Source: Prauserella marina
GTDB taxonomy: Bacteria; Actinomycetota; Actinomycetes; Mycobacteriales; Pseudonocardiaceae
Length of the DNA: 64,000 bases
Assembly: GCF_002240355.1 (NCBI RefSeq)
Contig: NZ_CP016353.1
Location: 1,724,501 to 1,788,500 of the forward strand
Direction of reading: 5' to 3'
Position numbers and translations under genes: made by a program. This document shows positions 1 through 64,000 of the stretch, piece after piece; positions within the stretch are counted from its first letter, which is position 1, and every line of letters begins with the position of its first letter. The notes below the pieces were generated by a model. That model did no database searches. It was not told where the DNA came from and was given only the letters and a program-made list of their open reading frames with translations.

Positions 1-621
1 CCCCGTGTGCAGCGATTCCGGTTCGGGGACGTATTGCAGAACCAGATAGTGCTGCAACGCGGTGCGGTCGAGTTCTTCCTCGACGCCCAGCGTTTCCGAA
101 AGGTCGAGCAGGCTCTTCTTCTCACTGGCGAAGGCGATCCCGCCGGGGCCCGAGGAGTAGTACAGCGGCTTGATACCGAACGGGTCGCGCGCGCCGAAGA
201 CCGTTTTCCGCTCGGAATCCCAGATCAGGAACGCGAACATGCCCCTGAGCCTGGAGACGGCCGAGGCTCCCCAGTGGTGGTAGGCGGCGACGATCGCCTC
301 GGTGTCGCCCTCTGTGGCGAACTTCGCACCGAACTGCTCGGCCAGTTCCTCGCGCAGTTCGAGGTAGTTGTAGATCTCGCCGTTGAAGTTGATCGTGTAC
401 CGGTGGGGATTTTCGGGAGGTCCCCAGGTCAGCGGCTGGTGTGAGTGTTCGACGTCGATGATGGCGAGCCGGTTGAAGCCGTACACGACCTCGCCTTCGG
501 CCCAGGTGTCGGTTTCGTCGGGGCCGCGATGGCGCTGGCAGTGCAACGCACCGCCGACGGCGGAACGAGCGCTCGCAGCGTCATTTTCACTGGCACACAC
601 CAGTCCGAGCAGGCCGCACAC
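1..621 (-). CDS. asnB: asparagine synthase (glutamine-hydrolysing), N-terminal part
   Basis: Only the first 207 codons are in the window; the gene continues past position 1. Reading down from a GTG at 621 gives MCGLLGLV, so Cys2 is the expected Ntn amidotransferase nucleophile that releases ammonia from glutamine. Downstream motifs fit the glutaminase domain: HRGPDE, NGEIYNY, GDTE and FLIWD, followed by GARDPFGIKPLYY. The C-terminal synthetase domain is not visible. In actinobacteria the AsnB/LtsA homologue beside ctaC affects cell-wall properties (diaminopimelate amidation has been proposed), so a wall role as well as asparagine synthesis is possible. It is divergent from ctaC with a gap of about 170 bp. 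Confidence 0.93.
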   Translation of the reverse strand, partial: MCGLLGLVCASENDAASARSAVGGALHCQRHRGPDETDTWAEGEVVYGFNRLAIIDVEHSHQPLTWGPPENPHRYTINFNGEIYNYLELREELAEQFGAKFATEGDTEAIVAAYHHWGASAVSRLRGMFAFLIWDSERKTVFGARDPFGIKPLYYSSGPGGIAFASEKKSLLDLSETLGVEEELDRTALQHYLVLQYVPEPESLHTG

Positions 622-790
622 GCGTCTTCACACACCTTTTCCGGTCGTCGTCGGTGTTCGAAGCAGCAAGTATGTGGCAAGGGCGGCGGGGTTCGCTCGT
701 TGGGGCGCGGCCATACCCCTTGGACAGCGAGGCCGCATATCTCAGCTAGGCTCCCGCTGACAGAAAGAACGGGCGAGGAGGCATCGCGGA

Positions 791-1735
791 GTGGGCGTCA
801 CTAAGCGCACCCCGGGTTCACGACCGGGCAAGGTCGCCAAGATTGCCGCACTCGCCGGGCTGGTCGCCATCACGGCGACCGGATGCTCCGGCGAAGAAGT
901 GCTGCGGTTCGGCTGGCCGGAAGGCGTCACACCGGAAGCCGACCACATGCGCACGCTGTGGACGTGGACCGTCGTCGCGGCACTGGCCGTAGGCGTCCTC
1001 GTGTGGGGCCTGATCTTCTGGACCGTCGCGTTCCACCGGAAGAAGAAGGGCTCGACGGAGGCACTGCCCCGGCAGTTCCAGTACAACGTGCCACTCGAAC
1101 TCTTCTGTGTGGTCGTACCCGTCGTCATGGTGTGCGTGCTGTTCTTCTTCACCGCCACCACGGAGAGCAAGGTTCTCGCCAAGGAGCCCGATCCCGACGT
1201 GACCGTCGACGTGATCGGATTCCAATGGAACTGGGAATTCGCCTACCCCGACTCGGAGACCCCCGACGGTGAGCCGGTCTCGACGGTCGGCAGTTCGAGC
1301 GAGATCCCGCTGCTCGTTCTCCCGACCGACAGGGTGATCCAGTACAACCTGCGGTCCACCGACGTCATTCACTCGTTCTGGGTCCCCGAGTTCAACTTCA
1401 AGAGGGACGTCATTCCGTTCCCCGAGAAGAACAACCAGGACAACGCCTTCCAGAACACCATCGACAGGGAAGGTGCCTTCGTCGGCCGCTGCGCCGAGCT
1501 GTGCGGCACCTATCACGCGATGATGAACTTCGAGGTGCGCGCGCTGTCACCCGACAAGTTCGACCGCTACATGGAACTGCGGACGCAGGTCAACGAGCAG
1601 ACGGGGCAGCTCAACACCGCTGCGGAAGCGCTGAGCGCCATGCAGGATGAAGGCTGTGGCGAGCTGTGCAGCCCGACCGCGACGACCACGCAGCCGTTCG
1701 CGACGGACCGCACGCTGCGGACCGCCACCGGCTGA
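791..1735 (+). CDS. ctaC: cytochrome c oxidase subunit II (aa3 type)
   Basis: CuA-carrying subunit of the aa3 cytochrome c oxidase, 314 aa. A GTG start at 791 has GAGGAGG upstream. The N-terminus is a lipoprotein signal with the lipobox ATGC near residue 32. Two transmembrane helices follow (about residues 55-80 and 95-120), then the periplasmic cupredoxin domain. CuA ligands are visible: His194 in VIHSFW, then Cys234, Cys238, His242 and Met245 in CAELCGTYHAMM. The aromatic electron-entry patch FQWNWEF is present. It is transcribed with ctaF 67 bp downstream and ends at a hairpin terminator. In actinobacteria this oxidase forms a supercomplex with QcrCAB, encoded at 7646-11315. Confidence 0.96.
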   Translation: MGVTKRTPGSRPGKVAKIAALAGLVAITATGCSGEEVLRFGWPEGVTPEADHMRTLWTWTVVAALAVGVLVWGLIFWTVAFHRKKKGSTEALPRQFQYNVPLELFCVVVPVVMVCVLFFFTATTESKVLAKEPDPDVTVDVIGFQWNWEFAYPDSETPDGEPVSTVGSSSEIPLLVLPTDRVIQYNLRSTDVIHSFWVPEFNFKRDVIPFPEKNNQDNAFQNTIDREGAFVGRCAELCGTYHAMMNFEVRALSPDKFDRYMELRTQVNEQTGQLNTAAEALSAMQDEGCGELCSPTATTTQPFATDRTLRTATG

Positions 1736-1802
1736 GCCCTCGGGTCCAGCGCACAGTTTTCAAGTGAGGTCATAGGACAGTGAGATCGGTGAGGACGCGT
1801 TC

Positions 1803-2219
1803 ATGAAGGTCGAAGCCCGGATTTTCGACATCGTCACGGTCTTTGGTTTCCTCGTGGCGATCGTCTACGCGGTGATGACGGGGACGATGACCCGAGATGG
1901 TGTCGAGCCCATCGGCACGGTGGCGTTGATCCTCACCGGTTCACTCGCCTTCCTCGTCGGCAGCTACTTCCGCTTCGTCGCCCGACGGATCGAGACGCGG
2001 CCGGAGGACAACGAAGAAGCCGAGATCAGCGACGGTGCCGGTGAGCTGGGCTTCTTCAGCCCCGGAAGCTACTGGCCGGTCGCGCTCGCCGCGGGTGCCG
2101 CCGCGGCCGGACTCGGGCTCGCGTTCTTCCAGATCTGGCTGATCGTCCTGTCCGGTATCGCGGTGCTGATCGCCATCGGCGGTCTGGTGTTCGAGTACCA
2201 CACCGGGCCGAGCCACTAG
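1803..2219 (+). CDS. ctaF: cytochrome c oxidase subunit IV, actinobacterial type
   Basis: Small membrane subunit of the actinobacterial aa3 oxidase, 138 aa. It has two N-terminal transmembrane helices (about residues 7-27 and 37-58), a charged loop rich in Glu/Asp, then two more hydrophobic helices near residues 88-125. The pattern MKVEARIFDI at the start and the polar middle match CtaF. It lies directly after ctaC, the usual order, and is followed by a canonical hairpin plus T-run. Confidence 0.93.
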   Translation: MKVEARIFDIVTVFGFLVAIVYAVMTGTMTRDGVEPIGTVALILTGSLAFLVGSYFRFVARRIETRPEDNEEAEISDGAGELGFFSPGSYWPVALAAGAAAAGLGLAFFQIWLIVLSGIAVLIAIGGLVFEYHTGPSH

Positions 2220-2231
2220 GTTTCACCAGCT

Positions 2232-2256
2232 CCCGGCACAGTCGGCCGGGTCTTTT
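2232..2256 (+). terminator. rho-independent terminator of ctaC-ctaF
   Basis: A 6-bp GC stem CCCGGC / GCCGGG (2232-2237 and 2245-2250) with a 7-nt loop is followed by TCTTTT. It begins 12 bp after the ctaF stop codon. Confidence 0.8.
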
Positions 2257-2264
2257 GGGTGCAC

Positions 2265-2310
2265 AAGGGCCTCCCTCGCACGTGCTTTGCGCACAGCGGG
2301 GGAGGCCCTT
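2265..2310. terminator. long hairpin between converging genes, probable terminator
   Basis: Perfect 11-bp inverted repeat AAGGGCCTCCC (2265-2275) and GGGAGGCCCTT (2300-2310), loop 24 nt. It sits between ctaF and the converging EamA gene, so it probably stops transcription from the EamA side or from both sides. No T-run follows, which is common in high-GC actinobacteria. Confidence 0.6.
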
Positions 2311-2325
2311 CCTCGTTCCGGCTTC

Positions 2326-3243
2326 TCACCGCTTGCGGCGCGGTGCCATGGCCGCTCCGAGCACGACGACCATGCCGATGCCCTCGGTGAGCGAGATCCG
2401 GTGACCGAAGGCGAGCACGTCCACGACCACGGCGACGACGGGGTACAGGTAGGACAGCACCGCCACCGTGATCGTCGGGAGTGTGCCGATGCTGCCGTAC
2501 ATGAGCACGTACAGCACGGCGGTGTGCACGGTTCCCAGCAGCAGCAACCACAGCAGGCTGCCGAGGTCGGCGGGCAACGGGGTGAACGCCAGCGCCGGTG
2601 CCAGCAGGACCGCGCCGGTGCAGAGCTGAATGGCGGCGAGCAGGTGGGGCCGGATGTGGCTGAGCTGTTTGGCCACGAGTGTCGCTCCCGCGTACAGCGC
2701 GGCGGCGCCGAGCGCGAGCGCGATACCGCTCAGCCGCACCGGTTGTCCCTCGATGCCGCTGGCGCCGATCGAGATCAGCGCGACACCGCCGAAAGCCAGC
2801 AGCGCCCGTACGAGGTGTCCCTTGGCGAGCTTTTCCCTCAGCACCACCGCCGCGAGACCGAGCAGCAGCAGTGGCTGGGTGTGGTAGACGACGGTGCTCA
2901 CCGAGATCGAGGACAGCGCGTAGGAGGCGAACAGCAGTACCCAGTTGCCGACGAGCATGATCCCGCCGAAGCAGGCGAGCAGCAGATCGCGGCGGGACAA
3001 CCGGAGCGCGCTGGGGCGGAGCCAGCCTCGCGCGGCGCACCAGGCGACGAGGAGCAGTCCGCCGACGAGGCAGCGCGCGAACGCGACCGCCGGCGCCGAC
3101 GCCTCACTGGCGACGACGACCGCGCCGATGGTGCCCGACAGCGCCATCGCCGCCGACCACTGTACGACCGCCCCTCGCTGTGCCGGGTCTGATGTACGTC
3201 CGGTGTGTTTGATCTGCACCGTTGCCGGTGGGGTCGATGTCAT
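2326..3243 (-). CDS. EamA/DMT-superfamily transporter
   Basis: About 305 aa with ten hydrophobic segments arranged as two EamA repeats, typical of drug/metabolite exporters. Long in-frame sequence exists upstream, but the ATG at 3243 (MTSTPPATVQ) is preferred because the upstream extension is polar, Cys/His-rich and unlike the family. The gene is divergent from the GlxA-type regulator at 3326 with 82 bp between starts, so that regulator may control it. Substrate unknown; relatives export amino acids, nucleobases or other metabolites. Confidence 0.85.
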   Translation of the reverse strand: MTSTPPATVQIKHTGRTSDPAQRGAVVQWSAAMALSGTIGAVVVASEASAPAVAFARCLVGGLLLVAWCAARGWLRPSALRLSRRDLLLACFGGIMLVGNWVLLFASYALSSISVSTVVYHTQPLLLLGLAAVVLREKLAKGHLVRALLAFGGVALISIGASGIEGQPVRLSGIALALGAAALYAGATLVAKQLSHIRPHLLAAIQLCTGAVLLAPALAFTPLPADLGSLLWLLLLGTVHTAVLYVLMYGSIGTLPTITVAVLSYLYPVVAVVVDVLAFGHRISLTEGIGMVVVLGAAMAPRRKR

Positions 3244-3325
3244 GCGGTCAACCCTGCGCTTCGAGTTCGGAAACAACGAGTGGCAGTAATGACATCGAGC
3301 GCAAAACTTGTGACACACTCTGACG

Positions 3326-4294
3326 GTGTCCGGCAGGGATGTGAACAGTGTCGCGGTGCTGGTGGCCGATGCGGTCTCCCCGTTCGAACTGGGGGTCGCC
3401 TGTGAGGTCTTCGGCACCGACAGGGCCGACTACGGGATGCGGGGCTGGGATTTCGCGGTGTGCTCGCCGGGTGGGGCTCCCGTGCGGACCTGGTCCGGTT
3501 TCGACCTCACGAACCTGTCCACAATGGAGTTCGCGGAATCGGCCGACCTGCTGATCGTGCCCACCTGCGCGCCTCGAAGCGAGCCGCCGCCCTCACCGTT
3601 GCTGGAGGCGTTGCGGCGAGGACGCGAACGCGGCGCCATGATCGCGGGGTTCTGCGCCGGAGTGTTCTCGCTCGGCTACGCGGGCCTGCTCGACGACAGG
3701 CGCTGCACCGTGCACTGGATCTACGAGAAGGACTTCGTCAGCCGGTTCCCTTCCGCGATCGTCGACGCGACCGCGCTCTACGTCGAGGACGACGGGGTCT
3801 TCACCAGCGCGGGCACGGTCGCGGCCGTCGACCTGTGCCTGCACGTCGTGCGCAGGGTTCGCGGGCTGGAGGCCGCGACCGCGCTCGCGCGGCGCATGGT
3901 CGCGGCACCGCACCGGGTCGGCGGTCAGGCGCAGTTCGTCGTCGCACCGGTGCCTTCCGCGAAAGCGAAGGACGACGCCGTGCTCGCCGAGGCGCTGGAG
4001 TGGGTCGAACGGCGGCTCGATCAGCCGGTGACCGTCGCGGAGCTGGCACGCCGAACAGGTCTCGGCCAGCGCTCGTTCCTGCGCCGGTTCGCCGCCGCGA
4101 CCGGAACGACGCCGCACCGCTGGCTCACCGAGCGGCGCCTCGACCGCGCGCAAGGGCTACTCGAAGCCAGCGGCCTTTCCATCGACGAGATCGCCGTGGC
4201 CTGCGGTTATTCCTCGGCTGCCGCCTTGCGTCACCAGTTCACCAAGCTGCGGGGTACGTCACCGAGCGGCTACCGCAAGACCTTCGCGGGCTGA
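3326..4294 (+). CDS. GlxA-family transcriptional regulator (DJ-1/PfpI + AraC HTH)
   Basis: A 322-aa two-domain regulator. Residues 1 to about 190 form a class I glutamine-amidotransferase-like (DJ-1/PfpI) domain, including AGFCAGVFSLGYAGLL around the nucleophile-elbow Cys and TSAGTVAAVDLCLH. Residues about 215-320 form an AraC HTH pair (LARRTGLGQRSFLRRF and IAVACGYSS). It is divergent from the EamA exporter, which suggests local regulation of that gene. GTG start with a weak ribosome site; the start could be a few codons away. Confidence 0.88.
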   Translation: MSGRDVNSVAVLVADAVSPFELGVACEVFGTDRADYGMRGWDFAVCSPGGAPVRTWSGFDLTNLSTMEFAESADLLIVPTCAPRSEPPPSPLLEALRRGRERGAMIAGFCAGVFSLGYAGLLDDRRCTVHWIYEKDFVSRFPSAIVDATALYVEDDGVFTSAGTVAAVDLCLHVVRRVRGLEAATALARRMVAAPHRVGGQAQFVVAPVPSAKAKDDAVLAEALEWVERRLDQPVTVAELARRTGLGQRSFLRRFAAATGTTPHRWLTERRLDRAQGLLEASGLSIDEIAVACGYSSAAALRHQFTKLRGTSPSGYRKTFAG

Positions 4295-4295
4295 G

Positions 4296-4332
4296 CATCA
4301 CTGATGTTGCTAAGCTTGCATCAATGATGCAA
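4296..4332 (+). promoter_or_regulatory. two palindromic operators ahead of vapB
   Basis: Perfect inverted repeat TTGCATCA-A-TGATGCAA (4316-4332) and a shorter copy CATCA-C-TGATG (4296-4306). Their centres, 4301 and 4324, lie 23 bp apart. Autorepression by a VapB-VapC complex at paired palindromes is typical of the family, so these are inferred VapBC operators. Confidence 0.7.
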
Positions 4333-4341
4333 ACTCATGCT

Positions 4342-4584
4342 ATGAGGACAACGGTACGCCTTGATGAGGACGTCGCCGCAGCAGCGGAACAGCTTCGTCG
4401 CGAGCGGCACATCGGGCTGAGCGAGGCGGTGAACGAGTTGGCGAGGGCCGGTTTGAAGCGACACGAATCCGCTCCGAAAACCTTCCGTCAGGCGACGACG
4501 GAACTCGGGCTCAGGGTTGATGTCTCCAATGTCGCCGAAGCGTTGCAGTTGCTCGACGATCTTGACCACGCTGATGATCGTTGA
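4342..4584 (+). CDS. vapB: VapB-type antitoxin (ribbon-helix-helix)
   Basis: An 80-aa protein starting MRTTVRLDED, the classic first beta-strand of a MetJ/Arc (RHH) DNA-binding domain, then helices with IGLSEAVNELARAGL. The C-terminal half is variable and should wrap the toxin. In-frame ATGs also occur at 4324 and 4327, but they fall inside the operator palindrome; 4342 matches the family start. No Shine-Dalgarno is visible, so the mRNA may be leaderless. It overlaps vapC by 11 bp. Confidence 0.82.
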   Translation: MRTTVRLDEDVAAAAEQLRRERHIGLSEAVNELARAGLKRHESAPKTFRQATTELGLRVDVSNVAEALQLLDDLDHADDR

Positions 4585-5014
4585 CGCGAACGTTCTGCTC
4601 TACGCTGTCGACAGAGCCAGCGCTTTTCACGGCGTGGCCAAAGATTGGCTGGAAGGGGCGCTCAACGGTTCGAGCAGGGTTGGTTTTCCTTGGGTGTCCT
4701 TGACCGCGTTTCAGCGGATCGCCACCCACCCTTGGGCGTCGGCAAGTCCGATCACCCCGCGAGAGGCGTGGGCCTACGTCGAAGACTGGCTTGCCAATGA
4801 CAACGCGTGGATCCCCGCACCAACAGGCCGGCACGTCAAGGTGCTCGGTGCCTTGTTGACGGAGGGGGACCTGCGAGGAAATCTCGTTACGGACGCACAC
4901 CTCGCCGCGCTCGCCATCGAACACGGCGTTGGTGTGTGTTCGTTCGACAGCGACTTTGCCAGGTTCGAGGTGTCCTGGTTTCATCCCGTGCTCAGTCAGG
5001 GCAGGCGGGATTAG
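4574..5014 (+). CDS. vapC: VapC-type PIN-domain toxin ribonuclease
   Basis: A 146-aa PIN-domain protein. The first acidic residue is in MIVDANVLLYA (Asp4), and the C-terminal acidic cluster is in LVTDAHLAALA and FDSDFARF. The middle (WVSLTAFQRIATHP) matches the VapC subfamily with a Phe-Leu/Gln-Arg motif. The PIN fold predicts Mg-dependent RNA cleavage, typically of tRNA or rRNA. Its start overlaps the end of vapB, so translation is coupled and antitoxin is made first. It converges with trpD 17 bp downstream. Confidence 0.86.
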   Translation: MIVDANVLLYAVDRASAFHGVAKDWLEGALNGSSRVGFPWVSLTAFQRIATHPWASASPITPREAWAYVEDWLANDNAWIPAPTGRHVKVLGALLTEGDLRGNLVTDAHLAALAIEHGVGVCSFDSDFARFEVSWFHPVLSQGRRD

Positions 5015-5031
5015 CGCGCGCTGATGCCCGG

Positions 5032-6072
5032 CTAGCGCCGCGCGCCTGCCTCGATCCACCTGGCGAGCAACGTCGCCGTCGCGCCGGAATCGATCGCCTC
5101 GGCCGCCCTGGTGATGCCGGCGGAGAGATCCGCCGCGAGGTCGCCCGAGAAGCCGGAGTACGCGGCGAGCGCGCCGGCCGCGTTGAGCAGCACGGCGTCG
5201 CGCACCGGCCCCGCCTTTCCCGCGACGAGTTCGCGCACCACCTGCGCGTTGACGTCGGCTTCCCCGCCGCGAAGGTCCTCCGGCGTCGCCGGTGCGAAAC
5301 CGAACCTGCCAGGCTCGATCGTCTCCCTGCGCACGGAACCGCCGGACACGACCCACGCCGACGTGGTCGTCGTCGTGGTGATCTCGTCGAGGCCGTCGTC
5401 GCCACGCACCACGAGCACGCTGCTGCCGCGCCGCGCGAACACCTCGGCGAACATCTCGGTCTTGTCGGGGTAGGCGCAGCCGACCAGGCCCGCCTGCGGC
5501 TGTGCCGGGTTGGTGAGCGGCCCGAGCAGGTTGAACGCGGTGGGAACACCCAGCTCACGCCGTGTCGCGCCCGCGTACCGCAGCGCGGGGTGGAAAGCGG
5601 AGGCGAAACAGAAGCCGATCCCGATCGTCTCGACCGATTCGGCGACCTCGTCGGCGGAAGCCTCGATGCGGACCCCGAGCGTTTCGAGCACGTCCGCGGT
5701 GCCGGTCTTGGAGGAAGCCGCCCTGTTGCCGTGCTTGACGACCGGAACCCCCGCCGCGGCGACCACGAGCGCCGACATGGTCGAGATGTTCACCGAACCG
5801 GACCGGTCGCCGCCGGTGCCGACGATGTCGACGGCCTTGAACCCGATGTCCACCCTGTGAGCGTGGGCGAGCATGGCCTTGGCCATGCCGGAGATCTCGG
5901 CCGCCGTTTCGCCCTTGGCGCGCAACGCCACCGCGAAACCGGCGATCTGGGCCGGAGTGGCCGAACCGCTCATGACCTGGTCCATGGCCCACTCGGTCTC
6001 GGCAGCGGCGAGGTCGGTTCCTCCGATGAGGCTGCCGATGACCGAGGGCCAGGTGTGTTGCGGTTCCGCCAT
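5032..6072 (-). CDS. trpD: anthranilate phosphoribosyltransferase
   Basis: Second step of tryptophan synthesis: anthranilate plus PRPP to phosphoribosylanthranilate. About 346 aa. PRPP-binding motifs are GTGGDRSGSVNIST and VVKHGNRAASSKTGTAD; the anthranilate site is in the following helix. ATG at 6072 (MAEPQHTW) is favoured over 6087 because AGGA lies 6 nt upstream. The gene stands alone, without other trp genes, next to the cytochrome block. Confidence 0.95.
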   Translation of the reverse strand: MAEPQHTWPSVIGSLIGGTDLAAAETEWAMDQVMSGSATPAQIAGFAVALRAKGETAAEISGMAKAMLAHAHRVDIGFKAVDIVGTGGDRSGSVNISTMSALVVAAAGVPVVKHGNRAASSKTGTADVLETLGVRIEASADEVAESVETIGIGFCFASAFHPALRYAGATRRELGVPTAFNLLGPLTNPAQPQAGLVGCAYPDKTEMFAEVFARRGSSVLVVRGDDGLDEITTTTTTSAWVVSGGSVRRETIEPGRFGFAPATPEDLRGGEADVNAQVVRELVAGKAGPVRDAVLLNAAGALAAYSGFSGDLAADLSAGITRAAEAIDSGATATLLARWIEAGARR

Positions 6073-6131
6073 CCGAGGTCCTGTCATGTCAATGAACGCT
6101 GTGGGCGCTGGTGGTGCCGGTCGCGCCGCCG

Positions 6132-6551
6132 TCAGCCGCGCGCGGCGCGTACCACGGGAACGCGCTGTGCGCGCAGCACGTCGGCGACGGTCTCAGCCGC
6201 GGTCAGCGGGTCAAGCGGGTGCACGAGCACCGCGTCGGCCTGCGACCAGGTCGCCAGCCAGCGGTCGTCCTTGCGGCGCACCGCGACCACGATGGGCGGG
6301 CAGTCGGTGATCTCGTTCTTGAGCTGCCGCGTCAGGCCGATTCCGCCGGTCGGCTGGGCCTCGCCGTCGAGGATCGCGAGATCGACCTCACCGGCGTCCA
6401 TCTCGGAGAGCACCTCGGCGACTCCCGACGCCTCCACGTAGCGGACTTTGCCGAGGTCGGCGGCAGGCCGCCGGCCCACGGCGTTCATGATCGACTCCCT
6501 GACCTCGGCACGGTGGCTGAAAACCAGGATCCTCTTGGTGTGTTCGGTCAT
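6132..6551 (-). CDS. atypical receiver-like protein without output domain
   Basis: About 139 aa with a CheY-like alternation: ILVFSH (beta 1), VDLAILDGEAQPTGGIGL (beta 3 with a possible phospho-Asp), IVVAV (beta 4), DAVLVHPLDPLTAAET (beta 5). The Asp-Asp/Glu pair that normally follows beta 1 is replaced by Ser-His, and the conserved beta-5 Lys appears to be His. Phosphorylation-independent function is therefore likely. ATG at 6551 is favoured by GGAGGA 7 nt upstream over the GTG at 6557. It is divergent from ctaE; role unknown. Confidence 0.75.
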   Translation of the reverse strand: MTEHTKRILVFSHRAEVRESIMNAVGRRPAADLGKVRYVEASGVAEVLSEMDAGEVDLAILDGEAQPTGGIGLTRQLKNEITDCPPIVVAVRRKDDRWLATWSQADAVLVHPLDPLTAAETVADVLRAQRVPVVRAARG

Positions 6552-6956
6552 GGTCACGTCCTCCGTGCCTGCGCTGTGCCCGCGCTGCCTGTCATACCTG
6601 AGCTGCCTGTGCTGCCGCCCTCGGTGGCCGGGATCGATGCTATCGGGCGAACCCGGTCGAAACCCAGCGGGTCGCGGTGATCACCGGGGTGAACACGGCG
6701 GCCGCGCGCCGCGCAGCCGGGACGGGTGGCCCCGCCGCGATGGGCGGTGGCGTGAAGCTCGCGTGTGAAACCGGCGCGAAGCGGCCTGGGTCTTTCCGCT
6801 GATCGGAGTGGGTGCCCGAGCCGGAACGGCGATCTTCGCTCAGGCGCGCGCGACGGCGCGCTACACCGTCGTGGCGCGCTTACCGGGTTGCGACACCCGT
6901 TATCCACGACTCTCCGTAGGACCCCGATCTGCGGGCGCTGGGCAGGGGGAGACATA
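6552..6956. other. 405-bp divergent intergenic region
   Basis: Lies between the receiver-like gene and ctaE. It begins with short imperfect repeats of GCTGCCTG (about 6560-6620). It should hold both divergent promoters, but no convincing -35/-10 pair could be assigned. GGGGGAG at 6946-6952 is the ctaE ribosome site. No gene is supported. Confidence 0.5.
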
Positions 6957-7586
6957 ATGCGACTCGTGACAACGGCAGCTCCCACCATCAGCCAGCGGGT
7001 GCACTCGCTGAACCGGCCGAACATGGTCAGCGTCGGCACGATCGTCTGGCTGTCCAGCGAGCTCATGTTCTTCGCTGGGCTGTTCGCGATGTTCTTCACG
7101 GTCAAGGCACAGAACGACACGGGGCTATGGCCGCCGCTCAACCCGGCGACCGGCGAACCGATCCATCTGGACATCACGTATGCCTTGCCATTCACCGCCA
7201 TCCTGGTGGCCTCGTCGTTCACGTGTCAGTTCGGCGTGTTCGCCGCCGAACGCGGCGACGTGTTCGGACTGAGGCGCTGGTACCTGATCACGCTGCTCAT
7301 GGGCACGGTCTTCGTGGCGGGTCAGGCCGGTGAATACGTCATGCTGATCAGCGAGGGCGTGACGATCCCGTCCGGCGCGTACGGCACGGTTTTCTTCATG
7401 ACGACCGGCTTCCACGGGCTGCACGTGATCGGCGGTCTCGTCGCCTTCATCTACCTGCTCATCCGAACAAGGCTGAGCAAGTTCACGCCCGCACAGGCGA
7501 CATCGGCGATCGTCGTCTCGTACTACTGGCACTTCGTCGACATCGTGTGGATCGGCCTGTTCGCGGTCATCTACATCATCCCCTGA
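6957..7586 (+). CDS. ctaE: cytochrome c oxidase subunit III
   Basis: A 209-aa membrane protein with five predicted helices, the short actinobacterial form of subunit III. The conserved Glu motif is in [15 protein letters not shown], and [12 protein letters not shown] and [15 protein letters not shown] are hallmark helices. ATG at 6957 follows GGGGGAG. Part of the aa3 oxidase; it leads the ctaE-qcrC-qcrA-qcrB operon, the normal actinobacterial arrangement that ties oxidase and bc1-type complex into one supercomplex. Confidence 0.95.
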
Positions 7587-7645
7587 TCGGGAACAGCACC
7601 AGCCAGCACCATCGGCCGAACTGACAGCAAGGGTTGCCGCAGAAG

Positions 7646-8473
7646 ATGACCACCAGCAAGAAACCCACAGGAGCCGCCAAGCGGCCAGGGGGACGACGCA
7701 CGAAGTTCCGCAGGCGGATGGCGGGCCTGCTCGCACTCGGGATGGCGCTCATCGGCGTGGGTACTTTCTACGCGGTGTTCGCGCCGGAGCCGCAGACCGC
7801 GGAGGCGCAGGCCGATCCCGCGCTGCTGCGCAAGGGCGAGCAGATCTACAACAAGACGTGCATTTCCTGCCACGGCGCGAACCTGGAAGGCGTCGACGAC
7901 AAGGGCCCGAGCCTCATCGGTGTCGGTGACGCCTCGGTCTACTTCCAGACCTCGACCGGCCGGATGCCGATGGTGAGGCAGGAAGCACAGGCCGCTCGCA
8001 AGCCGGCGAAGCTCACCCCGGACGAGATCGACGCGCTCGGCGCCTACATCCAGGCACACGGCGGTGGCCCTGAGCGGCCGGCCGAGTCCGGAGAGGCCCT
8101 TCTGGGCAGCGACCCCGCCAGGGGCGGGGAGCTGTTCCGGCTCAACTGCGCGTCCTGTCACAACTTCACCGGGCAGGGAGGTGCGCTGTCCGCGGGCAAG
8201 TACGCGCCGCACCTCGCGCCTGCCAACGAGGACGAGATTTACACGGCGATGCAGTCCGGGCCGCAGAACATGCCTAAGTTCTCCGACCGGCAGCTGTCGC
8301 CGGAGGAGAAAAAGGACATCATCGCCTATGTCAAGTCGGTGTCCGACGGCAATAATGCACCAGGTGGTAACCCCCTGGGCGGGTTCGGGCCGGCTTCCGA
8401 GGGCGTTATCGCGTGGGTCGTGGGGATCGGTGCGCTGATCGGCGCGACCCTGTGGATTGGATCGAGGGCGTAG
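7646..8473 (+). CDS. qcrC: ubiquinol/menaquinol:cytochrome c reductase, dihaem cytochrome c subunit
   Basis: About 275 aa, N-terminal membrane anchor (near residues 25-45) and two c-type haem domains: CISCH (Cys72, Cys75, His76) and CASCH (Cys168, Cys171, His172), with a C-terminal transmembrane helix. This dihaem subunit replaces the soluble cytochrome c and passes electrons straight to CtaC. A TTG at 7634 is in frame, but the ATG at 7646 gives the family-like start MTTSKK. It is followed 2 bp later by qcrA. Confidence 0.95.
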
Positions 8474-8475
8474 GC

Positions 8476-9624
8476 ATGAGCAGCGGTAACGGGCCAGGGC
8501 CAGACCCCACCGAGGAGGAACTCGCGGCGATGGACCGCGACGAACTCGTCAAGCTCGGCGGGAAGCTGGACGGCGTCGAGATCGTCGATTATCCGGACCC
8601 CTGGCCGGTCAAGGGAACCAAGGCGGAGAAGCGCGCGGAGCGCGTCGTCACGATGTGGTTCCTGCTTGCGGCGCTCGCGGGTGCGGCGTTCTTCGTGGCG
8701 TTGATCTGGTGGCCGTGGCAGTACGAGCCGTACACCAACGCCGACGGTCACTTCTGGTACAGCCTCTACACCCCGGTGCTCGGTGTCACGCTGGGCGTCT
8801 CGGTGCTGGCTCTCAGCGTCGGCATCCTGGTCTACAGCAAGAAGTTCGTGCCGCAGGAGCTGGCTGTCCAGCAGCGCACCGACAACCAGGGCCAGGGCTC
8901 GCGCGAGGTCGACCGCAAGACGATCGTCGCCCATCTCGCCGACTCGGGAGAGCGCAGCACCATCGCCCGCCGTTCGATGATCAAGCGGTCGGCCGGTCTC
9001 GGTGCCGGTGTGCTGGGTCTCGGCGCGGTGGCGCTTCCGGTTGCCTCGTTCATCAAGAACCCGTGGGCGGAAGCGGACACCAAGTACTCGCTGGCGCACA
9101 CCGGGTGGCAGAAGGAGTTCCCCGACGAGGTCGTGTACCTGCGCAGGCACACCGGCGACCCCGGCGAGATCTCGCTGGTGCGGCCGGAAGACCTCGAAGC
9201 AGGCGGCATGGAGACGGTCTGGCCGTTCAGGGAGAGCGAGCGGGGCGACCACACTGCCCTCGCCCACGCGCTGAAGCGGTCGGACAACCCGGTCATGCTG
9301 ATCCGGCTGCGTGCCGATGACGGCAAGAAGGTCATCAAGCGCAAGGGCCAGGAAGACTTCAACTACGGCGACTACTACGCCTACACCAAGATCTGTAGTC
9401 ACGTCGGCTGCCCGACGTCGCTGTACGAGCAGCAGACCAACCGGATTCTCTGCCCGTGCCACCAGTCGCAGTTCGACGCGCTGACGTACGCGAAGCCGAT
9501 CTTCGGCCCGGCGACTCGCGCACTGGCACAGCTACCGATCACGGTGCACACCGATGGCTATCTGATCGCTCGGCACGACTTCATCGAGCCGATCGGACCG
9601 GGCTACTGGGAGCGCAAGTCATGA
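8476..9624 (+). CDS. qcrA: menaquinol:cytochrome c reductase, Rieske iron-sulfur subunit
   Basis: A 382-aa Rieske protein. Three transmembrane segments lie at about residues 60-80, 100-120 and 175-195, as in the actinobacterial family. The [2Fe-2S] ligands are Cys307-x-His309 and Cys326-x-x-His329; Cys312 and Cys328 are placed for the stabilising disulfide. Start ATG follows the qcrC stop closely; the stop overlaps the qcrB start as ATGA. Confidence 0.96.
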
Positions 9625-11315
9625 GTTCACTCACCACGCCGACAAAAGGCGCGAGCGCTCTGGAGAAGCACGCGGCAGGTGCCGCCAACAACGCCGACCA
9701 GCGATACATGCTGGCCAAGGGGTTGCGGCACCAGATGAACAAGGTCTTCCCGACGCACTGGTCGTTCCTGCTCGGGGAGCTCGCGCTCTACAGCTTCATC
9801 ATCCTGATCGTTTCGGGCGTCTACCTGACGTTGTTCTTCGATCCCTCCATGGAGGAGGTCGTCTACAACGGCCCGTTCACGAACTTGCAGGGCATCGAGA
9901 TGTCCCGCGCGTTCGAGAGCACGCTGGAGATCTCCTTCGAGGTCCGGGGCGGTTTGTTCGTCAGGCAGGTGCACCACTGGGCTGCGCTGATCTTCGTGGC
10001 CTCGATGTTCGTGCACATGTTCCGGGTGTTCTTCACCGGTGCGTTCCGCAGGCCGCGTGAGGCCAACTGGGTCATCGGCGCGCTGCTGCTGATCCTGGGT
10101 ATGTTCGAGGGCTTCTTCGGCTACTCGCTGCCGGACGACCTGCTCTCCGGTACCGGTATCCGCGCGACGCTGTCGGGCATCGTTCTTTCGGTTCCTGTCG
10201 CGGGAACCTGGTTGCACTGGGCGTTGTTCGGAGGGGAATTCCCCGGCACGGTGATCGTGCCGCGAATGTACGCACTGCACATCCTGCTGATACCCGGCAT
10301 CATGCTGGCGCTGGTGGCGGTCCACCTCGCGCTCGTCTGGTACCAGAAGCACACGCAGTTCCCCGGTGTCCGCCGCAAGGAGACCAACGTCGTCGGCGTT
10401 CGGATCATGCCGGTCTTCGCGATCAAGGCCGGTGTGTGGTTCGCGGTCGTCACCGGCTTCACCGCCTTGATGTCCGGTCTGTTCCAGATCAACGCGGTAT
10501 GGAACCTGGGACCGTACAACCCGTCACAAGTGTCGGCGGGCGTGCAGCCCGACTGGTATCTGGCCTGGGCGGACGGGATCCTGCGAATATGGCCCGCCTG
10601 GGAGCTCTACATAGGCAACTACACGGTTCCGCCGGTGTTCTTCGCGGGCGCGATCGGTATGGGCATCCTGTTCACGGTGCTCATCGCCTATCCGTTCATA
10701 GAACGGAAACTGACCAAGGACACCGCGCATCACAACCTGTTGCAGCGTCCTCGCGACGCACCGGTGAGGACCAGCCTCGGCGTCATGGCGATCACCTTCT
10801 TCATGGTGATCGAGGCTTCGGGCTTCAACGACATCATCGCCTACACGTTCGACATATCGCTGAACGCGATGACGTGGGCGGGCCGAATGGGTGTCCTGTT
10901 GTTGCCACCGCTGGCGTACTGGGTGACCTACCGGATCTGTCTCGGGCTGCAACGGTCGGACCGGGAAGTGCTCGAACACGGTGTGGAAACCGGCATCATC
11001 AAGCGGTTGCCGCACGGTGAGTTCATCGAGGTCCACCAGCCGCTTGGCCCGGTGGACGACCACGGTCACCCCGTGCCACTGGAGTACCAGGGCGCCGCGG
11101 TGCCGAAGAAGATGAACCAGCTCGGTTCGGCCGGTGCGCCGGTCGCGGGTTCGATGCTGACGCCGGACCCGGCCGAGGAAACCAGGGCACTGGAGGCAGC
11201 CAAGAACCACGGGCACGGCAACGGTTCCAGCGCCGAGGCCGAGTCCGATGGCGAGGGCTCCCGCGAGGAAGCCACGTCAGGGTCGAGCTCCGCGCCGAGC
11301 TCGACGGAGCACTGA
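9621..11315 (+). CDS. qcrB: menaquinol:cytochrome c reductase, cytochrome b subunit
   Basis: A 564-aa cytochrome b. Eight or nine helices carry the haem histidines in [23 protein letters not shown] and in [19 protein letters not shown] (both given only in part here), plus the quinol-site stretch [10 protein letters not shown]. The last 100 or so residues are a hydrophilic tail rich in Glu, Ser and Ala, typical for the actinobacterial QcrB. This is the family targeted by imidazopyridine drugs in mycobacteria. It overlaps qcrA by 4 bp and ends ahead of a strong hairpin. Confidence 0.96.
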
Positions 11316-11376
11316 GTGTGCGATTCCGGGTGAGCCCCGGAACTGGCGCCCCCGGGGCGCTGAGGTAGCGAAGCGG

Positions 11377-11409
11377 AAGGCCGCCGGAGTCGACGACTCC
11401 GGCGGCCTT
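11377..11409. terminator. long GC hairpin after qcrB
   Basis: Perfect 15-bp stem AAGGCCGCCGGAGTC (11377-11391) with its complement at 11395-11409 and a 3-nt loop. It lies 61 bp after the qcrB stop, so it is the likely operon terminator. No T-run follows. Confidence 0.75.
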
Positions 11410-11538
11410 CGCGCGTGTGGCGAGGGGGCGCGCCGGGGCGCCGGGCGTGTGGCGGCGCGTAAGGCGCGTGGGGTGGGAGCCGGGCGTGCGGCGTGCGCGC
11501 GTGGTGTGCCGGACGAGTTCGGAGTGTCGGGCGCTGCC

Positions 11539-11664
11539 GTGTGCGAGTCCCGCGTGCGGGTCGCCGAGATCCGTGCTCGGGTCGGCGAGTTCCGTGCTCG
11601 GGTGGGCGAGATCCGCGTTCAGGTCGCCGAGATCCGCGTGCAGGCCAGCGAGTTCGGGCCTGAA
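11539..11664 (+). repeat. array of six degenerate 21-bp repeats
   Basis: Six consecutive units start at 11539, 11560, 11581, 11602, 11623 and 11644, consensus core GCCGAGATCCGCGTTCAG. The period is an exact 21 bp, with third-codon-like variation when read in one frame (heptads of the form VAEIRVQ). It lies in the gap between converging qcrB and the AsnC-like gene. The same repeat recurs at three other places in the window. Confidence 0.8.
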
Positions 11665-11942
11665 CTGGCGGTGCGAGGAGTGCCGGGGTTTCGTGCTGGC
11701 GTTCGTGGCGGAACCGTTCCGGCCACGCCAACCTGGCCACCGCGCCAACCCGTCAACCGCGCCAGCTCCGCCAAACCTCCGGCGGATCCGTCAATCCCGC
11801 AGAGCCTGCCGCAGCCCTCTCCGAACCCCGCGGACCCGCCACCCCCCGCAGAGCCGCCACCCCCGCAGAGCCCGCCAACCGCACCGCTGGGCCCGCCAAG
11901 GCCAGCAACCCCGCCAACCCAAGCGACGGCGCGGCGCGGGGT
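11665..11942. other. low-complexity remainder of the qcrB/AsnC gap
   Basis: About 280 bp of C-rich, proline-codon-like sequence (many CCGCCA and CCCGCA steps at 11740-11920). Open frames cross it on both strands, but none shows a known domain, ribosome site or conserved composition. No gene is supported. Confidence 0.5.
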
Positions 11943-12227
11943 TCAGTTGTCGTCGATGCCGATCTCGAATGCCGACTCGGTGTCGGCGCGCGAGAAGGAG
12001 CGGAACGCGATGTGCGTGTCGGTGTTCAGCACACCGGGCACCTTGCTGATCTTGGCCGGGATGATCCGCGCCAGGTCCTCGTGCCCCGCCACGCGCAGGA
12101 TCGCGACGAGGTCGACGTCGCCCGCACACGAGTAGACCTCGGAGACACCCTCGATGTCGGCGATCGCCTGCGCGGTCTCCGGGATGCTGTCCGCCGCCGT
12201 GTGAATCAGGACAATCGCGGTGATCAA
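11943..12227 (-). CDS. stand-alone Lrp/AsnC ligand-binding domain protein
   Basis: A 94-aa protein consisting only of the RAM/effector-binding domain of Lrp/AsnC regulators (IVLIHTAADSIPETAQAI, GVSEVYSCAGDVDLVAI, PGVLNTDTHIAF). There is no helix-turn-helix, so it is not a DNA-binding regulator by itself. Such proteins form oligomers, bind amino acids and may partner with full-length Lrp proteins. It is 54 bp downstream of the exonuclease gene on the same strand. Confidence 0.88.
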   Translation of the reverse strand: MITAIVLIHTAADSIPETAQAIADIEGVSEVYSCAGDVDLVAILRVAGHEDLARIIPAKISKVPGVLNTDTHIAFRSFSRADTESAFEIGIDDN

Positions 12228-12281
12228 CGTCGGCCTCCTTGGAAAGCGTGCGCTTGCGCCGTGATCGTAGCCCGGACCCAG

Positions 12282-13982
12282 TCAGCCGGTGTTCTCCAGC
12301 GCCTCCAGCGTCGTCGCCGTCGCCGCGCGTTCCAGCCACGGCCGCCAGCCGCCCGCGCCATGCACGGGCTCCGCCCACGGCGTCGCGGTCCGCACCAGCC
12401 GCACCCCTGGCCGGGTGAGCCAGCGCAACAGCACCCCGGCCTCTTCCCCGGTGGCGCCGTGCAGCGGGCCAGGACCCGGAAGCACCGTCTCGGCCGAGGC
12501 GACGAGCGCCTCGACGACCGGCATCGGCGGCACACCTCGTCTGGCCACTCCCGCCGAAGCGAGCCTGGCGTGCCGCAGTACCGCGAACTCCCAGCCACCT
12601 TCACCGTCGGGCGCGGCGGCCACCAGCTCCCTGATCCCCGCGAGCGCGGCCAGCCGGTGTGCTCGTTCGACCCCGCGCAGCAAGGTGACCAGTTCGTCCC
12701 TCCTGCGCGCGGCCTGCTCGAAATGCTGGGCCTCGGCGAGATCGTCCACATGCCGCCGCGCGGCGTGCAGAGCGGTGTTGCTGGTACCCGCGACGAGTCC
12801 GGCGACCTCACCGACGGCGGGGACGTACTCCTGGACGCTTTGCCTTCCCGCGCAGGGCGCGCCGCAGCGGCCGAGTTCGGCGAGCACGCACGGAACGGCG
12901 TTCGCGCCGTGCGCGGGGATCCGGAGCGTGCACGTCCGCAGCCCGGCCGCCGAGGCGAGGGTGTCGGCGGCGCTCTTGGCCCTTGCCTGCGAGTTGAACG
13001 GGCCGAGCGCGCCGTCCCGTGGCGTGCGGACCACCGAAAGCCGGGGAAACGGTTCGTCGGTGAGCGAAATCCACCAGGCGTTGCGGGGATTCTTCGAACG
13101 CCGGTTGTAGGCGGGCCGGTGTGCCGCGAGCAGCCGCAGTTCACGCACCTGCGCTTCGAGCGCGTGTGAACATTCGATGCCCTCGACCCGTTCGGCGAGC
13201 CCGACCATCTCGCGCATCCTGGTGCGCGTATCGGAGCCGGTGAAGTACTGCCGCACCCTCCTGCGCAGATCGCGCGCGGTGCCGACGTAGAGGACCTCGT
13301 CGCCCGGTCCCTTGAACAAGTACACGCCGGGGCGCTGGGGGAGGTGTGCCGCCATGCCCCGTTTGCGGCGTTGCGCGGGGGTGACACCGGGGATGTAGTC
13401 GAGCAGTTCTTCGAGTGACTGCACCCCGACCGAGCCGACGCGTTCCAGCAGCGCGTGCAGCACGTCGACGGTGGCCCTCGCATCGTCGAGCGCGCGATGC
13501 GTCGGCTTGGTCCGCGAGCCGAACAGTGCGGCGAGCGCGCCGAGCCGGAAGCTGCGGATGTCCTGACCGGAAAGCACCCTGCGGGCCAGCCGCAGGGTGC
13601 ACACGACGGGAGGCCGGGGCCACGCGTACCCGTGTCCTTGGCAGGCGGCACGGAGGAATCCGACGTCGAATCCCGCGTTGTGGGCGACGATCACCGACCC
13701 CGCCGCGAATTCGAGAAACGCGGGCAGCGCCCGCTCGATGCGCGGTGCCGAGCTGACCATGGCCGTCGTGATTCCGGTGAGGGCGACGATCTGCGGCGGG
13801 ATGGGGCCACCGGGGTCGACCAGGGTCGCGAACTCGCCGAGTACCTCGCCCGCGCGCACCTTGACGGCGCCGATCTCGGTGATCCCGTCGGGACCGGCGG
13901 GGGCGCCGGTGGTTTCGAGATCGACGATCACGAAGGTGGTGTCGCGCAGCGGTGTCCCCAGCTCGTCGAACGTGAGCTGCAT
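12282..13982 (-). CDS. DEDDh exonuclease fused to GIY-YIG/UvrC-like domain
   Basis: A 566-aa fusion. Residues about 10-175 are a DEDDh 3'-5' exonuclease like DnaQ epsilon: VDLETTG, VAHNAGFDVGFL and HRALDDARATVDV carry the metal and base residues. From about residue 205 a GIY-YIG nuclease domain follows (RPGVYLFKGPGDEVLYVGTA), then a UvrC-like region with CGAPCAG. This matches the actinobacterial protein next to trpD in mycobacteria. A role in DNA repair is inferred. ATG at 13982 (MQLTFDELG) is used; upstream in-frame sequence overlaps the opposing gene. Confidence 0.92.
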   Translation of the reverse strand: MQLTFDELGTPLRDTTFVIVDLETTGAPAGPDGITEIGAVKVRAGEVLGEFATLVDPGGPIPPQIVALTGITTAMVSSAPRIERALPAFLEFAAGSVIVAHNAGFDVGFLRAACQGHGYAWPRPPVVCTLRLARRVLSGQDIRSFRLGALAALFGSRTKPTHRALDDARATVDVLHALLERVGSVGVQSLEELLDYIPGVTPAQRRKRGMAAHLPQRPGVYLFKGPGDEVLYVGTARDLRRRVRQYFTGSDTRTRMREMVGLAERVEGIECSHALEAQVRELRLLAAHRPAYNRRSKNPRNAWWISLTDEPFPRLSVVRTPRDGALGPFNSQARAKSAADTLASAAGLRTCTLRIPAHGANAVPCVLAELGRCGAPCAGRQSVQEYVPAVGEVAGLVAGTSNTALHAARRHVDDLAEAQHFEQAARRRDELVTLLRGVERAHRLAALAGIRELVAAAPDGEGGWEFAVLRHARLASAGVARRGVPPMPVVEALVASAETVLPGPGPLHGATGEEAGVLLRWLTRPGVRLVRTATPWAEPVHGAGGWRPWLERAATATTLEALENTG

Positions 13983-14087
13983 GATCGGCACCCTATGATC
14001 GGCCACCGACAATCCGGACGTCCCCTGTGGCCGAGGTCCTTGATCCCGGACGGCGCATATCCGGCCGACAGAACCTAAGCTAGGCGG

Positions 14088-15512
14088 ATGCTGCCGTCGT
14101 CCGCGCACCCGGAACGGCCCGAGGAGAATCCTCAGGGGCCGGGGTCCGACGCGCCTGCCGACGGATCCGACCGAGCCGACCCTGTTCACCCGGCTGAACA
14201 CGCTGGTAGCGGCGATGGTGCCGTCGAGCCGGTCGACTGGCTCGGCCTGCCCGAACCCGTCCGCGAGCACATCGCCGAGCTCGCGGCGGCGGCGCTCGGC
14301 AAGTTGCCTGCCGACGACATACCGCGTCAGTTACGACCGGTGGCGCGATTCGCTCCGGCGAAAAGAGCCAAGGTCGGCGGCAACGCCCTGCTGACCGGTT
14401 TGCGGGATTCGAGCAGGTTCCGCACCGCCGTTCTGGAGTGGCTGCGCGAGCACCGGCACGACGCGCTCAATCCCAACGTGGACGATCCCGTGGCCGCCGC
14501 CTCAGCCGCGGTGTTGCTCGGAGAGTCGAGCGCCACGTCGCGGGTGCGGCTGGTCGCCAAGAACGCGGAGGAAACCACGCTGCGCGCCGAACGCGACGCC
14601 GCGCTCGCCAGGTGCAGGCGCCTGGAAGGCGAGCTGGCGAGAGCGCACGACGAGCTGGAGGAGGCGAAGCAGGCCACCGAGAGCGCGCGCAAGGAGCGGG
14701 AGACCGAACTCGACAAGCTGCGCAACCGCTTGCGCCAGCAGGGGGTGACCCTGCGCGAGGCCAAGGACGCCGCGGCGGAGGCACGGGCCGCGCTCGCCGA
14801 GGCCAGTGAGGGCCGTGGCGAGGAGATCGAGGCGTTGACCGCGAGGCTGGAACGGGAACGCCAGCGGGCCGCCGCCGAACGCGCGAGGGCGGAGAAGGCG
14901 GTCGCCGAGGCGGAGACGGCGCGGCAGTCGGCGAGGGAAGCGCGCGACGCCGACGAGGTACGGCTTTCGCTGTTGCTCGAGACCCTCGGCGGCGCGGTCG
15001 ACGGCCTGCGAAGGGAACTGTCGGTGGGGGAGAGCAGGCGCAGGCCCGCCGACACGGTCCGCGGCGCGAGTTCCGGCAAGGGCACCGGTGACCGGGTCTA
15101 CGACACCGCCGCGCTCGACCGGCTGCTCACCTTGCCTTCGGTGCACGTCATCGTGGACGGCTACAACATCACCAAGACCGGATATCCCGAGCTGACGCTG
15201 GCCGAGCAGCGCAACCGGCTCGTCGGCCAGCTCTCCGCGCTCGCGGCGAGAACGGGTTCGGAGGTGACGGTGGTGTTCGACGGTGCGGGGGTGACCTCGA
15301 TTCCCGTCGCGGCCCCTCGGGGCGTCAGGGTGCTGTTCTCCGATCCCGGCGTACTTGCCGACGATGTCATCCGCTCGCTCGTCAACTCCGAGCCGAGCGG
15401 GCGCCCGCTGCTGGTGGCGACCTCGGACCAGGCCGTCGTCGCCTCGGTGCGGGCACAGCGCGCCCATGCCGTTCCCGCCGCCGTTTTCCTCACCCGGCTC
15501 GGCCGTACCTGA
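14088..15512 (+). CDS. NYN-domain (YacP-like) RNA-binding/ribonuclease protein with long coiled coil
   Basis: A 474-aa protein. The N-terminal 50 residues are acidic and disordered; residues about 50-160 are helical (VDWLGLPEPVREHI). Residues about 160-310 form a long Ala/Glu/Arg coiled coil. The C-terminal 140 residues are a NYN/PIN-like nuclease domain with VHVIVDGYN, TVVFDGAG and the acidic LADDVIRSLV. YacP-like proteins are linked to RNA turnover; here the activity is inferred. It is divergent from the DEDDh exonuclease with 105 bp between starts. Confidence 0.85.
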   Translation: MLPSSAHPERPEENPQGPGSDAPADGSDRADPVHPAEHAGSGDGAVEPVDWLGLPEPVREHIAELAAAALGKLPADDIPRQLRPVARFAPAKRAKVGGNALLTGLRDSSRFRTAVLEWLREHRHDALNPNVDDPVAAASAAVLLGESSATSRVRLVAKNAEETTLRAERDAALARCRRLEGELARAHDELEEAKQATESARKERETELDKLRNRLRQQGVTLREAKDAAAEARAALAEASEGRGEEIEALTARLERERQRAAAERARAEKAVAEAETARQSAREARDADEVRLSLLLETLGGAVDGLRRELSVGESRRRPADTVRGASSGKGTGDRVYDTAALDRLLTLPSVHVIVDGYNITKTGYPELTLAEQRNRLVGQLSALAARTGSEVTVVFDGAGVTSIPVAAPRGVRVLFSDPGVLADDVIRSLVNSEPSGRPLLVATSDQAVVASVRAQRAHAVPAAVFLTRLGRT

Positions 15513-15518
15513 TCTCGC

Positions 15519-17366
15519 GTGACGAACGGCGCCGCGCGTCGTTGTTCTCCTGAGTCACGGAGGGCGAACGCGTTGGGGTCGTTGAAGAAGGTCGGTGGTG
15601 GCGCCGTGGCTGTCGCGGCGCTCATGGTGTTGTCCTCGACGGCGCCGGTGCACGCCCGAAACGATCCACCTCCGGAGGAACCGAGGGCAGAGGCGGGGAT
15701 CGCCCCTGGCGCCAATCCACCGGATTCCCGGCCCGGCGAGGCATTCGCCGATCCCGCCGTCGCGAGGCTTCAGTCGGCCGCCCACGAGGTGCAGCGCGAA
15801 CTGGACGGGCTCGCCGGCGAGATCGCGATCGCCGAGGACCGGCTCGCCGGTACCGAGGAGGCGGCGCGCGCCGCGCGTTACGAGCGGGCGGCGGCCGACG
15901 AAGCCGTTGCCGCGAACCAGGACGCCGTCGACGAATTCTCGCGGTCGTTGTTCACGGCGATGGGAAGGGCCGATGAGTTCCGGTTGCTGGTGACCGCGGC
16001 GAACCCTGAGGAATTGCTCGACGGCGCCTCCCTGCTCGGCAGGGTCCGGTCGGCGCAGGACGTGCAGCTCACCGGGGCACTGGAACGGCAGCGCGCGGCG
16101 AAAGCGGCAGAGGAAGCGGCGGTGGAGCAAGAGCGGCTCGCCGCGAGCAGGAAAGCGGAATTGGTGCGCCGCAACGGTGACGCGGTGAACAAGGCCGACG
16201 CGGTGTCGGCCGAGTTGAGGGACCCGATCGCGGAGGCCAACGCCGCGGTGATCGAACAGCAACGACGGCAGCGCGACCGCAACCGCGAGACCGCTGACAA
16301 CTGGAGGGCGTATCTGGCGCGCTTGCGCGAAGCCGGTGTCGAACCGCCGCCATCGGCTTCCCTGCGCGATCCAGCGAGGCTGCCTGCCGGAATGCGGGTG
16401 CTCAAGGGACACGACGGTGCCGCGCAGGCGGGACTGGCCCAGGTCGGTTTCGAGGGGCAGCGCCTGCTCGTGTTGCCGAAGGAGACCATGTCCGCCCTGA
16501 CGGCGGCGATCGACGTTCTCGGCAAGCCTTATGTGCCGCACGACGGCGGCTCCGGCCCGCTCGCCTACTCCTGTGACGGGCTGGTTTCCGCCGTTTTCGG
16601 CGAGGCCGGCTTGCCGTTGCCCGGCAGCGCGGGCGAGCAACTGGCGAGGGGCAGGCCGGTCGCGCCAGCCGACGCGCAACCCGGTGATCTGGCGTTCGCC
16701 GGTCCTGACCGGTACGGCGTGCAGTCGGTTGGCATCGTGCTCGACCGGAAGACGATGGTGGTGGCCGACGCGAGGCTCGCCGGTGTCGTCGTCGCCGATC
16801 TGCCAGCCGAGGCGAATCTGCTGGGGATCGTGCGGCCGTCGCTGGGAAAGAGGGATCCCGTCGCGGTTCCCCACCGGCAGCCCGGTGAGCTGAAGTGGCG
16901 ATGCGGGGGAGTGGAAGCGGAGCCTCGCTCGCGAGACTCGGGTGAGGCAGCCGGAGCGTGGGGTGGCTACCCGAACGGGCTGATCCCTTCGGCCGCGTTG
17001 TGCTCGATGGGCCGCGGTTCGCATGTGCTGCGCTGCGACGCCGCGCAGGCTTTCCATGCCATGTCGCAGGCTTACGCGCGCGAGTTCGGCACTCCGTTGT
17101 GCGCGACGGATTCCTACCGGACCTTCGATCTCCAGGTCGATCTCTACCGCAGGAAACCGGCGCTCGCCGCGATACCGGGCACCAGCAACCACGGCTGGGG
17201 ACTCGCCGTCGATCTGTGTGGCGGCGCGGAGTCCTTCGGCACCCGGCAGTACCGGTGGCTCTGGGCCAACGGGCCCGCGTTCGGCTGGGTCAATCCAGGG
17301 TGGGCACGCGAGGGCGGCGGCAGGGAGGAGCCGTGGCACTGGGAGTTCGCGGGCCCGCCGCGCTGA
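15519..17366 (+). CDS. secreted peptidoglycan hydrolase: coiled coil, degenerate NlpC/P60, VanY-type carboxypeptidase
   Basis: A 615-aa exported protein. A signal peptide (about residues 20-47) is followed by a coiled-coil RipA-like region to about residue 290. Residues about 325-440 resemble NlpC/P60: Cys352 is present (YSCDGLVSAVF), but the usual catalytic His position reads Gln-Ser (residue 403 is Ser), so this domain is probably inactive. Residues about 480-615 are a VanY D-Ala-D-Ala carboxypeptidase with zinc ligands His558 and Asp565 (SNHGWGLAVD) and His607 (PWHWEF). It starts 6 bp after the NYN gene, so the two are probably co-transcribed. Confidence 0.88.
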   Translation: MTNGAARRCSPESRRANALGSLKKVGGGAVAVAALMVLSSTAPVHARNDPPPEEPRAEAGIAPGANPPDSRPGEAFADPAVARLQSAAHEVQRELDGLAGEIAIAEDRLAGTEEAARAARYERAAADEAVAANQDAVDEFSRSLFTAMGRADEFRLLVTAANPEELLDGASLLGRVRSAQDVQLTGALERQRAAKAAEEAAVEQERLAASRKAELVRRNGDAVNKADAVSAELRDPIAEANAAVIEQQRRQRDRNRETADNWRAYLARLREAGVEPPPSASLRDPARLPAGMRVLKGHDGAAQAGLAQVGFEGQRLLVLPKETMSALTAAIDVLGKPYVPHDGGSGPLAYSCDGLVSAVFGEAGLPLPGSAGEQLARGRPVAPADAQPGDLAFAGPDRYGVQSVGIVLDRKTMVVADARLAGVVVADLPAEANLLGIVRPSLGKRDPVAVPHRQPGELKWRCGGVEAEPRSRDSGEAAGAWGGYPNGLIPSAALCSMGRGSHVLRCDAAQAFHAMSQAYAREFGTPLCATDSYRTFDLQVDLYRRKPALAAIPGTSNHGWGLAVDLCGGAESFGTRQYRWLWANGPAFGWVNPGWAREGGGREEPWHWEFAGPPR

Positions 17367-17456
17367 CGGCCCCTTTCGGGGCCGAAGAGCCCTGACGTGG
17401 ATGAACGCGCGCGGACCTCGCCGAAATTGTCGGTGGGGGTCCCTACCTTTCGCCAC

Positions 17457-17681
17457 ATGGACTACAGGGACTTCATCGACGAAGACACGTTGGTCATCGA
17501 CTGCGATCGCTGCCAGGTGCGCGGCGACGCGTGCGCCGATTGCGTGGTGAGCGTCCTGCTCGGCGCGCCGCCATCGGTCGAGTGGGACAGCGCCGAGCGA
17601 CACGCCGTCGACGTGCTCGCGGAGGCGGGCATGCTGCCGAGGTTGCGGTTGGTCGAGGAGAAACCGCGGCGCGCGGGGTGA
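17457..17681 (+). CDS. small four-cysteine hypothetical protein
   Basis: A 74-aa protein starting MDYRDFIDEDT, with paired cysteines CDRC (residues about 13-16) and CADC (about 22-25), which could bind zinc. No ribosome site stands out before the ATG, but the protein is acidic, well composed, and located in the conserved block before the NlpC/P60 gene. Function unknown. In-frame sequence upstream to 17397 is probably not translated. Confidence 0.7.
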   Translation: MDYRDFIDEDTLVIDCDRCQVRGDACADCVVSVLLGAPPSVEWDSAERHAVDVLAEAGMLPRLRLVEEKPRRAG

Positions 17682-17919
17682 TTACTCACGCAAATCCGTT
17701 GCGACGAGCGGTCCATCCGTTCAGGTGAACGGTCGCGGTGAATTCTGTTCCCCGTTGTTATTTCTGTCACAGCATGCGGTTAGGCGCTGGTCCGAAGGTG
17801 GCTCGCCGCACAGTTGGCGATTTTCAGGTGCGCAACAGTGGACGGGAGGTGCCAGCTTTCGTAACCTGGCCGAGATCTCGCGCCAGGCAGCCGTCCCGCA
17901 GTGGCGGCGACGTGAGGTC
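17682..17919. other. promoter/leader region upstream of the riboswitch
   Basis: The 238 bp between the four-cysteine gene and the aptamer must contain the promoter for the riboswitch transcript. A small hairpin (CCTGGC ... GCCAGG at about 17864-17888) is present. No promoter could be fixed with confidence. Confidence 0.4.
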
Positions 17920-18123
17920 GCCGCCGAATCAGCTTTGTCGGGGAGCTGTGCCGGAAGGACACACGCGATCGCGTGGCACCGGGATTGTGGTGAGTACTCG
18001 GGTACCGCCGCGCCCTCGGCCGCACGATCGCCGACGTTCGTCGCGTCGCGCGGTTGTCACCGCGAGCACGGTGCGGCGGGCGAGGAGGGCCCCCGACCTC
18101 CAGCCAGTGTTCCGGCAGGCGGC
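17920..18123 (+). promoter_or_regulatory. ydaO-type c-di-AMP riboswitch
   Basis: The conserved parts of the ydaO aptamer are present in order. P1 5' strand GCCGCC (17920-17925) runs into GAATC; then GGGGAGC and CCGGAAGGAC (to 17960); then TGTGGTGAGTAC (17986-17997). At the 3' end, CCCCGAC, AGCC, TTCCGG and GGCGGC (18118-18123) close P1. The NlpC/P60 ribosome site AAAGGAG starts 9 bp later. In actinobacteria this class precedes rpf and NlpC/P60 wall-hydrolase genes and normally turns them off when c-di-AMP is high. The ligand is inferred from the class. Confidence 0.78.
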
Positions 18124-18149
18124 AGAAGAGCAAAGGAGACAGGCGCGAC

Positions 18150-19202
18150 GTGCAGTCGCATCCCGTAAAGCGTGTGGTGTCGGGAGCGCTGGCGGCCTCC
18201 GCCGTGATCGCGGTCGTCACCTTCACTCAGGCACCGGCCACCGCTTCCCCATCCCCCGCCCCGCAGCAGCCGCCGACCGACACCTCGGAGGCGCTTGAGA
18301 AGTACCGTGAGCTGGCCAGCAAGGCCGAGAAGCTCAACGAGGAGCACCTCAAGGCCCAGGAGGACCTCGACGCGAAGGAACGCGAACTCGGCAAGGCAGG
18401 CGACAAGCTCAAGAAGGCAGGCCAGGCGCAGAGCAGGGCCGAAGCCGATATCGACAGGTACCGCGTCGACGTCGACAAGTTCGCGGGCGCGTCGTTCACG
18501 AGCGGCGCGCAGCTCAACAAGATGTCGGCGCTGCTCACCGGCGACTCGGCACAGGACTTCCTCGACCGCTCCTCAGCGCTCGACGTACTCGCCACCGACA
18601 AGAACACCGCGCTGAGCAGGTTGCAGGGCGCCGTCGACGCGGCCGACGCCGCGGAACGGGAGGCGTCGGAGGCCAAGCGCGCCGCGCAGGATGCCAAGGA
18701 CGCCGCCGCGAAGCTCACCGCCGACCTGGAATCGCGCAAGGAACAACTCGATCAGCAGGTCGAGGAACTCGGCGAACAGGCGGGTCTGCTCAGCGACAGC
18801 GACGTGGCCGCGCAGCAGGACACCGGTCCCGACGTCGGCGAGGTCACGGCCCCGGGTGCCGCGGCGCAGGTCGCGGTCAACGCCGCCCTCGGCAAGCGCG
18901 GCAGTCCCTACGTGTGGGGCGCCACCGGTCCCGGCCAGTTCGACTGCTCGGGGCTCACCCAGTGGGCGTTCGCGCAGGCCGGTATCAGCATCCCGCGCAC
19001 GAGTGGTGCCCAGTCGACATTCGGCACCGCGGTGTCGCGTGACCAGCTCCAGCCCGGCGATCTGGTGTTCTACTACTCGCCGGTGTCCCACGTCGGTATC
19101 TACATCGGCAACGGAAACATGGTGCACGCCCCCACCGAGGGTGACGTCGTCAAGGTCGCGCCGCTGCAAGACCAGTACGTGGGTGCTCGCCGCGTCGCGT
19201 GA
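18150..19202 (+). CDS. secreted NlpC/P60 peptidoglycan endopeptidase (RipA-like)
   Basis: About 350 aa. The GTG at 18150 (MQSHPVKRV) is preceded by GGAG 11 nt upstream and starts a normal signal peptide ending near TASPSP. Residues about 45-230 are a charged coiled coil that usually keeps the enzyme inhibited. The C-terminal 115 residues are an intact NlpC/P60 domain: Cys266 in FDCSGLTQWAF and His314 in SPVSHVGIYIG. It should cut the D-Glu/meso-DAP stem peptide bond. Position between the exonuclease and pimB matches the Rv2190c-type gene. Expression is probably controlled by the c-di-AMP riboswitch directly upstream. Confidence 0.93.
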   Translation: MQSHPVKRVVSGALAASAVIAVVTFTQAPATASPSPAPQQPPTDTSEALEKYRELASKAEKLNEEHLKAQEDLDAKERELGKAGDKLKKAGQAQSRAEADIDRYRVDVDKFAGASFTSGAQLNKMSALLTGDSAQDFLDRSSALDVLATDKNTALSRLQGAVDAADAAEREASEAKRAAQDAKDAAAKLTADLESRKEQLDQQVEELGEQAGLLSDSDVAAQQDTGPDVGEVTAPGAAAQVAVNAALGKRGSPYVWGATGPGQFDCSGLTQWAFAQAGISIPRTSGAQSTFGTAVSRDQLQPGDLVFYYSPVSHVGIYIGNGNMVHAPTEGDVVKVAPLQDQYVGARRVA

Positions 19203-19246
19203 CGCGCGCTCGACACCCCCCGGGGCGGGATCGATAGTCTCCAGTC

Positions 19247-20413
19247 ATGCGCCGCACGCTTCTGGTGACCAACGACTTCCCGCCCCGGCCAGGGGGAATC
19301 CAGTCCTATTTGCTCGCGCTGGCGAGCAGGCTTCCCGCCGAGGATCTCGTTGTCTACGCACCGGCGTGGGAGCGAGAGTCCGGCTCGCACCGGGAGTTCG
19401 ACGCCACGGTGCCGTTCGAGGTCGTCCGCCATCCGACGTCGCTGATGCTGCCAACGCCGGATGTTCTGCGCAGGGCGAAGGAATTGGTGCGTTCGCGTGG
19501 TTGCGACGCCGTCTGGTTCGGCGCCGCCGCCCCACTCGCTCTGCTCGGTGAACCGTTGCGTGCCGCCGGTGCGTCGCGGGTCGTCGCCTGCACCCATGGC
19601 CACGAGGTCGGCTGGTCGATGCTGCCCGCGGCGAGGCAGGCGCTTCGCCGCATCGGCAACACCGCCGACGTGGTGACCTTCGTCAGTGAGTACACGCGAA
19701 ACCGCTTCGCCGCGGCGTTCGGCCCCATGGCAGGTCTCGAACACCTTCCGTCCGGTGTGGACACCGAGGTGTTCCGTCCGGACGAGGTCGCCAGGGCCGA
19801 ACTCCGGCACCGCTACGGGCTCACGGATCGGCCGACGGTCGTGTGTGTGTCCCGGCTCGTGCCGCGCAAGGGACAGGACATGCTGGTGAGGGCGCTGCCG
19901 CGACTGCGGGAGCGGATTCCGGGCGCCGCGCTGTTGCTGGTCGGCGGTGGCCCGTACCGCAAGCGGCTCGCCGAACTCGCCGACGAGAACGGCGTGACCG
20001 ACCACGTGATCATGACCGGATCGGTGCCGTGGGAGGAACTGCCTTCGCACTACTGCGCTGGTGACGTTTTCGCGATGCCCGCCAGGACGAGGGGCAAGGG
20101 GCTCGACGTCGAGGGGCTGGGCATCGTCTACCTCGAAGCTTCGGCGAGCGGGCTTCCCGTCGTGGCGGGCAACTCCGGCGGCGCGCCGGAGACGGTGCTC
20201 GACGAGGTCACCGGTCACGTCGTCGACGGGAGGGAACTCGACCAGCTCACCGAGACGCTCGCGGCGCTGCTCGCCGACCCGGTGCGGGCGCGCAGGATGG
20301 GCGAGGCCGGCCGCGAGTGGGTGCAGCGGCACTGGCGGTGGGACATCCTTGCCGGAAGGCTGGCCGCGATGCTCGACGGGACCCCGGTTTCCGGTCTCTC
20401 CGCCTCGCGCTGA
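19247..20413 (+). CDS. pimB: GDP-mannose-dependent phosphatidylinositol mannosyltransferase
   Basis: A 388-aa GT-B glycosyltransferase of family 4. The N-terminal Gly-rich loop is NDFPPRPGGIQSYL, and the C-terminal nucleotide-sugar site contains VSRLVPRKGQDML and the EX7E motif region EGLGIVYLEASASG. It matches PimB' (Rv2188c type), which adds the second mannose to phosphatidylinositol mannoside on the inner membrane face. It lies just after the NlpC/P60 gene, the same order as in mycobacteria. Confidence 0.9.
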   Translation: MRRTLLVTNDFPPRPGGIQSYLLALASRLPAEDLVVYAPAWERESGSHREFDATVPFEVVRHPTSLMLPTPDVLRRAKELVRSRGCDAVWFGAAAPLALLGEPLRAAGASRVVACTHGHEVGWSMLPAARQALRRIGNTADVVTFVSEYTRNRFAAAFGPMAGLEHLPSGVDTEVFRPDEVARAELRHRYGLTDRPTVVCVSRLVPRKGQDMLVRALPRLRERIPGAALLLVGGGPYRKRLAELADENGVTDHVIMTGSVPWEELPSHYCAGDVFAMPARTRGKGLDVEGLGIVYLEASASGLPVVAGNSGGAPETVLDEVTGHVVDGRELDQLTETLAALLADPVRARRMGEAGREWVQRHWRWDILAGRLAAMLDGTPVSGLSASR

Positions 20414-20423
20414 CGGGGTTGGC

Positions 20424-21056
20424 TCAGCGAAGCAGGAGCGCGGGGTGGGCCGGATTGTCCATTCGCACCACGACATCCGCCGTGCCGACGGGGTCGGCTT
20501 CGGCGTCGTAGCGCAGGTACGCGGGCAGTGCCCACGCGCTGTCCGGCGCGATCCTGCGCCGCAGCGCCGAAGCCGACAGCGACAGGTGGACGGTCAGATC
20601 GAAGTCGAGTCCTCTTCCCAGCAGCAGTTCCCCTTCGAGTAGCAGCACCCCGCCTTCCGGAAGGGGTTCGCGGTCCATGCGGAACGCACGGTCGCGTTCA
20701 CGGTCCCACAGCGCCGGAAGTACGGCTCCGCTGCCGTTTTCGGCGAGCGGGCCGAGGACTTCTCTGCGCAGCGCGCCGGTGTCGAGCCAGTCCTCGTACC
20801 TGGCATCGGGGTCGCGCTTGCCTCGTTCGAAGCGCAGCGAGGCCGGTCTGAGGTAGTCGCTCGCGGAAACCCGCCGCACGGCACGGCCTTCGACTCGCAG
20901 GGGGTCGACGAGCGCGTCGGCGACGGCGGCGGGATCGGTTGCCGTCCGCGCGCCGTCGATCGCGACCCGAAGCCACCTGCCGGGAGTCGCGGCGATGCGG
21001 GCGGCGAGTCGCGCGATGAGCCGGTCGAACGAGATCGGGCGGTAGCGCGCGCTCAT
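20424..21056 (-). CDS. uridine kinase-like protein without a Walker A motif
   Basis: About 210 aa, starting at ATG 21056, which overlaps the TetR stop as ATGA. The fold resembles uridine/pantothenate kinases (VAIDGA at the first strand, YEDWLDTGALRREVLGPL, VLLLEGELLLGRGL, and the Arg-rich lid RDRAFRMDREP). However, the P-loop expected after VAIDGA reads RTATDP, lacking the Gly-Lys-Ser/Thr that binds phosphates. Catalysis of normal phosphate transfer is therefore doubtful. It is probably co-transcribed with the TetR gene. Confidence 0.75.
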   Translation of the reverse strand: MSARYRPISFDRLIARLAARIAATPGRWLRVAIDGARTATDPAAVADALVDPLRVEGRAVRRVSASDYLRPASLRFERGKRDPDARYEDWLDTGALRREVLGPLAENGSGAVLPALWDRERDRAFRMDREPLPEGGVLLLEGELLLGRGLDFDLTVHLSLSASALRRRIAPDSAWALPAYLRYDAEADPVGTADVVVRMDNPAHPALLLR

Positions 21057-21613
21057 GGCCGCGCCCCGTCGAGCACGAGGCTCACGATGGAGCGGACGTA
21101 GCCCGCGCGCGGGGTTTCGCCGCGTGCCAGCACGCGCAACCAGATGGCGCCAGCCAGCAGGTCCATGATCATCCCTGGATCGGTGCCTTCGCGCAGTTCG
21201 CCGCGGGCGATGGCCCGTTCGAACACGATCCGCTCTCGCGCGAGGCGGCCCGCGAAGAACTCGGTGACGAGCGAGGCGAGCGCGGGCCGGTGGGTCGCGG
21301 CGCCGAGTATCGCGGTCACGGTCGCTCCGGTGGCCTTGCCGGTGAGCAGGCGCAGTACTTGTTCGACGAGGCTGCGCAGGTCGTCGTCGATGCCGCCGGT
21401 GTCGGGCACGCTCAATTCGAGGAGGTTGGCGTCGAGCAGCGCGGCGCCGAGCAGCGCGTCCTTCGAGGGCCACCAGCGGTAGATGGTGGTCTTGTGCACC
21501 CCCGACCTCGCGGCGACCCCTTCGATGGTGAGCCCGTCGTAGCCGAGTTCGGTGAGCAGGCCGAGCGTCGCGTCGAAGACGGACTGGGCTTTGCGGGGGC
21601 CGGGTGATCGCAT
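21053..21613 (-). CDS. TetR-family regulator
   Basis: A 186-aa regulator with an N-terminal HTH (LTIEGVAARSGVHKTTIYRWWPSK) and a TetR_C_ C-terminal ligand domain. It is divergent from the HXXEE-P450 operon; two near-identical 16-bp palindromes fill the space between, so autoregulation and control of the P450 operon are likely. The inducer is unknown. Confidence 0.9.
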   Translation of the reverse strand: MRSPGPRKAQSVFDATLGLLTELGYDGLTIEGVAARSGVHKTTIYRWWPSKDALLGAALLDANLLELSVPDTGGIDDDLRSLVEQVLRLLTGKATGATVTAILGAATHRPALASLVTEFFAGRLARERIVFERAIARGELREGTDPGMIMDLLAGAIWLRVLARGETPRAGYVRSIVSLVLDGARP

Positions 21614-21636
21614 GCTCGCACTCTAACTCAGTTCGC

Positions 21637-21696
21637 AACGCAACGGTGCGTTGCATAATGAGCGGCACGGCGCTACCGTAAACGCAACGTTGCGTT
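21637..21696. promoter_or_regulatory. pair of TetR operators between TetR and P450 operons
   Basis: Perfect palindrome AACGCAACGTTGCGTT at 21681-21696 and a copy with one mismatch (AACGCAACGGTGCGTT) at 21637-21652, centres 44 bp apart. A weak promoter TTGCAT (21651-21656), 17 bp, TACCGT (21674-21679) would place its -35 in the first operator and its start point near the second, fitting repression. Confidence 0.78.
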
Positions 21697-21717
21697 GCGT
21701 TTTGGAGGAGATGACCG

Positions 21718-22284
21718 ATGCGGGAACCACATCGCGAGACCGGCGCCGAAGCAAAACCGTTGTCGCCCTTGGTGACCTGGGGGTTGTTCGCGGCCTGGCT
21801 CGTACACGACGCCGAGGAACTGCTGACGATGCCGGGCTGGACCGAGCGTGCCCGGCCGAGGCTTGAGCGGCTGCTGCCGTCGGTGCCGGGGGAGAGCTGG
21901 GACCGGCTGGCCGTCTCCAGGTCCCACACGGCCATCGCGATCGGCACGGTGGGTGCCGTGGTGGCCGCCGCGTCGGCGGCGGGCGCGCGGACCGGAGGAC
22001 ACAGCGGCTTCTACCGGAGCGTGCTGACCGCCTTCGGCTGGCACGCGGCGAGTCACCTTGCCGGGTCCGTCGCCACCCGTGGCTACACGCCGGGGGTGGT
22101 GACGGCACCGACCGTGGTGGCACCCTTCTCGGTGTGGGCATGGCGAGAGCTGCGCAAGGCGGGCGTGCCGGCGGGAGGGGGCTCGTGGTCCTCGGCCGTG
22201 TCGTTCCCCGCCGTCGTCGCCGGAGCGCACGGGCTCGCCACCGTGGTCACGCGAGCACTGGGACGGCGTAACCGGAGGGGCTGA
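21718..22284 (+). CDS. HXXEE-domain membrane protein
   Basis: A 188-aa protein with the motif HDAEE (WLVHDAEELLTMPGW) in the first hydrophobic segment, a second His-containing segment (GWHAASHLAG) and several further helices. This is the HXXEE domain family of unknown function, suspected of metal binding in the membrane. ATG at 21718 follows GGAGGAG. It overlaps the P450 start by 1 bp, so the two products are probably functionally linked. Confidence 0.85.
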   Translation: MREPHRETGAEAKPLSPLVTWGLFAAWLVHDAEELLTMPGWTERARPRLERLLPSVPGESWDRLAVSRSHTAIAIGTVGAVVAAASAAGARTGGHSGFYRSVLTAFGWHAASHLAGSVATRGYTPGVVTAPTVVAPFSVWAWRELRKAGVPAGGGSWSSAVSFPAVVAGAHGLATVVTRALGRRNRRG

Positions 22285-23531
22285 TGGAACAGAGAGAGCC
22301 GGGAACACCGACCGTGGAGCCACTTCAGCTCGATCAGGGGTTCATCCAGGACCCGCACCGGCTGACCGCGTTGCTGCGCGAGCAGCGGGAGCCCGTCCGG
22401 CCGGTGATCATGCCGCGCGGCCTCCCCGGCTGGCTGATCACCGGGCACGCCGAGGCGAAGGCGATGCTCGCCGATCCGAGGCTGAGCAAGAACAGTGCGC
22501 GGATCGGCGAACTCCTACCGCGAAGGCCGACCGCGACCGGCGGCGCGGCGACGGAGGATTCGCGGGCGCTCGCCGAGCACATGCTGAACATGGATCCACC
22601 GGATCACACCAGGCTTCGCGGTCTGGTCAACAAGGCGTTCACCGCGAAGTCGGTGGCACGACTGCGGCCGAGAATCGAGCAGATCGCCGACGAGCTGCTG
22701 GACGGCCTTGCCGGCCCCGCCCGGGGCGCGGAGGTCGATCTGCTCGACGCGTACGCGTTTCCGTTGCCCATCACCGTGATCTGCGAACTGCTCGGCGTCC
22801 CCGAGGACGAGCGGGGCAGTTTCCGCTCATGGTCCACGACCATGGTGTCAGCGGGTTCGGCCGAGGAGGTCGCGAAGGTTTCCGCCGAGATGGCCGCCTA
22901 TCTCGGCGCGCTGATCGAGGGCAAGCGCGCGTCGCCGACCGGCGACCTGCTGTCCGATCTGGTGCACGTCAGTGATGGTGGCGACCAGCTCTCGCGGGGC
23001 GAGTTGCTTTCGATGGCCTTCCTTTTGCTGATCGCGGGACACGAGACGACGGTGAACCTGATCGGCAACGCGGCGCTCGCGCTGCTGAGTGCCCCTGATC
23101 AGCTCGCCGCGCTCAGGGCCGATCCGGCACTGCTTCCCGGTGCCGTCGAGGAGTTCCTGCGCTTCGACGGCCCGGTGAACATCGCGACGCTGCGCTTCAC
23201 CACCGAAGCCGTGCCATGCGGTGATCACGTACTTCCCGCCAACGCGTTCGTGCTGGTGTCCCTGCTGGGGGCGAACAGGGACGAACGCAGGTTCGCCGAA
23301 GCCGGACGGCTCGACGTCACCAGGTCCGCGAGCGGGCACCTCGCCTTCGGGCACGGCATCCACTACTGCGTCGGCGCGCCGCTGGCGCGGCTGGAGGGCG
23401 AGGTTGCGATCGGCAGGCTTCTCGCCAGGTTCGGCGACACGCTGCGGCTGGCTGGGCCTCCTGAGCAGCTTCGCTGGCGGCGCAGCACCCTCATCAGGGG
23501 GCTCGAACGGCTTCCCGTCTCGCTGAGCTGA
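22284..23531 (+). CDS. cytochrome P450
   Basis: A 415-aa soluble bacterial P450. The oxygen-activation helix is AGHETTVNLIG, the ExxR-type region is EEFLRFDGP with downstream Arg, and the haem loop is FGHGIHYCVGAPLARLE with Cys362 as thiolate ligand. No redox partner gene is adjacent. It is translationally coupled to the HXXEE protein and probably repressed by the upstream TetR. Substrate unknown. Confidence 0.95.
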   Translation: MEQREPGTPTVEPLQLDQGFIQDPHRLTALLREQREPVRPVIMPRGLPGWLITGHAEAKAMLADPRLSKNSARIGELLPRRPTATGGAATEDSRALAEHMLNMDPPDHTRLRGLVNKAFTAKSVARLRPRIEQIADELLDGLAGPARGAEVDLLDAYAFPLPITVICELLGVPEDERGSFRSWSTTMVSAGSAEEVAKVSAEMAAYLGALIEGKRASPTGDLLSDLVHVSDGGDQLSRGELLSMAFLLLIAGHETTVNLIGNAALALLSAPDQLAALRADPALLPGAVEEFLRFDGPVNIATLRFTTEAVPCGDHVLPANAFVLVSLLGANRDERRFAEAGRLDVTRSASGHLAFGHGIHYCVGAPLARLEGEVAIGRLLARFGDTLRLAGPPEQLRWRRSTLIRGLERLPVSLS

Positions 23532-23561
23532 CCGGTTGCGCGCGCGCCGTACAGTGCCGCC

Positions 23562-24866
23562 ATGAACGCCGCCAACGACGCGACCGCCGCCGACGCTGAA
23601 TTGCTCGCGCTGGACGCGCGGCACGTGTGGCATCCGTACGCGCCCATGCCATCGACGGTCGCGCCGCTGCTCGTGCGGGAGGCGAGCGGCGCGTGCCTGC
23701 GACTGGCCGACGGCAGGGAGCTCGTCGACGGCATGTCGTCCTGGTGGGCTGCCGTGCACGGCTACCGGCACCCCGTTCTCGACGCCGCGCTCGCCGAACA
23801 GGCCGGCCGGATGAGTCACGTCATGTTCGGCGGATTGACCCACGAACCGGCCATCCGGCTGGCGAGCACGCTCGCCGAGCTGACGCCGGACGGCCTCGAA
23901 CACGTCTTCCTCTCCGATTCCGGTTCGGTCTCCGTCGAGGTCGCGCTGAAGATGTGCTTGCAGTACTGGCGGTCGAGGGGCGAACCGGCCAAGCGCAGGA
24001 TGCTCACCTGGCGGGGCGGCTATCACGGCGACACGTTCCATCCGATGAGCGTGTGCGACCCCGAAGGCGGCATGCACGCGTTGTGGAGGGGAGTGCTGCC
24101 TGAGCAGATCTTCGTCCCCGCGCCGCCCTCCGGCTTCGACACGGAGCCCGATCAGTCCTATGTAGACGAATTGGCCGCCTCGGTCGAGCGGAACGCGGGC
24201 GAGCTCGCCGCCGTCGTCGTCGAACCGATCGTGCAAGGCGCGGGAGGGATGCGCTTCCACCACCCCGGTTACCTGCGCGCGTTGCGCGAGATCACCTCGG
24301 CCAACGACGTGCTGCTCGTCTTCGACGAGATCGCGACGGGTTTCGGCAGGACGGGCGCGCTCTTCGCGGCGGAGCACGCCGGGGTGACACCGGACGTGCT
24401 GTGCCTCGGCAAGGCGCTGACCGGCGGCTATCTGACGATGGCCGCGACGCTGTGCACGCCGCGCGTCGCCGAGGGCATCTCCGAAGGCGCGGTTCCCGTG
24501 CTGGCGCATGGTCCGACCTTCATGGGCAACCCGCTCGCCGCCGCCGTCGCCAACGCCTCGATCGGCCTGCTCGCCGACGGCTCATGGCTGCCGAGGGTGC
24601 GGCGCATCGAAGCGCTCCTGCGCGAGGGGCTTGCTCCCGCCGCCGGGGTACCCGGCGTCGTGGACGTCCGCGTACTCGGCGCCATCGGGGTGGTTCAGCT
24701 CGACCGGCACGTCGACATGGGGGAGGCGACCAGGGTGCTGACGGCGAACGGGGTGTGGCTGCGGCCGTTCCGCGATCTGCTGTACACCATGCCGCCCTAC
24801 GTGTGCACCGATGGGCAGGTCGAGCAGATCACAGCAGCGATGGTAAAGACCACGCGAGAGGTGTGA
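23562..24866 (+). CDS. bioA: adenosylmethionine-8-amino-7-oxononanoate aminotransferase
   Basis: A 434-aa fold-type I PLP enzyme that makes 7,8-diaminopelargonic acid using SAM as amino donor. The features are [10 protein letters not shown], the substrate-site [25 protein letters not shown], the PLP lysine in CLGKALTGG, and [15 protein letters not shown]. It starts the biotin genes; bioD and bioB follow after the SulP gene. Confidence 0.96.
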
Positions 24867-25193
24867 TCCCGCCCAAGATCACTCGATCCGGTTTGGACAC
24901 TGCCAGCGAGCGGCATCATGATCACTTACCGCAGTTGACTGTCCGGTTTGGATCCTGAATGGAGTGAGACTCAGCCCACTACGCGTGGGTTGTGTTCACG
25001 AAGAGATGGCCGCTGGGTAGTGACGGGCTCATGAAGTAAACATGAGAACTTCTTTCTATAGCGGACATTTCACACATTCTCCGGTTATCTGGTGACGCAC
25101 TCTTTGTCGACATCCTGGGCTCATCGGTGCGGATGCCAGCCACGCGGCACATTCAGTACGACCGTTGACGCGGACAACCGGAAGGATCTTTGT
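24867..25193. other. 327-bp gap between bioA and the SulP gene
   Basis: Contains two direct copies of TCCGGTTTGGA (about 24889-24899 and 24942-24952) and a small hairpin CTCATG/CATGAG (25028-25046). GAAGGA at 25181-25186 is the ribosome site of the next gene. It probably holds the promoter of the SulP gene; no gene or known biotin-repressor box is recognised. Confidence 0.45.
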
Positions 25194-27479
25194 ATGACGA
25201 GGAAGAACGGTCTCGCGACGAGCGATGACCGCGGCGCTTCGCCATGGCGGAAAGCGAACGAGGTTCTGCGCCACGATGTCCCGGCATCGCTGGTGGTGTT
25301 CCTCGTCGCGGTGCCGCTGTCCCTCGGTATCGCGCTCGCCTCGGGAGCCCCGATCGTCGCCGGCCTCATCGCCGCGATCGTCGGCGGTGTCGTGGCCGGC
25401 GCGGTCGGCGGTTCCGCGCTGCAGGTCAGCGGTCCGGCCGCAGGGCTGACCATCGTCATGGCCGAGACCATCAACACGTTCGGCTGGGCGGTCACCTGTG
25501 CCATCACCGTCGGCGCCGGCGCACTGCAAGTCCTTTTCGGACTGAGCAGGGTCGCGAGGGCGGCGCTCGCGATCTCGCCCGCCATCGTTCACGGAATGCT
25601 CGCCGGGATCGGGGTGACGCTCGTTCTCGGGCAGTTGCACGTCGTTCTCGGCGGTAGCGCGCAGAGCTCGTCCATCGACAACATCCTCGCGCTGCCTGGT
25701 CAGCTCGTCGCGCATCACGACACCGCCGCGATACTGGGCGTGCTGACCATCGCCATCCTGCTGGTGTGGCCGAAACTGCCGGCGGCGGTGCGCAAGATCC
25801 CCGGCCCGCTCGCCGCGATCACCGTCGTCACCGTGCTGGCCTCCGTCGCGGGCATGGCCGCGCAGCGGGTCGAGCTGCCGGGCGACCTGCTCTCGGTCAC
25901 GCTGATGCCGCGACTTCCGGAAGGGCACTGGTTCGACTTCGGGGTCGCCGTGCTCACCATCGCGCTCATCGCCAGCGTCGAAACCCTGCTCTCCGCGGTC
26001 GCCGTCGACAAGATGCACAACGGAAAGCGAGCCAACCTCAACCGCGAGCTCGTCGGTCAGGGCGTCGCCAACATGACCTCCGGTGCCATCGGCGGTCTTC
26101 CGGTCACCGGCGTCATCGTGCGCAGCTCGACCAACGTCGTCGCGGGAGCGCGGACGAGGGCGTCGGCCATCATGCACGGCCTGTGGGTGCTGCTGTTCAC
26201 CGTCGCCCTCGCCTCGCTCATCCAGAGCATCCCGCTGGCCGCGCTGGCCGGCCTGCTCGTCGTCGTCGGCGCCAAACTCGTTGACATCAAACACATCCGG
26301 CAGGTGCTCAAGCACGGTGACCTGCCGTTGTACCTGGTGACGCTGATCGGTGTCGTCACCATCGACCTGCTCAGCGGCGTGCTGCTCGGGATCGCGCTCT
26401 CGCTCGTGCTGATGCTGGGGCGCACCATGTGGTCCGGCATCCACGCGGAGGGAGAGGGGCAGCACCGGCGCCTCGTCATCGAGGGCGCGCTGACCTTCCT
26501 CTCGGTTCCCCGGCTGTCCACAGTGCTCAATTCGATGCCCGAGGGCAGCACGGTCACGCTCGAACTGGTCGTGGATTATCTCGACCACGCCTCCTTCGAG
26601 TGCCTTTCCAGCTGGCAGCAGGCTCACGAGCGGGCCGGGGGCACGGTCGTGGTCGACGAGCTGGGGCATCCCTGGTTCGCCAGAGGCAAATCCGACGCGC
26701 CGACGGTGCGCCGCAGGGCGGCCAAACCCGTCGTGCCCCGCTGGCTCGCGCCGTGGTCGGAGTGGATGGCGAAAGACTTCGGCGTGCACATTCCCGACCA
26801 GCGGACTGGCCCGCTGCGCAGGGGCACCTCGGAGTTCCAGAACCGCACGGCCCCGCTCGTGCAAGAGACCATGAGCAAGCTGGCGACCGATCAGCGCCCG
26901 CACACGCTGTTCATCACGTGCGGCGACGCGAGGATCGTGCCCAACGTGATCACCACCAGCGGGCCTGGCGACCTGTTCGCGGTGCGCAACGTCGGCAACT
27001 TCGTTCCTGTCGGTGGTGCCGTGACCGTGAGCGACGACGACTCGGTCGGCGCCTCCATCGAATACGCGGTCAGCGTGCTCGGGGTGCGCGAGGTCGTGGT
27101 GTGCGGGCATTCCTCGTGCGGCGCCATGCGAGCGCTGCTCGGTGACACGCCAGGTGGGTTGCCCTCGCTCGCCCGCTGGTTGCGGCACGGGGCGCCGAGC
27201 ATGCGAAGGCACGCGGGAAACACGCCGGTCACACTGGCGGGGAAGGTTCCGGAGCTGCAAGGCGACCGCCTCGCGCTGCACAACGTGTTGCAGCAACTCG
27301 ACCACCTCAGGCGGTATCCGATGGTCGCCGAGGCGGAACGCAAGGGCGAACTCCAGCTCACCGGAATGTACTTCGACGTCGGCAACGCGCAGGTCTACCT
27401 CTTCGATCCCGCGGAGGGCGCCTTCGTCCCGGCCGGTGCCGAGGCGCCGGCGGTGGAGCCGGAGGTCAAGACCGGGTGA
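25194..27479 (+). CDS. SulP-family anion transporter fused to beta-carbonic anhydrase
   Basis: A 761-aa fusion. Residues about 25-430 form the SulP membrane domain (VPLSLGIALASGAPI, GGLPVTGVIVRSSTNV). Residues about 430-525 resemble a STAS domain. From about residue 545 a beta-carbonic anhydrase follows, with Cys576, Asp578 and Arg580 in CGDARI and the zinc pair His639/Cys642 in GHSSCGAM. Such fusions are thought to import bicarbonate and interconvert it with CO2 at the membrane. Start ATG follows GAAGGA. Biotin-dependent carboxylases use bicarbonate, so its place inside the biotin genes may be meaningful. Confidence 0.92.
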   Translation: MTRKNGLATSDDRGASPWRKANEVLRHDVPASLVVFLVAVPLSLGIALASGAPIVAGLIAAIVGGVVAGAVGGSALQVSGPAAGLTIVMAETINTFGWAVTCAITVGAGALQVLFGLSRVARAALAISPAIVHGMLAGIGVTLVLGQLHVVLGGSAQSSSIDNILALPGQLVAHHDTAAILGVLTIAILLVWPKLPAAVRKIPGPLAAITVVTVLASVAGMAAQRVELPGDLLSVTLMPRLPEGHWFDFGVAVLTIALIASVETLLSAVAVDKMHNGKRANLNRELVGQGVANMTSGAIGGLPVTGVIVRSSTNVVAGARTRASAIMHGLWVLLFTVALASLIQSIPLAALAGLLVVVGAKLVDIKHIRQVLKHGDLPLYLVTLIGVVTIDLLSGVLLGIALSLVLMLGRTMWSGIHAEGEGQHRRLVIEGALTFLSVPRLSTVLNSMPEGSTVTLELVVDYLDHASFECLSSWQQAHERAGGTVVVDELGHPWFARGKSDAPTVRRRAAKPVVPRWLAPWSEWMAKDFGVHIPDQRTGPLRRGTSEFQNRTAPLVQETMSKLATDQRPHTLFITCGDARIVPNVITTSGPGDLFAVRNVGNFVPVGGAVTVSDDDSVGASIEYAVSVLGVREVVVCGHSSCGAMRALLGDTPGGLPSLARWLRHGAPSMRRHAGNTPVTLAGKVPELQGDRLALHNVLQQLDHLRRYPMVAEAERKGELQLTGMYFDVGNAQVYLFDPAEGAFVPAGAEAPAVEPEVKTG

Positions 27480-27513
27480 CGGCCGTCGCGGCAGGCGGTA
27501 TTACTGTCGCGAT

Positions 27514-28236
27514 GTGACCGTGCTGGTGATCTCTGGAACGGGGACCGGCGTCGGCAAGACAGTGGTGACCGCGGCCATCGCGGCGCTCGCGCGAGACCGC
27601 GGCCAGAGCGTCGCGGTACTCAAACCGGCACAGACCGGTGTCTCCCAGGATCAACCGGGAGATCTGGCCGATGTGCGCCGCCTTGCCGGTGACGTCGTCA
27701 CCCGCGAAATCCGCCGTTATCCGGACCCGCTCTCGCCCGACGCCGCGGCCCGAAGGCGAGGGCTGCCTCCGGTGACTCCCGCCGAGGTGGCCAAGGCGGC
27801 GAGCGAGCTGCACGACGAGCACGAGCTCGTGCTCGTCGAGGGCGCGGGCGGGCTGCTCGTGCCCTTCGACTCCGGCGGCGGAACGATCGCCGACGTCTCG
27901 TGGTCGCTCGGCGCGCCGGTGCTCATCGTCGCGGAACCGGGCCTGGGCACGATCAACGCGACCGCCCTGACCTCGGAGGTCGCGACCGGGCGTGGCCTCG
28001 ACGTCGTAGGGCTTGTCATCGGGGCGTGGCCGGCGCGGCCAGATCTCGCGGCCAGGTGCAACGTCGCGGATCTGCCGGTCGCCGCGGGCGCGCCGCTGCT
28101 CGGCGTGCTCCCGGACGGGCTCGGTGAGGTGACGATGGCCGAATTCCTCGCCGAGGCGCGGCGTGGCCTTTCCCCGTGGTTCGGCGGCGAGTTCGACTCC
28201 GACTGTTTCACCGGACAGGTTTCGGCGCCGCAGTAG
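27514..28236 (+). CDS. bioD: dethiobiotin synthetase
   Basis: A 240-aa P-loop enzyme closing the ureido ring from diaminopelargonate, CO2 and ATP. Walker A is [10 protein letters not shown], with LKPAQTG and [14 protein letters not shown] at 27514 gives [12 protein letters not shown], the normal start; the longer in-frame region lies inside the SulP gene. It uses CO2 directly, a plausible link to the adjoining SulP-carbonic anhydrase. Confidence 0.95.
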
Positions 28237-28315
28237 CATGTGCCGCGTCGCCGCACCCCGCGCGACAGCAGCACCCGAACAAGCCCCGGATCAGTTCAGC
28301 CCCGAAGGAGATGCC

Positions 28316-29332
28316 GTGCCGGCAGCGACCGCCGATTCGCCGATCATCCCCATCGCCCGCGAGCAGGTGCTCGAACGCGGTGCCGGGCTGGAGGAAGACC
28401 AGATTCTCTCCGTCCTGCGGCTGCCGGACGAGCACCTGCCGGAACTGCTCGCACTCGCTCACGAGGTGCGGTTGCGCTGGTGTGGTCCGGAGGTCGAGGT
28501 CGAGGGCATCGTCAGCGTCAAGACCGGCGGCTGCCCCGAGGACTGTCACTTCTGTTCGCAATCCGGACGATTTCCCACCCCGGTCCGGTCGGCCTGGCTC
28601 GACATCCCCGGGCTCGTGAAAGCCGCGGCGGAAACGGCCGCCACCGGAGCCACCGAATTCTGCATCGTCGCCGCGGTGCGTGGCCCCGACGAGCGGCTGC
28701 TGTCCCAGGTGCGGGCAGGCATCACCGCGATCCGCGAATCCGGCAACGACATCCAGATCGCCTGTTCACTGGGGATGCTGACGCCCGAACAGGTCGGCGA
28801 ACTCGTCGACATGGGCGTGCACCGCTACAACCACAACCTGGAAACGGCGCGCTCGCATTTCCCGAACGTGGTCACGACACATTCCTGGGAGGAGCGCAGG
28901 GAAACGCTCGCTCTCGTCAAGGACGCGGGCATGGAGGTCTGCTGCGGCGGCATTCTCGGCATGGGCGAAACCGCCGAGCAGCGCGCGGAGTTCGCGGCTC
29001 AGCTCGCCGAGCTCGATCCGCACGAGGTTCCGCTCAACTTCCTGATCCCGCAGCCGGGGACGCCGTACGAGTCCTACGAACTCGTCGAGGGCAAGGACGC
29101 GTTGCGGATCGTCGCGGCGTTCCGGCTCGCGATGCCACGCACGATGCTGCGATTCGCGGGAGGAAGGGAACTGACCCTCGGCGATCTCGGTGCGGAGCAC
29201 GGCATGCTCGGCGGCGTCAACGCGATCATCGTCGGCAACTACCTGACCAATCTCGGCCGCTCCGCCGAGGCCGACCTCGACATGCTGCGGGAGTTGCGCA
29301 TGCCGATCAAGGCGCTCAGCGAGACCCTGTGA
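28316..29332 (+). CDS. bioB: biotin synthase
   Basis: A 338-aa radical SAM enzyme converting dethiobiotin to biotin. The [4Fe-4S]-SAM motif is Cys73-x3-Cys77-x2-Cys80 in [12 protein letters not shown]. Further cysteines for the second cluster occur in FCIVAAV and IACSLGM. GTG at 28316 has AAGGAG 6 nt upstream; an earlier in-frame ATG at 28238 has no such site. The stop overlaps the bsaP start. Confidence 0.96.
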
Positions 29333-29550
29333 GCGGCCGGTTCTGTGTCCACTGCGGAGGATCGGAGGACCCGGAGCAAGGCGGCGGAAACCACGTCGCG
29401 TGCCACAATCCGCGCACCGCGCTCGAACCTCCCCGCTACTGCGCTCAGTGCGCGCGCAGGATGATCGTCCAAGTGACTCCCTCGGGCTGGAGCGCGCGCT
29501 GTAGCAGGCACGGCGAATCCACCTCGGCGGGCGTGACGCCGACCGGCTAG
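29329..29550 (+). CDS. bsaP: biotin synthase auxiliary protein
   Basis: A 73-aa cysteine-rich protein beginning [11 protein letters not shown], with CxxC pairs at both ends (CVHC near residue 6, CAQC near residue 40) plus two single cysteines. It starts at a GTG overlapping the bioB stop by 4 bp, so the two are co-translated. Small Cys-rich proteins downstream of bioB in mycobacteria and relatives have been reported to be needed for BioB activity (BsaP). Assignment rests on size, cysteine pattern and position. Confidence 0.85.
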
Positions 29551-29593
29551 GCTCCCCCGCAAGCAGGGGGCGAATGGCAGAGGGAGGCCGGGA

Positions 29594-30172
29594 TTGCCGG
29601 AGCAGCAGGCGGAGACCCCTTCGTTCGCGCAGGCGTGGGCGGAGGCGCGCGAGGTCCGGCCGAAGGTGGTCGTCAAGGCCGACCTGGTACCCGCGATCAG
29701 CGTGCTGTCGATGGTCGGTCTGCTGGGGATCCCGCTCGGCTGGATCTGGTCGAGGCTGGCGCCGACCCAGCGCATGCGTGTGGTGTCGGCGGAAGGCGAC
29801 CCCATCGCGCTGCAACTGGAGAGCTGGCACCGCTTCGACGCGCTGGCGATCTTCGCCCTGATGGGGCTGGCGACCGGGCTCGTCGTCGGTGTCGCCGTGT
29901 GGTTCCTGAGGGAACGCAGGGGACCCGTCGTCCTGCTCGCGGCCGTCGGTGGTTCGCTGCTGGCCGCGTGGCTGGGGATGCGTATGGGCATCGCGTTCGC
30001 CGACAGTCTCCACGCGGTGACGGGCACGCCGAATGTCGGTGACATCGTCGAGAAGGCGCCCGTGCTGGAATCGGGCTGGGTGGTCATCGCCCAGCCGTTG
30101 ACGGTCGCGCTCGCCTACGGGGTTCTGGCCACCTGGAACAGCAGGGACGATCTCGGCCGCAGGCTCGGCTGA
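29594..30172 (+). CDS. DUF2567 membrane protein
   Basis: A 192-aa protein with four hydrophobic segments (about residues 28-50, 78-100, 105-125, 150-172). It follows bsaP, the place held by the DUF2567 protein (Rv1591 type) in mycobacterial biotin loci. TTG start at 29594 with GGGAGG 7 nt upstream. No motif indicates function; a role linked to biotin is only suggested by context. Confidence 0.82.
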   Translation: MPEQQAETPSFAQAWAEAREVRPKVVVKADLVPAISVLSMVGLLGIPLGWIWSRLAPTQRMRVVSAEGDPIALQLESWHRFDALAIFALMGLATGLVVGVAVWFLRERRGPVVLLAAVGGSLLAAWLGMRMGIAFADSLHAVTGTPNVGDIVEKAPVLESGWVVIAQPLTVALAYGVLATWNSRDDLGRRLG

Positions 30173-30182
30173 CGTCCTTCGT

Positions 30183-30536
30183 TCAGCCGCCCGCCGTTTG
30201 CGCGAGGTGCGCGGTGAGCCGCTCCCTCGTGTCGTGCAGGGCTTCGAGCCGTTCGGTCACCGAGTCGAGGCGCTGCCGGTACAGTTCGATCGCCTCGGCG
30301 CATACTGGACCGTGGGAAAGGTCTTTGGCGAGGCAGCCCGCGAGTTCCCTGATCTCGGCAATGGAAAGCCCGGTGCCCAGCAGCTGCCGGATGTTGTGCA
30401 CCGTGAGGACGGCGTCGTCGTCGTAGTCACGGTATCCGTTGCCCTCGCGCCGCGCGCTGAGCAGACCTTCCTGCTCGTAGTAACGCAAGGCGCGTTTCGT
30501 GGCTCCCGTCCGCTCCGCGAGTTCTCCGATGTGCAT
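30183..30536 (-). CDS. MerR-family regulator
   Basis: A 117-aa regulator with the MerR winged helix (MHIGELAERTGATKRALRYYEQEGLL) and a dimerisation helix. There are no metal cysteines at the C-terminus except a single Cys, so a metal inducer is not suggested. It lies 43 bp downstream of the MFS gene on the same strand; a 22-bp palindrome at the MFS promoter is a likely target. Confidence 0.9.
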   Translation of the reverse strand: MHIGELAERTGATKRALRYYEQEGLLSARREGNGYRDYDDDAVLTVHNIRQLLGTGLSIAEIRELAGCLAKDLSHGPVCAEAIELYRQRLDSVTERLEALHDTRERLTAHLAQTAGG

Positions 30537-30579
30537 GGCTGCCGTCCCGTCCCCGGTGTGTGCCGATCCGGTGCCCAGG

Positions 30580-31791
30580 TTATGCCGCTCGTGCGGTCGC
30601 CGGGTACCTGGCGATCGAAGCGGTGAGCAATCCGACGGTCAGTACCCCGAACACCGTGGCAGCCAGTACTACCCCGCCGCCGCCGTGGTGTGGCAGCACG
30701 AGCCCGCCGATTCCTCCGCCGAGCGCGATGCCGAGGTACAGCCCGCTGGTGTTCAGCGCGACCGCTTCGGTGCCCGCGCCCGGCGCCAGTGCGAGCAGGC
30801 GCGCGTTCATCGGCGGGTTGAACGCCCAGCCCGCGAATCCCCACAGCGCGAATGCCGCCGCGGTCAGGGGGAGCGGCGCGTTCCCCTGCCACGCGAATCC
30901 GAAGGCCGTGAGCGCCGCGGAAGCGGCGACCTGCCCTTTCAGCCCGAGCAACAGTGTCCGGTCGGCGCCCCATCTGTCGGTGAGCCGCCCGCCGACGGCG
31001 GTGCCGACGGCACCCGCGATCCCCGTGACGCCGATGAGGATCGCGAGCGTGCCGCTGCCCGCTCCGGAGAGGTCGCGCACGATCGGGGCGATGTAGGTGT
31101 AGGTCATGAGCCCGCCGATTCCGCCGAGCGTGGTTCCCGCGACGCCGATCAGCACCGGTGTACTACCCAGCAGCCGCAGCCGGTCGCGCAGTGGCACCGG
31201 ATCGGCTGTTCCTTGGTCGCGCAGCCCCGTCGACGCGATCGCGATGGCGGCGACGCCGAGCGCGGCGACGAGCAGGAAGCTGCCCCGCCAGCTCCATTGC
31301 GTCCCGATCCAGGTCCCCGCGGGCACTCCTGCGACAAGTGCCATGGTGAGTCCAGCCGCGACCAGACCGATGTTGCGGCCGACGCGGTGCGCGGGGGACA
31401 TGCTCGCGGCGAGTGCGAACGCGACCGGCGTGACGGTTGCCGCCGCGACCGCCGCGACGATCCTGAGGACCATCAGCACGACGAACGACGGCGCGAAGGC
31501 CGCGGCGACATTGGCGGCGGTGAAGACGAAAAGCGCGCCGCAAAACAGGATTCGCCGGGGAAGTCTCGCCGTCAGCGTCGCGAGAACGGGGGCGGACACC
31601 GCGTACACAATGGAGAACACGGAAACGAGCTGGCCCGCCGATGCCTCGCCGACATCGAGGTCGTTCGCGATCCGCGGCAGCACGCCCGCGATCACGAAAT
31701 CGTCGGTACCCACGGCGAAAGTGGCGATCAGCAGGCACAGCAGCCAGCCGGGAAACCGGCCTGCCGAGCGTTGGGTGGTGTCGGTCAGCAC
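30580..31791 (-). CDS. MFS exporter (AraJ/PucG-like)
   Basis: About 403 aa, twelve predicted helices. The N-terminal motif FAVGTDDFVIAGVLPRIANDL is typical of DHA1-type sugar or drug efflux proteins; the loop 2-3 motif ATLTARLPRR is present. GTG at 31791 is chosen because it fits the promoter geometry of a leaderless mRNA; in-frame sequence upstream contains the palindromic operator. It is probably regulated by the MerR encoded downstream. Confidence 0.85.
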   Translation of the reverse strand: MLTDTTQRSAGRFPGWLLCLLIATFAVGTDDFVIAGVLPRIANDLDVGEASAGQLVSVFSIVYAVSAPVLATLTARLPRRILFCGALFVFTAANVAAAFAPSFVVLMVLRIVAAVAAATVTPVAFALAASMSPAHRVGRNIGLVAAGLTMALVAGVPAGTWIGTQWSWRGSFLLVAALGVAAIAIASTGLRDQGTADPVPLRDRLRLLGSTPVLIGVAGTTLGGIGGLMTYTYIAPIVRDLSGAGSGTLAILIGVTGIAGAVGTAVGGRLTDRWGADRTLLLGLKGQVAASAALTAFGFAWQGNAPLPLTAAAFALWGFAGWAFNPPMNARLLALAPGAGTEAVALNTSGLYLGIALGGGIGGLVLPHHGGGGVVLAATVFGVLTVGLLTASIARYPATARAA

Positions 31792-31798
31792 GCCGGGA

Positions 31799-31830
31799 AG
31801 GTAGAACCTTGACCCATGCGGAAGGGTCAA
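31799..31830 (-). promoter_or_regulatory. MerR-type operator/promoter of the MFS gene
   Basis: Palindrome TTGACCC-N8-GGGTCAA at 31809-31830. On the minus strand it starts with the -35 hexamer TTGACC (31830-31825); a -10-like TTCTAC follows 18 bp later (31806-31801). The dyad within the spacer is the usual MerR layout. The start point would fall near the GTG at 31791. Confidence 0.65.
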
Positions 31831-31842
31831 CCGGAAGGTGAC

Positions 31843-32559
31843 TCAGTTCATGCTCGGCGCCGCCGGAGCGTCGACGTCGGTGAAGGGCACCGGCACCGCG
31901 TGCAGCTTCGAAAGGAAGCCCGCCTCCCTGTTGAGCAGTCTGCACACGGTGCGGAGACGGCGCAGCGGATGACGTTCCTCGAGCAGGGCTTGCCTGTCGT
32001 CTATCGGCAGCAGGCAGTCGCCTGCCAGCAGGTAGGCCAGCTCGCGCAGGTCGGTGTCCGGCGCGGGGGACTGCCAGCCGTCCCTTTCCCATGCCGAGGC
32101 GCAGTAGCGGTGGTGCGCGGCTCGCGCGATGTCCCCGAGCCGCGCGGCCAGGTCGGGCTTCGCCGAAGGCATCGGAGTGTCGTCGAGCCAGGACACCTTG
32201 GCCATCAGGTACGGCGCCGATCGTGTTTCGATGTCGAGCAGCCGGAACCTGCGGGTTCCGGTCGTGACGATGTCGAACCGGCCGTCCGGCAGTCCTTTGG
32301 CCTCCCGCAGCAGCGCGCCGCAGCCGATGGCGTGCACGTGGTCGAGGTTGTCCACCTCGCGGATCAGCGATGTGCGGATGGCCACGACCCCGAAGAGCGG
32401 TTCGGGGAATCGCTCGCCGGTCAGGTCGGCGGTGAGCTGGCGGTATCGCGGCTCGAAGATGTGCAGCGGCAGGTGCGCGCCTGGCAAGAGCACGGTGTGC
32501 AACGGGAACAACGGCAACATCCGTTCCGTCGCCCCGGAATCCGCACGCTCCGGTGTCAT
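31843..32559 (-). CDS. LON substrate-binding domain protein
   Basis: About 238 aa and made only of the N-terminal LON domain (MLPLFPLHTVLLPGAHLPLHIFEPRY) plus a short helical tail; no ATPase or protease parts. Such stand-alone proteins may act as adaptors or substrate-binding factors. ATG at 32559 is supported by GAGG 11 nt upstream. It is 13 bp downstream of nrtR and probably co-transcribed with it. Confidence 0.88.
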   Translation of the reverse strand: MTPERADSGATERMLPLFPLHTVLLPGAHLPLHIFEPRYRQLTADLTGERFPEPLFGVVAIRTSLIREVDNLDHVHAIGCGALLREAKGLPDGRFDIVTTGTRRFRLLDIETRSAPYLMAKVSWLDDTPMPSAKPDLAARLGDIARAAHHRYCASAWERDGWQSPAPDTDLRELAYLLAGDCLLPIDDRQALLEERHPLRRLRTVCRLLNREAGFLSKLHAVPVPFTDVDAPAAPSMN

Positions 32560-32572
32560 GTCGGCCACGACC

Positions 32573-33319
32573 TCACGTTACGGCGTCGCGGGCCTGCCCG
32601 CGCGTCCGCGACCGTGGCGCACGGCTGGGCGACGGCGGCTTGAACACGGCGAACGGGTCGGTGACCTGCATGTCGTCGTGCGCGAACGAGTAAAGGGCAG
32701 CCGGACGCCCGCCAGCCCTTCCCGACGGCGCGGTACTGCCGGTGGGCACGAGCAGCCCCCTCCGGGACAGCACGCGTTGCAGATTGGTCGCCGACACCGA
32801 GTAACCGAGCGCCGCCGAGTACAGCTCGCGCAGCGACGAGACGGTGAATTCCCGTGGTGCCAGCGCGAATCCGAGGTTGGTGTAGCTGAGTTTCGCGCGC
32901 AGCCGGTCGCGGGCGCGCAACACGATCGCCTCGTGGTCGAACGCGGTGCGGGGCAGGTCGTCCACGGGGTGCCACGCCGTGTCCTCCGGCACCTCGGGAT
33001 CGACGTCGGATGGCACGAGCCCGAGGAACGCGGTCGCGACGACCCGAGGGCCGGGGACCCGGTAGGGCGCGCTGAAAACGGCAAGTTGCTCGACGTGCGT
33101 CAGTTGCTTCACGTCGACCTTCTCGGCGAGCTGGCGGCGGATCGACTGTTCGACGTCCTCGTCTGGTCGCAGTCTGCCTCCGGGAAGTGACCACCTTCCG
33201 ACGTGCGGATCGAGCGCCCGCCGCCACAGCAGTACGCGCAGTGTGGCGCAACGCACCTGCAATACCGCCGCGAGAACCTCGTGTGCCAGGGGGGTGGTGC
33301 TGTTAATATGAGACCGCAC
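32573..33319 (-). CDS. nrtR: NrtR-type Nudix regulator of NAD synthesis
   Basis: A 248-aa protein. The N-terminal 150 residues are a Nudix domain, with a degenerate box around [27 protein letters not shown]; the C-terminal part is a winged helix ([31 protein letters not shown]). NrtR repressors bind DNA upstream of NAD genes and respond to ADP-ribose-type ligands. It is divergent from nadABC. GTG at 33319 lies 8 nt from a perfect -10 TATAAT, so the mRNA looks leaderless. Confidence 0.88.
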
Positions 33320-33320
33320 G

Positions 33321-33343
33321 GTTTTCGATTATAAGGCGAAAAC
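33321..33343. promoter_or_regulatory. NrtR operator with the nrtR -10 inside
   Basis: Inverted repeat GTTTTCG-N9-CGAAAAC (33321-33343) midway between nrtR and nadA. On the minus strand the spacer contains TATAAT (33333-33328), 8 nt before the nrtR start codon. On the plus strand TATAAG (33330-33335) could serve nadA. One bound repressor would block both directions. Confidence 0.75.
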
Positions 33344-33357
33344 TCTGGAGGCTCAAT

Positions 33358-34365
33358 ATGACTGTGCAAGCCGATGCGCTCGTTCCCTACGGCGGAGTCG
33401 ACGCCGACGCGGCTTGGGCCGACGAGGTTCGCCGGCTCGCCGAGCGGCGCGACGCCGTGGTGCTCGCGCACAACTACCAGCTGCCCGAAATTCAGGAGAT
33501 CGCCCACCACACGGGCGATTCGCTCGCGCTGAGCAGGATCGCGGCCGAGAGTGAGGCCTCGACCATCGTCTTCTGCGGCGTGCACTTCATGGCCGAGACC
33601 GCGAAGATCCTCTCTCCTGACAAGACGGTGCTGATTCCCGACGCGCGCGCGGGCTGCTCGCTCGCCGACTCCATCACGGGTGCGCAGTTGCGGGAGTGGA
33701 AGGCGCAGCATCCCGGCGCGGTCGTGGTGTCCTATGTGAACACCACGGCGGAGGTGAAGGCGGAAACCGACATCTGCTGCACCTCGTCGAACGCGGTCGA
33801 CGTCGTCGCCTCGATACCGGAGGACAGGGACGTGCTGTTCTGTCCGGACCAGTTCCTCGGCGCGCACGTCAAGCGGGAGACCGGAAGGCAGAACCTGCAC
33901 ATCTGGGCAGGAGAATGCCATGTGCACGCCGGGATCAACGGTCCCGAACTGGCCGAGCGCGCTTCGGCCAGCCCCGAGGCCGACCTGTTCATCCACCCCG
34001 AGTGTGGATGCGCGACCTCGGCGCTCTACCTCGCGGGCGAGGGCGCCGTCGCGCCGGAGCGGGTGAAGATCCTTTCCACGGGGGACATGCTGCACGCGGC
34101 GAAGGAGACGAAGGCGGCCTCCGTGCTGGTCGCCACCGAGGTCGGCATGTTGCACCAGCTTCGCAAGGCCGCTCCGGACATCGACTTTCGTGCCGTGAAC
34201 GACAGGGCTTCCTGCCGGTACATGAAGATGATCACCCCGGCCGCGCTGCTGCGGTCCCTGCGCGAGGGTGCCGACGAGGTCGAGGTCGACGAGGAGACGG
34301 CGGCGCGGGCCCGTGCCTCGGTCCGCCGCATGATCGAGATCGGCAAGCCTGGCGGCGGGGAATGA
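33358..34365 (+). CDS. nadA: quinolinate synthase
   Basis: A 335-aa [4Fe-4S] enzyme that condenses iminoaspartate with dihydroxyacetone phosphate to quinolinate. Motifs are [57 protein letters not shown] and [11 protein letters not shown]; conserved cysteines are present. CTGGAGG at 33345-33351 is the ribosome site. It leads the nadA-nadB-nadC operon; the stop overlaps nadB as ATGA. Confidence 0.96.
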
Positions 34366-35999
34366 GCCAACCGGTTAACGCCTCTGAAGCGAAAACCGGG
34401 TTCGGCTGGGAGGCCGACGCGGATCTGGTTGTGCTCGGCAGCGGCGTCGCCGGATTGACGGCGGCGCTGCGCGCGAAGGCGCTGGGGCTGCGGGTGCTCG
34501 TGGTGACAAAAGGGACGGTCGACGAGGGCAATACCCGGTGGGCGCAGGGTGGTGTCGCCGTCGTGCTCGAAGGCACGGGCGAGACGGACACCGTGGCCGC
34601 TCACGCGGCGGACACCGTGACGGCAGGAGCTGGGCTGTGCGCTACCGACGCCGTCACGGGCATCATCGGTGAGGGGGCCGGTGCGGTCTCCGCGTTGCGT
34701 CGGCTCGGTGCCAGGTTCGACGAGGGGCCATCGGGGCTGGCCAGGACGCGCGAGGGAGGCCACAGCGCGTTCAGGGTGATTCACGCCGGTGGCGACGCGA
34801 CCGGAGCCGAGGTGGAGCGCGCGCTGGTCGCCGAAGCGGGGCTGCGCAGTGTCGCGGTGCTCGAACGGCACGTTGCCGTCGACGCGCTGCGTTCGGCCGA
34901 CGGCGCGGTCGCCGGAGTGAGCGTGCTCGACCCCGATGGCGTCGCCGGAGTGCTGCGAGCGCCCGCTGTTCTGCTCGCGACCGGCGGGTTCGGTCAGCTC
35001 TACCACGCGACGTCGAACCCGGAGATCGCGACGGGCGACGGCGTCGCGCTGGCGTTGCGGGCCGGAGCGACGGTGGCCGACATCGAGTTCGTGCAGTTTC
35101 ATCCCACGGTGCTGTTCACGCCGGGAGCGAGGGGGCGGTGCCCGCTGGTGACCGAGGCCGTGCGCGGCGAGGGCGCCGTGCTGGTCGACGCGACCGGCGC
35201 GCCGGTGATGCGGGGAGTGCATCCGCTGGCGGATCTCGCGCCGAGGGACGTGGTGTCGGCCGCGATCACACGGCATCTCGCTTCGGCCCCCGGCGGCGTC
35301 GACGATCACGTTTTCCTCGACGCGACGGGCATTTCCGGTTTCGCGACGAGGTTTCCCACGGTGCACGCCGCGTGCGCGGGCGCGGGGATCGATCCGGCGC
35401 GGGACGTCATTCCGGTTGCCCCGGCCGCGCATTTCGCGTGCGGCGGGGTGCTGACCGGTACCGATGGGCGCACGTCGGTACCGGGGTTGTACGCGGCCGG
35501 AGAGGTGGCGAGGACCGGGTTGCACGGCGCGAACCGGCTCGCGTCGAACAGCTTGCTCGAAGGGCTTGTCGTCGGAGGAAGGGCGGCCGAGGCCGTCGCC
35601 GAGGATCTGGCTTCCGGCTCGCTCCGGCGTCACGTGGGGGAGACGCCGGAGGAGCGGGTGGTTCCCGTCGCGGAAAGGGATGCCCTGCAACGGTTGATGA
35701 GCCGTTACGTGGCGATCGGCAGGGACGCGGACGGTCTCGCCGCCGCGGGTTCGGTGCTCGATCTTTCGGTCGTGGACCGTCCGTTGTGGACGCAGGAGGC
35801 GGTGGAGGGGGCCGCGCTGACGATGCTGGCGCAGGCGGTGGTCGCCTCGGCCGCGCGGCGGCAGGAGTCACGGGGCTGTCACGTGCGCACTGATTTCCCC
35901 GGTCGTGACGACGAGAATTGGCAGCGAAGCCAGTTGATCCGGTTGAGCCCGTCGGGCCAGCCGGTGCTGGCGGATCCGGGCATTCTGGAGGCCGCGTGA
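34362..35999 (+). CDS. nadB: L-aspartate oxidase
   Basis: A 545-aa FAD protein oxidising aspartate to iminoaspartate. The FAD motif is [15 protein letters not shown], with [35 protein letters not shown] and [17 protein letters not shown] as family hallmarks. It starts at an ATG overlapping nadA. Its last residues ILEAA and stop lie in a duplicated 20-bp stretch shared with the end of a tiny ORF before nadC. Confidence 0.96.
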
Positions 36000-36073
36000 A
36001 CGACAATGGCGGAGCCCCGTTCGCGTGGGCCGACCGGGTGCGGGTGTCCCGCAAGATACTGGAGGCCGCGTGA
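35996..36073 (+). CDS. tiny 25-codon ORF bridging nadB and nadC (tandem duplication)
   Basis: A GTG at 35996 overlaps the nadB stop (GTGA) and opens a 25-residue frame ending in ILEAA-stop, whose TGA again overlaps the nadC GTG (GTGA). The 20-bp string CTGGAGGCCGCGTGAACGAC occurs at 35985-36004 and again at 36059-36078, exactly 74 bp apart. Its C-terminus repeats that of NadB and its start repeats that of NadC (Val-Asn-Asp). It may be a duplication relic that keeps translational coupling. No known function; translation is plausible because the ribosome site GGAGG is copied too. Confidence 0.5.
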   Translation: MNDNGGAPFAWADRVRVSRKILEAA

Positions 36074-36942
36074 ACGACGATGTTTTGGGCATGGCGGGGG
36101 TGCCTGCCGAGGTGCTTCGGCGGGTGGTGACGACCGCGCTCGCCGAGGATCTTGCCTACGGCCCCGACGCGACGACGGACGCGACGGTTCCCGCCGACGC
36201 GATGGCGACCGCGGCGGTGACTCCGCGTGCCGCCGGTGTGGTGTCGGGGATTCCGGCCGCGCTGGCCGTGTTCGACGAGGTTCTCGGCGATGGCTACGAG
36301 GTCGTGCGGTCCGGTCGCGATGGTTCGGTTCCGCGTGCGGGCGAGCCGGTGCTGGTGTTGCGTGGCCCCGTGCGGGGACTGTTGACGGCGGAGCGGACGG
36401 CGCTCAACCTGTTGTGCCATCTGTCAGGGATCGCGACGGCGACGGCGGCGTGGGTCGCCGCTGTCGAGGGGACGGGCGCGGCGATCCGGGATTCGCGCAA
36501 GACCTTGCCGGGACTGCGTTTGTTGCAGAAGTACGCGGTGCGCTGCGGTGGTGGGGTCAATCACCGGATGGGGCTTGGTGACGCGGTTCTGATCAAGGAC
36601 AACCATGTCGTGGCCTCGGGTTCGGTGACGGAGGCGTTGCGGCTGGCGAGGGAGCACGCGGGCGACTTGCCGTGCGAGGTCGAGGTCGACGATCTCGACC
36701 AGTTCGCCGAGGCGCTGCGGGCCGGGGCCGACGAGATTCTGCTTGACAATTTCAGTCCGGCGGATTGCGCGAAGGCCGTGTCGCTGCGGGACGAGCTGTC
36801 GCCGGGCGCGAAGCTGGAATCCTCTGGCGGCCTGCGGCTTGAGAATGCGCGCGCCTACGCGGAGTCCGGTGTGGACTATCTCGCGGTCGGCGGGCTGACG
36901 CATTCCTCGCCCGCGCTCGATCTCGGGATGGACCTGAGCTGA
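36070..36942 (+). CDS. nadC: nicotinate-nucleotide pyrophosphorylase (carboxylating)
   Basis: A 290-aa quinolinate phosphoribosyltransferase. Motifs are RTALNLLCHLSGIAT, RKTLPGLRLLQKYAV, GGGVNHRMGLGD, IKDNHV and EVEVDDL, with the C-terminal AVGGLTHS. GTG at 36070 with GGAGG 5-10 nt upstream. Final step of the three-gene NAD pathway. Confidence 0.96.
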   Translation: MNDDVLGMAGVPAEVLRRVVTTALAEDLAYGPDATTDATVPADAMATAAVTPRAAGVVSGIPAALAVFDEVLGDGYEVVRSGRDGSVPRAGEPVLVLRGPVRGLLTAERTALNLLCHLSGIATATAAWVAAVEGTGAAIRDSRKTLPGLRLLQKYAVRCGGGVNHRMGLGDAVLIKDNHVVASGSVTEALRLAREHAGDLPCEVEVDDLDQFAEALRAGADEILLDNFSPADCAKAVSLRDELSPGAKLESSGGLRLENARAYAESGVDYLAVGGLTHSSPALDLGMDLS

Positions 36943-36953
36943 GGTCGTTTGGA

Positions 36954-37769
36954 CTACCGTCGGCCGGTCCGTCCCTCGTGGAGTGTCCGGTTCGCCAGCA
37001 CGGCGGTCGCGGAGCGCGACTTCTCGGCTACGGAGGGCTCGATGTCGGCGAGGAGTAGTCCCGGCCCGGCGCCGAGCCGGGCGGCCACCACGCCGAACGG
37101 GTCGGCCACGAGGGAATGACCGATGCCGGTCGGGGCCTTCGGATTGACCTCGGTCCCGGTCGCGGCTGGATCGGCCTGCCCACAGGCGAGGATCCAGTTG
37201 CCCGAGTCGAGCGCGCGTGCCCTGACCAGCAGTTCCCACTGTTCGCGTTTGCCCTCGCCCGCGCCCCAGGACGCGGGCAGCGCCACGGCGCTCGTTCCCG
37301 CGTCGGCCAGCGACTGGAACAGCTCGGGGAAACGCACGTCGTAGCAGGTCGCGACGCCGAGCTTGACGTCGTCGACGGTGACCGTCACGAGCGAGGAGCC
37401 GCCCTCGACCGTGTCGGACTCCCGGAAGCCGAAGGCGTCGTAGAGGTGGATCTTGTCGTAGCCGGTGTGCTCGCCGAGGCCGGTGACCAGCAGAGTGTTG
37501 CGGACGCGCTCGCCTGCCGGGGTGAACATCCCGGCCACCACCAGCACGTCGTGCTCGTCGGCGATGGCGCCGACGGCACGGGCCCACGGTCCTTCGACGG
37601 GCTGGGCGAGCGGCCCGAGCGGGACCCCGAACCTGGCCATGGCGGCCTCGGGTAAGATCACGACCCTGGCGCCGCCGCGAGCCGCCTCCGCCACGCCCTC
37701 GCGGATGAGGGACAGGTTCCGCTCCGGATCGGTTGCCGAGGTGAGCTGGCACAGGGCGACGCGCAACAC
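36954..37769 (-). CDS. carbon-nitrogen hydrolase (nitrilase superfamily)
   Basis: A 271-aa nitrilase-fold amidase. The catalytic triad is visible: Glu in ILPEAAM, Lys in YDKIHLYDAF and Cys in VATCYDVRFPELF. GTG at 37769 has AAGGAGG 5 nt upstream, so upstream in-frame sequence is not used. The substrate cannot be told; relatives include omega-amidase and deaminated-glutathione amidase, and the pattern fits the Nit-type repair amidases. It converges with nadC 11 bp away and is divergent from hisD. Confidence 0.9.
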   Translation of the reverse strand: MLRVALCQLTSATDPERNLSLIREGVAEAARGGARVVILPEAAMARFGVPLGPLAQPVEGPWARAVGAIADEHDVLVVAGMFTPAGERVRNTLLVTGLGEHTGYDKIHLYDAFGFRESDTVEGGSSLVTVTVDDVKLGVATCYDVRFPELFQSLADAGTSAVALPASWGAGEGKREQWELLVRARALDSGNWILACGQADPAATGTEVNPKAPTGIGHSLVADPFGVVAARLGAGPGLLLADIEPSVAEKSRSATAVLANRTLHEGRTGRR

Positions 37770-37863
37770 GGGGGCCTCCTTCGCCGACGGGCTTGCCCGG
37801 CAGTATGCCAGCGCGCGTGGCCCGTGAGCTGGGTGTGGATCGTCACCTCGTACCCTTGAAAGC

Positions 37864-40888
<3,025 letters not shown>

Positions 40889-41044
40889 ATGGGCAACGCG
40901 TGGGTGGCCGTCCTGCTGCTGGCGGTGGCCGGATTCCTGGTCGGCGGTGTGTTCAGCACGTGGAAGAACTCGAAGGGACTAGCGGTGGCGCTCGGCGTGG
41001 CGGCAGGGCTGGCCATCGCGGGTGCCGTCCTCTGGCTCAGGTAG
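40889..41044 (+). CDS. 51-aa two-helix membrane protein downstream of hisB
   Basis: The ATG immediately follows the hisB stop (TAG-ATG), and the frame runs 51 codons to TAG. It has two hydrophobic helices (about residues 4-24 and 31-49) separated by STWKNSKG. AAGGGAG precedes it by 14 nt, within hisB. Function unknown; co-translation with hisB is likely. Confidence 0.65.
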   Translation: MGNAWVAVLLLAVAGFLVGGVFSTWKNSKGLAVALGVAAGLAIAGAVLWLR

Positions 41045-41093
41045 CGCGCCCGGTCTCCGCCCGGCCTCCGCCCGGCCCGGCGTGTCGCCCTCT

Positions 41094-41156
41094 GCCGGCG
41101 AGTCCCCCGTTCAGGCGAGCGAGATCCGCACTCAGGTCGCCGAGATCCGCGCCGAG
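41094..41156 (+). repeat. array of three degenerate 21-bp repeats
   Basis: Units start at 41094, 41115 and 41136, with cores GGCGAGTCC, AGCGAGATCCGC and GCCGAGATCCGC. Same family and orientation as the array after qcrB. Confidence 0.72.
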
Positions 41157-41206
41157 GCACCGGACCCCGCAGCGAGACCGAGAATTCTCGCTGGTCAAGG
41201 CCGAAA

Positions 41207-41272
41207 CGGTAGCAAAGCTCCCTCGCTGTCGACGACGTCCGCGCCGCCGATAGCGGGGGAGCTTTACTACCG
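41207..41272. repeat. dispersed long hairpin, copy 1
   Basis: Inverted repeat with 21-bp arms (41207-41227 and 41252-41272, 19 of 21 matching) around a 24-nt loop. The left arm contains AGCAAAGCTCCCTCGCT, which recurs exactly in the second copy at 61123-61173. It sits between converging genes, so a two-way terminator is the simplest role. Confidence 0.7.
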
Positions 41273-41456
41273 TCGCCGGACCGCTGCCCTTGCGATCCGG
41301 CGACGGTAGCCCTGGTGGCCGGGACCGGCGACAATATCGATCCCGGCGACCACCTTCCCCGACCATTGGCGGCCACGCGGTGGGCACGTCCGCCCGGTAA
41401 CCCCGTAACCGGTGCGGCCAGCCACCCCGCGGCCGCCAACGACCTACCTGGAACCG

Positions 41457-43634
41457 TCAGACGGGTTCCAGTTCGCGCGACTTGCCGTGCCCTTCGGGCG
41501 GGTTGCCCGCGCTGAGCTTCTCGCCTTCGACGTCGACGTTCGGCAGGATCCGGTCGAGCCACTTGGGCAGCCACCACGCGTGCTTGCCCAGCAGGGACAT
41601 CACAGCGGGCACGATCGTCATCCGCACGACGAACGCGTCGACGGCGACACCGAATGCCAGCGCGAAACCGATCGACTGGATCAGCGTCTCCTCGGCGAGC
41701 ACGAACCCGGCGAAGACGCTCGCCATGATCAGCGCCGCGGCGACGACGACCCGGGAACCGTGCCGGAAGCCGGTGATCATCGCCGTATTGGCTTCCGCGC
41801 CGTGCACGTACTCCTCGCGCATGCGGGTGACCAGGAAGACCTGATAGTCCATCGCCAGTCCGAAAAGGACACCGATGAGCAGGATCGGCAGCATGCTCAT
41901 GATCGGGCCGGTCGCCTCGACTCCGAGCAGGTCACCGAGCCAGCCCCACTGGAACACCGCGACGACGGCACCGAAGGCGGCGATGACCGAGCCGAGGAAC
42001 CCGAGCGTCGCCTTCAGCGGCACCACGAGCGACCTGAACACCAGCATCATGAGGATGAACGCGAGCCCGACGATCAGCGCGAGGTAGGGAAGCAGCGCGT
42101 CGGCCATCTTTTTCGACACGTCGATGTTCATCGCGGTCTGCCCGGTCACCGCGATGTCGGCGCCGGTCTGCTCCCTGAGCTGACCCGCTTCCGCGCGGAT
42201 GTCGTTGACCAGGTCCTCCGTCGCCTGCGTGTCGGGCCCGCTTTGCGGGACCACGTTCAGCAGCGCGGTGTCGCCTTCGGCGTTGAACTGCGGCGGCATC
42301 ACGGCGGCGACGTCGTCGAGCCCGCCGATGCGCTGCATCGCGGCCTGCACCGACTGCTCGGGGTTGTCGCCTGCCTCGATGACGACGGTCAGCGGCCCGT
42401 TGGTGCCGGGGCCGAACCCGGAGCTGATCAGGTCGTAGGCCTTGCGCTGGGTGGAGTCGGGAGCCGCGGTGTTGTCGGTCGGCAGGCCGAGCCGCATGCT
42501 CATCGCCGGGATCGCCACCACGAGCAGCGCCACGACGGAGCCGGTCAGCACGAGCACCCGGTGCCGTGAGATGAACCGGGCCCAGCGCTCTCCCGCCGTC
42601 GGGCCGGACTTGCTCGGTCCGCGCAGACCCGGGATCCGGCCACCGAGCACCTTGTTTCCGGCGAACCCGAGGACAGCGGGCAGCAGGCTGATCGCGATCA
42701 GCACGGCGATGGCGACGGTCGCGGAGGCGGCCAGCCCCATCTCGCCGAGCAGCGGCACGCCGACGACGGTGAGCCCGGCCAGCGCGATGATCACCGTGAG
42801 ACCGGCGAACACGACGGCCGAGCCCGCGGTTCCGACTGCGTGGGCAGCCGCGTCCTCCGGTGTCTTCCCTGTTTCCAGTTCGTGCCGGTATCTGGACACG
42901 ATGAACAGCGCGTAGTCGATGCCGACCGCGAGCCCGATCATCAGAGCGAGTACGGGAGTGTTGGCGTTGAGTTCGAAGAAGGAGGCGGTGACCATGATGC
43001 CGGCCATGCCGACACCGACGCCGATGAGCGCGGTGAGCAGCGGAAGCCCTGCCGCGATGAGCGAGCCGAACGTGATGATCAGAACCACGGCCGCGATGGC
43101 GACGCCGACACCTTCACTCGCGTTCGTCTCGAAGCCGCCTTGGATGGCGTCGCCGCCGAATTCGACCTCCAGTCCCGCGTCCCGTCCCGGCTCGGCCGCG
43201 GCGAGCAGGCCCTCCCTGTCGGCCTCGGACAGTTCGAACGCCTGCGTCGAGTAGCTCACCTGCGCGAGCGCGACCCTGCCGTCGGGGGAGACCGTCTGAG
43301 CCTGGAACGGATCGAGGACGTTGGTCACCTGCGGCGCCGAGCGAAGCTGCGAGACGACCTCGTCGACGGCGGCGCGGTCCAGTGTCTGGCCTTCCGGCGC
43401 CGCGATGGCCACGCGAGCCGTCGCTCCGCCGACGTTCGCCTCGGGGAACCGCGACTCCAGTTGCTCGATGGCCCGCTGTGATTCGGTACCGGGAATGGTG
43501 ACCGAGTTCGTCATCTGACCGGAGAGCGTGAGTGCGCCGATGCCGAGCGCGAGTAGCAACACCACCCATAAGCCGGTCACCGACCGCTTGCGCTGGAAGG
43601 AGAACCGGCCGAGCCGGGAAAGGAAAATGGCCAC
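41457..43634 (-). CDS. MMPL/RND-family membrane exporter
   Basis: A 725-aa RND protein with the MmpL layout: one N-terminal helix, an exported loop, helices 2-6, a second exported loop and helices 8-12. Conserved proton-relay stretches include GLAVGIDYALFIVSRYRHEL and GLAMDYQVFLVTRMREEY. GTG at 43634 has GGAG 9 nt upstream. It is divergent from a TetR gene whose four operators overlap the promoter. Substrate unknown; relatives export lipids or drugs. Confidence 0.92.
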   Translation of the reverse strand: MAIFLSRLGRFSFQRKRSVTGLWVVLLLALGIGALTLSGQMTNSVTIPGTESQRAIEQLESRFPEANVGGATARVAIAAPEGQTLDRAAVDEVVSQLRSAPQVTNVLDPFQAQTVSPDGRVALAQVSYSTQAFELSEADREGLLAAAEPGRDAGLEVEFGGDAIQGGFETNASEGVGVAIAAVVLIITFGSLIAAGLPLLTALIGVGVGMAGIMVTASFFELNANTPVLALMIGLAVGIDYALFIVSRYRHELETGKTPEDAAAHAVGTAGSAVVFAGLTVIIALAGLTVVGVPLLGEMGLAASATVAIAVLIAISLLPAVLGFAGNKVLGGRIPGLRGPSKSGPTAGERWARFISRHRVLVLTGSVVALLVVAIPAMSMRLGLPTDNTAAPDSTQRKAYDLISSGFGPGTNGPLTVVIEAGDNPEQSVQAAMQRIGGLDDVAAVMPPQFNAEGDTALLNVVPQSGPDTQATEDLVNDIRAEAGQLREQTGADIAVTGQTAMNIDVSKKMADALLPYLALIVGLAFILMMLVFRSLVVPLKATLGFLGSVIAAFGAVVAVFQWGWLGDLLGVEATGPIMSMLPILLIGVLFGLAMDYQVFLVTRMREEYVHGAEANTAMITGFRHGSRVVVAAALIMASVFAGFVLAEETLIQSIGFALAFGVAVDAFVVRMTIVPAVMSLLGKHAWWLPKWLDRILPNVDVEGEKLSAGNPPEGHGKSRELEPV

Positions 43635-43725
43635 GCCAGTGGGCTCCGTTTCTGGTGCGGTGCTGGGGTTGCGGGTGCCGGGGTCGGCTGAGCCGACACC
43701 GAGGCGACACGAAAGTCTTTCAAAT

Positions 43726-43810
43726 ACGCTAGCCGATCGGCAAGTGCCTTCCAAGCCGATCGGCTAGCGTGTGACTAGCCGAACAGCAAGGTGCGCACTA
43801 GCCGATCGAC
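43726..43810. promoter_or_regulatory. four TetR operators at exact 23-bp spacing, with MMPL promoter
   Basis: Copies of GCCGATCGGC (or variants) at 43732-43741, 43755-43764, 43778-43787 and 43801-43810, each flanked by TAG/CTA; their centres are 23 bp apart throughout. On the minus strand TTGGAA (43754-43749), 17 bp, TAGCGT (43731-43726) forms the MMPL promoter, with the first operator filling the spacer. Confidence 0.8.
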
Positions 43811-43844
43811 AGGTAGTGTCTGAACGTTGACGAGGAGGGCGCCC

Positions 43845-44435
43845 ATGACTGCCGGCACCGTGGCCGATGGCACGAGATCGCGATTGCTCGCCACGGCACT
43901 CACGTTGTTCAGTGAGCACGGCGTCGAGGGAACGTCATTGCAGATGATCGCGGCCGAGCTCGGGGTCACCAAGGCCGCGGTGTACTACCACTTCAAGACC
44001 AAGGACGAGATCACCGAAGCCGTGGCGGCACCGGCGCTGCGCGAGCTGGACGCCGTGATCGACGAGGCGCTGGCTCAGCGGAGCAGGGGCGCGCAGATCG
44101 ACCACGCGCTGGCCGGGTTCGCCGATCTCGTCGTTCAGCACCGCGCGCTTGTTGCCCTTTTCAACAGTGACCCCGGAATCATGAGGGCAATCGATCGTTC
44201 GCTCAGCGGCAACGAGAACCTGATGACCCGCCTGATGACGATCCTCGTGGGTCCCGAACCCGACTTCGCGGACCGGATCACCGTGCACGTCGTGCTCGTC
44301 GGTCTCGCGATGGCGGGTGGCGCGGTGGAGTACCGCGACATCGACGACGACACGTTGCGGGGACAGCTCATCGAGGTCGGCAGAAAACTGCTCGGCAGGC
44401 GCCGGAAGCGTGCCCCCGCTAACCAGAACTCGTAG
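43845..44435 (+). CDS. TetR-family repressor of the MMPL exporter
   Basis: A 196-aa regulator. ATG at 43845 (MTAGTVADG) has GAGGAGG 6 nt upstream; the TTG at 43827 lies before it and is not used. HTH: TSLQMIAAELGVTKAAVYYHFKTKDE. The C-terminal ligand domain is typical of TetR proteins for lipophilic ligands. It is divergent from the MMPL gene and converges with kptA, overlapping it by 17 bp. Confidence 0.92.
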   Translation: MTAGTVADGTRSRLLATALTLFSEHGVEGTSLQMIAAELGVTKAAVYYHFKTKDEITEAVAAPALRELDAVIDEALAQRSRGAQIDHALAGFADLVVQHRALVALFNSDPGIMRAIDRSLSGNENLMTRLMTILVGPEPDFADRITVHVVLVGLAMAGGAVEYRDIDDDTLRGQLIEVGRKLLGRRRKRAPANQNS

Positions 44436-44976
44436 GGATACTCAGGAATCTCGGCGGCACCTCACGCGCCAGCCACACCCCATTGGCGCTCAGCCGGAAC
44501 TCGTGCCCCTCCCGTGTCATCGCGGCCGCGTCGACGGTCAGCACCACCGGCTCGCCACGCCGGGATCCCACTGTCCTCGCGGTGCCCACGGTCGCGGAGA
44601 GATGCACGTCGTGCCGCTTCATCGGGAGCAGACCGGATTCGCGGATGGTGGGAAGGAACGCGGCGACGGTGCCGTGATAGAGCAGCGCCGGTGGGACCCG
44701 GACGGGGAGATCGAGTTCGACGGCGACGCTGTGCCCCTGGTTCGCCCTGATCCTGGTACCCGTGTGGTCGAAGGCGAAGCGCCGCTTGTCGTTGGTGACC
44801 ACCACCTCGTTCAGCTGTGCGCGGGTGAGGGCGATTCCTTTTCCGGCGAGCGCGGCCAGCAGGACGTCGACCTCGACCCAGCCGCCTTCGTCGAGTTGAA
44901 TGCCGATGCGCTCGGGCGCATGGCGTAAGTACAGTGAGAGGCGCTTGGACAAGCGCACTCGGTGAATATCGTGCAT
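44419..44976 (-). CDS. kptA: RNA 2'-phosphotransferase
   Basis: A 185-aa Tpt1/KptA protein. The KptA signature is complete: SKRLSLYLRHAPE, NDKRRFAFD, IRANQGHSV, LYHGT and HDVHLSATVGTA. It removes a 2'-phosphate from RNA or related substrates using NAD, giving ADP-ribose-1'',2''-cyclic phosphate. Bacteria lack the fungal-type tRNA splicing that makes this substrate, so its in vivo target is unclear. Confidence 0.92.
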   Translation of the reverse strand: MHDIHRVRLSKRLSLYLRHAPERIGIQLDEGGWVEVDVLLAALAGKGIALTRAQLNEVVVTNDKRRFAFDHTGTRIRANQGHSVAVELDLPVRVPPALLYHGTVAAFLPTIRESGLLPMKRHDVHLSATVGTARTVGSRRGEPVVLTVDAAAMTREGHEFRLSANGVWLAREVPPRFLSIPTSSG

Positions 44977-45027
44977 ATCGCGTCGTATTGGCGCACGGCC
45001 GAGACCGGGCGCGCAAGCGATTTCCGG

Positions 45028-45489
45028 TCAGATGCCGCCTTCCGCGGCAGGCTTGAGCAGGGGAGCGCCGGGGCCGAACCTGGCGAGCCGGTCGTCGACG
45101 TTGTGCAAACCGCAGGTACGCAGGGAAAGGCAGCCACACCCGACACAGCCGATCAACTGATCGCGCAGGCGCTGCAACGCGTCGATGCGCGCTTCGAGCT
45201 CTTCTCGCCAGTTGCGGGACAACCGGGCCCAGTCCGCCTTGGTCGGTGCGTGATCCTTCGGCAGCGTTTCCAGCGCCTCACCGATTTGTTCCAGGCTGAG
45301 CCCAACTCGCTGCGCCGCGCGGATGAACGCGATCCTGCGCAGCACGGAGCGCGAGTACCTGCGCTGATTGCCCGTCGAGCGTTCCGAGGTGATGAGGTTG
45401 CGGTCTTCGTAGAATCGGAGCGCCGTGTGCGGGACGCCGCTGCGTTCCGCGACCTGTCCGATACTCAGGTGGTCGGCAAGCTTGGTCAC
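45028..45489 (-). CDS. soxR: redox-sensing MerR regulator SoxR
   Basis: A 153-aa MerR-family protein with HTH LSIGQVAERSGVPHTALRFYED. The [2Fe-2S] site is Cys115-x2-Cys118-x-Cys120-x5-Cys126, the SoxR signature. In actinobacteria SoxR usually answers to redox-active compounds and controls a few oxidoreductase genes; no obvious target lies next to it here. Confidence 0.95.
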   Translation of the reverse strand: MTKLADHLSIGQVAERSGVPHTALRFYEDRNLITSERSTGNQRRYSRSVLRRIAFIRAAQRVGLSLEQIGEALETLPKDHAPTKADWARLSRNWREELEARIDALQRLRDQLIGCVGCGCLSLRTCGLHNVDDRLARFGPGAPLLKPAAEGGI

Positions 45490-45543
45490 GCCGCAACAGT
45501 ACCTTGACTTACACCATGGTCGAGGTTACGGCGTGCCGCCCCG

Positions 45544-45741
45544 TCACGGGCTGGTCGAGGTCTTTCCCGTGCGCCTCGTCCCGTTCCGGTGCTGCTGACC
45601 TGCATGACCCGCATCGCCACGAGGAAGACGCCTTCGCGTCTGCCGGGGCAGGGCGACCTCGCTGATGACAGGACACGGTTCACTGTCGATATCGTCACGC
45701 CACGCCTGTAACAACCGGTCGAGCGTGTCGTCGTGGGCCAT
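45544..45741 (-). CDS. small hypothetical protein
   Basis: A 65-aa frame starting MAHDDTLDRLLQAWRDDI at 45741, with GGGAGG 5 nt upstream. The first 35 residues are acidic and look like a conserved N-terminus (WRDDIDSEPCP). The rest is Arg/Gly/Gln-rich, suggesting either a frameshifted or truncated tail. Function unknown. Confidence 0.5.
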   Translation of the reverse strand: MAHDDTLDRLLQAWRDDIDSEPCPVISEVALPRQTRRRLPRGDAGHAGQQHRNGTRRTGKTSTSP

Positions 45742-45837
45742 GGTGGCCTCCCGGGGCAGAACGTAGCCATGTTACTACCCAGGGGCCAGGTTCGCTAAAC
45801 CTTCATCGGCGGAATTCCCGGTGATGTCGCCGCTGCC

Positions 45838-46647
45838 TCAGGCGACGTGCTCCCGGTAGGAGGTCACGACGTCGGCGAGCACTTCGGCACCGGCTCGCTT
45901 CCACAGTTCGGCGTTGAACACCTCGACCTCGATCGGGCCGGTGTAGCCCGCCGCTTCCACGCAGGCCCGCAGCCCGCGGTGATCGATGGGGCCCTCGCCG
46001 GGCAGCGCCCTGCCCAGCAGCGTGTCGGTGAGCGGGACGAGTTGATCGCACACGTGGAAGCCGAGTATCCGGCCGTTCGCCCTCGCGATGGCGGCCTCGA
46101 TGCGAGGATCCCACCACACGGCGAACTCGTCGACGACGACCCCGACCGAGTCGGCGGGGTGCTCCTCCGCGATGTCCATCGCTTGATCCACAGTGGACAG
46201 AACGGACCGGTCGACGCACTGCATCGGGTGCAGTGGTTCGAGGCCGAGCTTGACGCCGTGCTCCCTCGCGAAGGGCGCGAGCTCGCCGACCGCGTCGGCC
46301 ACCCGCTGCCGCGACCCGGGCAGGTCGTTGCCCGCGACGCCGCCGACCACGAGCACCAGTACGTCCGTGCCGAGCTTGGCGGCTTCCTCGATGGCCTCCT
46401 TCGTCTGCGCGATGCCGTCCACAGTGGCTCCTTCCGGCGTGACACCGGTGAAGAAGCCGCCCCTGCACAGCGAGGAGACCTTGACGCCGTACTCCTTGAG
46501 TAGCGCGGCCGCCCTGTCGACACCGACCTCGGCGACCTTGTCCCTCCACAGCCCGATCCAGCCGACGCCCGCCTCGGCGCAGCCCGCGACGGCCTCGGGC
46601 AACGTCCAGTTCTTGGTGGTGATCTGGTTGAGGCTCAACCGGTCCAT
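45838..46647 (-). CDS. sugar phosphate isomerase/epimerase-type TIM-barrel protein
   Basis: A 269-aa xylose-isomerase-like TIM barrel (AP endonuclease 2 family). Typical pieces are LSLNQITTKNW, AEAGVGWIGLWRDK, LGLEPLHPMQC, VVDEFAVWWD and GFHVCDQL, with the metal-binding Glu/His/Asp set distributed as usual. The substrate is unknown. Its ATG overlaps the stop of the DUF993 gene, so both are one operon. Confidence 0.88.
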   Translation of the reverse strand: MDRLSLNQITTKNWTLPEAVAGCAEAGVGWIGLWRDKVAEVGVDRAAALLKEYGVKVSSLCRGGFFTGVTPEGATVDGIAQTKEAIEEAAKLGTDVLVLVVGGVAGNDLPGSRQRVADAVGELAPFAREHGVKLGLEPLHPMQCVDRSVLSTVDQAMDIAEEHPADSVGVVVDEFAVWWDPRIEAAIARANGRILGFHVCDQLVPLTDTLLGRALPGEGPIDHRGLRACVEAAGYTGPIEVEVFNAELWKRAGAEVLADVVTSYREHVA

Positions 46648-47801
46648 CAGGTCACTCCTGCCGTCGCGAGCAGCGGCCGCATCCTGGCCACCGCGAGATC
46701 GGGGTCGGTCAGCACGCCCGCTTCGTCGGCGAGGCGGAGCACGTCGGCGAGGTGGGTGATCGAGCGGGCCGATTCGAGGCCGCCGACCATCCGGAACGCG
46801 GGCTGATGGCCGTTGAGGTAGGCGAGGAACACGACGCCGACCTTGTAGTGCCGGGTCGGCGCGCGGAAGATCTCACGGGACAGCGCGACGGTCGGGTCGA
46901 GCAGTTCGCGAAAACCCGCCGTGTCGCCGGTGCCGAGAAGGGACAGCGCCGCTCCGGCAACGGGCGCGATGGGATCGAAGATGCCGAGCAATGCCTCGCT
47001 GTGTCCCCGCTCGTCGCCCTCGATCAGCTCGGGATAGTTGAAATCGTCGCCGGTGTAACACGCGACGCCCTCCGGCAGCGCGCGCCGGAAGCGGCGCTCG
47101 ATGTCGGCGTCGAGCACGGAGACCTTCACCCCGGCGATGACCGAGGAGTGCGCGGCGCACAACGCGGCGAGTTCGTCGGCAGCCGCCGAGACGTCGGTGT
47201 GGCCCCAGTAGCCGGAAAGGGCGGGATCGAACTGCTCGCCGAGCCAGTGCAGCAGAACCGGGCCTTCCGTCACGGACAGCAGTTTGCCGTACGCGGCGTG
47301 GTAGTCGGCTGGTCCGTTTGCCGCCGCGGCGAGCGCCCTGCTGGCCATGATGACCGGAACGGCGCCCTCCTCGGCGACGAGGTCGAGTTGTTCCCTCCAC
47401 GCGCCGACGATGTCGTCCACAGTGGATGGACCTGGCGGAAGCTGATCGGTGCCCACTCCGGCGCACCACCGGCCGCCACGCGCGCGAGCCTCCGCGCCGG
47501 TGCGCCTGATCAGTTCCTTTGTCGTCTCCCAGTCGAGGCCCATTCCGCGTTGTGCGGTGTCCATCGCCTCGGCGACGCCGAGCCCGCAGGACCACAGGTG
47601 GTGCCGGAAGGCGAGTGTCGTGTCCCAGTCGACGCGGACGGTGCTTGCGGGGTCCTCCGCGCTGAGCGGGTCGGCGACCACGTGCGCGGCCGCGTAGGCA
47701 ACGCGGGGGTGCGTGCCCTCGCTCGGCGCCGGCGCGGTGCGCCCGGACGGCGACCACTCTCGCGGCGTCCCTTCCCGGCGGGGTAACAGCAACGCAGTCA
47801 T
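46647..47801 (-). CDS. DUF993 family protein (dihydrodipicolinate-synthase-like TIM barrel)
   Basis: A 384-aa protein of the DUF993 family, thought to have a DapA-like barrel. Possible active-site pieces are RVDWDTTLAFRHHLWSCGLG, GKLLSVTEGPVLLHWLGEQFDP and VIAGVKVSVLD, where VKVSVLD may hold the Schiff-base lysine. The chemistry is unproven. It is preceded by a promoter with tandem LacI operators, and followed by the isomerase gene. Confidence 0.85.
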   Translation of the reverse strand: MTALLLPRREGTPREWSPSGRTAPAPSEGTHPRVAYAAAHVVADPLSAEDPASTVRVDWDTTLAFRHHLWSCGLGVAEAMDTAQRGMGLDWETTKELIRRTGAEARARGGRWCAGVGTDQLPPGPSTVDDIVGAWREQLDLVAEEGAVPVIMASRALAAAANGPADYHAAYGKLLSVTEGPVLLHWLGEQFDPALSGYWGHTDVSAAADELAALCAAHSSVIAGVKVSVLDADIERRFRRALPEGVACYTGDDFNYPELIEGDERGHSEALLGIFDPIAPVAGAALSLLGTGDTAGFRELLDPTVALSREIFRAPTRHYKVGVVFLAYLNGHQPAFRMVGGLESARSITHLADVLRLADEAGVLTDPDLAVARMRPLLATAGVT

Positions 47802-47812
47802 GTCCCTCTCCC

Positions 47813-47873
47813 TGAAAGCGCTTGCAAGAAAGCGTTTTCAGCAACCCTAGGACATGGCCGGTCCTTCCGACAA
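47813..47873 (-). promoter_or_regulatory. promoter and tandem LacI operators ahead of DUF993 operon
   Basis: Two 14-bp near-palindromes abut: TGAAAGCGCTTGCA (47813-47826) and AGAAAGCGTTTTCA (47827-47840). On the minus strand TTGTCG (47873-47868), 18 bp, TAGGGT (47849-47844) puts the start point inside the second operator. The same operator type lies before the ABC transporter at 50213-50239. Confidence 0.72.
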
Positions 47874-47956
47874 GAGCGGGACCCGAACGCGTGCCGGGCG
47901 GAGAAACCGCCCACGGGCAGGCGGAACCGGCCCGCGAGGTTCACAACGCGATCCGC

Positions 47957-49123
47957 TCAGCAGGCGAGTACGTCGACGGCGAGGTCGCGAACGACGTCCT
48001 CGTCGACCTCGACCCCGAGCCCTGGGCCGGCCGGAACCTCGGCGACCCCGCCGGAGATCCGCACGGTTTCCCCTGTCGCGTAAGCGGACTCGACGAACTG
48101 CCGCCCGTTGAGGTCGACCGGGGTGTCGATGCCGAAAGCCGCGAAAAGATGCAGTGACGCGGCGAGGCCGAGGTCGGAATCGGTGAGCCCGGAGCCCATC
48201 AACCGGACCCCGCAGTCCTCGGCGAGCGCGCACAACCGCAGGGACAGCGTCAGTCCGCCACTGCGCTGCACCTTGGCGATCGCGACGTCGACGGCGTCGA
48301 GCTTGACGAAGGTCGCCAGATCGGTGGGGTGGCGCAGGCTTTCGTCGAGCGCGACCGGAACGGGGGAGTGCTCCCGCAGTCTGCGCAGCCCGGCGACATC
48401 GTTGGCAGGCAAGGGTTGCTCGAACGCGGTCACGCCGAGCGGGGCCAGTTCCCTCGCCATCCGCAGCGCGCCGTCGGCCGTGAACGCCTGGTTGGCGTCG
48501 ACCCACAGCGGCGCGTCTGGCGCGGCGGCTCTCACCGCCCTCACGACCGCGAGATCCTCGCCGGGGGAGTGCAGGCCGATCTTGACCTTGAACGCCTCGT
48601 AGCCGAGCGCCCCGCCTTCGGCGACGTGCTCGGCGACCTCGCTCGCCGTCTGCCCCGACACCATCCAGCCGAGCGCGACGCGGTCGCTGCGCCGCCTGCC
48701 CCACAGCGTGCTCACCGGCACGCCCAGCGCCCTGCCGAGCAGGTCGTGCAGTGCCATGTCGACGGCGCCCTTCGCCAGCGGCGAGCCGATGGTGAAACCG
48801 CGGTTGATGGCCCGGTCGAACGCGGCGTTCACGCCGTCGAGATCCCAGCACGGCTTGCCGGTGACGGCGGGCGCGAGGTAGCGGTCGATGGTGGTGACGA
48901 TCGACTCCGCCGTCTCGTAGGTCCACGCGGGGATCGGCGTTGCCTCACCCCATCCGCACACCCCGTCGGCACTGACCTTGACGAGTACCCTGATGCTCGG
49001 TGTGCCCGCGACCGCGACGGCTCCTCCGGACACCCCGAAGGACCGCAAGGTGGGCAGCGCGACCGCGAAGGTCTCGATCCGCTCGATCCGCAGCTCGCGC
49101 AGCGTCGAATCCACGAAAGCCAT
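47957..49123 (-). CDS. enolase-superfamily enzyme (muconate-lactonising/mandelate racemase-like)
   Basis: A 388-aa enolase-superfamily enzyme of the MLE subgroup. The catalytic set is visible: the KxK lysines in FKVKIG, metal ligands in VDANQAF, FEQPL and ALDESL, and the distal lysine in IAKVQRSGG. The C-terminal GSGLTDSDLGLAASLHLF is typical of cycloisomerase-like members. It could epimerise, dehydrate or cycloisomerise an acid; the substrate is unknown. It is 3 bp downstream of the LacI gene, so probably co-transcribed with its regulator. Confidence 0.9.
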   Translation of the reverse strand: MAFVDSTLRELRIERIETFAVALPTLRSFGVSGGAVAVAGTPSIRVLVKVSADGVCGWGEATPIPAWTYETAESIVTTIDRYLAPAVTGKPCWDLDGVNAAFDRAINRGFTIGSPLAKGAVDMALHDLLGRALGVPVSTLWGRRRSDRVALGWMVSGQTASEVAEHVAEGGALGYEAFKVKIGLHSPGEDLAVVRAVRAAAPDAPLWVDANQAFTADGALRMARELAPLGVTAFEQPLPANDVAGLRRLREHSPVPVALDESLRHPTDLATFVKLDAVDVAIAKVQRSGGLTLSLRLCALAEDCGVRLMGSGLTDSDLGLAASLHLFAAFGIDTPVDLNGRQFVESAYATGETVRISGGVAEVPAGPGLGVEVDEDVVRDLAVDVLAC

Positions 49124-49126
49124 GAC

Positions 49127-50155
49127 TCACACCTCCTTCGTGCTCTGCCGGACGACGACCTCGCCCGGCAGCCGCAGCACCCTGCTCCTGCTGCCCCTGT
49201 TGTCCCTGATCGCCAGCTCCATGGCTCGTTCTCCGAGTTCTTCCAGTGGCAGCGCCACGGTGGTCAGCGCGGGGGTGAGATCACGGACGACGGGAATGTC
49301 GTCGAAACCGGCCAGCGACACGTCGTCCGGTACCGAGCGGCCCGCCTCGCGCAGCGCGGTGAGCGCGCCGATGGCCATGACGTCGGTGACCGCGAAAACG
49401 CACGTGGCGTCGAGTCCCCTCGCGAGCAGTTCCGACATCGCCGCGTGCCCGCCGTCGCGCGTGAACGCGGCCTCGACGATCGCTGACTCCGGCAGCTCGA
49501 CTCCCGCCTCGGCCAGTGCTTCCCTGAACCCGGCGAGCCGGTCGACGACGGTGGTGAGCGCGCGGGGGCCCGCGAGCACCGCGAAGCGGCGGTGTCCCAT
49601 ACCCAGCAACGTTCTTGCCAGCTCCGCCGCGCCCTCCCTGTTTTCCGGCTGCACGCTGTCGACCCGGAGACTGCGGTGCCTGCTGACGACGGCGACCTGG
49701 CCGCCGCCCCTGCGGTAGGGGTCGATCTCCGCGGCGAGCGCGCGTTCCCACGCCTTGTCCTCGAAGCCGGAACCGACGAGCAGGATCGCCGAGGCCCGTT
49801 GCGCGCGCAGCATGGAGATGTAGGCGATCTCCTTGTTCGGGTCCCGGAAGGTGCTCGCCAGCATGACGAGCAGATCGCTGTCGCCGGCCACGCGCATGAC
49901 TCCTCGCGCGATGGCCGCGAAGTAGGGGTCGCTGACGTCGTGGCAGATGACACCGACCGTGCGGTGCGAGGCCCCCGCGAGCGCCTGCGCGTGTGCGTTG
50001 GGGGTGTAGGCGAGCTTTTCCGCGGCGGCGAGCACGCGCTCGCGCAGATCCGCTCGCACCTTGGTGGTTCCGTTGAGGGCCCTGGACGCCGTCGCCAGTG
50101 ACACCTCGGCGGCGCGGGCGACGTCTTCGAGCGTCACGTGCGGCCTGCCGTCCAT
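49127..50155 (-). CDS. LacI-family regulator of the catabolic cluster
   Basis: A 342-aa LacI/GalR protein. ATG at 50155 (MDGRPHVTLEDVA) has AGGAG 6 nt upstream. HTH: VTLEDVARAAEVSLATASRALNG; the rest is a periplasmic-binding-like ligand domain (DPYFAAIARGVMRVA, SLAGFDDIPVV). Operators with the LacI-type centre AAAGCGCNTT lie at its own divergent promoter and at the DUF993 operon, which defines a local regulon. Confidence 0.94.
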   Translation of the reverse strand: MDGRPHVTLEDVARAAEVSLATASRALNGTTKVRADLRERVLAAAEKLAYTPNAHAQALAGASHRTVGVICHDVSDPYFAAIARGVMRVAGDSDLLVMLASTFRDPNKEIAYISMLRAQRASAILLVGSGFEDKAWERALAAEIDPYRRGGGQVAVVSRHRSLRVDSVQPENREGAAELARTLLGMGHRRFAVLAGPRALTTVVDRLAGFREALAEAGVELPESAIVEAAFTRDGGHAAMSELLARGLDATCVFAVTDVMAIGALTALREAGRSVPDDVSLAGFDDIPVVRDLTPALTTVALPLEELGERAMELAIRDNRGSRSRVLRLPGEVVVRQSTKEV

Positions 50156-50180
50156 ATGCAACTCCTGGTAAAAGAACGCT

Positions 50181-50239
50181 TGACCGAGTATCCGAGCCTG
50201 CATACTCTACCTGAAAGCGCATTCAGAAAGCGCATTCAG
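50181..50239 (+). promoter_or_regulatory. promoter and tandem LacI operators ahead of the ABC importer
   Basis: TTGACC (50181-50186), 17 bp, TACTCT (50204-50209) is a good promoter. TGAAAGCGCATTCA (50213-50226) and AGAAAGCGCATTCA (50226-50239) cover the expected start point at about 50216. Bound LacI would block initiation. Confidence 0.78.
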
Positions 50240-50299
50240 CACGCGAGTCCCGGTCTGGTTCCGGTGCTTTCCGACACGTTCGCCGATGAACGGAGGGTC

Positions 50300-51169
50300 A
50301 TGGTCACGCAGAGTCAGCCGACGCGGACCGAGCAGGCAACGTCGGCTGGGGTCACCGAGCGGGCACGTCCGGGGATGGCGCAGCGGCTCGGTGGTTTTCT
50401 CGAAAAGGCATGGCGGCCCTTCGCGCTGCTCGCCGCGCTGTTCGTGGCGTGGTGGGGGGTCACGGCGGCCGAGTGGGTCGAGCCCTACCTCGTCCCTTCG
50501 CCTGGCGACACGTTCGAGGCCATCGCCTCGCGCCCGGAGTACTTCTGGGAGCACACCTGGACCACGACGTACGAGACGTTGCTCGGGTTCGTCATCGCGG
50601 CGGTGATCGGTGTCTTCGCCGCGGTCGTCATGGTGCAGTCGGCCACCGTCGAGCGCACCCTGTACCCACTGCTGCTGTTCGCGCAGGTGATTCCGAAGAT
50701 CGCGATCGCGCCGCTTTTCGTGGTGTGGCTCGGTTTCGGTATCGGGCCCAAGATCGTCGTCGCGGTATTGATGGCGTTCTTCCCCGTCGTCATCTCCATG
50801 GTCACCGGGCTCAAGTCGGTCGACCCGGAAATGCTCCAGCTGTCGGCCACGATGGGAGCCAAGCCGGGGCAGACCTTCTGGAAGATCCGGTTCCCCGCCT
50901 CGTTGCCGCACCTGTTCTCGGGGCTCAAGGTCGCGGCGACCATGGCCGTCACCGGCGCCGTCGTCGGTGAGTTCGTCGGTGCCGACGCCGGTCTCGGCTT
51001 CGTCATCTTGCAGGCGAACGGAAATCTGGACACCCCGGTGCTTTTCGCCGGGCTGTTGATCATGTCGTTGCTCGGCGTCCTGCTGTTCGTGCTCGTGGAA
51101 TGGCTGGAACAGCTCGTGCTGCCCTGGCACGCGAGCCGCCGGACCGACGGCGTCACCACAACCCTGTGA
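50300..51169 (+). CDS. ABC importer permease (SsuC/TauC/ThiX-like)
   Basis: A 289-aa permease with six helices and the EAA-type loop SATMGAKPGQTFWKIRFPASLPHLFSGLKV (partly quoted). ATG at 50300 follows CGGAGGG. It belongs to the sulfonate/nitrate/pyrimidine-precursor importer group, not to the carbohydrate CUT families. First gene of an operon with the binding protein and ATPase. Confidence 0.92.
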   Translation: MVTQSQPTRTEQATSAGVTERARPGMAQRLGGFLEKAWRPFALLAALFVAWWGVTAAEWVEPYLVPSPGDTFEAIASRPEYFWEHTWTTTYETLLGFVIAAVIGVFAAVVMVQSATVERTLYPLLLFAQVIPKIAIAPLFVVWLGFGIGPKIVVAVLMAFFPVVISMVTGLKSVDPEMLQLSATMGAKPGQTFWKIRFPASLPHLFSGLKVAATMAVTGAVVGEFVGADAGLGFVILQANGNLDTPVLFAGLLIMSLLGVLLFVLVEWLEQLVLPWHASRRTDGVTTTL

Positions 51170-51184
51170 GGCAAAGGAAAACGC

Positions 51185-52204
51185 ATGAAATTACCCGCAC
51201 TCGTCGCCGGTGTCGTCGCGGTGCTGCTCTTCGCCACGGGCTGTGGCGGCGGCGGTCAGGAGACCACGACCAACGCCGAAGGCCAGACGCTCGACAAGGT
51301 CACCCTCACCCTCAACTGGTACCCCTACGGTGAGCACGCGCCGTTCTACTACGGCAAGGCTCAGGGCATCTACGAGAAGCACGGCATCGACCTCGACATC
51401 AGGGCGGGCCAGGGATCGCAGAAGACGGTGCAGGCCACCGCCGCCGGGCAAACCGACTTCGGCTGGGCCGACACGCCCGCGGTGCTTGCCGGTGTCTCGC
51501 AGGGACTCGACGTGAAGAGCATCGGCGTGTTCCTTCAGACGACGCCGTCCTCGGTCCAGTTCTTCACCGAGGAGAACGTCAACTCGCCCGCCGATCTCAA
51601 GGGCAAGACCATCGCCAGCACGGCGGGTGACGCGCTCACCAAGACCTTCCCGACCTTCCTCAAGGCCAACGGGCTCACCGAGAACGACGTCAACATCCAG
51701 AACACCGACGCCGCGGGCAAGATGGCCGCCGTCATGTCCGGTCAGACCGACGCGCTGCTCGGCTACGCGACCGACCAGGGCCCGACCATGCAGGAGAAGG
51801 CGGGCAAGGAGGTCTCCTACCTCCGCTTCGCCGACAACGGGCTCAACTTCTACAGCAACGGGTTGCTCGCCTCGCAGGAACTCATCGACGACCGGGGCGA
51901 TCTCGCGCAGCGCATGGTGACAGCCACCAGCGAGGCGTGGGCCGAGGCGCAGGGTGACCAGCAGGCCGCGGTGGCCGCCATGGAGGGCGCCTCGGAGCAG
52001 CTTCCCTCGGAGCAGGTGCTCACCGAACAGCTCGCCTCGACGCTGGAACTGCTGCACACCGAGTCGACCGAAGGTGAGCGGCCCGGCGTGAACACCGAGG
52101 CCGACTGGAACGCGACGATCAAGGTCTTCGCCGACGCGGGAGTCATCGAGAGCGCGGAGGAACCCGGCGCCTACTGGGTCTCCGACCTGGCCCCCAAGGA
52201 ATAG
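51185..52204 (+). CDS. NMT1/SsuA-like substrate-binding lipoprotein
   Basis: A 339-aa lipoprotein with lipobox ATGC (residues about 18-21). The NMT1/THI5-like domain is recognised by TLNWYPYGEHAPFYYGKAQG, IYEKHGIDLDI, TDFGWADTPAVL and DLKGKTIAST. Relatives bind thiamin pyrimidine precursors, alkanesulfonates, nitrate or aromatic acids. The true ligand is unknown. Confidence 0.92.
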   Translation: MKLPALVAGVVAVLLFATGCGGGGQETTTNAEGQTLDKVTLTLNWYPYGEHAPFYYGKAQGIYEKHGIDLDIRAGQGSQKTVQATAAGQTDFGWADTPAVLAGVSQGLDVKSIGVFLQTTPSSVQFFTEENVNSPADLKGKTIASTAGDALTKTFPTFLKANGLTENDVNIQNTDAAGKMAAVMSGQTDALLGYATDQGPTMQEKAGKEVSYLRFADNGLNFYSNGLLASQELIDDRGDLAQRMVTATSEAWAEAQGDQQAAVAAMEGASEQLPSEQVLTEQLASTLELLHTESTEGERPGVNTEADWNATIKVFADAGVIESAEEPGAYWVSDLAPKE

Positions 52205-52235
52205 CTGGCACCGAATGAAAAGGCAGGAGACGCCC

Positions 52236-53012
52236 ATGTCCGGCTACGCGGTCGAGATCGAGGACGTCGCGGTGCGGTTTCGCACCAAGAAAAGGGATGT
52301 CACGGCGCTGCGCGACGTCACGATGCGGGTGGACCCCGGCGAGTTCGTCGCCATCGTGGGGCCTTCCGGGTGCGGTAAGTCGACGTTGCTGAAACTCGCG
52401 TCGGGGCTGCTCGCCCCTTCGACCGGCTCGGTGAAGCTGCTCGGCGACACCGTGTCGGGGCCGCGCAAGGACATCGGTTACGTCTTCCAGAAGGCGGCAC
52501 TGCTGGAATGGCGAACCGCGAGGAAGAACATCCTGCTCCAGGCCGAAATGCGCAAGATGCCGCAGAAGGAAGCGGCCGAACGCGTCGACGAGCTCATCGC
52601 GATGACCGGGTTGGGCGGTTTCGAGGACGCCTATCCGCACGAATTGTCGGGAGGGATGCAGCAGCGCGTCGCGTTGTGCCGCGCGCTGCTGCATCGTCCT
52701 CCCGTGTTGCTGATGGACGAGCCCTTCGGGGCGCTCGACGCGCTCACCAGGGAACAGATGAACGTCGAGTTGCGGCGCATCTGGCAGGAGACGAAGACGA
52801 CCGTGCTGCTGGTGACCCACTCGATCTCGGAGGCGGTGTACCTGGCGGACAGGGTCGTGATGATCACCGCGAGGCCGGGGACGGTCGCCGGTGTCGTCGA
52901 GGTCAACCTCCCCGCCGAGCGCGACTACGGCAAAACCATGTCGGAACCGGAGTTCGCGAAGGCGACCCGGCACATCCGCGACCATCTGGGCGCCGCGTCG
53001 GCGGCGGAGTGA
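52236..53012 (+). CDS. ABC importer ATP-binding protein (SsuB/TauB-like)
   Basis: A 258-aa ATPase. Walker A GPSGCGKST, Q-loop YVFQKAALLEW, signature LSGGMQQRVALCRAL, Walker B LLMDEPFGALD and the switch His in LLVTHSISEA are all present. ATG at 52236 is preferred over 52215 because AGGAG lies 7 nt upstream. It completes the importer and is followed 10 bp later by the dehydrogenase gene. Confidence 0.95.
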   Translation: MSGYAVEIEDVAVRFRTKKRDVTALRDVTMRVDPGEFVAIVGPSGCGKSTLLKLASGLLAPSTGSVKLLGDTVSGPRKDIGYVFQKAALLEWRTARKNILLQAEMRKMPQKEAAERVDELIAMTGLGGFEDAYPHELSGGMQQRVALCRALLHRPPVLLMDEPFGALDALTREQMNVELRRIWQETKTTVLLVTHSISEAVYLADRVVMITARPGTVAGVVEVNLPAERDYGKTMSEPEFAKATRHIRDHLGAASAAE

Positions 53013-53022
53013 AAGGCTGGGT

Positions 53023-54180
53023 ATGGCGAACGAGGAACGGTCCGTCGGGATCGTGATGAACGGTGTCACCGGGCGCATGGGCTACCGGCAGCACCTTGTC
53101 CGGTCGATACTGGCGATCAGGGAGCAGGGTGGCGTGCGGCTGCCCGACGGGACGATCCTCCGGCCGGAGCCCATTCTGGTGGGGCGCAACGAGAACAAGC
53201 TCGCGGCGATCGCCAAGGAACACGGGCTCGACCGGTGGACGACCGACCTCGGCGAGGCGCTGTCGACGGCCGGTGCGGAGATCTACTTCGACGCGCAGGT
53301 GACCAGCCACAGGGTGGAGTCCATCAGCGCCGCGATCGAGGCCGGACTGCACGTCTACACCGAGAAGCCGATCGCGGAGGACACCGAGGCCGCGTTGCGG
53401 CTGGGCAGGCTGGCCCGCGACGCGGGCGTGAAGGCCGGGGTCGTACAGGACAAGCTGTTCCTTCCCGGGCTTCGCAAGCTCAAGCGTCTCGTCGACGGCG
53501 GGTTCTTCGGCCGGATCCTTTCCGTGCGCGGCGAATTCGGGTACTGGGTCTTCGAGGGCGACTGGCAGGAAGCGCAACGTCCATCGTGGAACTACCGGGC
53601 CGAGGACGGCGGCGGCATCACGATCGACATGTTCTGCCACTGGCGGTACGTGCTTGAGGAGATCTTCGCCCCGGTGCGCTCGGTGCAGGCGCTCGCGGCG
53701 ACGCACATCCCGCGAAGGGTCGACGAGCGGGGTGACACCTACGACTGCACGGCGGACGACGCGGCGTACGGCATCTTCGAGCTGGACGGCGGAATCGTCG
53801 CGCAGATCAACTCCTCGTGGGCGACGAGGGTGTTCAGGGACGAACTCGTCGAGTTCCATGTGGACGGTACGGAGGGCAGCGCCGTCGCGGGACTTCGCAG
53901 GTGCAGGGTCCAGCACCGGACGATGACGCCCAAACCGGTGTGGAATCCGGATCTGCCGGCGGGTGAGGACTTCCGCTCCCAGTGGCAGGAAGTGCCGGAC
54001 AACGACGAGTTCGACAACGGTTTCAAGGTGCAGTGGGAACTGTTCCTGCGCCACGTTGCCGCGGGCGAACCGTTCCCGTGGGACTTCCTGGCCGGCGCGC
54101 GGGGCGTGCAACTCGCCGAGCTCGGGCTGCGCTCGGCCGAGGAGGGGCGGCGTATCCCGGTGTCCGAACTGAGCCTGTGA
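53023..54180 (+). CDS. Gfo/Idh/MocA-family dehydrogenase
   Basis: A 385-aa oxidoreductase. The nucleotide site near the start is atypical (GIVMNGVTGRMGYRQHL); EKPIAED is the conserved Glu-Lys-Pro motif. Residues GYWVFEGDWQEAQRPSWNYRAEDGGGI belong to the C-terminal substrate half, with the HWR motif after DMFCHWR. Family members oxidise hydroxyls of sugars, inositols or their acids. It closes the transporter operon and ends at a strong hairpin. Confidence 0.92.
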   Translation: MANEERSVGIVMNGVTGRMGYRQHLVRSILAIREQGGVRLPDGTILRPEPILVGRNENKLAAIAKEHGLDRWTTDLGEALSTAGAEIYFDAQVTSHRVESISAAIEAGLHVYTEKPIAEDTEAALRLGRLARDAGVKAGVVQDKLFLPGLRKLKRLVDGGFFGRILSVRGEFGYWVFEGDWQEAQRPSWNYRAEDGGGITIDMFCHWRYVLEEIFAPVRSVQALAATHIPRRVDERGDTYDCTADDAAYGIFELDGGIVAQINSSWATRVFRDELVEFHVDGTEGSAVAGLRRCRVQHRTMTPKPVWNPDLPAGEDFRSQWQEVPDNDEFDNGFKVQWELFLRHVAAGEPFPWDFLAGARGVQLAELGLRSAEEGRRIPVSELSL

Positions 54181-54187
54181 CCTGACA

Positions 54188-54224
54188 GCCGCGACCGCCT
54201 CGCGATCAGGCGGGCGGTCGCGGC
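54188..54224 (+). terminator. hairpin terminator of the ABC importer operon
   Basis: Perfect 12-bp stem GCCGCGACCGCC (54188-54199) with its complement at 54213-54224, loop 13 nt, starting 7 bp after the dehydrogenase stop. Confidence 0.72.
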
Positions 54225-54341
54225 GTCTCCGCCGGGGTGATCCGAGTCTCAGTCCGGGTTTCCGCCGGTGCGCGTGAGTTCCGGGGATTTTCGCCGGGTG
54301 AGGAGCACACGGAGGCGCCGCCATGAGGCACACTCGGCGGT

Positions 54342-55295
54342 GTGCAACTCGTGACGATCGACGACATCCGGGACGCGGCGGAGCGTATCCGCGGCTCCAT
54401 CGTTCACACCCCGCTGCTGCCCTCGCTGTGGGCGGATCCGGCGCGTCCACTGTGGCTCAAACCGGAGAATCTGCAATCCATCGGCGCCTTCAAGGTTCGC
54501 GGCGCGTTCAACGCCATCGGCAAGCTCGACGAGCGGGCGAGGGCCCGTGGCGTCGTCGCCTATTCGAGCGGTAACCACGCGCAAGCGGTCGCCTACGCCG
54601 CGCGGCGATTCGGTATTCCCGCGCACATCGTCATGCCCGACGTCACGCCGCGGATCAAGGTCGACAACACCCGCGAGCACGGCGCCGAAGTCGTGCTCGT
54701 GCCCATCGCCGAACGCGAATCGACGGCGCACGCCCTCGTCGAACGGCTCGGCGCCGTGCTCATCCCGCCCTTCGACCACCCCGACATCATCGCGGGCCAG
54801 GGCACGATCGGTCTTGAGATCGGCCAGGACCTCGCCGACGTCGAACTGGTCCTCGTGCCGGTCAGCGGGGGAGGGCTCGCCTCGGGAATCGGGGTCGGTG
54901 TCAAGGCGCTGTGCCCGAACGCCGCCGTGTACGCCGTCGAACCCGAACTGGCAGGCGACACCAGGGAAAGCTTCGAGCGGGGTTCCGTCGTGGAGTGGCC
55001 GGTCGAGCTCAGGGCGAGGACCATCGCCGACGGCCTGCGCTCTCAGCCATCCGAGTTGACCTTTGCCCACCTTCGCACCGTCCTCGACGGAGTGATCACG
55101 GTCAGCGAGGACGAGATCCGCTCCGCCGTGCGGACGCTGGCGACCAGCGCCCGGCTGGTCGCCGAGCCCGCCGGTGCCGTCAGCCTGGCCGGCTACCTGC
55201 ACCACGCGGACGAGCTGCCCGCCGGGCGTACCGTCGCGGTCGTGTCCGGTGGCAACATCGATCCAGCCTTGCTGGCCGACGTACTCGGCGCTTGA
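54342..55295 (+). CDS. threonine/serine dehydratase-like PLP enzyme
   Basis: A 317-aa fold-type II PLP enzyme. The PLP lysine is in IGAFKVRGAFNA; SSGNHAQAVAYAA and the phosphate loop SGGGLASGIG follow. It lacks a C-terminal regulatory ACT domain, so it resembles catabolic threonine dehydratase or serine racemase. GTG start at 54342. Its link to the LacI cluster upstream is uncertain since a terminator lies between. Confidence 0.92.
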   Translation: MQLVTIDDIRDAAERIRGSIVHTPLLPSLWADPARPLWLKPENLQSIGAFKVRGAFNAIGKLDERARARGVVAYSSGNHAQAVAYAARRFGIPAHIVMPDVTPRIKVDNTREHGAEVVLVPIAERESTAHALVERLGAVLIPPFDHPDIIAGQGTIGLEIGQDLADVELVLVPVSGGGLASGIGVGVKALCPNAAVYAVEPELAGDTRESFERGSVVEWPVELRARTIADGLRSQPSELTFAHLRTVLDGVITVSEDEIRSAVRTLATSARLVAEPAGAVSLAGYLHHADELPAGRTVAVVSGGNIDPALLADVLGA

Positions 55296-55354
55296 GGATT
55301 AGGGTGAGGGCGGCAAACACTGCCCGGCTCAGCCCGATGAAGGGATGCTCGCGA

Positions 55355-55762
55355 ATGCTGTACGGGGATGAACACGTCCGCCGCTACGAGGAGACCGACG
55401 GCGAGGTCGGCTACGACTGGCAGAACGGCGCGCCGATTCTGATCCTGACCACCACCGGACGCAAATCCGGGCAACCACGTAAGTTCGCCCTCATCTTCCA
55501 GGAGAACGACGGCGACTACGTCATCGTCGCTTCGAAGGGCGGCGCGGAGGCTCACCCCGGCTGGTATCTCAACCTGGTGGAGAACCCCGAGGTCGGGGTT
55601 CAGGTGAAGGGCGACAAGTTCACCGCGAGGGCGAGGACGGCGAGCGTGGAGGAGAAGGCCGCGCTGTGGCCCAAGATGACCGCGGTGTGGCCTTCCTACG
55701 ACGACTACCAGAAGAAGACCGACAGGGACATTCCCGTCGTGATACTGGAGCGTGTGGGCTGA
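55355..55762 (+). CDS. deazaflavin(F420)-dependent nitroreductase family protein
   Basis: A 135-aa Ddn-like protein. LTTTGRKSGQPRKFALIFQENDG, SKGGAEAHPGWYLNL and the C-terminal IPVVILE are family marks for F420 binding. ATG at 55355 (MLYGDEHVRRY) is preferred; ATG 55337 is an alternative. Family members reduce quinones or other small molecules with F420H2, consistent with an actinobacterial host. Confidence 0.92.
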   Translation: MLYGDEHVRRYEETDGEVGYDWQNGAPILILTTTGRKSGQPRKFALIFQENDGDYVIVASKGGAEAHPGWYLNLVENPEVGVQVKGDKFTARARTASVEEKAALWPKMTAVWPSYDDYQKKTDRDIPVVILERVG

Positions 55763-55794
55763 CTCTCACAGGAAACGGCAACCAGGACGGCGTC

Positions 55795-56595
55795 GTGGAA
55801 GGCGCGGAACCCGTTGCCGAACGCGAACCGGCGCGAATGCGCCCAGGCCCGATCCGTTTCGGGCCGCTGACCGCCTACCGCCGGTGTCCGAGGCGAGGAC
55901 GGGGAAAGTGGTTCGGTTTCGCCATCGACGTCATCGCGCCGGTACTCGCGCTGAGCACGCGGTCGCGGTTCGCCGGAACCGAGCACCTGCCGCGCAGCGG
56001 TGGCGTTCTGGTGGCCAGCAACCACCTTTCCAACGCCGACGCGATCATGGTGACGGCATTCAGCCTGCTCGGCGGGCGCGTTCCCCGGTTCTTCGCCAAG
56101 GCGGGACTGTGGAAGGTGCCCGTCGTGCGCGCCGTGATGGAATCGGGGCGGCACATCAAGGTGCACAGGGGCAGAGCGAGTGCTCTCGACGCCTACCGGG
56201 ACACCGTGTCGGCGGTGCGCGAGGGCGAATGTGTCGTGGTGTTCCCGGAAGGCACGTTCACCGATCGCGAGGACGGCTGGCCGATGAAGGCCAAGACCGG
56301 GGTCGCGCGCATCGCGCTCACCACGGGAACGCCCGTCGTCCCCTTGGCGTGCTGGGGAACCCGTGAACTGCTTCCCCCTGACGGACGGCTACCGCGCGTG
56401 TTTCCCCGGCGACGCGTCGAGGTTCTCGCGGGGCCCGTCGTCGACCTGAGCGACCTCGTCACGGACAAGCCGAGCGCGACCCAGCTCAGGGAGGCGACCG
56501 ACCGCATCATGGCGGCGGTCACGGCGTTGTTGACCGAAGTGCGTGGGGGCACTCCCACCCGGAACAGTGAAGGCATAATCGGCGATCATGAGTGA
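55795..56595 (+). CDS. 1-acyl-sn-glycerol-3-phosphate acyltransferase-like protein
   Basis: About 266 aa of PlsC type. Motif I NHLSNAD (the NHxxxxD box), motif III FPEGTFT and motif IV ([12 protein letters not shown]) are clear. A GTG at 55795 has AGGA 8 nt upstream; ATG at 55837 ([11 protein letters not shown]) is an alternative. It should acylate lysophosphatidate or a related lipid at the membrane. Its last 8 bp overlap the lpdA start. Confidence 0.9.
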
Positions 56596-57988
56596 ACACT
56601 TCGACGTTGTGGTGCTGGGTGCCGGACCCGGCGGGTACACCGCCGCCGTTCGCGCGGCTCAGCTCGGCTACGACACCGCGGTCATCGAGGAACGTTACTG
56701 GGGCGGGGTGTGCCTCAACGTCGGATGCATTCCGTCGAAGGCGTTGCTGCGCAACGCCGAACTGGCACACCTGTTCACCACCGAGCAGCGGACGTTCGGC
56801 ATTCAGGTCGACGGTCAGGTCAGTTTCGACTACCTGGCCGCGTATCAGCGCAGTCGCAAGGTCGCCGACGGGCGCGTCAAGGGCGTGCACTACCTGATGA
56901 AGAAGAACGCGATCACCGAGATCGACGGTCGCGGAACCTTCACGAGCGACAAGGCCATCGAGGTCCGGCGTGCCGACGGGACGACCGACACGGTCACCTT
57001 CGACAGGTGCATCATCGCGACGGGCGCGAGCGCGAAGCTGTTGCCGGGAACGTCGGTCAGTGATCGCGTGGTGACCTACGAGGAGCAGATCCTCGCCTCG
57101 GAACTGCCGGACAGCATCGTCATCGCCGGTGCGGGCGCGATCGGTGTCGAGTTCGCCTACGTGCTGCACAACTACGGCGTGAAGGTGACGATCGTCGAGT
57201 TTCTGGACCGGATGGTGCCGCTTGAGGACGAGGAGGTGTCGGCGGAACTGGCGCGCCGGTACCGGAGGCTTGGCATCGACGTGCTCACCTCGACCAGGGT
57301 CGAGTCCATTGAGGACGATGGCAGTCGGGTGAAGGTCACCGTGAGCAAGGACGGTGAGCGACAGGTCATCGAAGCGGGCAAGGTGCTACAGGCCATGGGC
57401 TTTCAGCCCAATGTGGACGGATACGGGCTTGAGAACGCCGGTGTGGCGCTCACCGAGCGGGGCGCGATCGCCATCGACGGCAGGTGCAGGACGAACGTGC
57501 CGCACATCTTCGCGATCGGTGACGTCACGGCGAAACTGATGCTGGCGCATGCGGCGGAATCCATGGGCATCATCGCGGCGGAGACCATCGGCGACGTGGA
57601 GACGATGGAACTCGACTACCGCATGATCCCGAGGGCGACCTATTGCCAGCCGCAGATCGCCAGCTTCGGGCTGACCGAGCAGCAGGCGCGCGACGAGGGG
57701 TACGACGTCAAGGTGGCGAAGTTCCCGTTCAGCGCCAACGGAAAGGCGCACGGCCTCGCCGACACGGTGGGTTTCGTGAAGATCATCAGTGACGACAAGT
57801 ACGGCGAGTTGCTGGGGGCGCACCTGATCGGCCCCGAGGTGACGGAATTGTTGCCGGAGCTGACCCTCGCGCAGCAGTGGGACCTGACGGTGCACGAGGT
57901 GGCCAGGAACGTGCACGCGCACCCGACCCTCGGTGAAGCCGTGAAGGAAGCCATCCACGGCCTCTCCGGTCACATGATCAACATGTAA
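56588..57988 (+). CDS. lpdA: dihydrolipoamide dehydrogenase
   Basis: A 466-aa FAD pyridine-nucleotide disulfide oxidoreductase. FAD motif [18 protein letters not shown]; redox disulfide Cys42-x4-Cys47 in [18 protein letters not shown] motif [16 protein letters not shown]-terminal HAHPTLGEA with the catalytic His. It serves pyruvate and 2-oxoglutarate dehydrogenase complexes; no E1 or E2 gene is in the window. Confidence 0.97.
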
Positions 57989-58021
57989 GCCCGTGCCCCC
58001 TGCGGCCTTGGTCCCGGCCCT

Positions 58022-58065
58022 GGGCGCGGGCGTGGGCGCGGGCGTGGGCCGGGCTCGGGCGTGGG
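58022..58065 (+). repeat. regular GGG tracts, possible G-quadruplex
   Basis: GGG at 58022, 58028, 58034, 58040 and 58046, exactly 6 bp apart with 3-nt loops, then further GGG tracts at 58051, 58057 and 58063. It lies 33 bp after the lpdA stop on the coding strand, so it would be G-rich in the transcript. Confidence 0.6.
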
Positions 58066-58116
58066 CTGGAGCCGGGCTCGGGCCGGGTGGGGCCCGGGTG
58101 GCCCATGTGCGGGTCC

Positions 58117-58263
58117 GCCCGCGAGTCCCGCATTCGCGTGCGCGAGTGCCGCGCTCGTCCCGTCGAGATCTGCATCCAGGCTGCCGAGAACCGCACCCAG
58201 GCCGCCGAGATCTGCATTCGGGTCGCCGAGTTCTGCATTCAGGGCGTCGAGTTCTGCGTTCGG
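58117..58263 (+). repeat. array of seven degenerate 21-bp repeats
   Basis: Units start at 58117, 58138, 58159, 58180, 58201, 58222 and 58243. Each carries GAG at the same place (for example GCCGAGATCTGCATTCGG). Read in phase they give heptads like AAEICIR. Same orientation as the arrays after qcrB and hisB. Confidence 0.8.
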
Positions 58264-58533
58264 GTAGCCAGCGAGATCGCGAACTTCCATCAGGTCCCGC
58301 GAGACCTGCGCTCGGAGCAGCGAGAGTCCCATTCGGTACCGGCTGACCGGAGGAGGTCGCGGGGTGCGAGATGCGGGCCGGTCACCGAAGGTCTGGACGC
58401 CCGTGTGGTTGCCAGGTGCCGGTTCGAACCCTCGTACTCGGCCGCCAGCTTCGCCCGCCCAGCCGCCAGCTTCGCCCCCAGCCGCGAGCCGGACTAGCCG
58501 CGAGCCTCGGCAGTTCCAGGCGCGGCGGATCTG

Positions 58534-58764
58534 CCCGAGCGCGGATCTCGGCGACCCGAGCGCTGGTCTCGCTGACCCGAGTGCAGAACTCGGCGGCCTG
58601 GGCGCGGATCTCGCCGGCCTGAGCGCAGAACTCAGCGACCTGGGTGCGGAACCGGCGCCCCGAACGCGGATATCAGCGCCTCGAACGCGGATCTCGCCGA
58701 CCCGGGTGCGGATCTCGACGGCCTGGGTGCGGATCTCGGCCGCACGGCCGGGGGACTCGCGGCA
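58534..58764 (-). repeat. array of eleven degenerate 21-bp repeats, inverted orientation
   Basis: Units of exactly 21 bp run from 58534 to 58764; their plus-strand form is like CTGGGTGCGGATCTCGGC, the reverse complement of the repeat in the other arrays. The best matches lie at 58681-58743; older units are more diverged. It faces the array at 58117-58263 across 270 bp. Confidence 0.8.
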
Positions 58765-58839
58765 CGCGTCGGCTTCCCACGCGTCGGCTCCCACCCGTGG
58801 CGGCTCCCACCCGCGGCAGCTCCGGCTCGTCGTCGCAGG

Positions 58840-59223
58840 CTACTGACTGGCGATTTGGATCAGGTTGCCGCAGGTGTCGTCGAACACCGCTGTCGTCACG
58901 CCACCCATGGTGAGCGGCGCCTGGGTGAAAATGACCCCCAGTTCGCGCAGCCGCTCGTGCTCCTTCTCCACGTCGTCGACGGCGAAACTCGTCAATGGCA
59001 CGCCGTCGGCGACCAGCGCCTCCTTGAACGGCTTCGTGGCGGGGTGACCGTCGGGCTCCAGCAACAACTCGGTGCCCTCCGGATCCTCTGGTGACACCAC
59101 GGTGAGCCACCGCGCCTCGCCGAGCGGGATCTCGGTCTTCTTCACGAAACCGAGGACGCCGGTGTAGAACCTCAGCGCTTTGTCCTGGTCGTCGACGTAC
59201 ACGCTGCTCAGGTTGATTCTCAT
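58840..59223 (-). CDS. VOC-family (glyoxalase-like) protein
   Basis: A 127-aa single VOC domain. ATG at 59223 (MRINLSSVYV) overlaps the ArsR stop as ATGA. Two beta-alpha-beta repeats are visible (DDQDKALRFYTGVLGF and LTSFAVDDVEKEHERLRELGV), ending FDDTCGNLIQIAS. Function unspecified: isomerase, dioxygenase or resistance protein. It is controlled together with the ArsR gene. Confidence 0.9.
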   Translation of the reverse strand: MRINLSSVYVDDQDKALRFYTGVLGFVKKTEIPLGEARWLTVVSPEDPEGTELLLEPDGHPATKPFKEALVADGVPLTSFAVDDVEKEHERLRELGVIFTQAPLTMGGVTTAVFDDTCGNLIQIASQ

Positions 59224-59504
59224 GGGTGCTGCTCCGGTTCGGTGAGCCAACGCCGCGCGATCGATTCGAGCGGCGCCGTGTTGAGGTGGTGGAACTTGTA
59301 TCGCCCTTGTCGCCGTGATTCGACGAGCCCCGCCGCCTCAAGTACATCGAAGTGCTGCGAGATCGCCTGCCTGCTTGAACCGAGCTGATACTTGGACGCC
59401 AGCCGTCCGCACATCTCGAACAGCGTCTGCCCGTCCCGTTCCTTCAGTTCGTCGAGGATCTTCCGGCGGGTGGGGTCGGCCAGTGCTTTGAAAACGTCTC
59501 CCAC
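59220..59504 (-). CDS. ArsR-family regulator, VOC operon
   Basis: A 94-aa winged helix (FKALADPTRRKILDELKERDG, SRQAISQHFDVLEAAGLV). No metal-binding CxC is present, so it is probably a non-metal ArsR of the kind paired with VOC or SRPBCC genes. GTG at 59504 is chosen because it lies 7 nt after a good -10, giving a leaderless mRNA; the TTG at 59522 lies inside the operator. Confidence 0.88.
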   Translation of the reverse strand: MGDVFKALADPTRRKILDELKERDGQTLFEMCGRLASKYQLGSSRQAISQHFDVLEAAGLVESRRQGRYKFHHLNTAPLESIARRWLTEPEQHP

Positions 59505-59511
59505 TTCGCCG

Positions 59512-59541
59512 ATATTAGGCAAGTGACAACTTGCCTGTCAA
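59512..59541 (-). promoter_or_regulatory. ArsR promoter with operator filling the spacer
   Basis: On the minus strand TTGACA (59541-59536), 18 bp, TAATAT (59517-59512). The palindrome AGGCAAGT-N4-ACTTGCCT (59517-59536) occupies precisely the spacer. Seven nt later is the GTG start, so transcription and translation start together. Confidence 0.85.
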
Positions 59542-59804
59542 TGACGTCGCCCGCGGGAGTTCCACAGTGGCCGGTGCGGGCGCGTTGCGGTTGCCCGACA
59601 AAACCCGGCAGCGACTTCTGTACGGAAGTGAGTGTCGTTGCGCCGCACGAGGGCACGGCCAATGCGCGGAATGGCCGTAGCGGTAAAGCCTACTCATGGG
59701 TAATGCTGGTCTTTGCGTGCGGCGGGCCGCCATGGTGGAAGCGAAGCGATCGCGTGCCACCCGGTCGAAAAGCCCCTGCCGGCGACGAGAACTAGGGGAA
59801 TGCG

Positions 59805-61064
59805 ATGCGGCGTTCACAACGGAAGACCGGCGCGCGGCGCGCCAACGCGAGAACGAGAAGCGTCGCCGCGCTGGCGGCGGCTTCGCTGGCTCTGGTCCCA
59901 TTCGTCGGAGGCGGTGCCGTGTCGGTGCCGATGCTGGTGGCCGAAGACGGCGGTGGTCCGCTCGGCGCCACCGGGGCCCTGCCTGAACAGTTCACCCTGA
60001 GCCCGGAGGTACTTGCCGAGGCAGGTGACCCGTTGTCGTTGGCACGGCAGGGAATCCCGGCCGGAGTTCCGATCGACGGGCTCAGCGCGGGCGGCGGCAC
60101 GTCGTACCCGCGAGGGAATTCCGCCGGTATCCCCGCCGCGGTGCTGGCCGCCTATTACAAGGCGGAGCGGACGCTGGCCTGGCTTTCCCCTGGCTGCCGC
60201 ATCGACTGGAGTCTGCTCGCCGGGGTCGGCAAGGTCGAGTCGGGGCACGCGAACGGCGGCAGGATCGACGCGGCAGGGAAAACTCTGTCGCCCATTCTCG
60301 GACCACAGCTCAACGGAGCGGGGGCGTTTGCCGCGATCGGTGACACCGACGGTGGCGCGCTCGACGGTGACGCCGCGTGGGACAGGGCCGTCGGCCCGAT
60401 GCAGTTCATTCCCTCGACCTGGCGGGCCTATGCCGCCGACGGCAACGGCGACGGGGTCGCCGATCCGCACAACGTCTTCGATGCCACGGTGGCCGCCGGT
60501 AAGTACCTGTGCGCGGGCGGCGGAGACCTGAGCGATCCGGCTCAGCGCGCGAGGGCGGTGTTCCGTTACAACCATTCGGACAGTTACGTGCGCACCGTGC
60601 TGTCGTGGGCGGCGCTGTATTCGCGGGGAGCCGTGCCAACGGAGGGAATGAGCGGCCCTGTTCTCGCTTCCGGGGTCACGGTACCGGGATTCGACGCGCC
60701 GTCGGGCGCGGCTGGCGGACCTGGCGGCAAGAAGGGCACCCCCGCGCCGAAGCCGCCGAAGGTGTCGCCGGGTCAGCCGCCAACGTCGGGGCCACCGCCC
60801 ACGACGACACCGCCACCCAGCGGCGATCCGGGCACGCCGACGACTCCGCCGCCGACGACCCCGCCGCCCACCACGCCACCTCCGACGACGCAGCCGGAGG
60901 AGCCGACGACACCGCCGACGGATCCGCCGCCGGGCTGCGAGCCGGAGGAGCCTTCGCCGGAGGACCCGTCGACCGAGCCTGCCGAGCCACCTGCCGAGCC
61001 GTCGGAGGGACAGTCCGAGGACCCCACATCGACGGAGCCGCCCCCGGAAACCTGTACCCCGTGA
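59805..61064 (+). CDS. secreted lytic transglycosylase with proline/threonine-rich tail
   Basis: A 419-aa exported protein. Signal peptide about residues 20-45. Residues about 105-275 are an SLT/MltB-like lytic transglycosylase domain: Glu in GVGKVESGHANGG, VGPMQFIPSTWRAYAADGNGDG and AVFRYNHSDSYVRTVL. From about residue 300 the chain is Pro/Thr/Glu-rich, with PTTPPPTT-type repeats and two late cysteines, suggesting a wall-spanning stalk. It cleaves peptidoglycan glycan strands. The 280-bp upstream gap has one hairpin (ACGGCCA/TGGCCGT, 59655-59678) and no gene. Confidence 0.93.
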   Translation: MRRSQRKTGARRANARTRSVAALAAASLALVPFVGGGAVSVPMLVAEDGGGPLGATGALPEQFTLSPEVLAEAGDPLSLARQGIPAGVPIDGLSAGGGTSYPRGNSAGIPAAVLAAYYKAERTLAWLSPGCRIDWSLLAGVGKVESGHANGGRIDAAGKTLSPILGPQLNGAGAFAAIGDTDGGALDGDAAWDRAVGPMQFIPSTWRAYAADGNGDGVADPHNVFDATVAAGKYLCAGGGDLSDPAQRARAVFRYNHSDSYVRTVLSWAALYSRGAVPTEGMSGPVLASGVTVPGFDAPSGAAGGPGGKKGTPAPKPPKVSPGQPPTSGPPPTTTPPPSGDPGTPTTPPPTTPPPTTPPPTTQPEEPTTPPTDPPPGCEPEEPSPEDPSTEPAEPPAEPSEGQSEDPTSTEPPPETCTP

Positions 61065-61122
61065 GAAACGTGGGTTGACCGGCTCGGCGGCGCGAGCTGC
61101 CCGTTCGGCCCCGAACCGGACA

Positions 61123-61173
61123 TGAGCGAGGGAGCTTTGCTATCGCCAGACGGCAGCAAAGCTCCCTCGCTCA
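61123..61173. repeat. dispersed long hairpin, copy 2
   Basis: Perfect 19-bp arms (61123-61141 and 61155-61173) with a 13-nt loop. The right arm contains AGCAAAGCTCCCTCGCT, identical to copy 1 at 41211-41227. It lies between converging genes, so it probably terminates both. Confidence 0.75.
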
Positions 61174-61248
61174 CACAAAGGCGGGTGAAAAACGTGGAAC
61201 CGGGTTGACGGGCGCCAAACGGTCCAGTGTCACCAGGTGCCGGGACGT

Positions 61249-61755
61249 TCAGGCGGCTTGCCGCTGATACTCCGCCGCCACCGTCTCGTAGTCGTCCCAC
61301 ACGTCGTCGAAAGGGGCGCCGTCGGCGAACCTGCCGAGCGTGTCGAGGATGAAGTGCCAGCCGACCGCGAAATCGGCCGAAGGGGCGCGCTCGACCTCGC
61401 TGTGCGTCAGCGACAGCAAGGTACCCGCTTCGTGCGGTTCGACGGTCCAGTGCACCGTAGAGGCCGGAACGCCCTCCCACAGCCAGGTGTGTTCGAGCAG
61501 CCCCCGTTCGCCGGGGACCTCGACCTTGGTCACCACCCCTTCGGCGGCGCCTTCCTCGCCGAAGTCGTAGCGCACTCGCGTGCCGACCTCGGGTTCGAGT
61601 ACGCAGCCAGGCAGCCAGGTCTGGCGCTTGTCCTCGTCGGTCAGCGCGAGCCACACCTTGCCTACCGGATGGCGAAGGACGCGCTCGAAATGGATGCGGA
61701 ACGCGCCGGTCTCACTGATACCGAGCGTGCCGAAATGGTGGGCGGTGGTACTCAT
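61249..61755 (-). CDS. SRPBCC/AHSA1-like protein
   Basis: A 168-aa START-fold protein (FRIHFERVLRHPVGKVWLALTDEDKRQTWL, TVHWTVEPHEAGTLLSLTH). AHSA1-type proteins paired with ArsR genes are common in actinobacteria; the bound ligand is unknown. Its ATG overlaps the upstream ArsR stop. Confidence 0.9.
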   Translation of the reverse strand: MSTTAHHFGTLGISETGAFRIHFERVLRHPVGKVWLALTDEDKRQTWLPGCVLEPEVGTRVRYDFGEEGAAEGVVTKVEVPGERGLLEHTWLWEGVPASTVHWTVEPHEAGTLLSLTHSEVERAPSADFAVGWHFILDTLGRFADGAPFDDVWDDYETVAAEYQRQAA

Positions 61756-62075
61756 TCTTCCTCCGAATCAAGTGCCTTCTCCAGCGCGTCCAGGCTGCCG
61801 CTCCAGCGGCGGCGCTGCGCTTCGAGCCAGTTGCCGGCCTTGTCGAGCGAGGCGGGGTCGAGCGTGTAGATCTGCCGGGTTCCCTCTCTGTGCACGGTCA
61901 CGATCCCGGATTCGGCGAGCACCCTCAGATGCTGTGAAACAGCGGGCCTGCTGATCGGGAAATGTGCCGCGATCGCACCGGAGTTGAGGCTGCCCGCCGA
62001 CAGCACTTCCACGATGCGCCGCCGGGTCGGGTCGCCGAGTGCGTCCATGACGTCCACGCCCAGAGCGTAAGTCAT
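61752..62075 (-). CDS. ArsR-family regulator, SRPBCC operon
   Basis: A 107-aa winged-helix regulator (MDALGDPTRRRIVEVLSAGS, SRPAVSQHLRVLAESGIVTVHREG), without metal-binding cysteines. ATG at 62075 is 3 nt downstream of a palindrome, so the mRNA may be leaderless; ATG 62048 is an alternative start. Co-transcribed with the SRPBCC gene. Confidence 0.9.
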   Translation of the reverse strand: MTYALGVDVMDALGDPTRRRIVEVLSAGSLNSGAIAAHFPISRPAVSQHLRVLAESGIVTVHREGTRQIYTLDPASLDKAGNWLEAQRRRWSGSLDALEKALDSEEE

Positions 62076-62087
62076 TCCTTACGTAAG
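62067..62087. promoter_or_regulatory. ArsR operator, SRPBCC operon
   Basis: Perfect palindrome CTTACGTAAG at 62078-62087 and an overlapping GTAAG-N6-CTTAC at 62067-62082, directly before the ArsR start codon. Confidence 0.6.
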
Positions 62088-62227
62088 CGAAAGCTTAAAG
62101 AAGCACGCCAGCGACCTCGGGGGCCGGTGATTCGCGAGTGGTGACAGACTGAACGACGGGCGCTACTACTCCATTTGCGCCGCTCAGGGCCTTGCTACTA
62201 CGTAGCGTAATTTTTTACTCGCGGGAA

Positions 62228-62284
62228 ACTTCATCTTGACGGGTGTCATGCGTCACTCTACTTTTGCATGTCACAGGATGAAGT
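62228..62284 (+). promoter_or_regulatory. promoter of the sugar ABC operon inside a long imperfect palindrome
   Basis: TTGACG (62236-62241), 17 bp, TACTTT (62259-62264) fits a sigma-70 promoter. It is bracketed by ACTTCATC (62228-62235) and its complement GATGAAGT (62277-62284), with a further weak dyad GTGTCATGC/GCATGTCAC inside. A repressor or activator site, or an RNA hairpin, is possible. Confidence 0.55.
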
Positions 62285-62293
62285 GGGGCTGAT

Positions 62294-63838
62294 GTGGATA
62301 TAAGTCTGCATGCGGCGAGCGCTGACGAGGCTGGCGGACCCCTGCTCGCGATGCGGGGAATCGTCAAGCTCTTCCCCGGCGTTCGCGCGCTCGACGGCGT
62401 CGACCTCGACGTGCGCGCCGGGGAGGTGCACTGCCTGCTCGGGCAGAACGGCGCGGGGAAATCGACGCTGATCAAGACTTTGGCCGGTGCGCACCAGCCC
62501 GACGCGGGCGACATCGTGTGGCAGGGCCGGTCCGTGTCGCTCAGCTCGCCCGTCGCCGCGCTCAAACGCGGTATCGCCACCATGTACCAGGAACTCGACC
62601 TGATCCCGACCCTTTCGGTCGCGGAGAACATCTTCCTCGGTCACGAGCACTCCCGGTTCGGCTTCACCAGGCCCGCGGCGACGCGCGCCCGCGCCGCCGC
62701 CCTGCTCGACCGGCTCGGCCACGCGGAGATCTCCGCCGACACCGAGGTCGGCAAGCTCTCGGCGGCGGGCCAGCAGCTCGTCTCGATGGCGAGAGCGCTG
62801 GCCCACGACGCGAAGCTCATCGTCGCCGACGAACCGACGGCCGCGCTCGCGAGCGACGAGGTCGACAACCTGTTCCGCATCATCGGCGAACTGACCGACG
62901 AGGGTGTCGCCGTCGTCTACATCTCCCACCGGCTCGAAGAGATCCGCCGCATCGGGCACCGCGTCACCGTCATCAAGGACGGCCGCACCGTCGCGGCGAA
63001 CCTCGACGCGGCAGGCAGTCCCACCTCCGATCTCGTCGACCTCATGGCCGGCCGCAAGGTGCAGACCGCGTTCCGCGAGGCGGGCGAGGCCAAGGTCGAG
63101 TTCGGCGACGTCGTGCTCGACGTGCAAGGGCTCGGCAGGCGCGACGAGTTCTCCGACGTCACCTTCTCGGTGAGGGCGGGGGAGATCGTCGGGCTCGCCG
63201 GGCTCGTCGGGGCAGGCCGCAGCGAGGTACTGGAAACGGTGTTCGGCGCGCGCAAGGCCGACGCGGGAACGGTGACGGTCGGCGGAAAGACGCTACGTGC
63301 GGGAAGCGTGTCCTCCGCCGTCAAGGCAGGGGTCGGGCTCGCCCCCGAGGAACGCAAGAGCCAGGGCCTGTTGCTTGACATGTCCGTGACTCACAACGTG
63401 ACGCTGGCCAGTCTCGGCGAGTACAGCACCGCGGGTTTCTCGCAGCGGGGAAGGGAGGTCCGCGACTCACGATCCACTTTGGAGCGACTTGACCTTCGTC
63501 CTGCCGACCCCCGGCGCATCGTGCGCACGCTCTCCGGTGGCAACCAGCAGAAAGCCGTCGTCGCCCGCTGGCTCGTGCACGGCTGCAAGGTGCTGTTGCT
63601 CGACGAACCGACGCGTGGCGTCGACGTCGGCGCGAGGGCGGAACTGTACCGGCTGATTCACGAACTGGCCGAAAGCGGTGTCGCCATCGTGCTCGTATCA
63701 AGCGAAATTCCCGAGGTGCTCGGTCTCTCCGACCGCGTGCTCGTGCTCAGGGACGGCAAGGTACTGGCCGACCGCCGCGCGAGCGAGCTGAGCGAGGCAG
63801 GCGTACTCGACATGGTTATGGAAGGAAGTGCGGCGTGA
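62294..63838 (+). CDS. sugar ABC importer ATP-binding protein (RbsA/MglA/XylG type)
   Basis: A 514-aa protein with two ABC domains. First domain: Walker A GQNGAGKST, signature LSAAGQQLVSMARAL (divergent) and IVADEPTAAL. Second domain: a degenerate Walker A (GLVGAGRSEVLE), signature LSGGNQQKAVVARWL and LLLDEPTRGVD. One poor and one good site is normal in this family. GTG at 62294 with GGGG upstream. It overlaps the permease start as GTGA. Substrates in the family are ribose, xylose, galactose, inositol or autoinducer-2; the one here is unknown. Confidence 0.93.
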   Translation: MDISLHAASADEAGGPLLAMRGIVKLFPGVRALDGVDLDVRAGEVHCLLGQNGAGKSTLIKTLAGAHQPDAGDIVWQGRSVSLSSPVAALKRGIATMYQELDLIPTLSVAENIFLGHEHSRFGFTRPAATRARAAALLDRLGHAEISADTEVGKLSAAGQQLVSMARALAHDAKLIVADEPTAALASDEVDNLFRIIGELTDEGVAVVYISHRLEEIRRIGHRVTVIKDGRTVAANLDAAGSPTSDLVDLMAGRKVQTAFREAGEAKVEFGDVVLDVQGLGRRDEFSDVTFSVRAGEIVGLAGLVGAGRSEVLETVFGARKADAGTVTVGGKTLRAGSVSSAVKAGVGLAPEERKSQGLLLDMSVTHNVTLASLGEYSTAGFSQRGREVRDSRSTLERLDLRPADPRRIVRTLSGGNQQKAVVARWLVHGCKVLLLDEPTRGVDVGARAELYRLIHELAESGVAIVLVSSEIPEVLGLSDRVLVLRDGKVLADRRASELSEAGVLDMVMEGSAA

Positions 63839-64000
63839 CCAAGGCTCTCGACCGGTCGCCGGTGAGCCCGGCCGAGGAGGGAGGGAAGCGCCGTTCGTTC
63901 CCCGTCGACGTGCGCTTGCTCGGCCTCGGCGGGGTGCTGCTTTTGCTGTGCCTCATCGGTTTCATCACCCAGCCCGACACGTTTTTGACGCAGGAGAACA
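63835..64000 (+). CDS. sugar ABC importer permease, N-terminal part
   Basis: The first 55 codons of a gene that runs off the window. A GTG at 63835 overlaps the ATPase stop. After a polar start (MTKALDRSPVSPAEEGGKRR) a first hydrophobic helix LLGLGGVLLLLCLIGFI follows, then TQPDTFLT, which fits RbsC-type permeases (family with FLSxxN). Confidence 0.8.
   Translation, partial: MTKALDRSPVSPAEEGGKRRSFPVDVRLLGLGGVLLLLCLIGFITQPDTFLTQEN

What the first reader, a model, noticed from the sequence alone, without database searches (positions are those of the whole stretch)
45838..54180. LacI-controlled catabolic cluster with unknown substrate
Six enzyme or transport roles are grouped under one regulator: a TIM-barrel isomerase, a DUF993 protein, an enolase-superfamily enzyme, LacI, an NMT1/SsuA-type ABC importer and a Gfo/Idh/MocA dehydrogenase. 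Matching tandem operators lie at both promoters (47813-47840 and 50213-50239), so the regulon is defined by sequence. The enzymes look sugar- or polyol-like, yet the importer is of the sulfonate/pyrimidine-precursor kind instead of the usual carbohydrate families. I know of no described pathway with this combination.
Basis: partly seen in the sequence, partly recalled or inferred. Interest (0 to 1): 0.8.

Follow-up and report, generated by a model that had tools for sequence, protein, structure and literature searches.

The report
Extracellular sugar-oxidation and uptake regulon
A soil-type actinobacterium appears to use one switch protein to turn on, together, the making of the cofactor PQQ, several secreted sugar-oxidising proteins, an unusual importer and a set of widespread but unstudied enzymes, which looks like an undescribed route for oxidising a carbohydrate outside the cell and consuming the product inside.

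Summary
Eight genes (TIM, DUF993, MLE-type enolase-superfamily enzyme, LacI, three-gene NMT1-type importer, Gfo/Idh/MocA) share four 14-bp LacI-type operators at two promoters (6 matches over both strands; 0.03 expected). The combination is conserved: GFO-DUF993-TIM is a widespread core; SBPs 38-40% identical lie beside it in Azospirillum and Chelatococcus; in 200 genomes of the own family 44 of 44 importer carriers have DUF993. In 12 genomes where importer and core lie apart, both carry the same exact operator.

The regulon extends outside the window. Nine of nine sites found in the 7-Mb genome fall at six units: the two here, plus a GSDH protein, a ThuA-GSDH-PKD-CBM6 protein with a TIM protein, a LamG protein, and the PQQ-biosynthesis operon. 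The first three, not pqq, adjoin the cluster in relatives.

My reading: a carbohydrate is oxidised outside by PQQ-dependent enzymes; its acid or keto product enters by the NMT1 importer and is degraded by MLE, GFO, TIM and DUF993. The regulon is supported by comparison; substrate, chemistry and PQQ use are inferred, and 5 of 27 importer carriers lack a PqqC match.

The parts
45838..46647 (-). TIM: xylose-isomerase-like TIM-barrel protein (AP_endonuc_2), 269 aa
   Evidence: Pfam PF01261 131.7 bits; adjacent to DUF993 in 77 of 80 loci
46647..47801 (-). DUF993 protein, 384 aa
   Evidence: Pfam PF06187 566 bits; nearest solved structure 4dnh, E 2.2e-132, uncharacterised
47813..47826 (.). LacI-type operator TGAAAGCGCTTGCA before DUF993-TIM
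47827..47840 (.). LacI-type operator AGAAAGCGTTTTCA, second of the pair
47957..49123 (-). MLE: enolase-superfamily protein of the muconate-cycloisomerase-like subgroup, 388 aa
   Evidence: PF13378/PF02746; motifs AFKVKIG, WVDANQ, FEQPL, ALDES in 13 of 13 sequences, A[IV]AKVQ in 13 of 13
49127..50155 (-). LacI-family regulator, 342 aa (in-frame ATG also at 50203)
   Evidence: PF00356 + PF13377
50212..50225 (.). LacI-type operator TGAAAGCGCATTCA between LacI and importer
50225..50238 (.). LacI-type operator AGAAAGCGCATTCA, second of the pair (shares base 50225)
50300..51169 (+). ABC importer permease, 289 aa
   Evidence: PF00528 121.6 bits
51185..52204 (+). SBP: NMT1/THI5-type binding protein, 339 aa, with LNWYPYGEHAPFY signature
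   Evidence: PF09084 155 bits; of the seven best plasmid hits the three with this signature lie beside DUF993, the four without it do not
52236..53012 (+). ABC importer ATPase, 258 aa
   Evidence: PF00005 119 bits
53023..54180 (+). GFO: Gfo/Idh/MocA-family dehydrogenase, 385 aa
   Evidence: PF22725, PF02894, PF01408; nearest solved structure 3oqb, E 2.2e-152, named only 'Oxidoreductase'

Best explanation
The cluster is the cytoplasmic and uptake half of a LacI-controlled carbohydrate-oxidation regulon. Step 1 (inferred): outside the membrane, GSDH-domain proteins, supplied with PQQ by the co-regulated pqqACDEB operon and helped by ThuA, LamG, CBM6 and a TIM protein with a twin-arginine start, oxidise a carbohydrate or glycoside to an acid, lactone or keto-sugar. 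Step 2 (inferred): the product is not a plain sugar, so it is taken up by an NMT1-type importer and not by a sugar ABC importer. Step 3 (inferred): inside, MLE acts on the acid or lactone, GFO oxidises a hydroxyl with NAD(P), TIM eliminates or isomerises, and DUF993 splits or rearranges the keto product; the glycerate kinase found beside DUF993 in other genera suggests that a three-carbon product enters as glycerate. Shown by comparison: the shared operator, its presence at six units of the own genome, its persistence when the parts lie apart in related genera, and the co-occurrence of the parts. Not shown: LacI binding, inducer, substrate, any enzyme activity, secretion, PQQ use by the GSDH proteins.
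For: Own genome: 9 sites with at most one mismatch to WGAAAGCGCWTTCA in 7 Mb, 9 of 9 at 6 units; reversed-pattern control 0 forward, 1 reverse. Sites before orthologues in relatives: GSDH in G014, G053, G084 (tandem; 3 of 3 other genomes of the genus in the sample) and in G090, G110; ThuA in G014, G053, G084, G110; LamG in G014, G053, G084. pqq operon: PqqC 262.7, PqqE 533, PqqB 335 bits, all over equivalog cut-offs; sites in or before it in the own genome and in 7 others, G014, G053, G084, G090, G095, G110, G132. Linkage in relatives: ThuA after GFO or by the importer; GSDH downstream of DUF993 or after the importer. Separate loci, same site: GGAAAGCGCTTTCC before both importer and GFO in 12 of 12 importer-bearing genomes among 13 chosen; only 2 sites per genome in G086, G107, G124. 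Family of 200 genomes: 44 of 44 importer carriers have DUF993 (111 of 200 overall); 19 of 19 MLE carriers have it within 5 kb of the SBP; 108 genomes have both GFO and DUF993. Beyond the family: the best 3 of 496 plasmid records for the SBP carry importer-enolase-GFO-DUF993-TIM.
Against: No substrate or activity is known for any part. 5 of 27 importer carriers searched have no PqqC match at E 1e-30 (G024, G043, G058, G076, G099), and G058, G043, G076 and G099 do carry ThuA-GSDH; 3 more have only a distant PqqC (G033, G115, G148). Where a close pqq operon exists in g27, g16, g8 and g31 no operator was found within two mismatches. So PQQ control is at best a feature of some genera. 67 of the 111 DUF993 genomes of the family lack the importer, and most triad loci show neither importer nor secreted genes, so external oxidation cannot be essential to the core. 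The GSDH protein matches hedgehog-interacting protein best and GSDH structures only weakly; its G084 orthologue has no NCBIfam match at E 0.001. Copies of GGAAAGCGCTTTCC in g8 and g22 also precede genes that I read by eye as cellulase, xylanase and sugar ABC, so the site can serve other LacI paralogues. G043 and G058 do not show a site at both separated loci; in g27 and g43 the two sites are alike, not identical, and g27 has two LacI genes. Several sites in relatives were left unassigned (for instance L213-L215; G014 C33; G110 C1:2797089). Relatives are not independent, so counts overstate significance.
Confidence: 0.45

Rival explanations
1. A 3-keto-glycoside route: the secreted proteins and GFO oxidise glycosides at C3, and the two TIM proteins, ThuA and LamG-like proteins cleave them by elimination or hydrolysis. 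The importer brings in a planar keto-glycal or a released aglycone. PQQ may be only one of the electron acceptors.
For: GFO plus AP_endonuc_2 plus ThuA are parts of described 3-oxidation routes (recalled); in G053 a further operator-like site lies before a PA14-CBM-3-keto-disaccharide hydrolase protein, PF06439 133.8 bits; levoglucosan dehydrogenase is among the GFO's weak NCBIfam matches, 45.7 bits against a cut-off of 650; the nearest solved relative of the SBP binds a pyrimidine, 3ix1; importer carriers with ThuA but without PqqC fit it better than the PQQ reading.
Against: No MLE or DUF993 is part of the described routes (recalled); the GFO model cut-offs are far from met.
Confidence: 0.3
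2. Only the window genes are one regulon. The sites in trans belong to other LacI paralogues with the same operator, and the link to PQQ is coincidental.
For: LacI-family operators are much alike (recalled); exact copies of the g8 site precede genes read by eye as polysaccharide genes; pqq lacks the operator in four genera and is itself absent from 5 of 27 importer carriers.
Against: Nine of nine sites of the own genome fall at six units; ThuA, GSDH and LamG are physically linked to the importer or triad in relatives.
Confidence: 0.17
3. The importer serves a classic ligand (thiamin pyrimidine, sulfonate, taurine) and the neighbouring enzymes are unrelated passengers.
For: NMT1/THI5 family, nearest solved relative a thiamin-precursor binder.
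Against: 44 of 44 carriers in the family have DUF993; among the seven best plasmid SBPs, the three with the signature LNWYxYGEHAPFY lie beside DUF993 and the four without it do not; SsuA and taurine models score 86.2 and 25.9 against cut-offs 163.5 and 304.25; three of four importer loci found outside the family sit with triad or ThuA genes.
Confidence: 0.06

Closest known systems
Periplasmic (direct) oxidation of sugars by PQQ dehydrogenases followed by uptake of aldonic acids, as in pseudomonads and acetic acid bacteria (recalled)
   Same: Oxidation outside, acid taken up, PQQ made for the purpose (inferred here)
   Different: Actinobacterium; GSDH-domain proteins with ThuA, PKD and CBM6; LacI-type sites shared with pqq; NMT1-type ABC importer; DUF993 core
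3-keto-glycoside pathways with Gfo/Idh/MocA dehydrogenase and AP_endonuc_2 enzymes (levoglucosan, trehalose ThuA/ThuB; recalled)
   Same: GFO, TIM and ThuA families; a PF06439 gene with an operator-like site in G053
   Different: DUF993, MLE and NMT1 importer are not parts of these (recalled)
myo-inositol and 5-keto-gluconate pathways (IolG, IolO)
   Same: GFO and TIM give weak matches, 53.0 bits to IolG and 39.9 to IolO
   Different: Cut-offs 355 and 300 not met; none of the eight window genes matches another inositol-pathway model in the rows shown
Sinorhizobium meliloti SMc04130-SMc04135 region (3ju2 is labelled SMc04130; SMc04132, SMc04133 and SMc04135 from one table passage of PMC12542648; that 4dnh is SMc04132 is recalled)
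   Same: TIM, uncharacterised protein (DUF993, recalled) and oxidoreductase with near locus numbers
   Different: Binding protein listed as amino acid or peptide type; no function given in the passage
SsuA/taurine/ThiY binding proteins
   Same: NMT1 family
   Different: Subfamily cut-offs not met; signature linked to DUF993 in the few loci compared

Membership tests
LacI-family regulon | LacI HTH plus sugar-type sensor domain | tested here: met
   PF00356 and PF13377/PF00532
LacI-family regulon | Palindromic operators at the regulated promoters, conserved in relatives | tested here: met
   G043 and G058 are exceptions
LacI-family regulon | Binding of the protein to the sites and release by an inducer | not testable with these tools
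   needs EMSA or DAP-seq
SsuA/taurine/sulfonate importer | NCBIfam score over cut-off | tested here: not met
   TIGR01728 86.2 of 163.5; TIGR01729 25.9 of 304.25
Muconate/chloromuconate cycloisomerase | TIGR02534 over cut-off | tested here: not met
   216.1 of 334.95
MLE subgroup of the enolase superfamily | KxK on strand 2, D-E-D/E metal ligands, K on strand 6 | tested here: met
   motifs kept in 13 of 13 sequences; residue roles recalled, no structure made
Dihydrodipicolinate synthase superfamily (for DUF993) | Significant profile similarity to DHDPS | tested here: not met
   hhalign probability 0.4% against 3 and 0.1% against 19 DHDPS proteins; NCBI names members so; my reading of K226 and TGDD as DHDPS-like is by eye only
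Inositol dehydrogenase IolG / levoglucosan dehydrogenase | Equivalog cut-off | tested here: not met
   53.0 of 355 and 45.7 of 650
PQQ biosynthesis operon | pqqA peptide, PqqB, PqqC, PqqE over equivalog cut-offs, pqqD | tested here: met
   PqqC, PqqE, PqqB over cut-off; pqqA peptide and an 87-aa pqqD-like frame read, neither scanned
PQQ-dependent GSDH-family dehydrogenase | GSDH domain with PQQ-binding residues and activity | tested here: inconclusive
   PF07995 over cut-off in both proteins; the G084 ThuA protein's domain aligns with quinoprotein glucose dehydrogenase 1c9u, E 4.6e-11; TIGR03606 62.5 of 434.55; residues and activity not tested
3-keto-glycoside pathway | 3-oxidation and elimination activities | not testable with these tools
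   families only

The most novel reading that the evidence does not exclude
A previously undescribed catabolic strategy: one LacI protein switches on PQQ synthesis, secreted PQQ-dependent carbohydrate oxidation and an NMT1-type importer dedicated to the oxidised product, which is degraded through the core GFO-DUF993-TIM, with DUF993 a new C-C lyase family ending in C3 acids. The core alone, with tripartite tricarboxylate or sugar importers, would be the same pathway in bacteria of several phyla that take the acid ready-made.
Probability: 0.36. Interest if true: 0.82.

Novelty: new variant of a known kind. Interest (0 to 1): 0.66.

Why it matters
DUF993 genes occur from Streptomyces to Paenibacillus, rhizobia and Marinobacterium, one member has an uncharacterised solved structure, and no paper in the library searched names the family. 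The regulon supplies what was missing to assign it: a compact set of co-regulated partners, a possible site of the first oxidation, a defined importer whose ligand can be screened, and an operator that can be tested. It would also be, if confirmed, a case where cofactor synthesis (PQQ) is under the same repressor as one catabolic route in an actinobacterium.

Tried and rejected
In one search, 25 DHDPS loci (L244-L268) were extracted, 6 had stops in the cut frame and were dropped, 19 used; L269 and L270 were left out.

Acid-sugar dehydratase for the enolase member: rejected on catalytic motifs. Two other enolase kinds sit beside the triad elsewhere, so the gene is replaceable: one of about 440-470 aa in Chelatococcus, Azospirillum, Paroceanicella, Harenicola and S. 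fredii and one read by eye as MR-like in Nocardiopsis.

Naming the substrate from neighbours: importers differ (TctABC annotated in L113 and read by eye in L015, L071; sugar ABC annotated in L116, L122, L125, L126; amino-acid type by eye in L057), and a variant replaces GFO by an SDR with CoA-transferase, enoyl-CoA hydratase or acyl-CoA dehydrogenase genes. I could not settle on one compound.

Literature, ten searches: DUF993; 7VPF; SMc0413x/4DNH/3OQB; PF06187/IPR009334; and six multi-term searches. No listed title or abstract start described the cluster; the library holds open-licence papers only; one table passage of PMC12542648; term search in the main text of PMC4052901, none of six terms present. 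All other listed papers: listing only. A 3-keto-glycan paper that I recalled is not held.


Full report
OBSERVATION. Two operator pairs lie at 47813-47840 and 50212-50238; in the 64-kb window the pattern WGAAAGCGCWTTCA with up to one mismatch matches six times over both strands, all at these two places, against 0.03 expected. LacI-MLE runs left and importer-GFO right from the pair at 50.2 kb; DUF993-TIM has its own pair.

CORE MODULE. In these, TIM is adjacent in 77 of 80 and GFO in 66 of 80. The 14 without adjacent GFO are L002, L004 and L054 (GFO divergent, across the importer), L003 (GFO about 9 kb away), L069 (GFO in two hits), the five Amycolatopsis loci L005-L009 (no GFO in the stretch), L058 (contig end), and L027, L053, L057 (no adjacent TIM either). 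Hosts include Streptomyces, Nocardiopsis, Paenibacillus, Bacillus, Marinobacterium, Harenicola and Thermosporothrix. In 50 of these loci with a LacI hit and a forward GFO, I took the best 14-bp palindrome with central CG in the 260 bases before GFO (ties by alphabet): AGAAAGCGCTTGCT in 40, GGAAAGCGCTTTCA in 4, AGAAAGCGCTTACT in 3, and one each of GGAAAGCGCTTGCT, GGAAAGCGCTTTCT and AGATAACGTTTTCT. This suggests that LacI control of the core is old.

THE IMPORTER BELONGS TO IT. A search of 72,556 plasmids with the binding protein alone found 496 records; the best three (38-40% identity) are Azospirillum lipoferum AZO_p1, Chelatococcus daeguensis pTAD1 and Chelatococcus CO-6, and each carries permease-SBP-ATPase-enolase-GFO-DUF993-TIM in a row. 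The next four (L129-L132) have no DUF993 in the stretch and lack the signature LNWYxYGEHAPFY that the first three share with the window. The signature was also found in L002, L004 and L054, but nearly all loci held then had been fetched by DUF993, so the seven plasmids are the only fair test. In 200 genomes of the own family DUF993 is in 111, GFO in 109, both in 108; the SBP is in 44, all with DUF993; MLE is in 19, all within 5 kb of the SBP. Only 19 of the 44 have SBP and DUF993 within 10 kb, and 67 of the 111 have no SBP at the threshold used. The genomes are related, so the hypergeometric figure is an overstatement. In 396 genomes of the phylum 4 besides the own carry the SBP at E 1e-50: two (G249, G477) have it with LacI, GFO, DUF993, TIM and glycerate kinase and a shared site (one is the reverse complement of the other), one (G306) with LacI and ThuA/TIM, and one (G424) with an MLE-like gene but no DUF993 in the stretch.

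OPERATORS IN TRANS. In 14 genomes I read both the importer locus and a separate DUF993 locus. Twelve show a site with at most two mismatches at both; G043 and G058 do not. In g8 and g16 the two sites are identical, GGAAAGCGCTTTCC; in g27 and g43 they are alike. Searching 13 genomes chosen from g8, g16 and g22 whole, the 12 that have the importer all carry this exact site before both the importer and GFO; G086, G107 and G124 have no third copy; the reversed pattern has none in 13. Other copies precede GSDH-LamG (L199, G192) but also, in g8 and g22, genes read by eye as cellulase, xylanase and sugar ABC, and in G055 a gene next to another LacI, so the site alone is not proof.

THE REST OF THE REGULON. 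In the own genome the pattern with at most one mismatch hits nine positions: four in the window, one before a LamG protein (71% to its relative), two before a GSDH-domain protein, one before a ThuA-GSDH-PKD-CBM6 protein followed by a TIM protein, and one in the PQQ operon between pqqA and pqqC. Signal peptides, the twin-arginine start included, were read by eye. A looser site, GGATAGCGCTTTCC, precedes pqqA. Orthologues in relatives carry sites too: the GSDH tandem in G014, G053 and G084 and a single site in G090 and G110; the ThuA site in G014, G053, G084 and G110; the LamG site in G014, G053 and G084. PqqC was sought in 27 importer carriers: 22 have a match at E 1e-30, 5 have none (G024, G043, G058, G076, G099). 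The close PqqC operons have one or two sites within two mismatches in 7 of 19 genomes (G014, G053, G084, G095, G132, G090, G110); the other 12 (G027, G065, G066, G086, G093, G124, G131, G162, G192, G007, G055, and G051 with three mismatches) do not; the eight distant PqqC matches have none. In relatives ThuA lies directly after GFO or by the importer in L002, L004, L134-L138, L144-L148, L152, L187-L189, L193 (some are the same genome twice); GSDH lies downstream of DUF993 in L090, L093, L094, L097, L103, L109 (4-kb stretches, TIM not checked there), after TIM in L154/L194, and after the importer in L141 and L142. In the window GFO is followed by a gene read by eye as threonine dehydratase; in L188 the ThuA and TIM genes lie between these two.

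MECHANISM. My proposal is stated in the best explanation. The GSDH domain of the G084 ThuA protein aligns with quinoprotein glucose dehydrogenase (E 4.6e-11) and its CBM6 with glycan-binding modules; the other GSDH protein is more distant. The weak point is PQQ: carriers without PqqC but with ThuA-GSDH exist, so either these proteins use another cofactor or scavenged PQQ, or the PQQ link holds in some genera only. MLE keeps its motifs. GFO keeps EKP (114-116), D202 and H206 in 20 of 20 sequences, consistent with an active dehydrogenase. TIM keeps E137, D173, E240 and E242 in 11 of 11 and H198 in 10. Glycerate kinase lies near DUF993 in L015, L114-L116, L118, L119, L124, L126, L272 and L274, hence the C3 ending. 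A 5-keto-hexonate split by retro-aldol to a C3 ketone and tartronate semialdehyde would fit, but this is a guess.

KNOWN OR NEW. No model cut-off for SsuA, taurine, muconate cycloisomerase, IolG, IolO or levoglucosan dehydrogenase is met. No paper in the library names DUF993 or its accessions; the library covers open-licence papers only. I rate it a new variant of a known kind: a LacI catabolic regulon with external oxidation, made of a set of parts that I found unreported in these searches. The regulon without pqq I hold at about 0.8, the whole functional reading at 0.45.

Noticed in passing
window 44419-44976 (-): Frame that reads like an RNA 2'-phosphotransferase (KptA/Tpt1); family recalled, not scanned.
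   Followed up: no
window 45028-45489 (-): MerR-type regulator with a CxxCxC cysteine cluster like SoxR, next to the cluster; recalled, not scanned.
   Followed up: no
L115, L117, L119, L121, L122, L125: In rhizobia and Caballeronia DUF993-TIM sits with an SDR in place of GFO plus CoA-transferase and enoyl-CoA hydratase and/or acyl-CoA dehydrogenase and ETF genes: a second pathway type using DUF993.
   Followed up: partly
L112 6390-7778, L113 6332-7729, L071 7340-8662, L120 10165-11589: A diverged enolase-superfamily kind (about 440-470 aa; of two scanned, one had a single sub-threshold Pfam match) beside the triad in Alphaproteobacteria, with KxK, D[AG]NEQ, EQP, DE[AS]D and KxCKG motifs.
   Followed up: partly
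L127 8905-10095: A diverged DUF993 gene close to a type I polyketide synthase on a Streptomyces yangpuensis plasmid, possibly a biosynthetic use.
   Followed up: no
L212 2995-5976 (-): PA14-CBM-3-keto-disaccharide hydrolase protein with an operator-like site just before it in G053.
   Followed up: partly
L129, L131: Sister NMT1 importers without DUF993 in the stretch, next to an amidohydrolase-like gene read by eye.
   Followed up: no
L144, L145, L146 (G099, G076, G043): Importer, GFO and ThuA-GSDH present in genomes with no PqqC match, so the ThuA-GSDH proteins there may not use self-made PQQ.
   Followed up: partly
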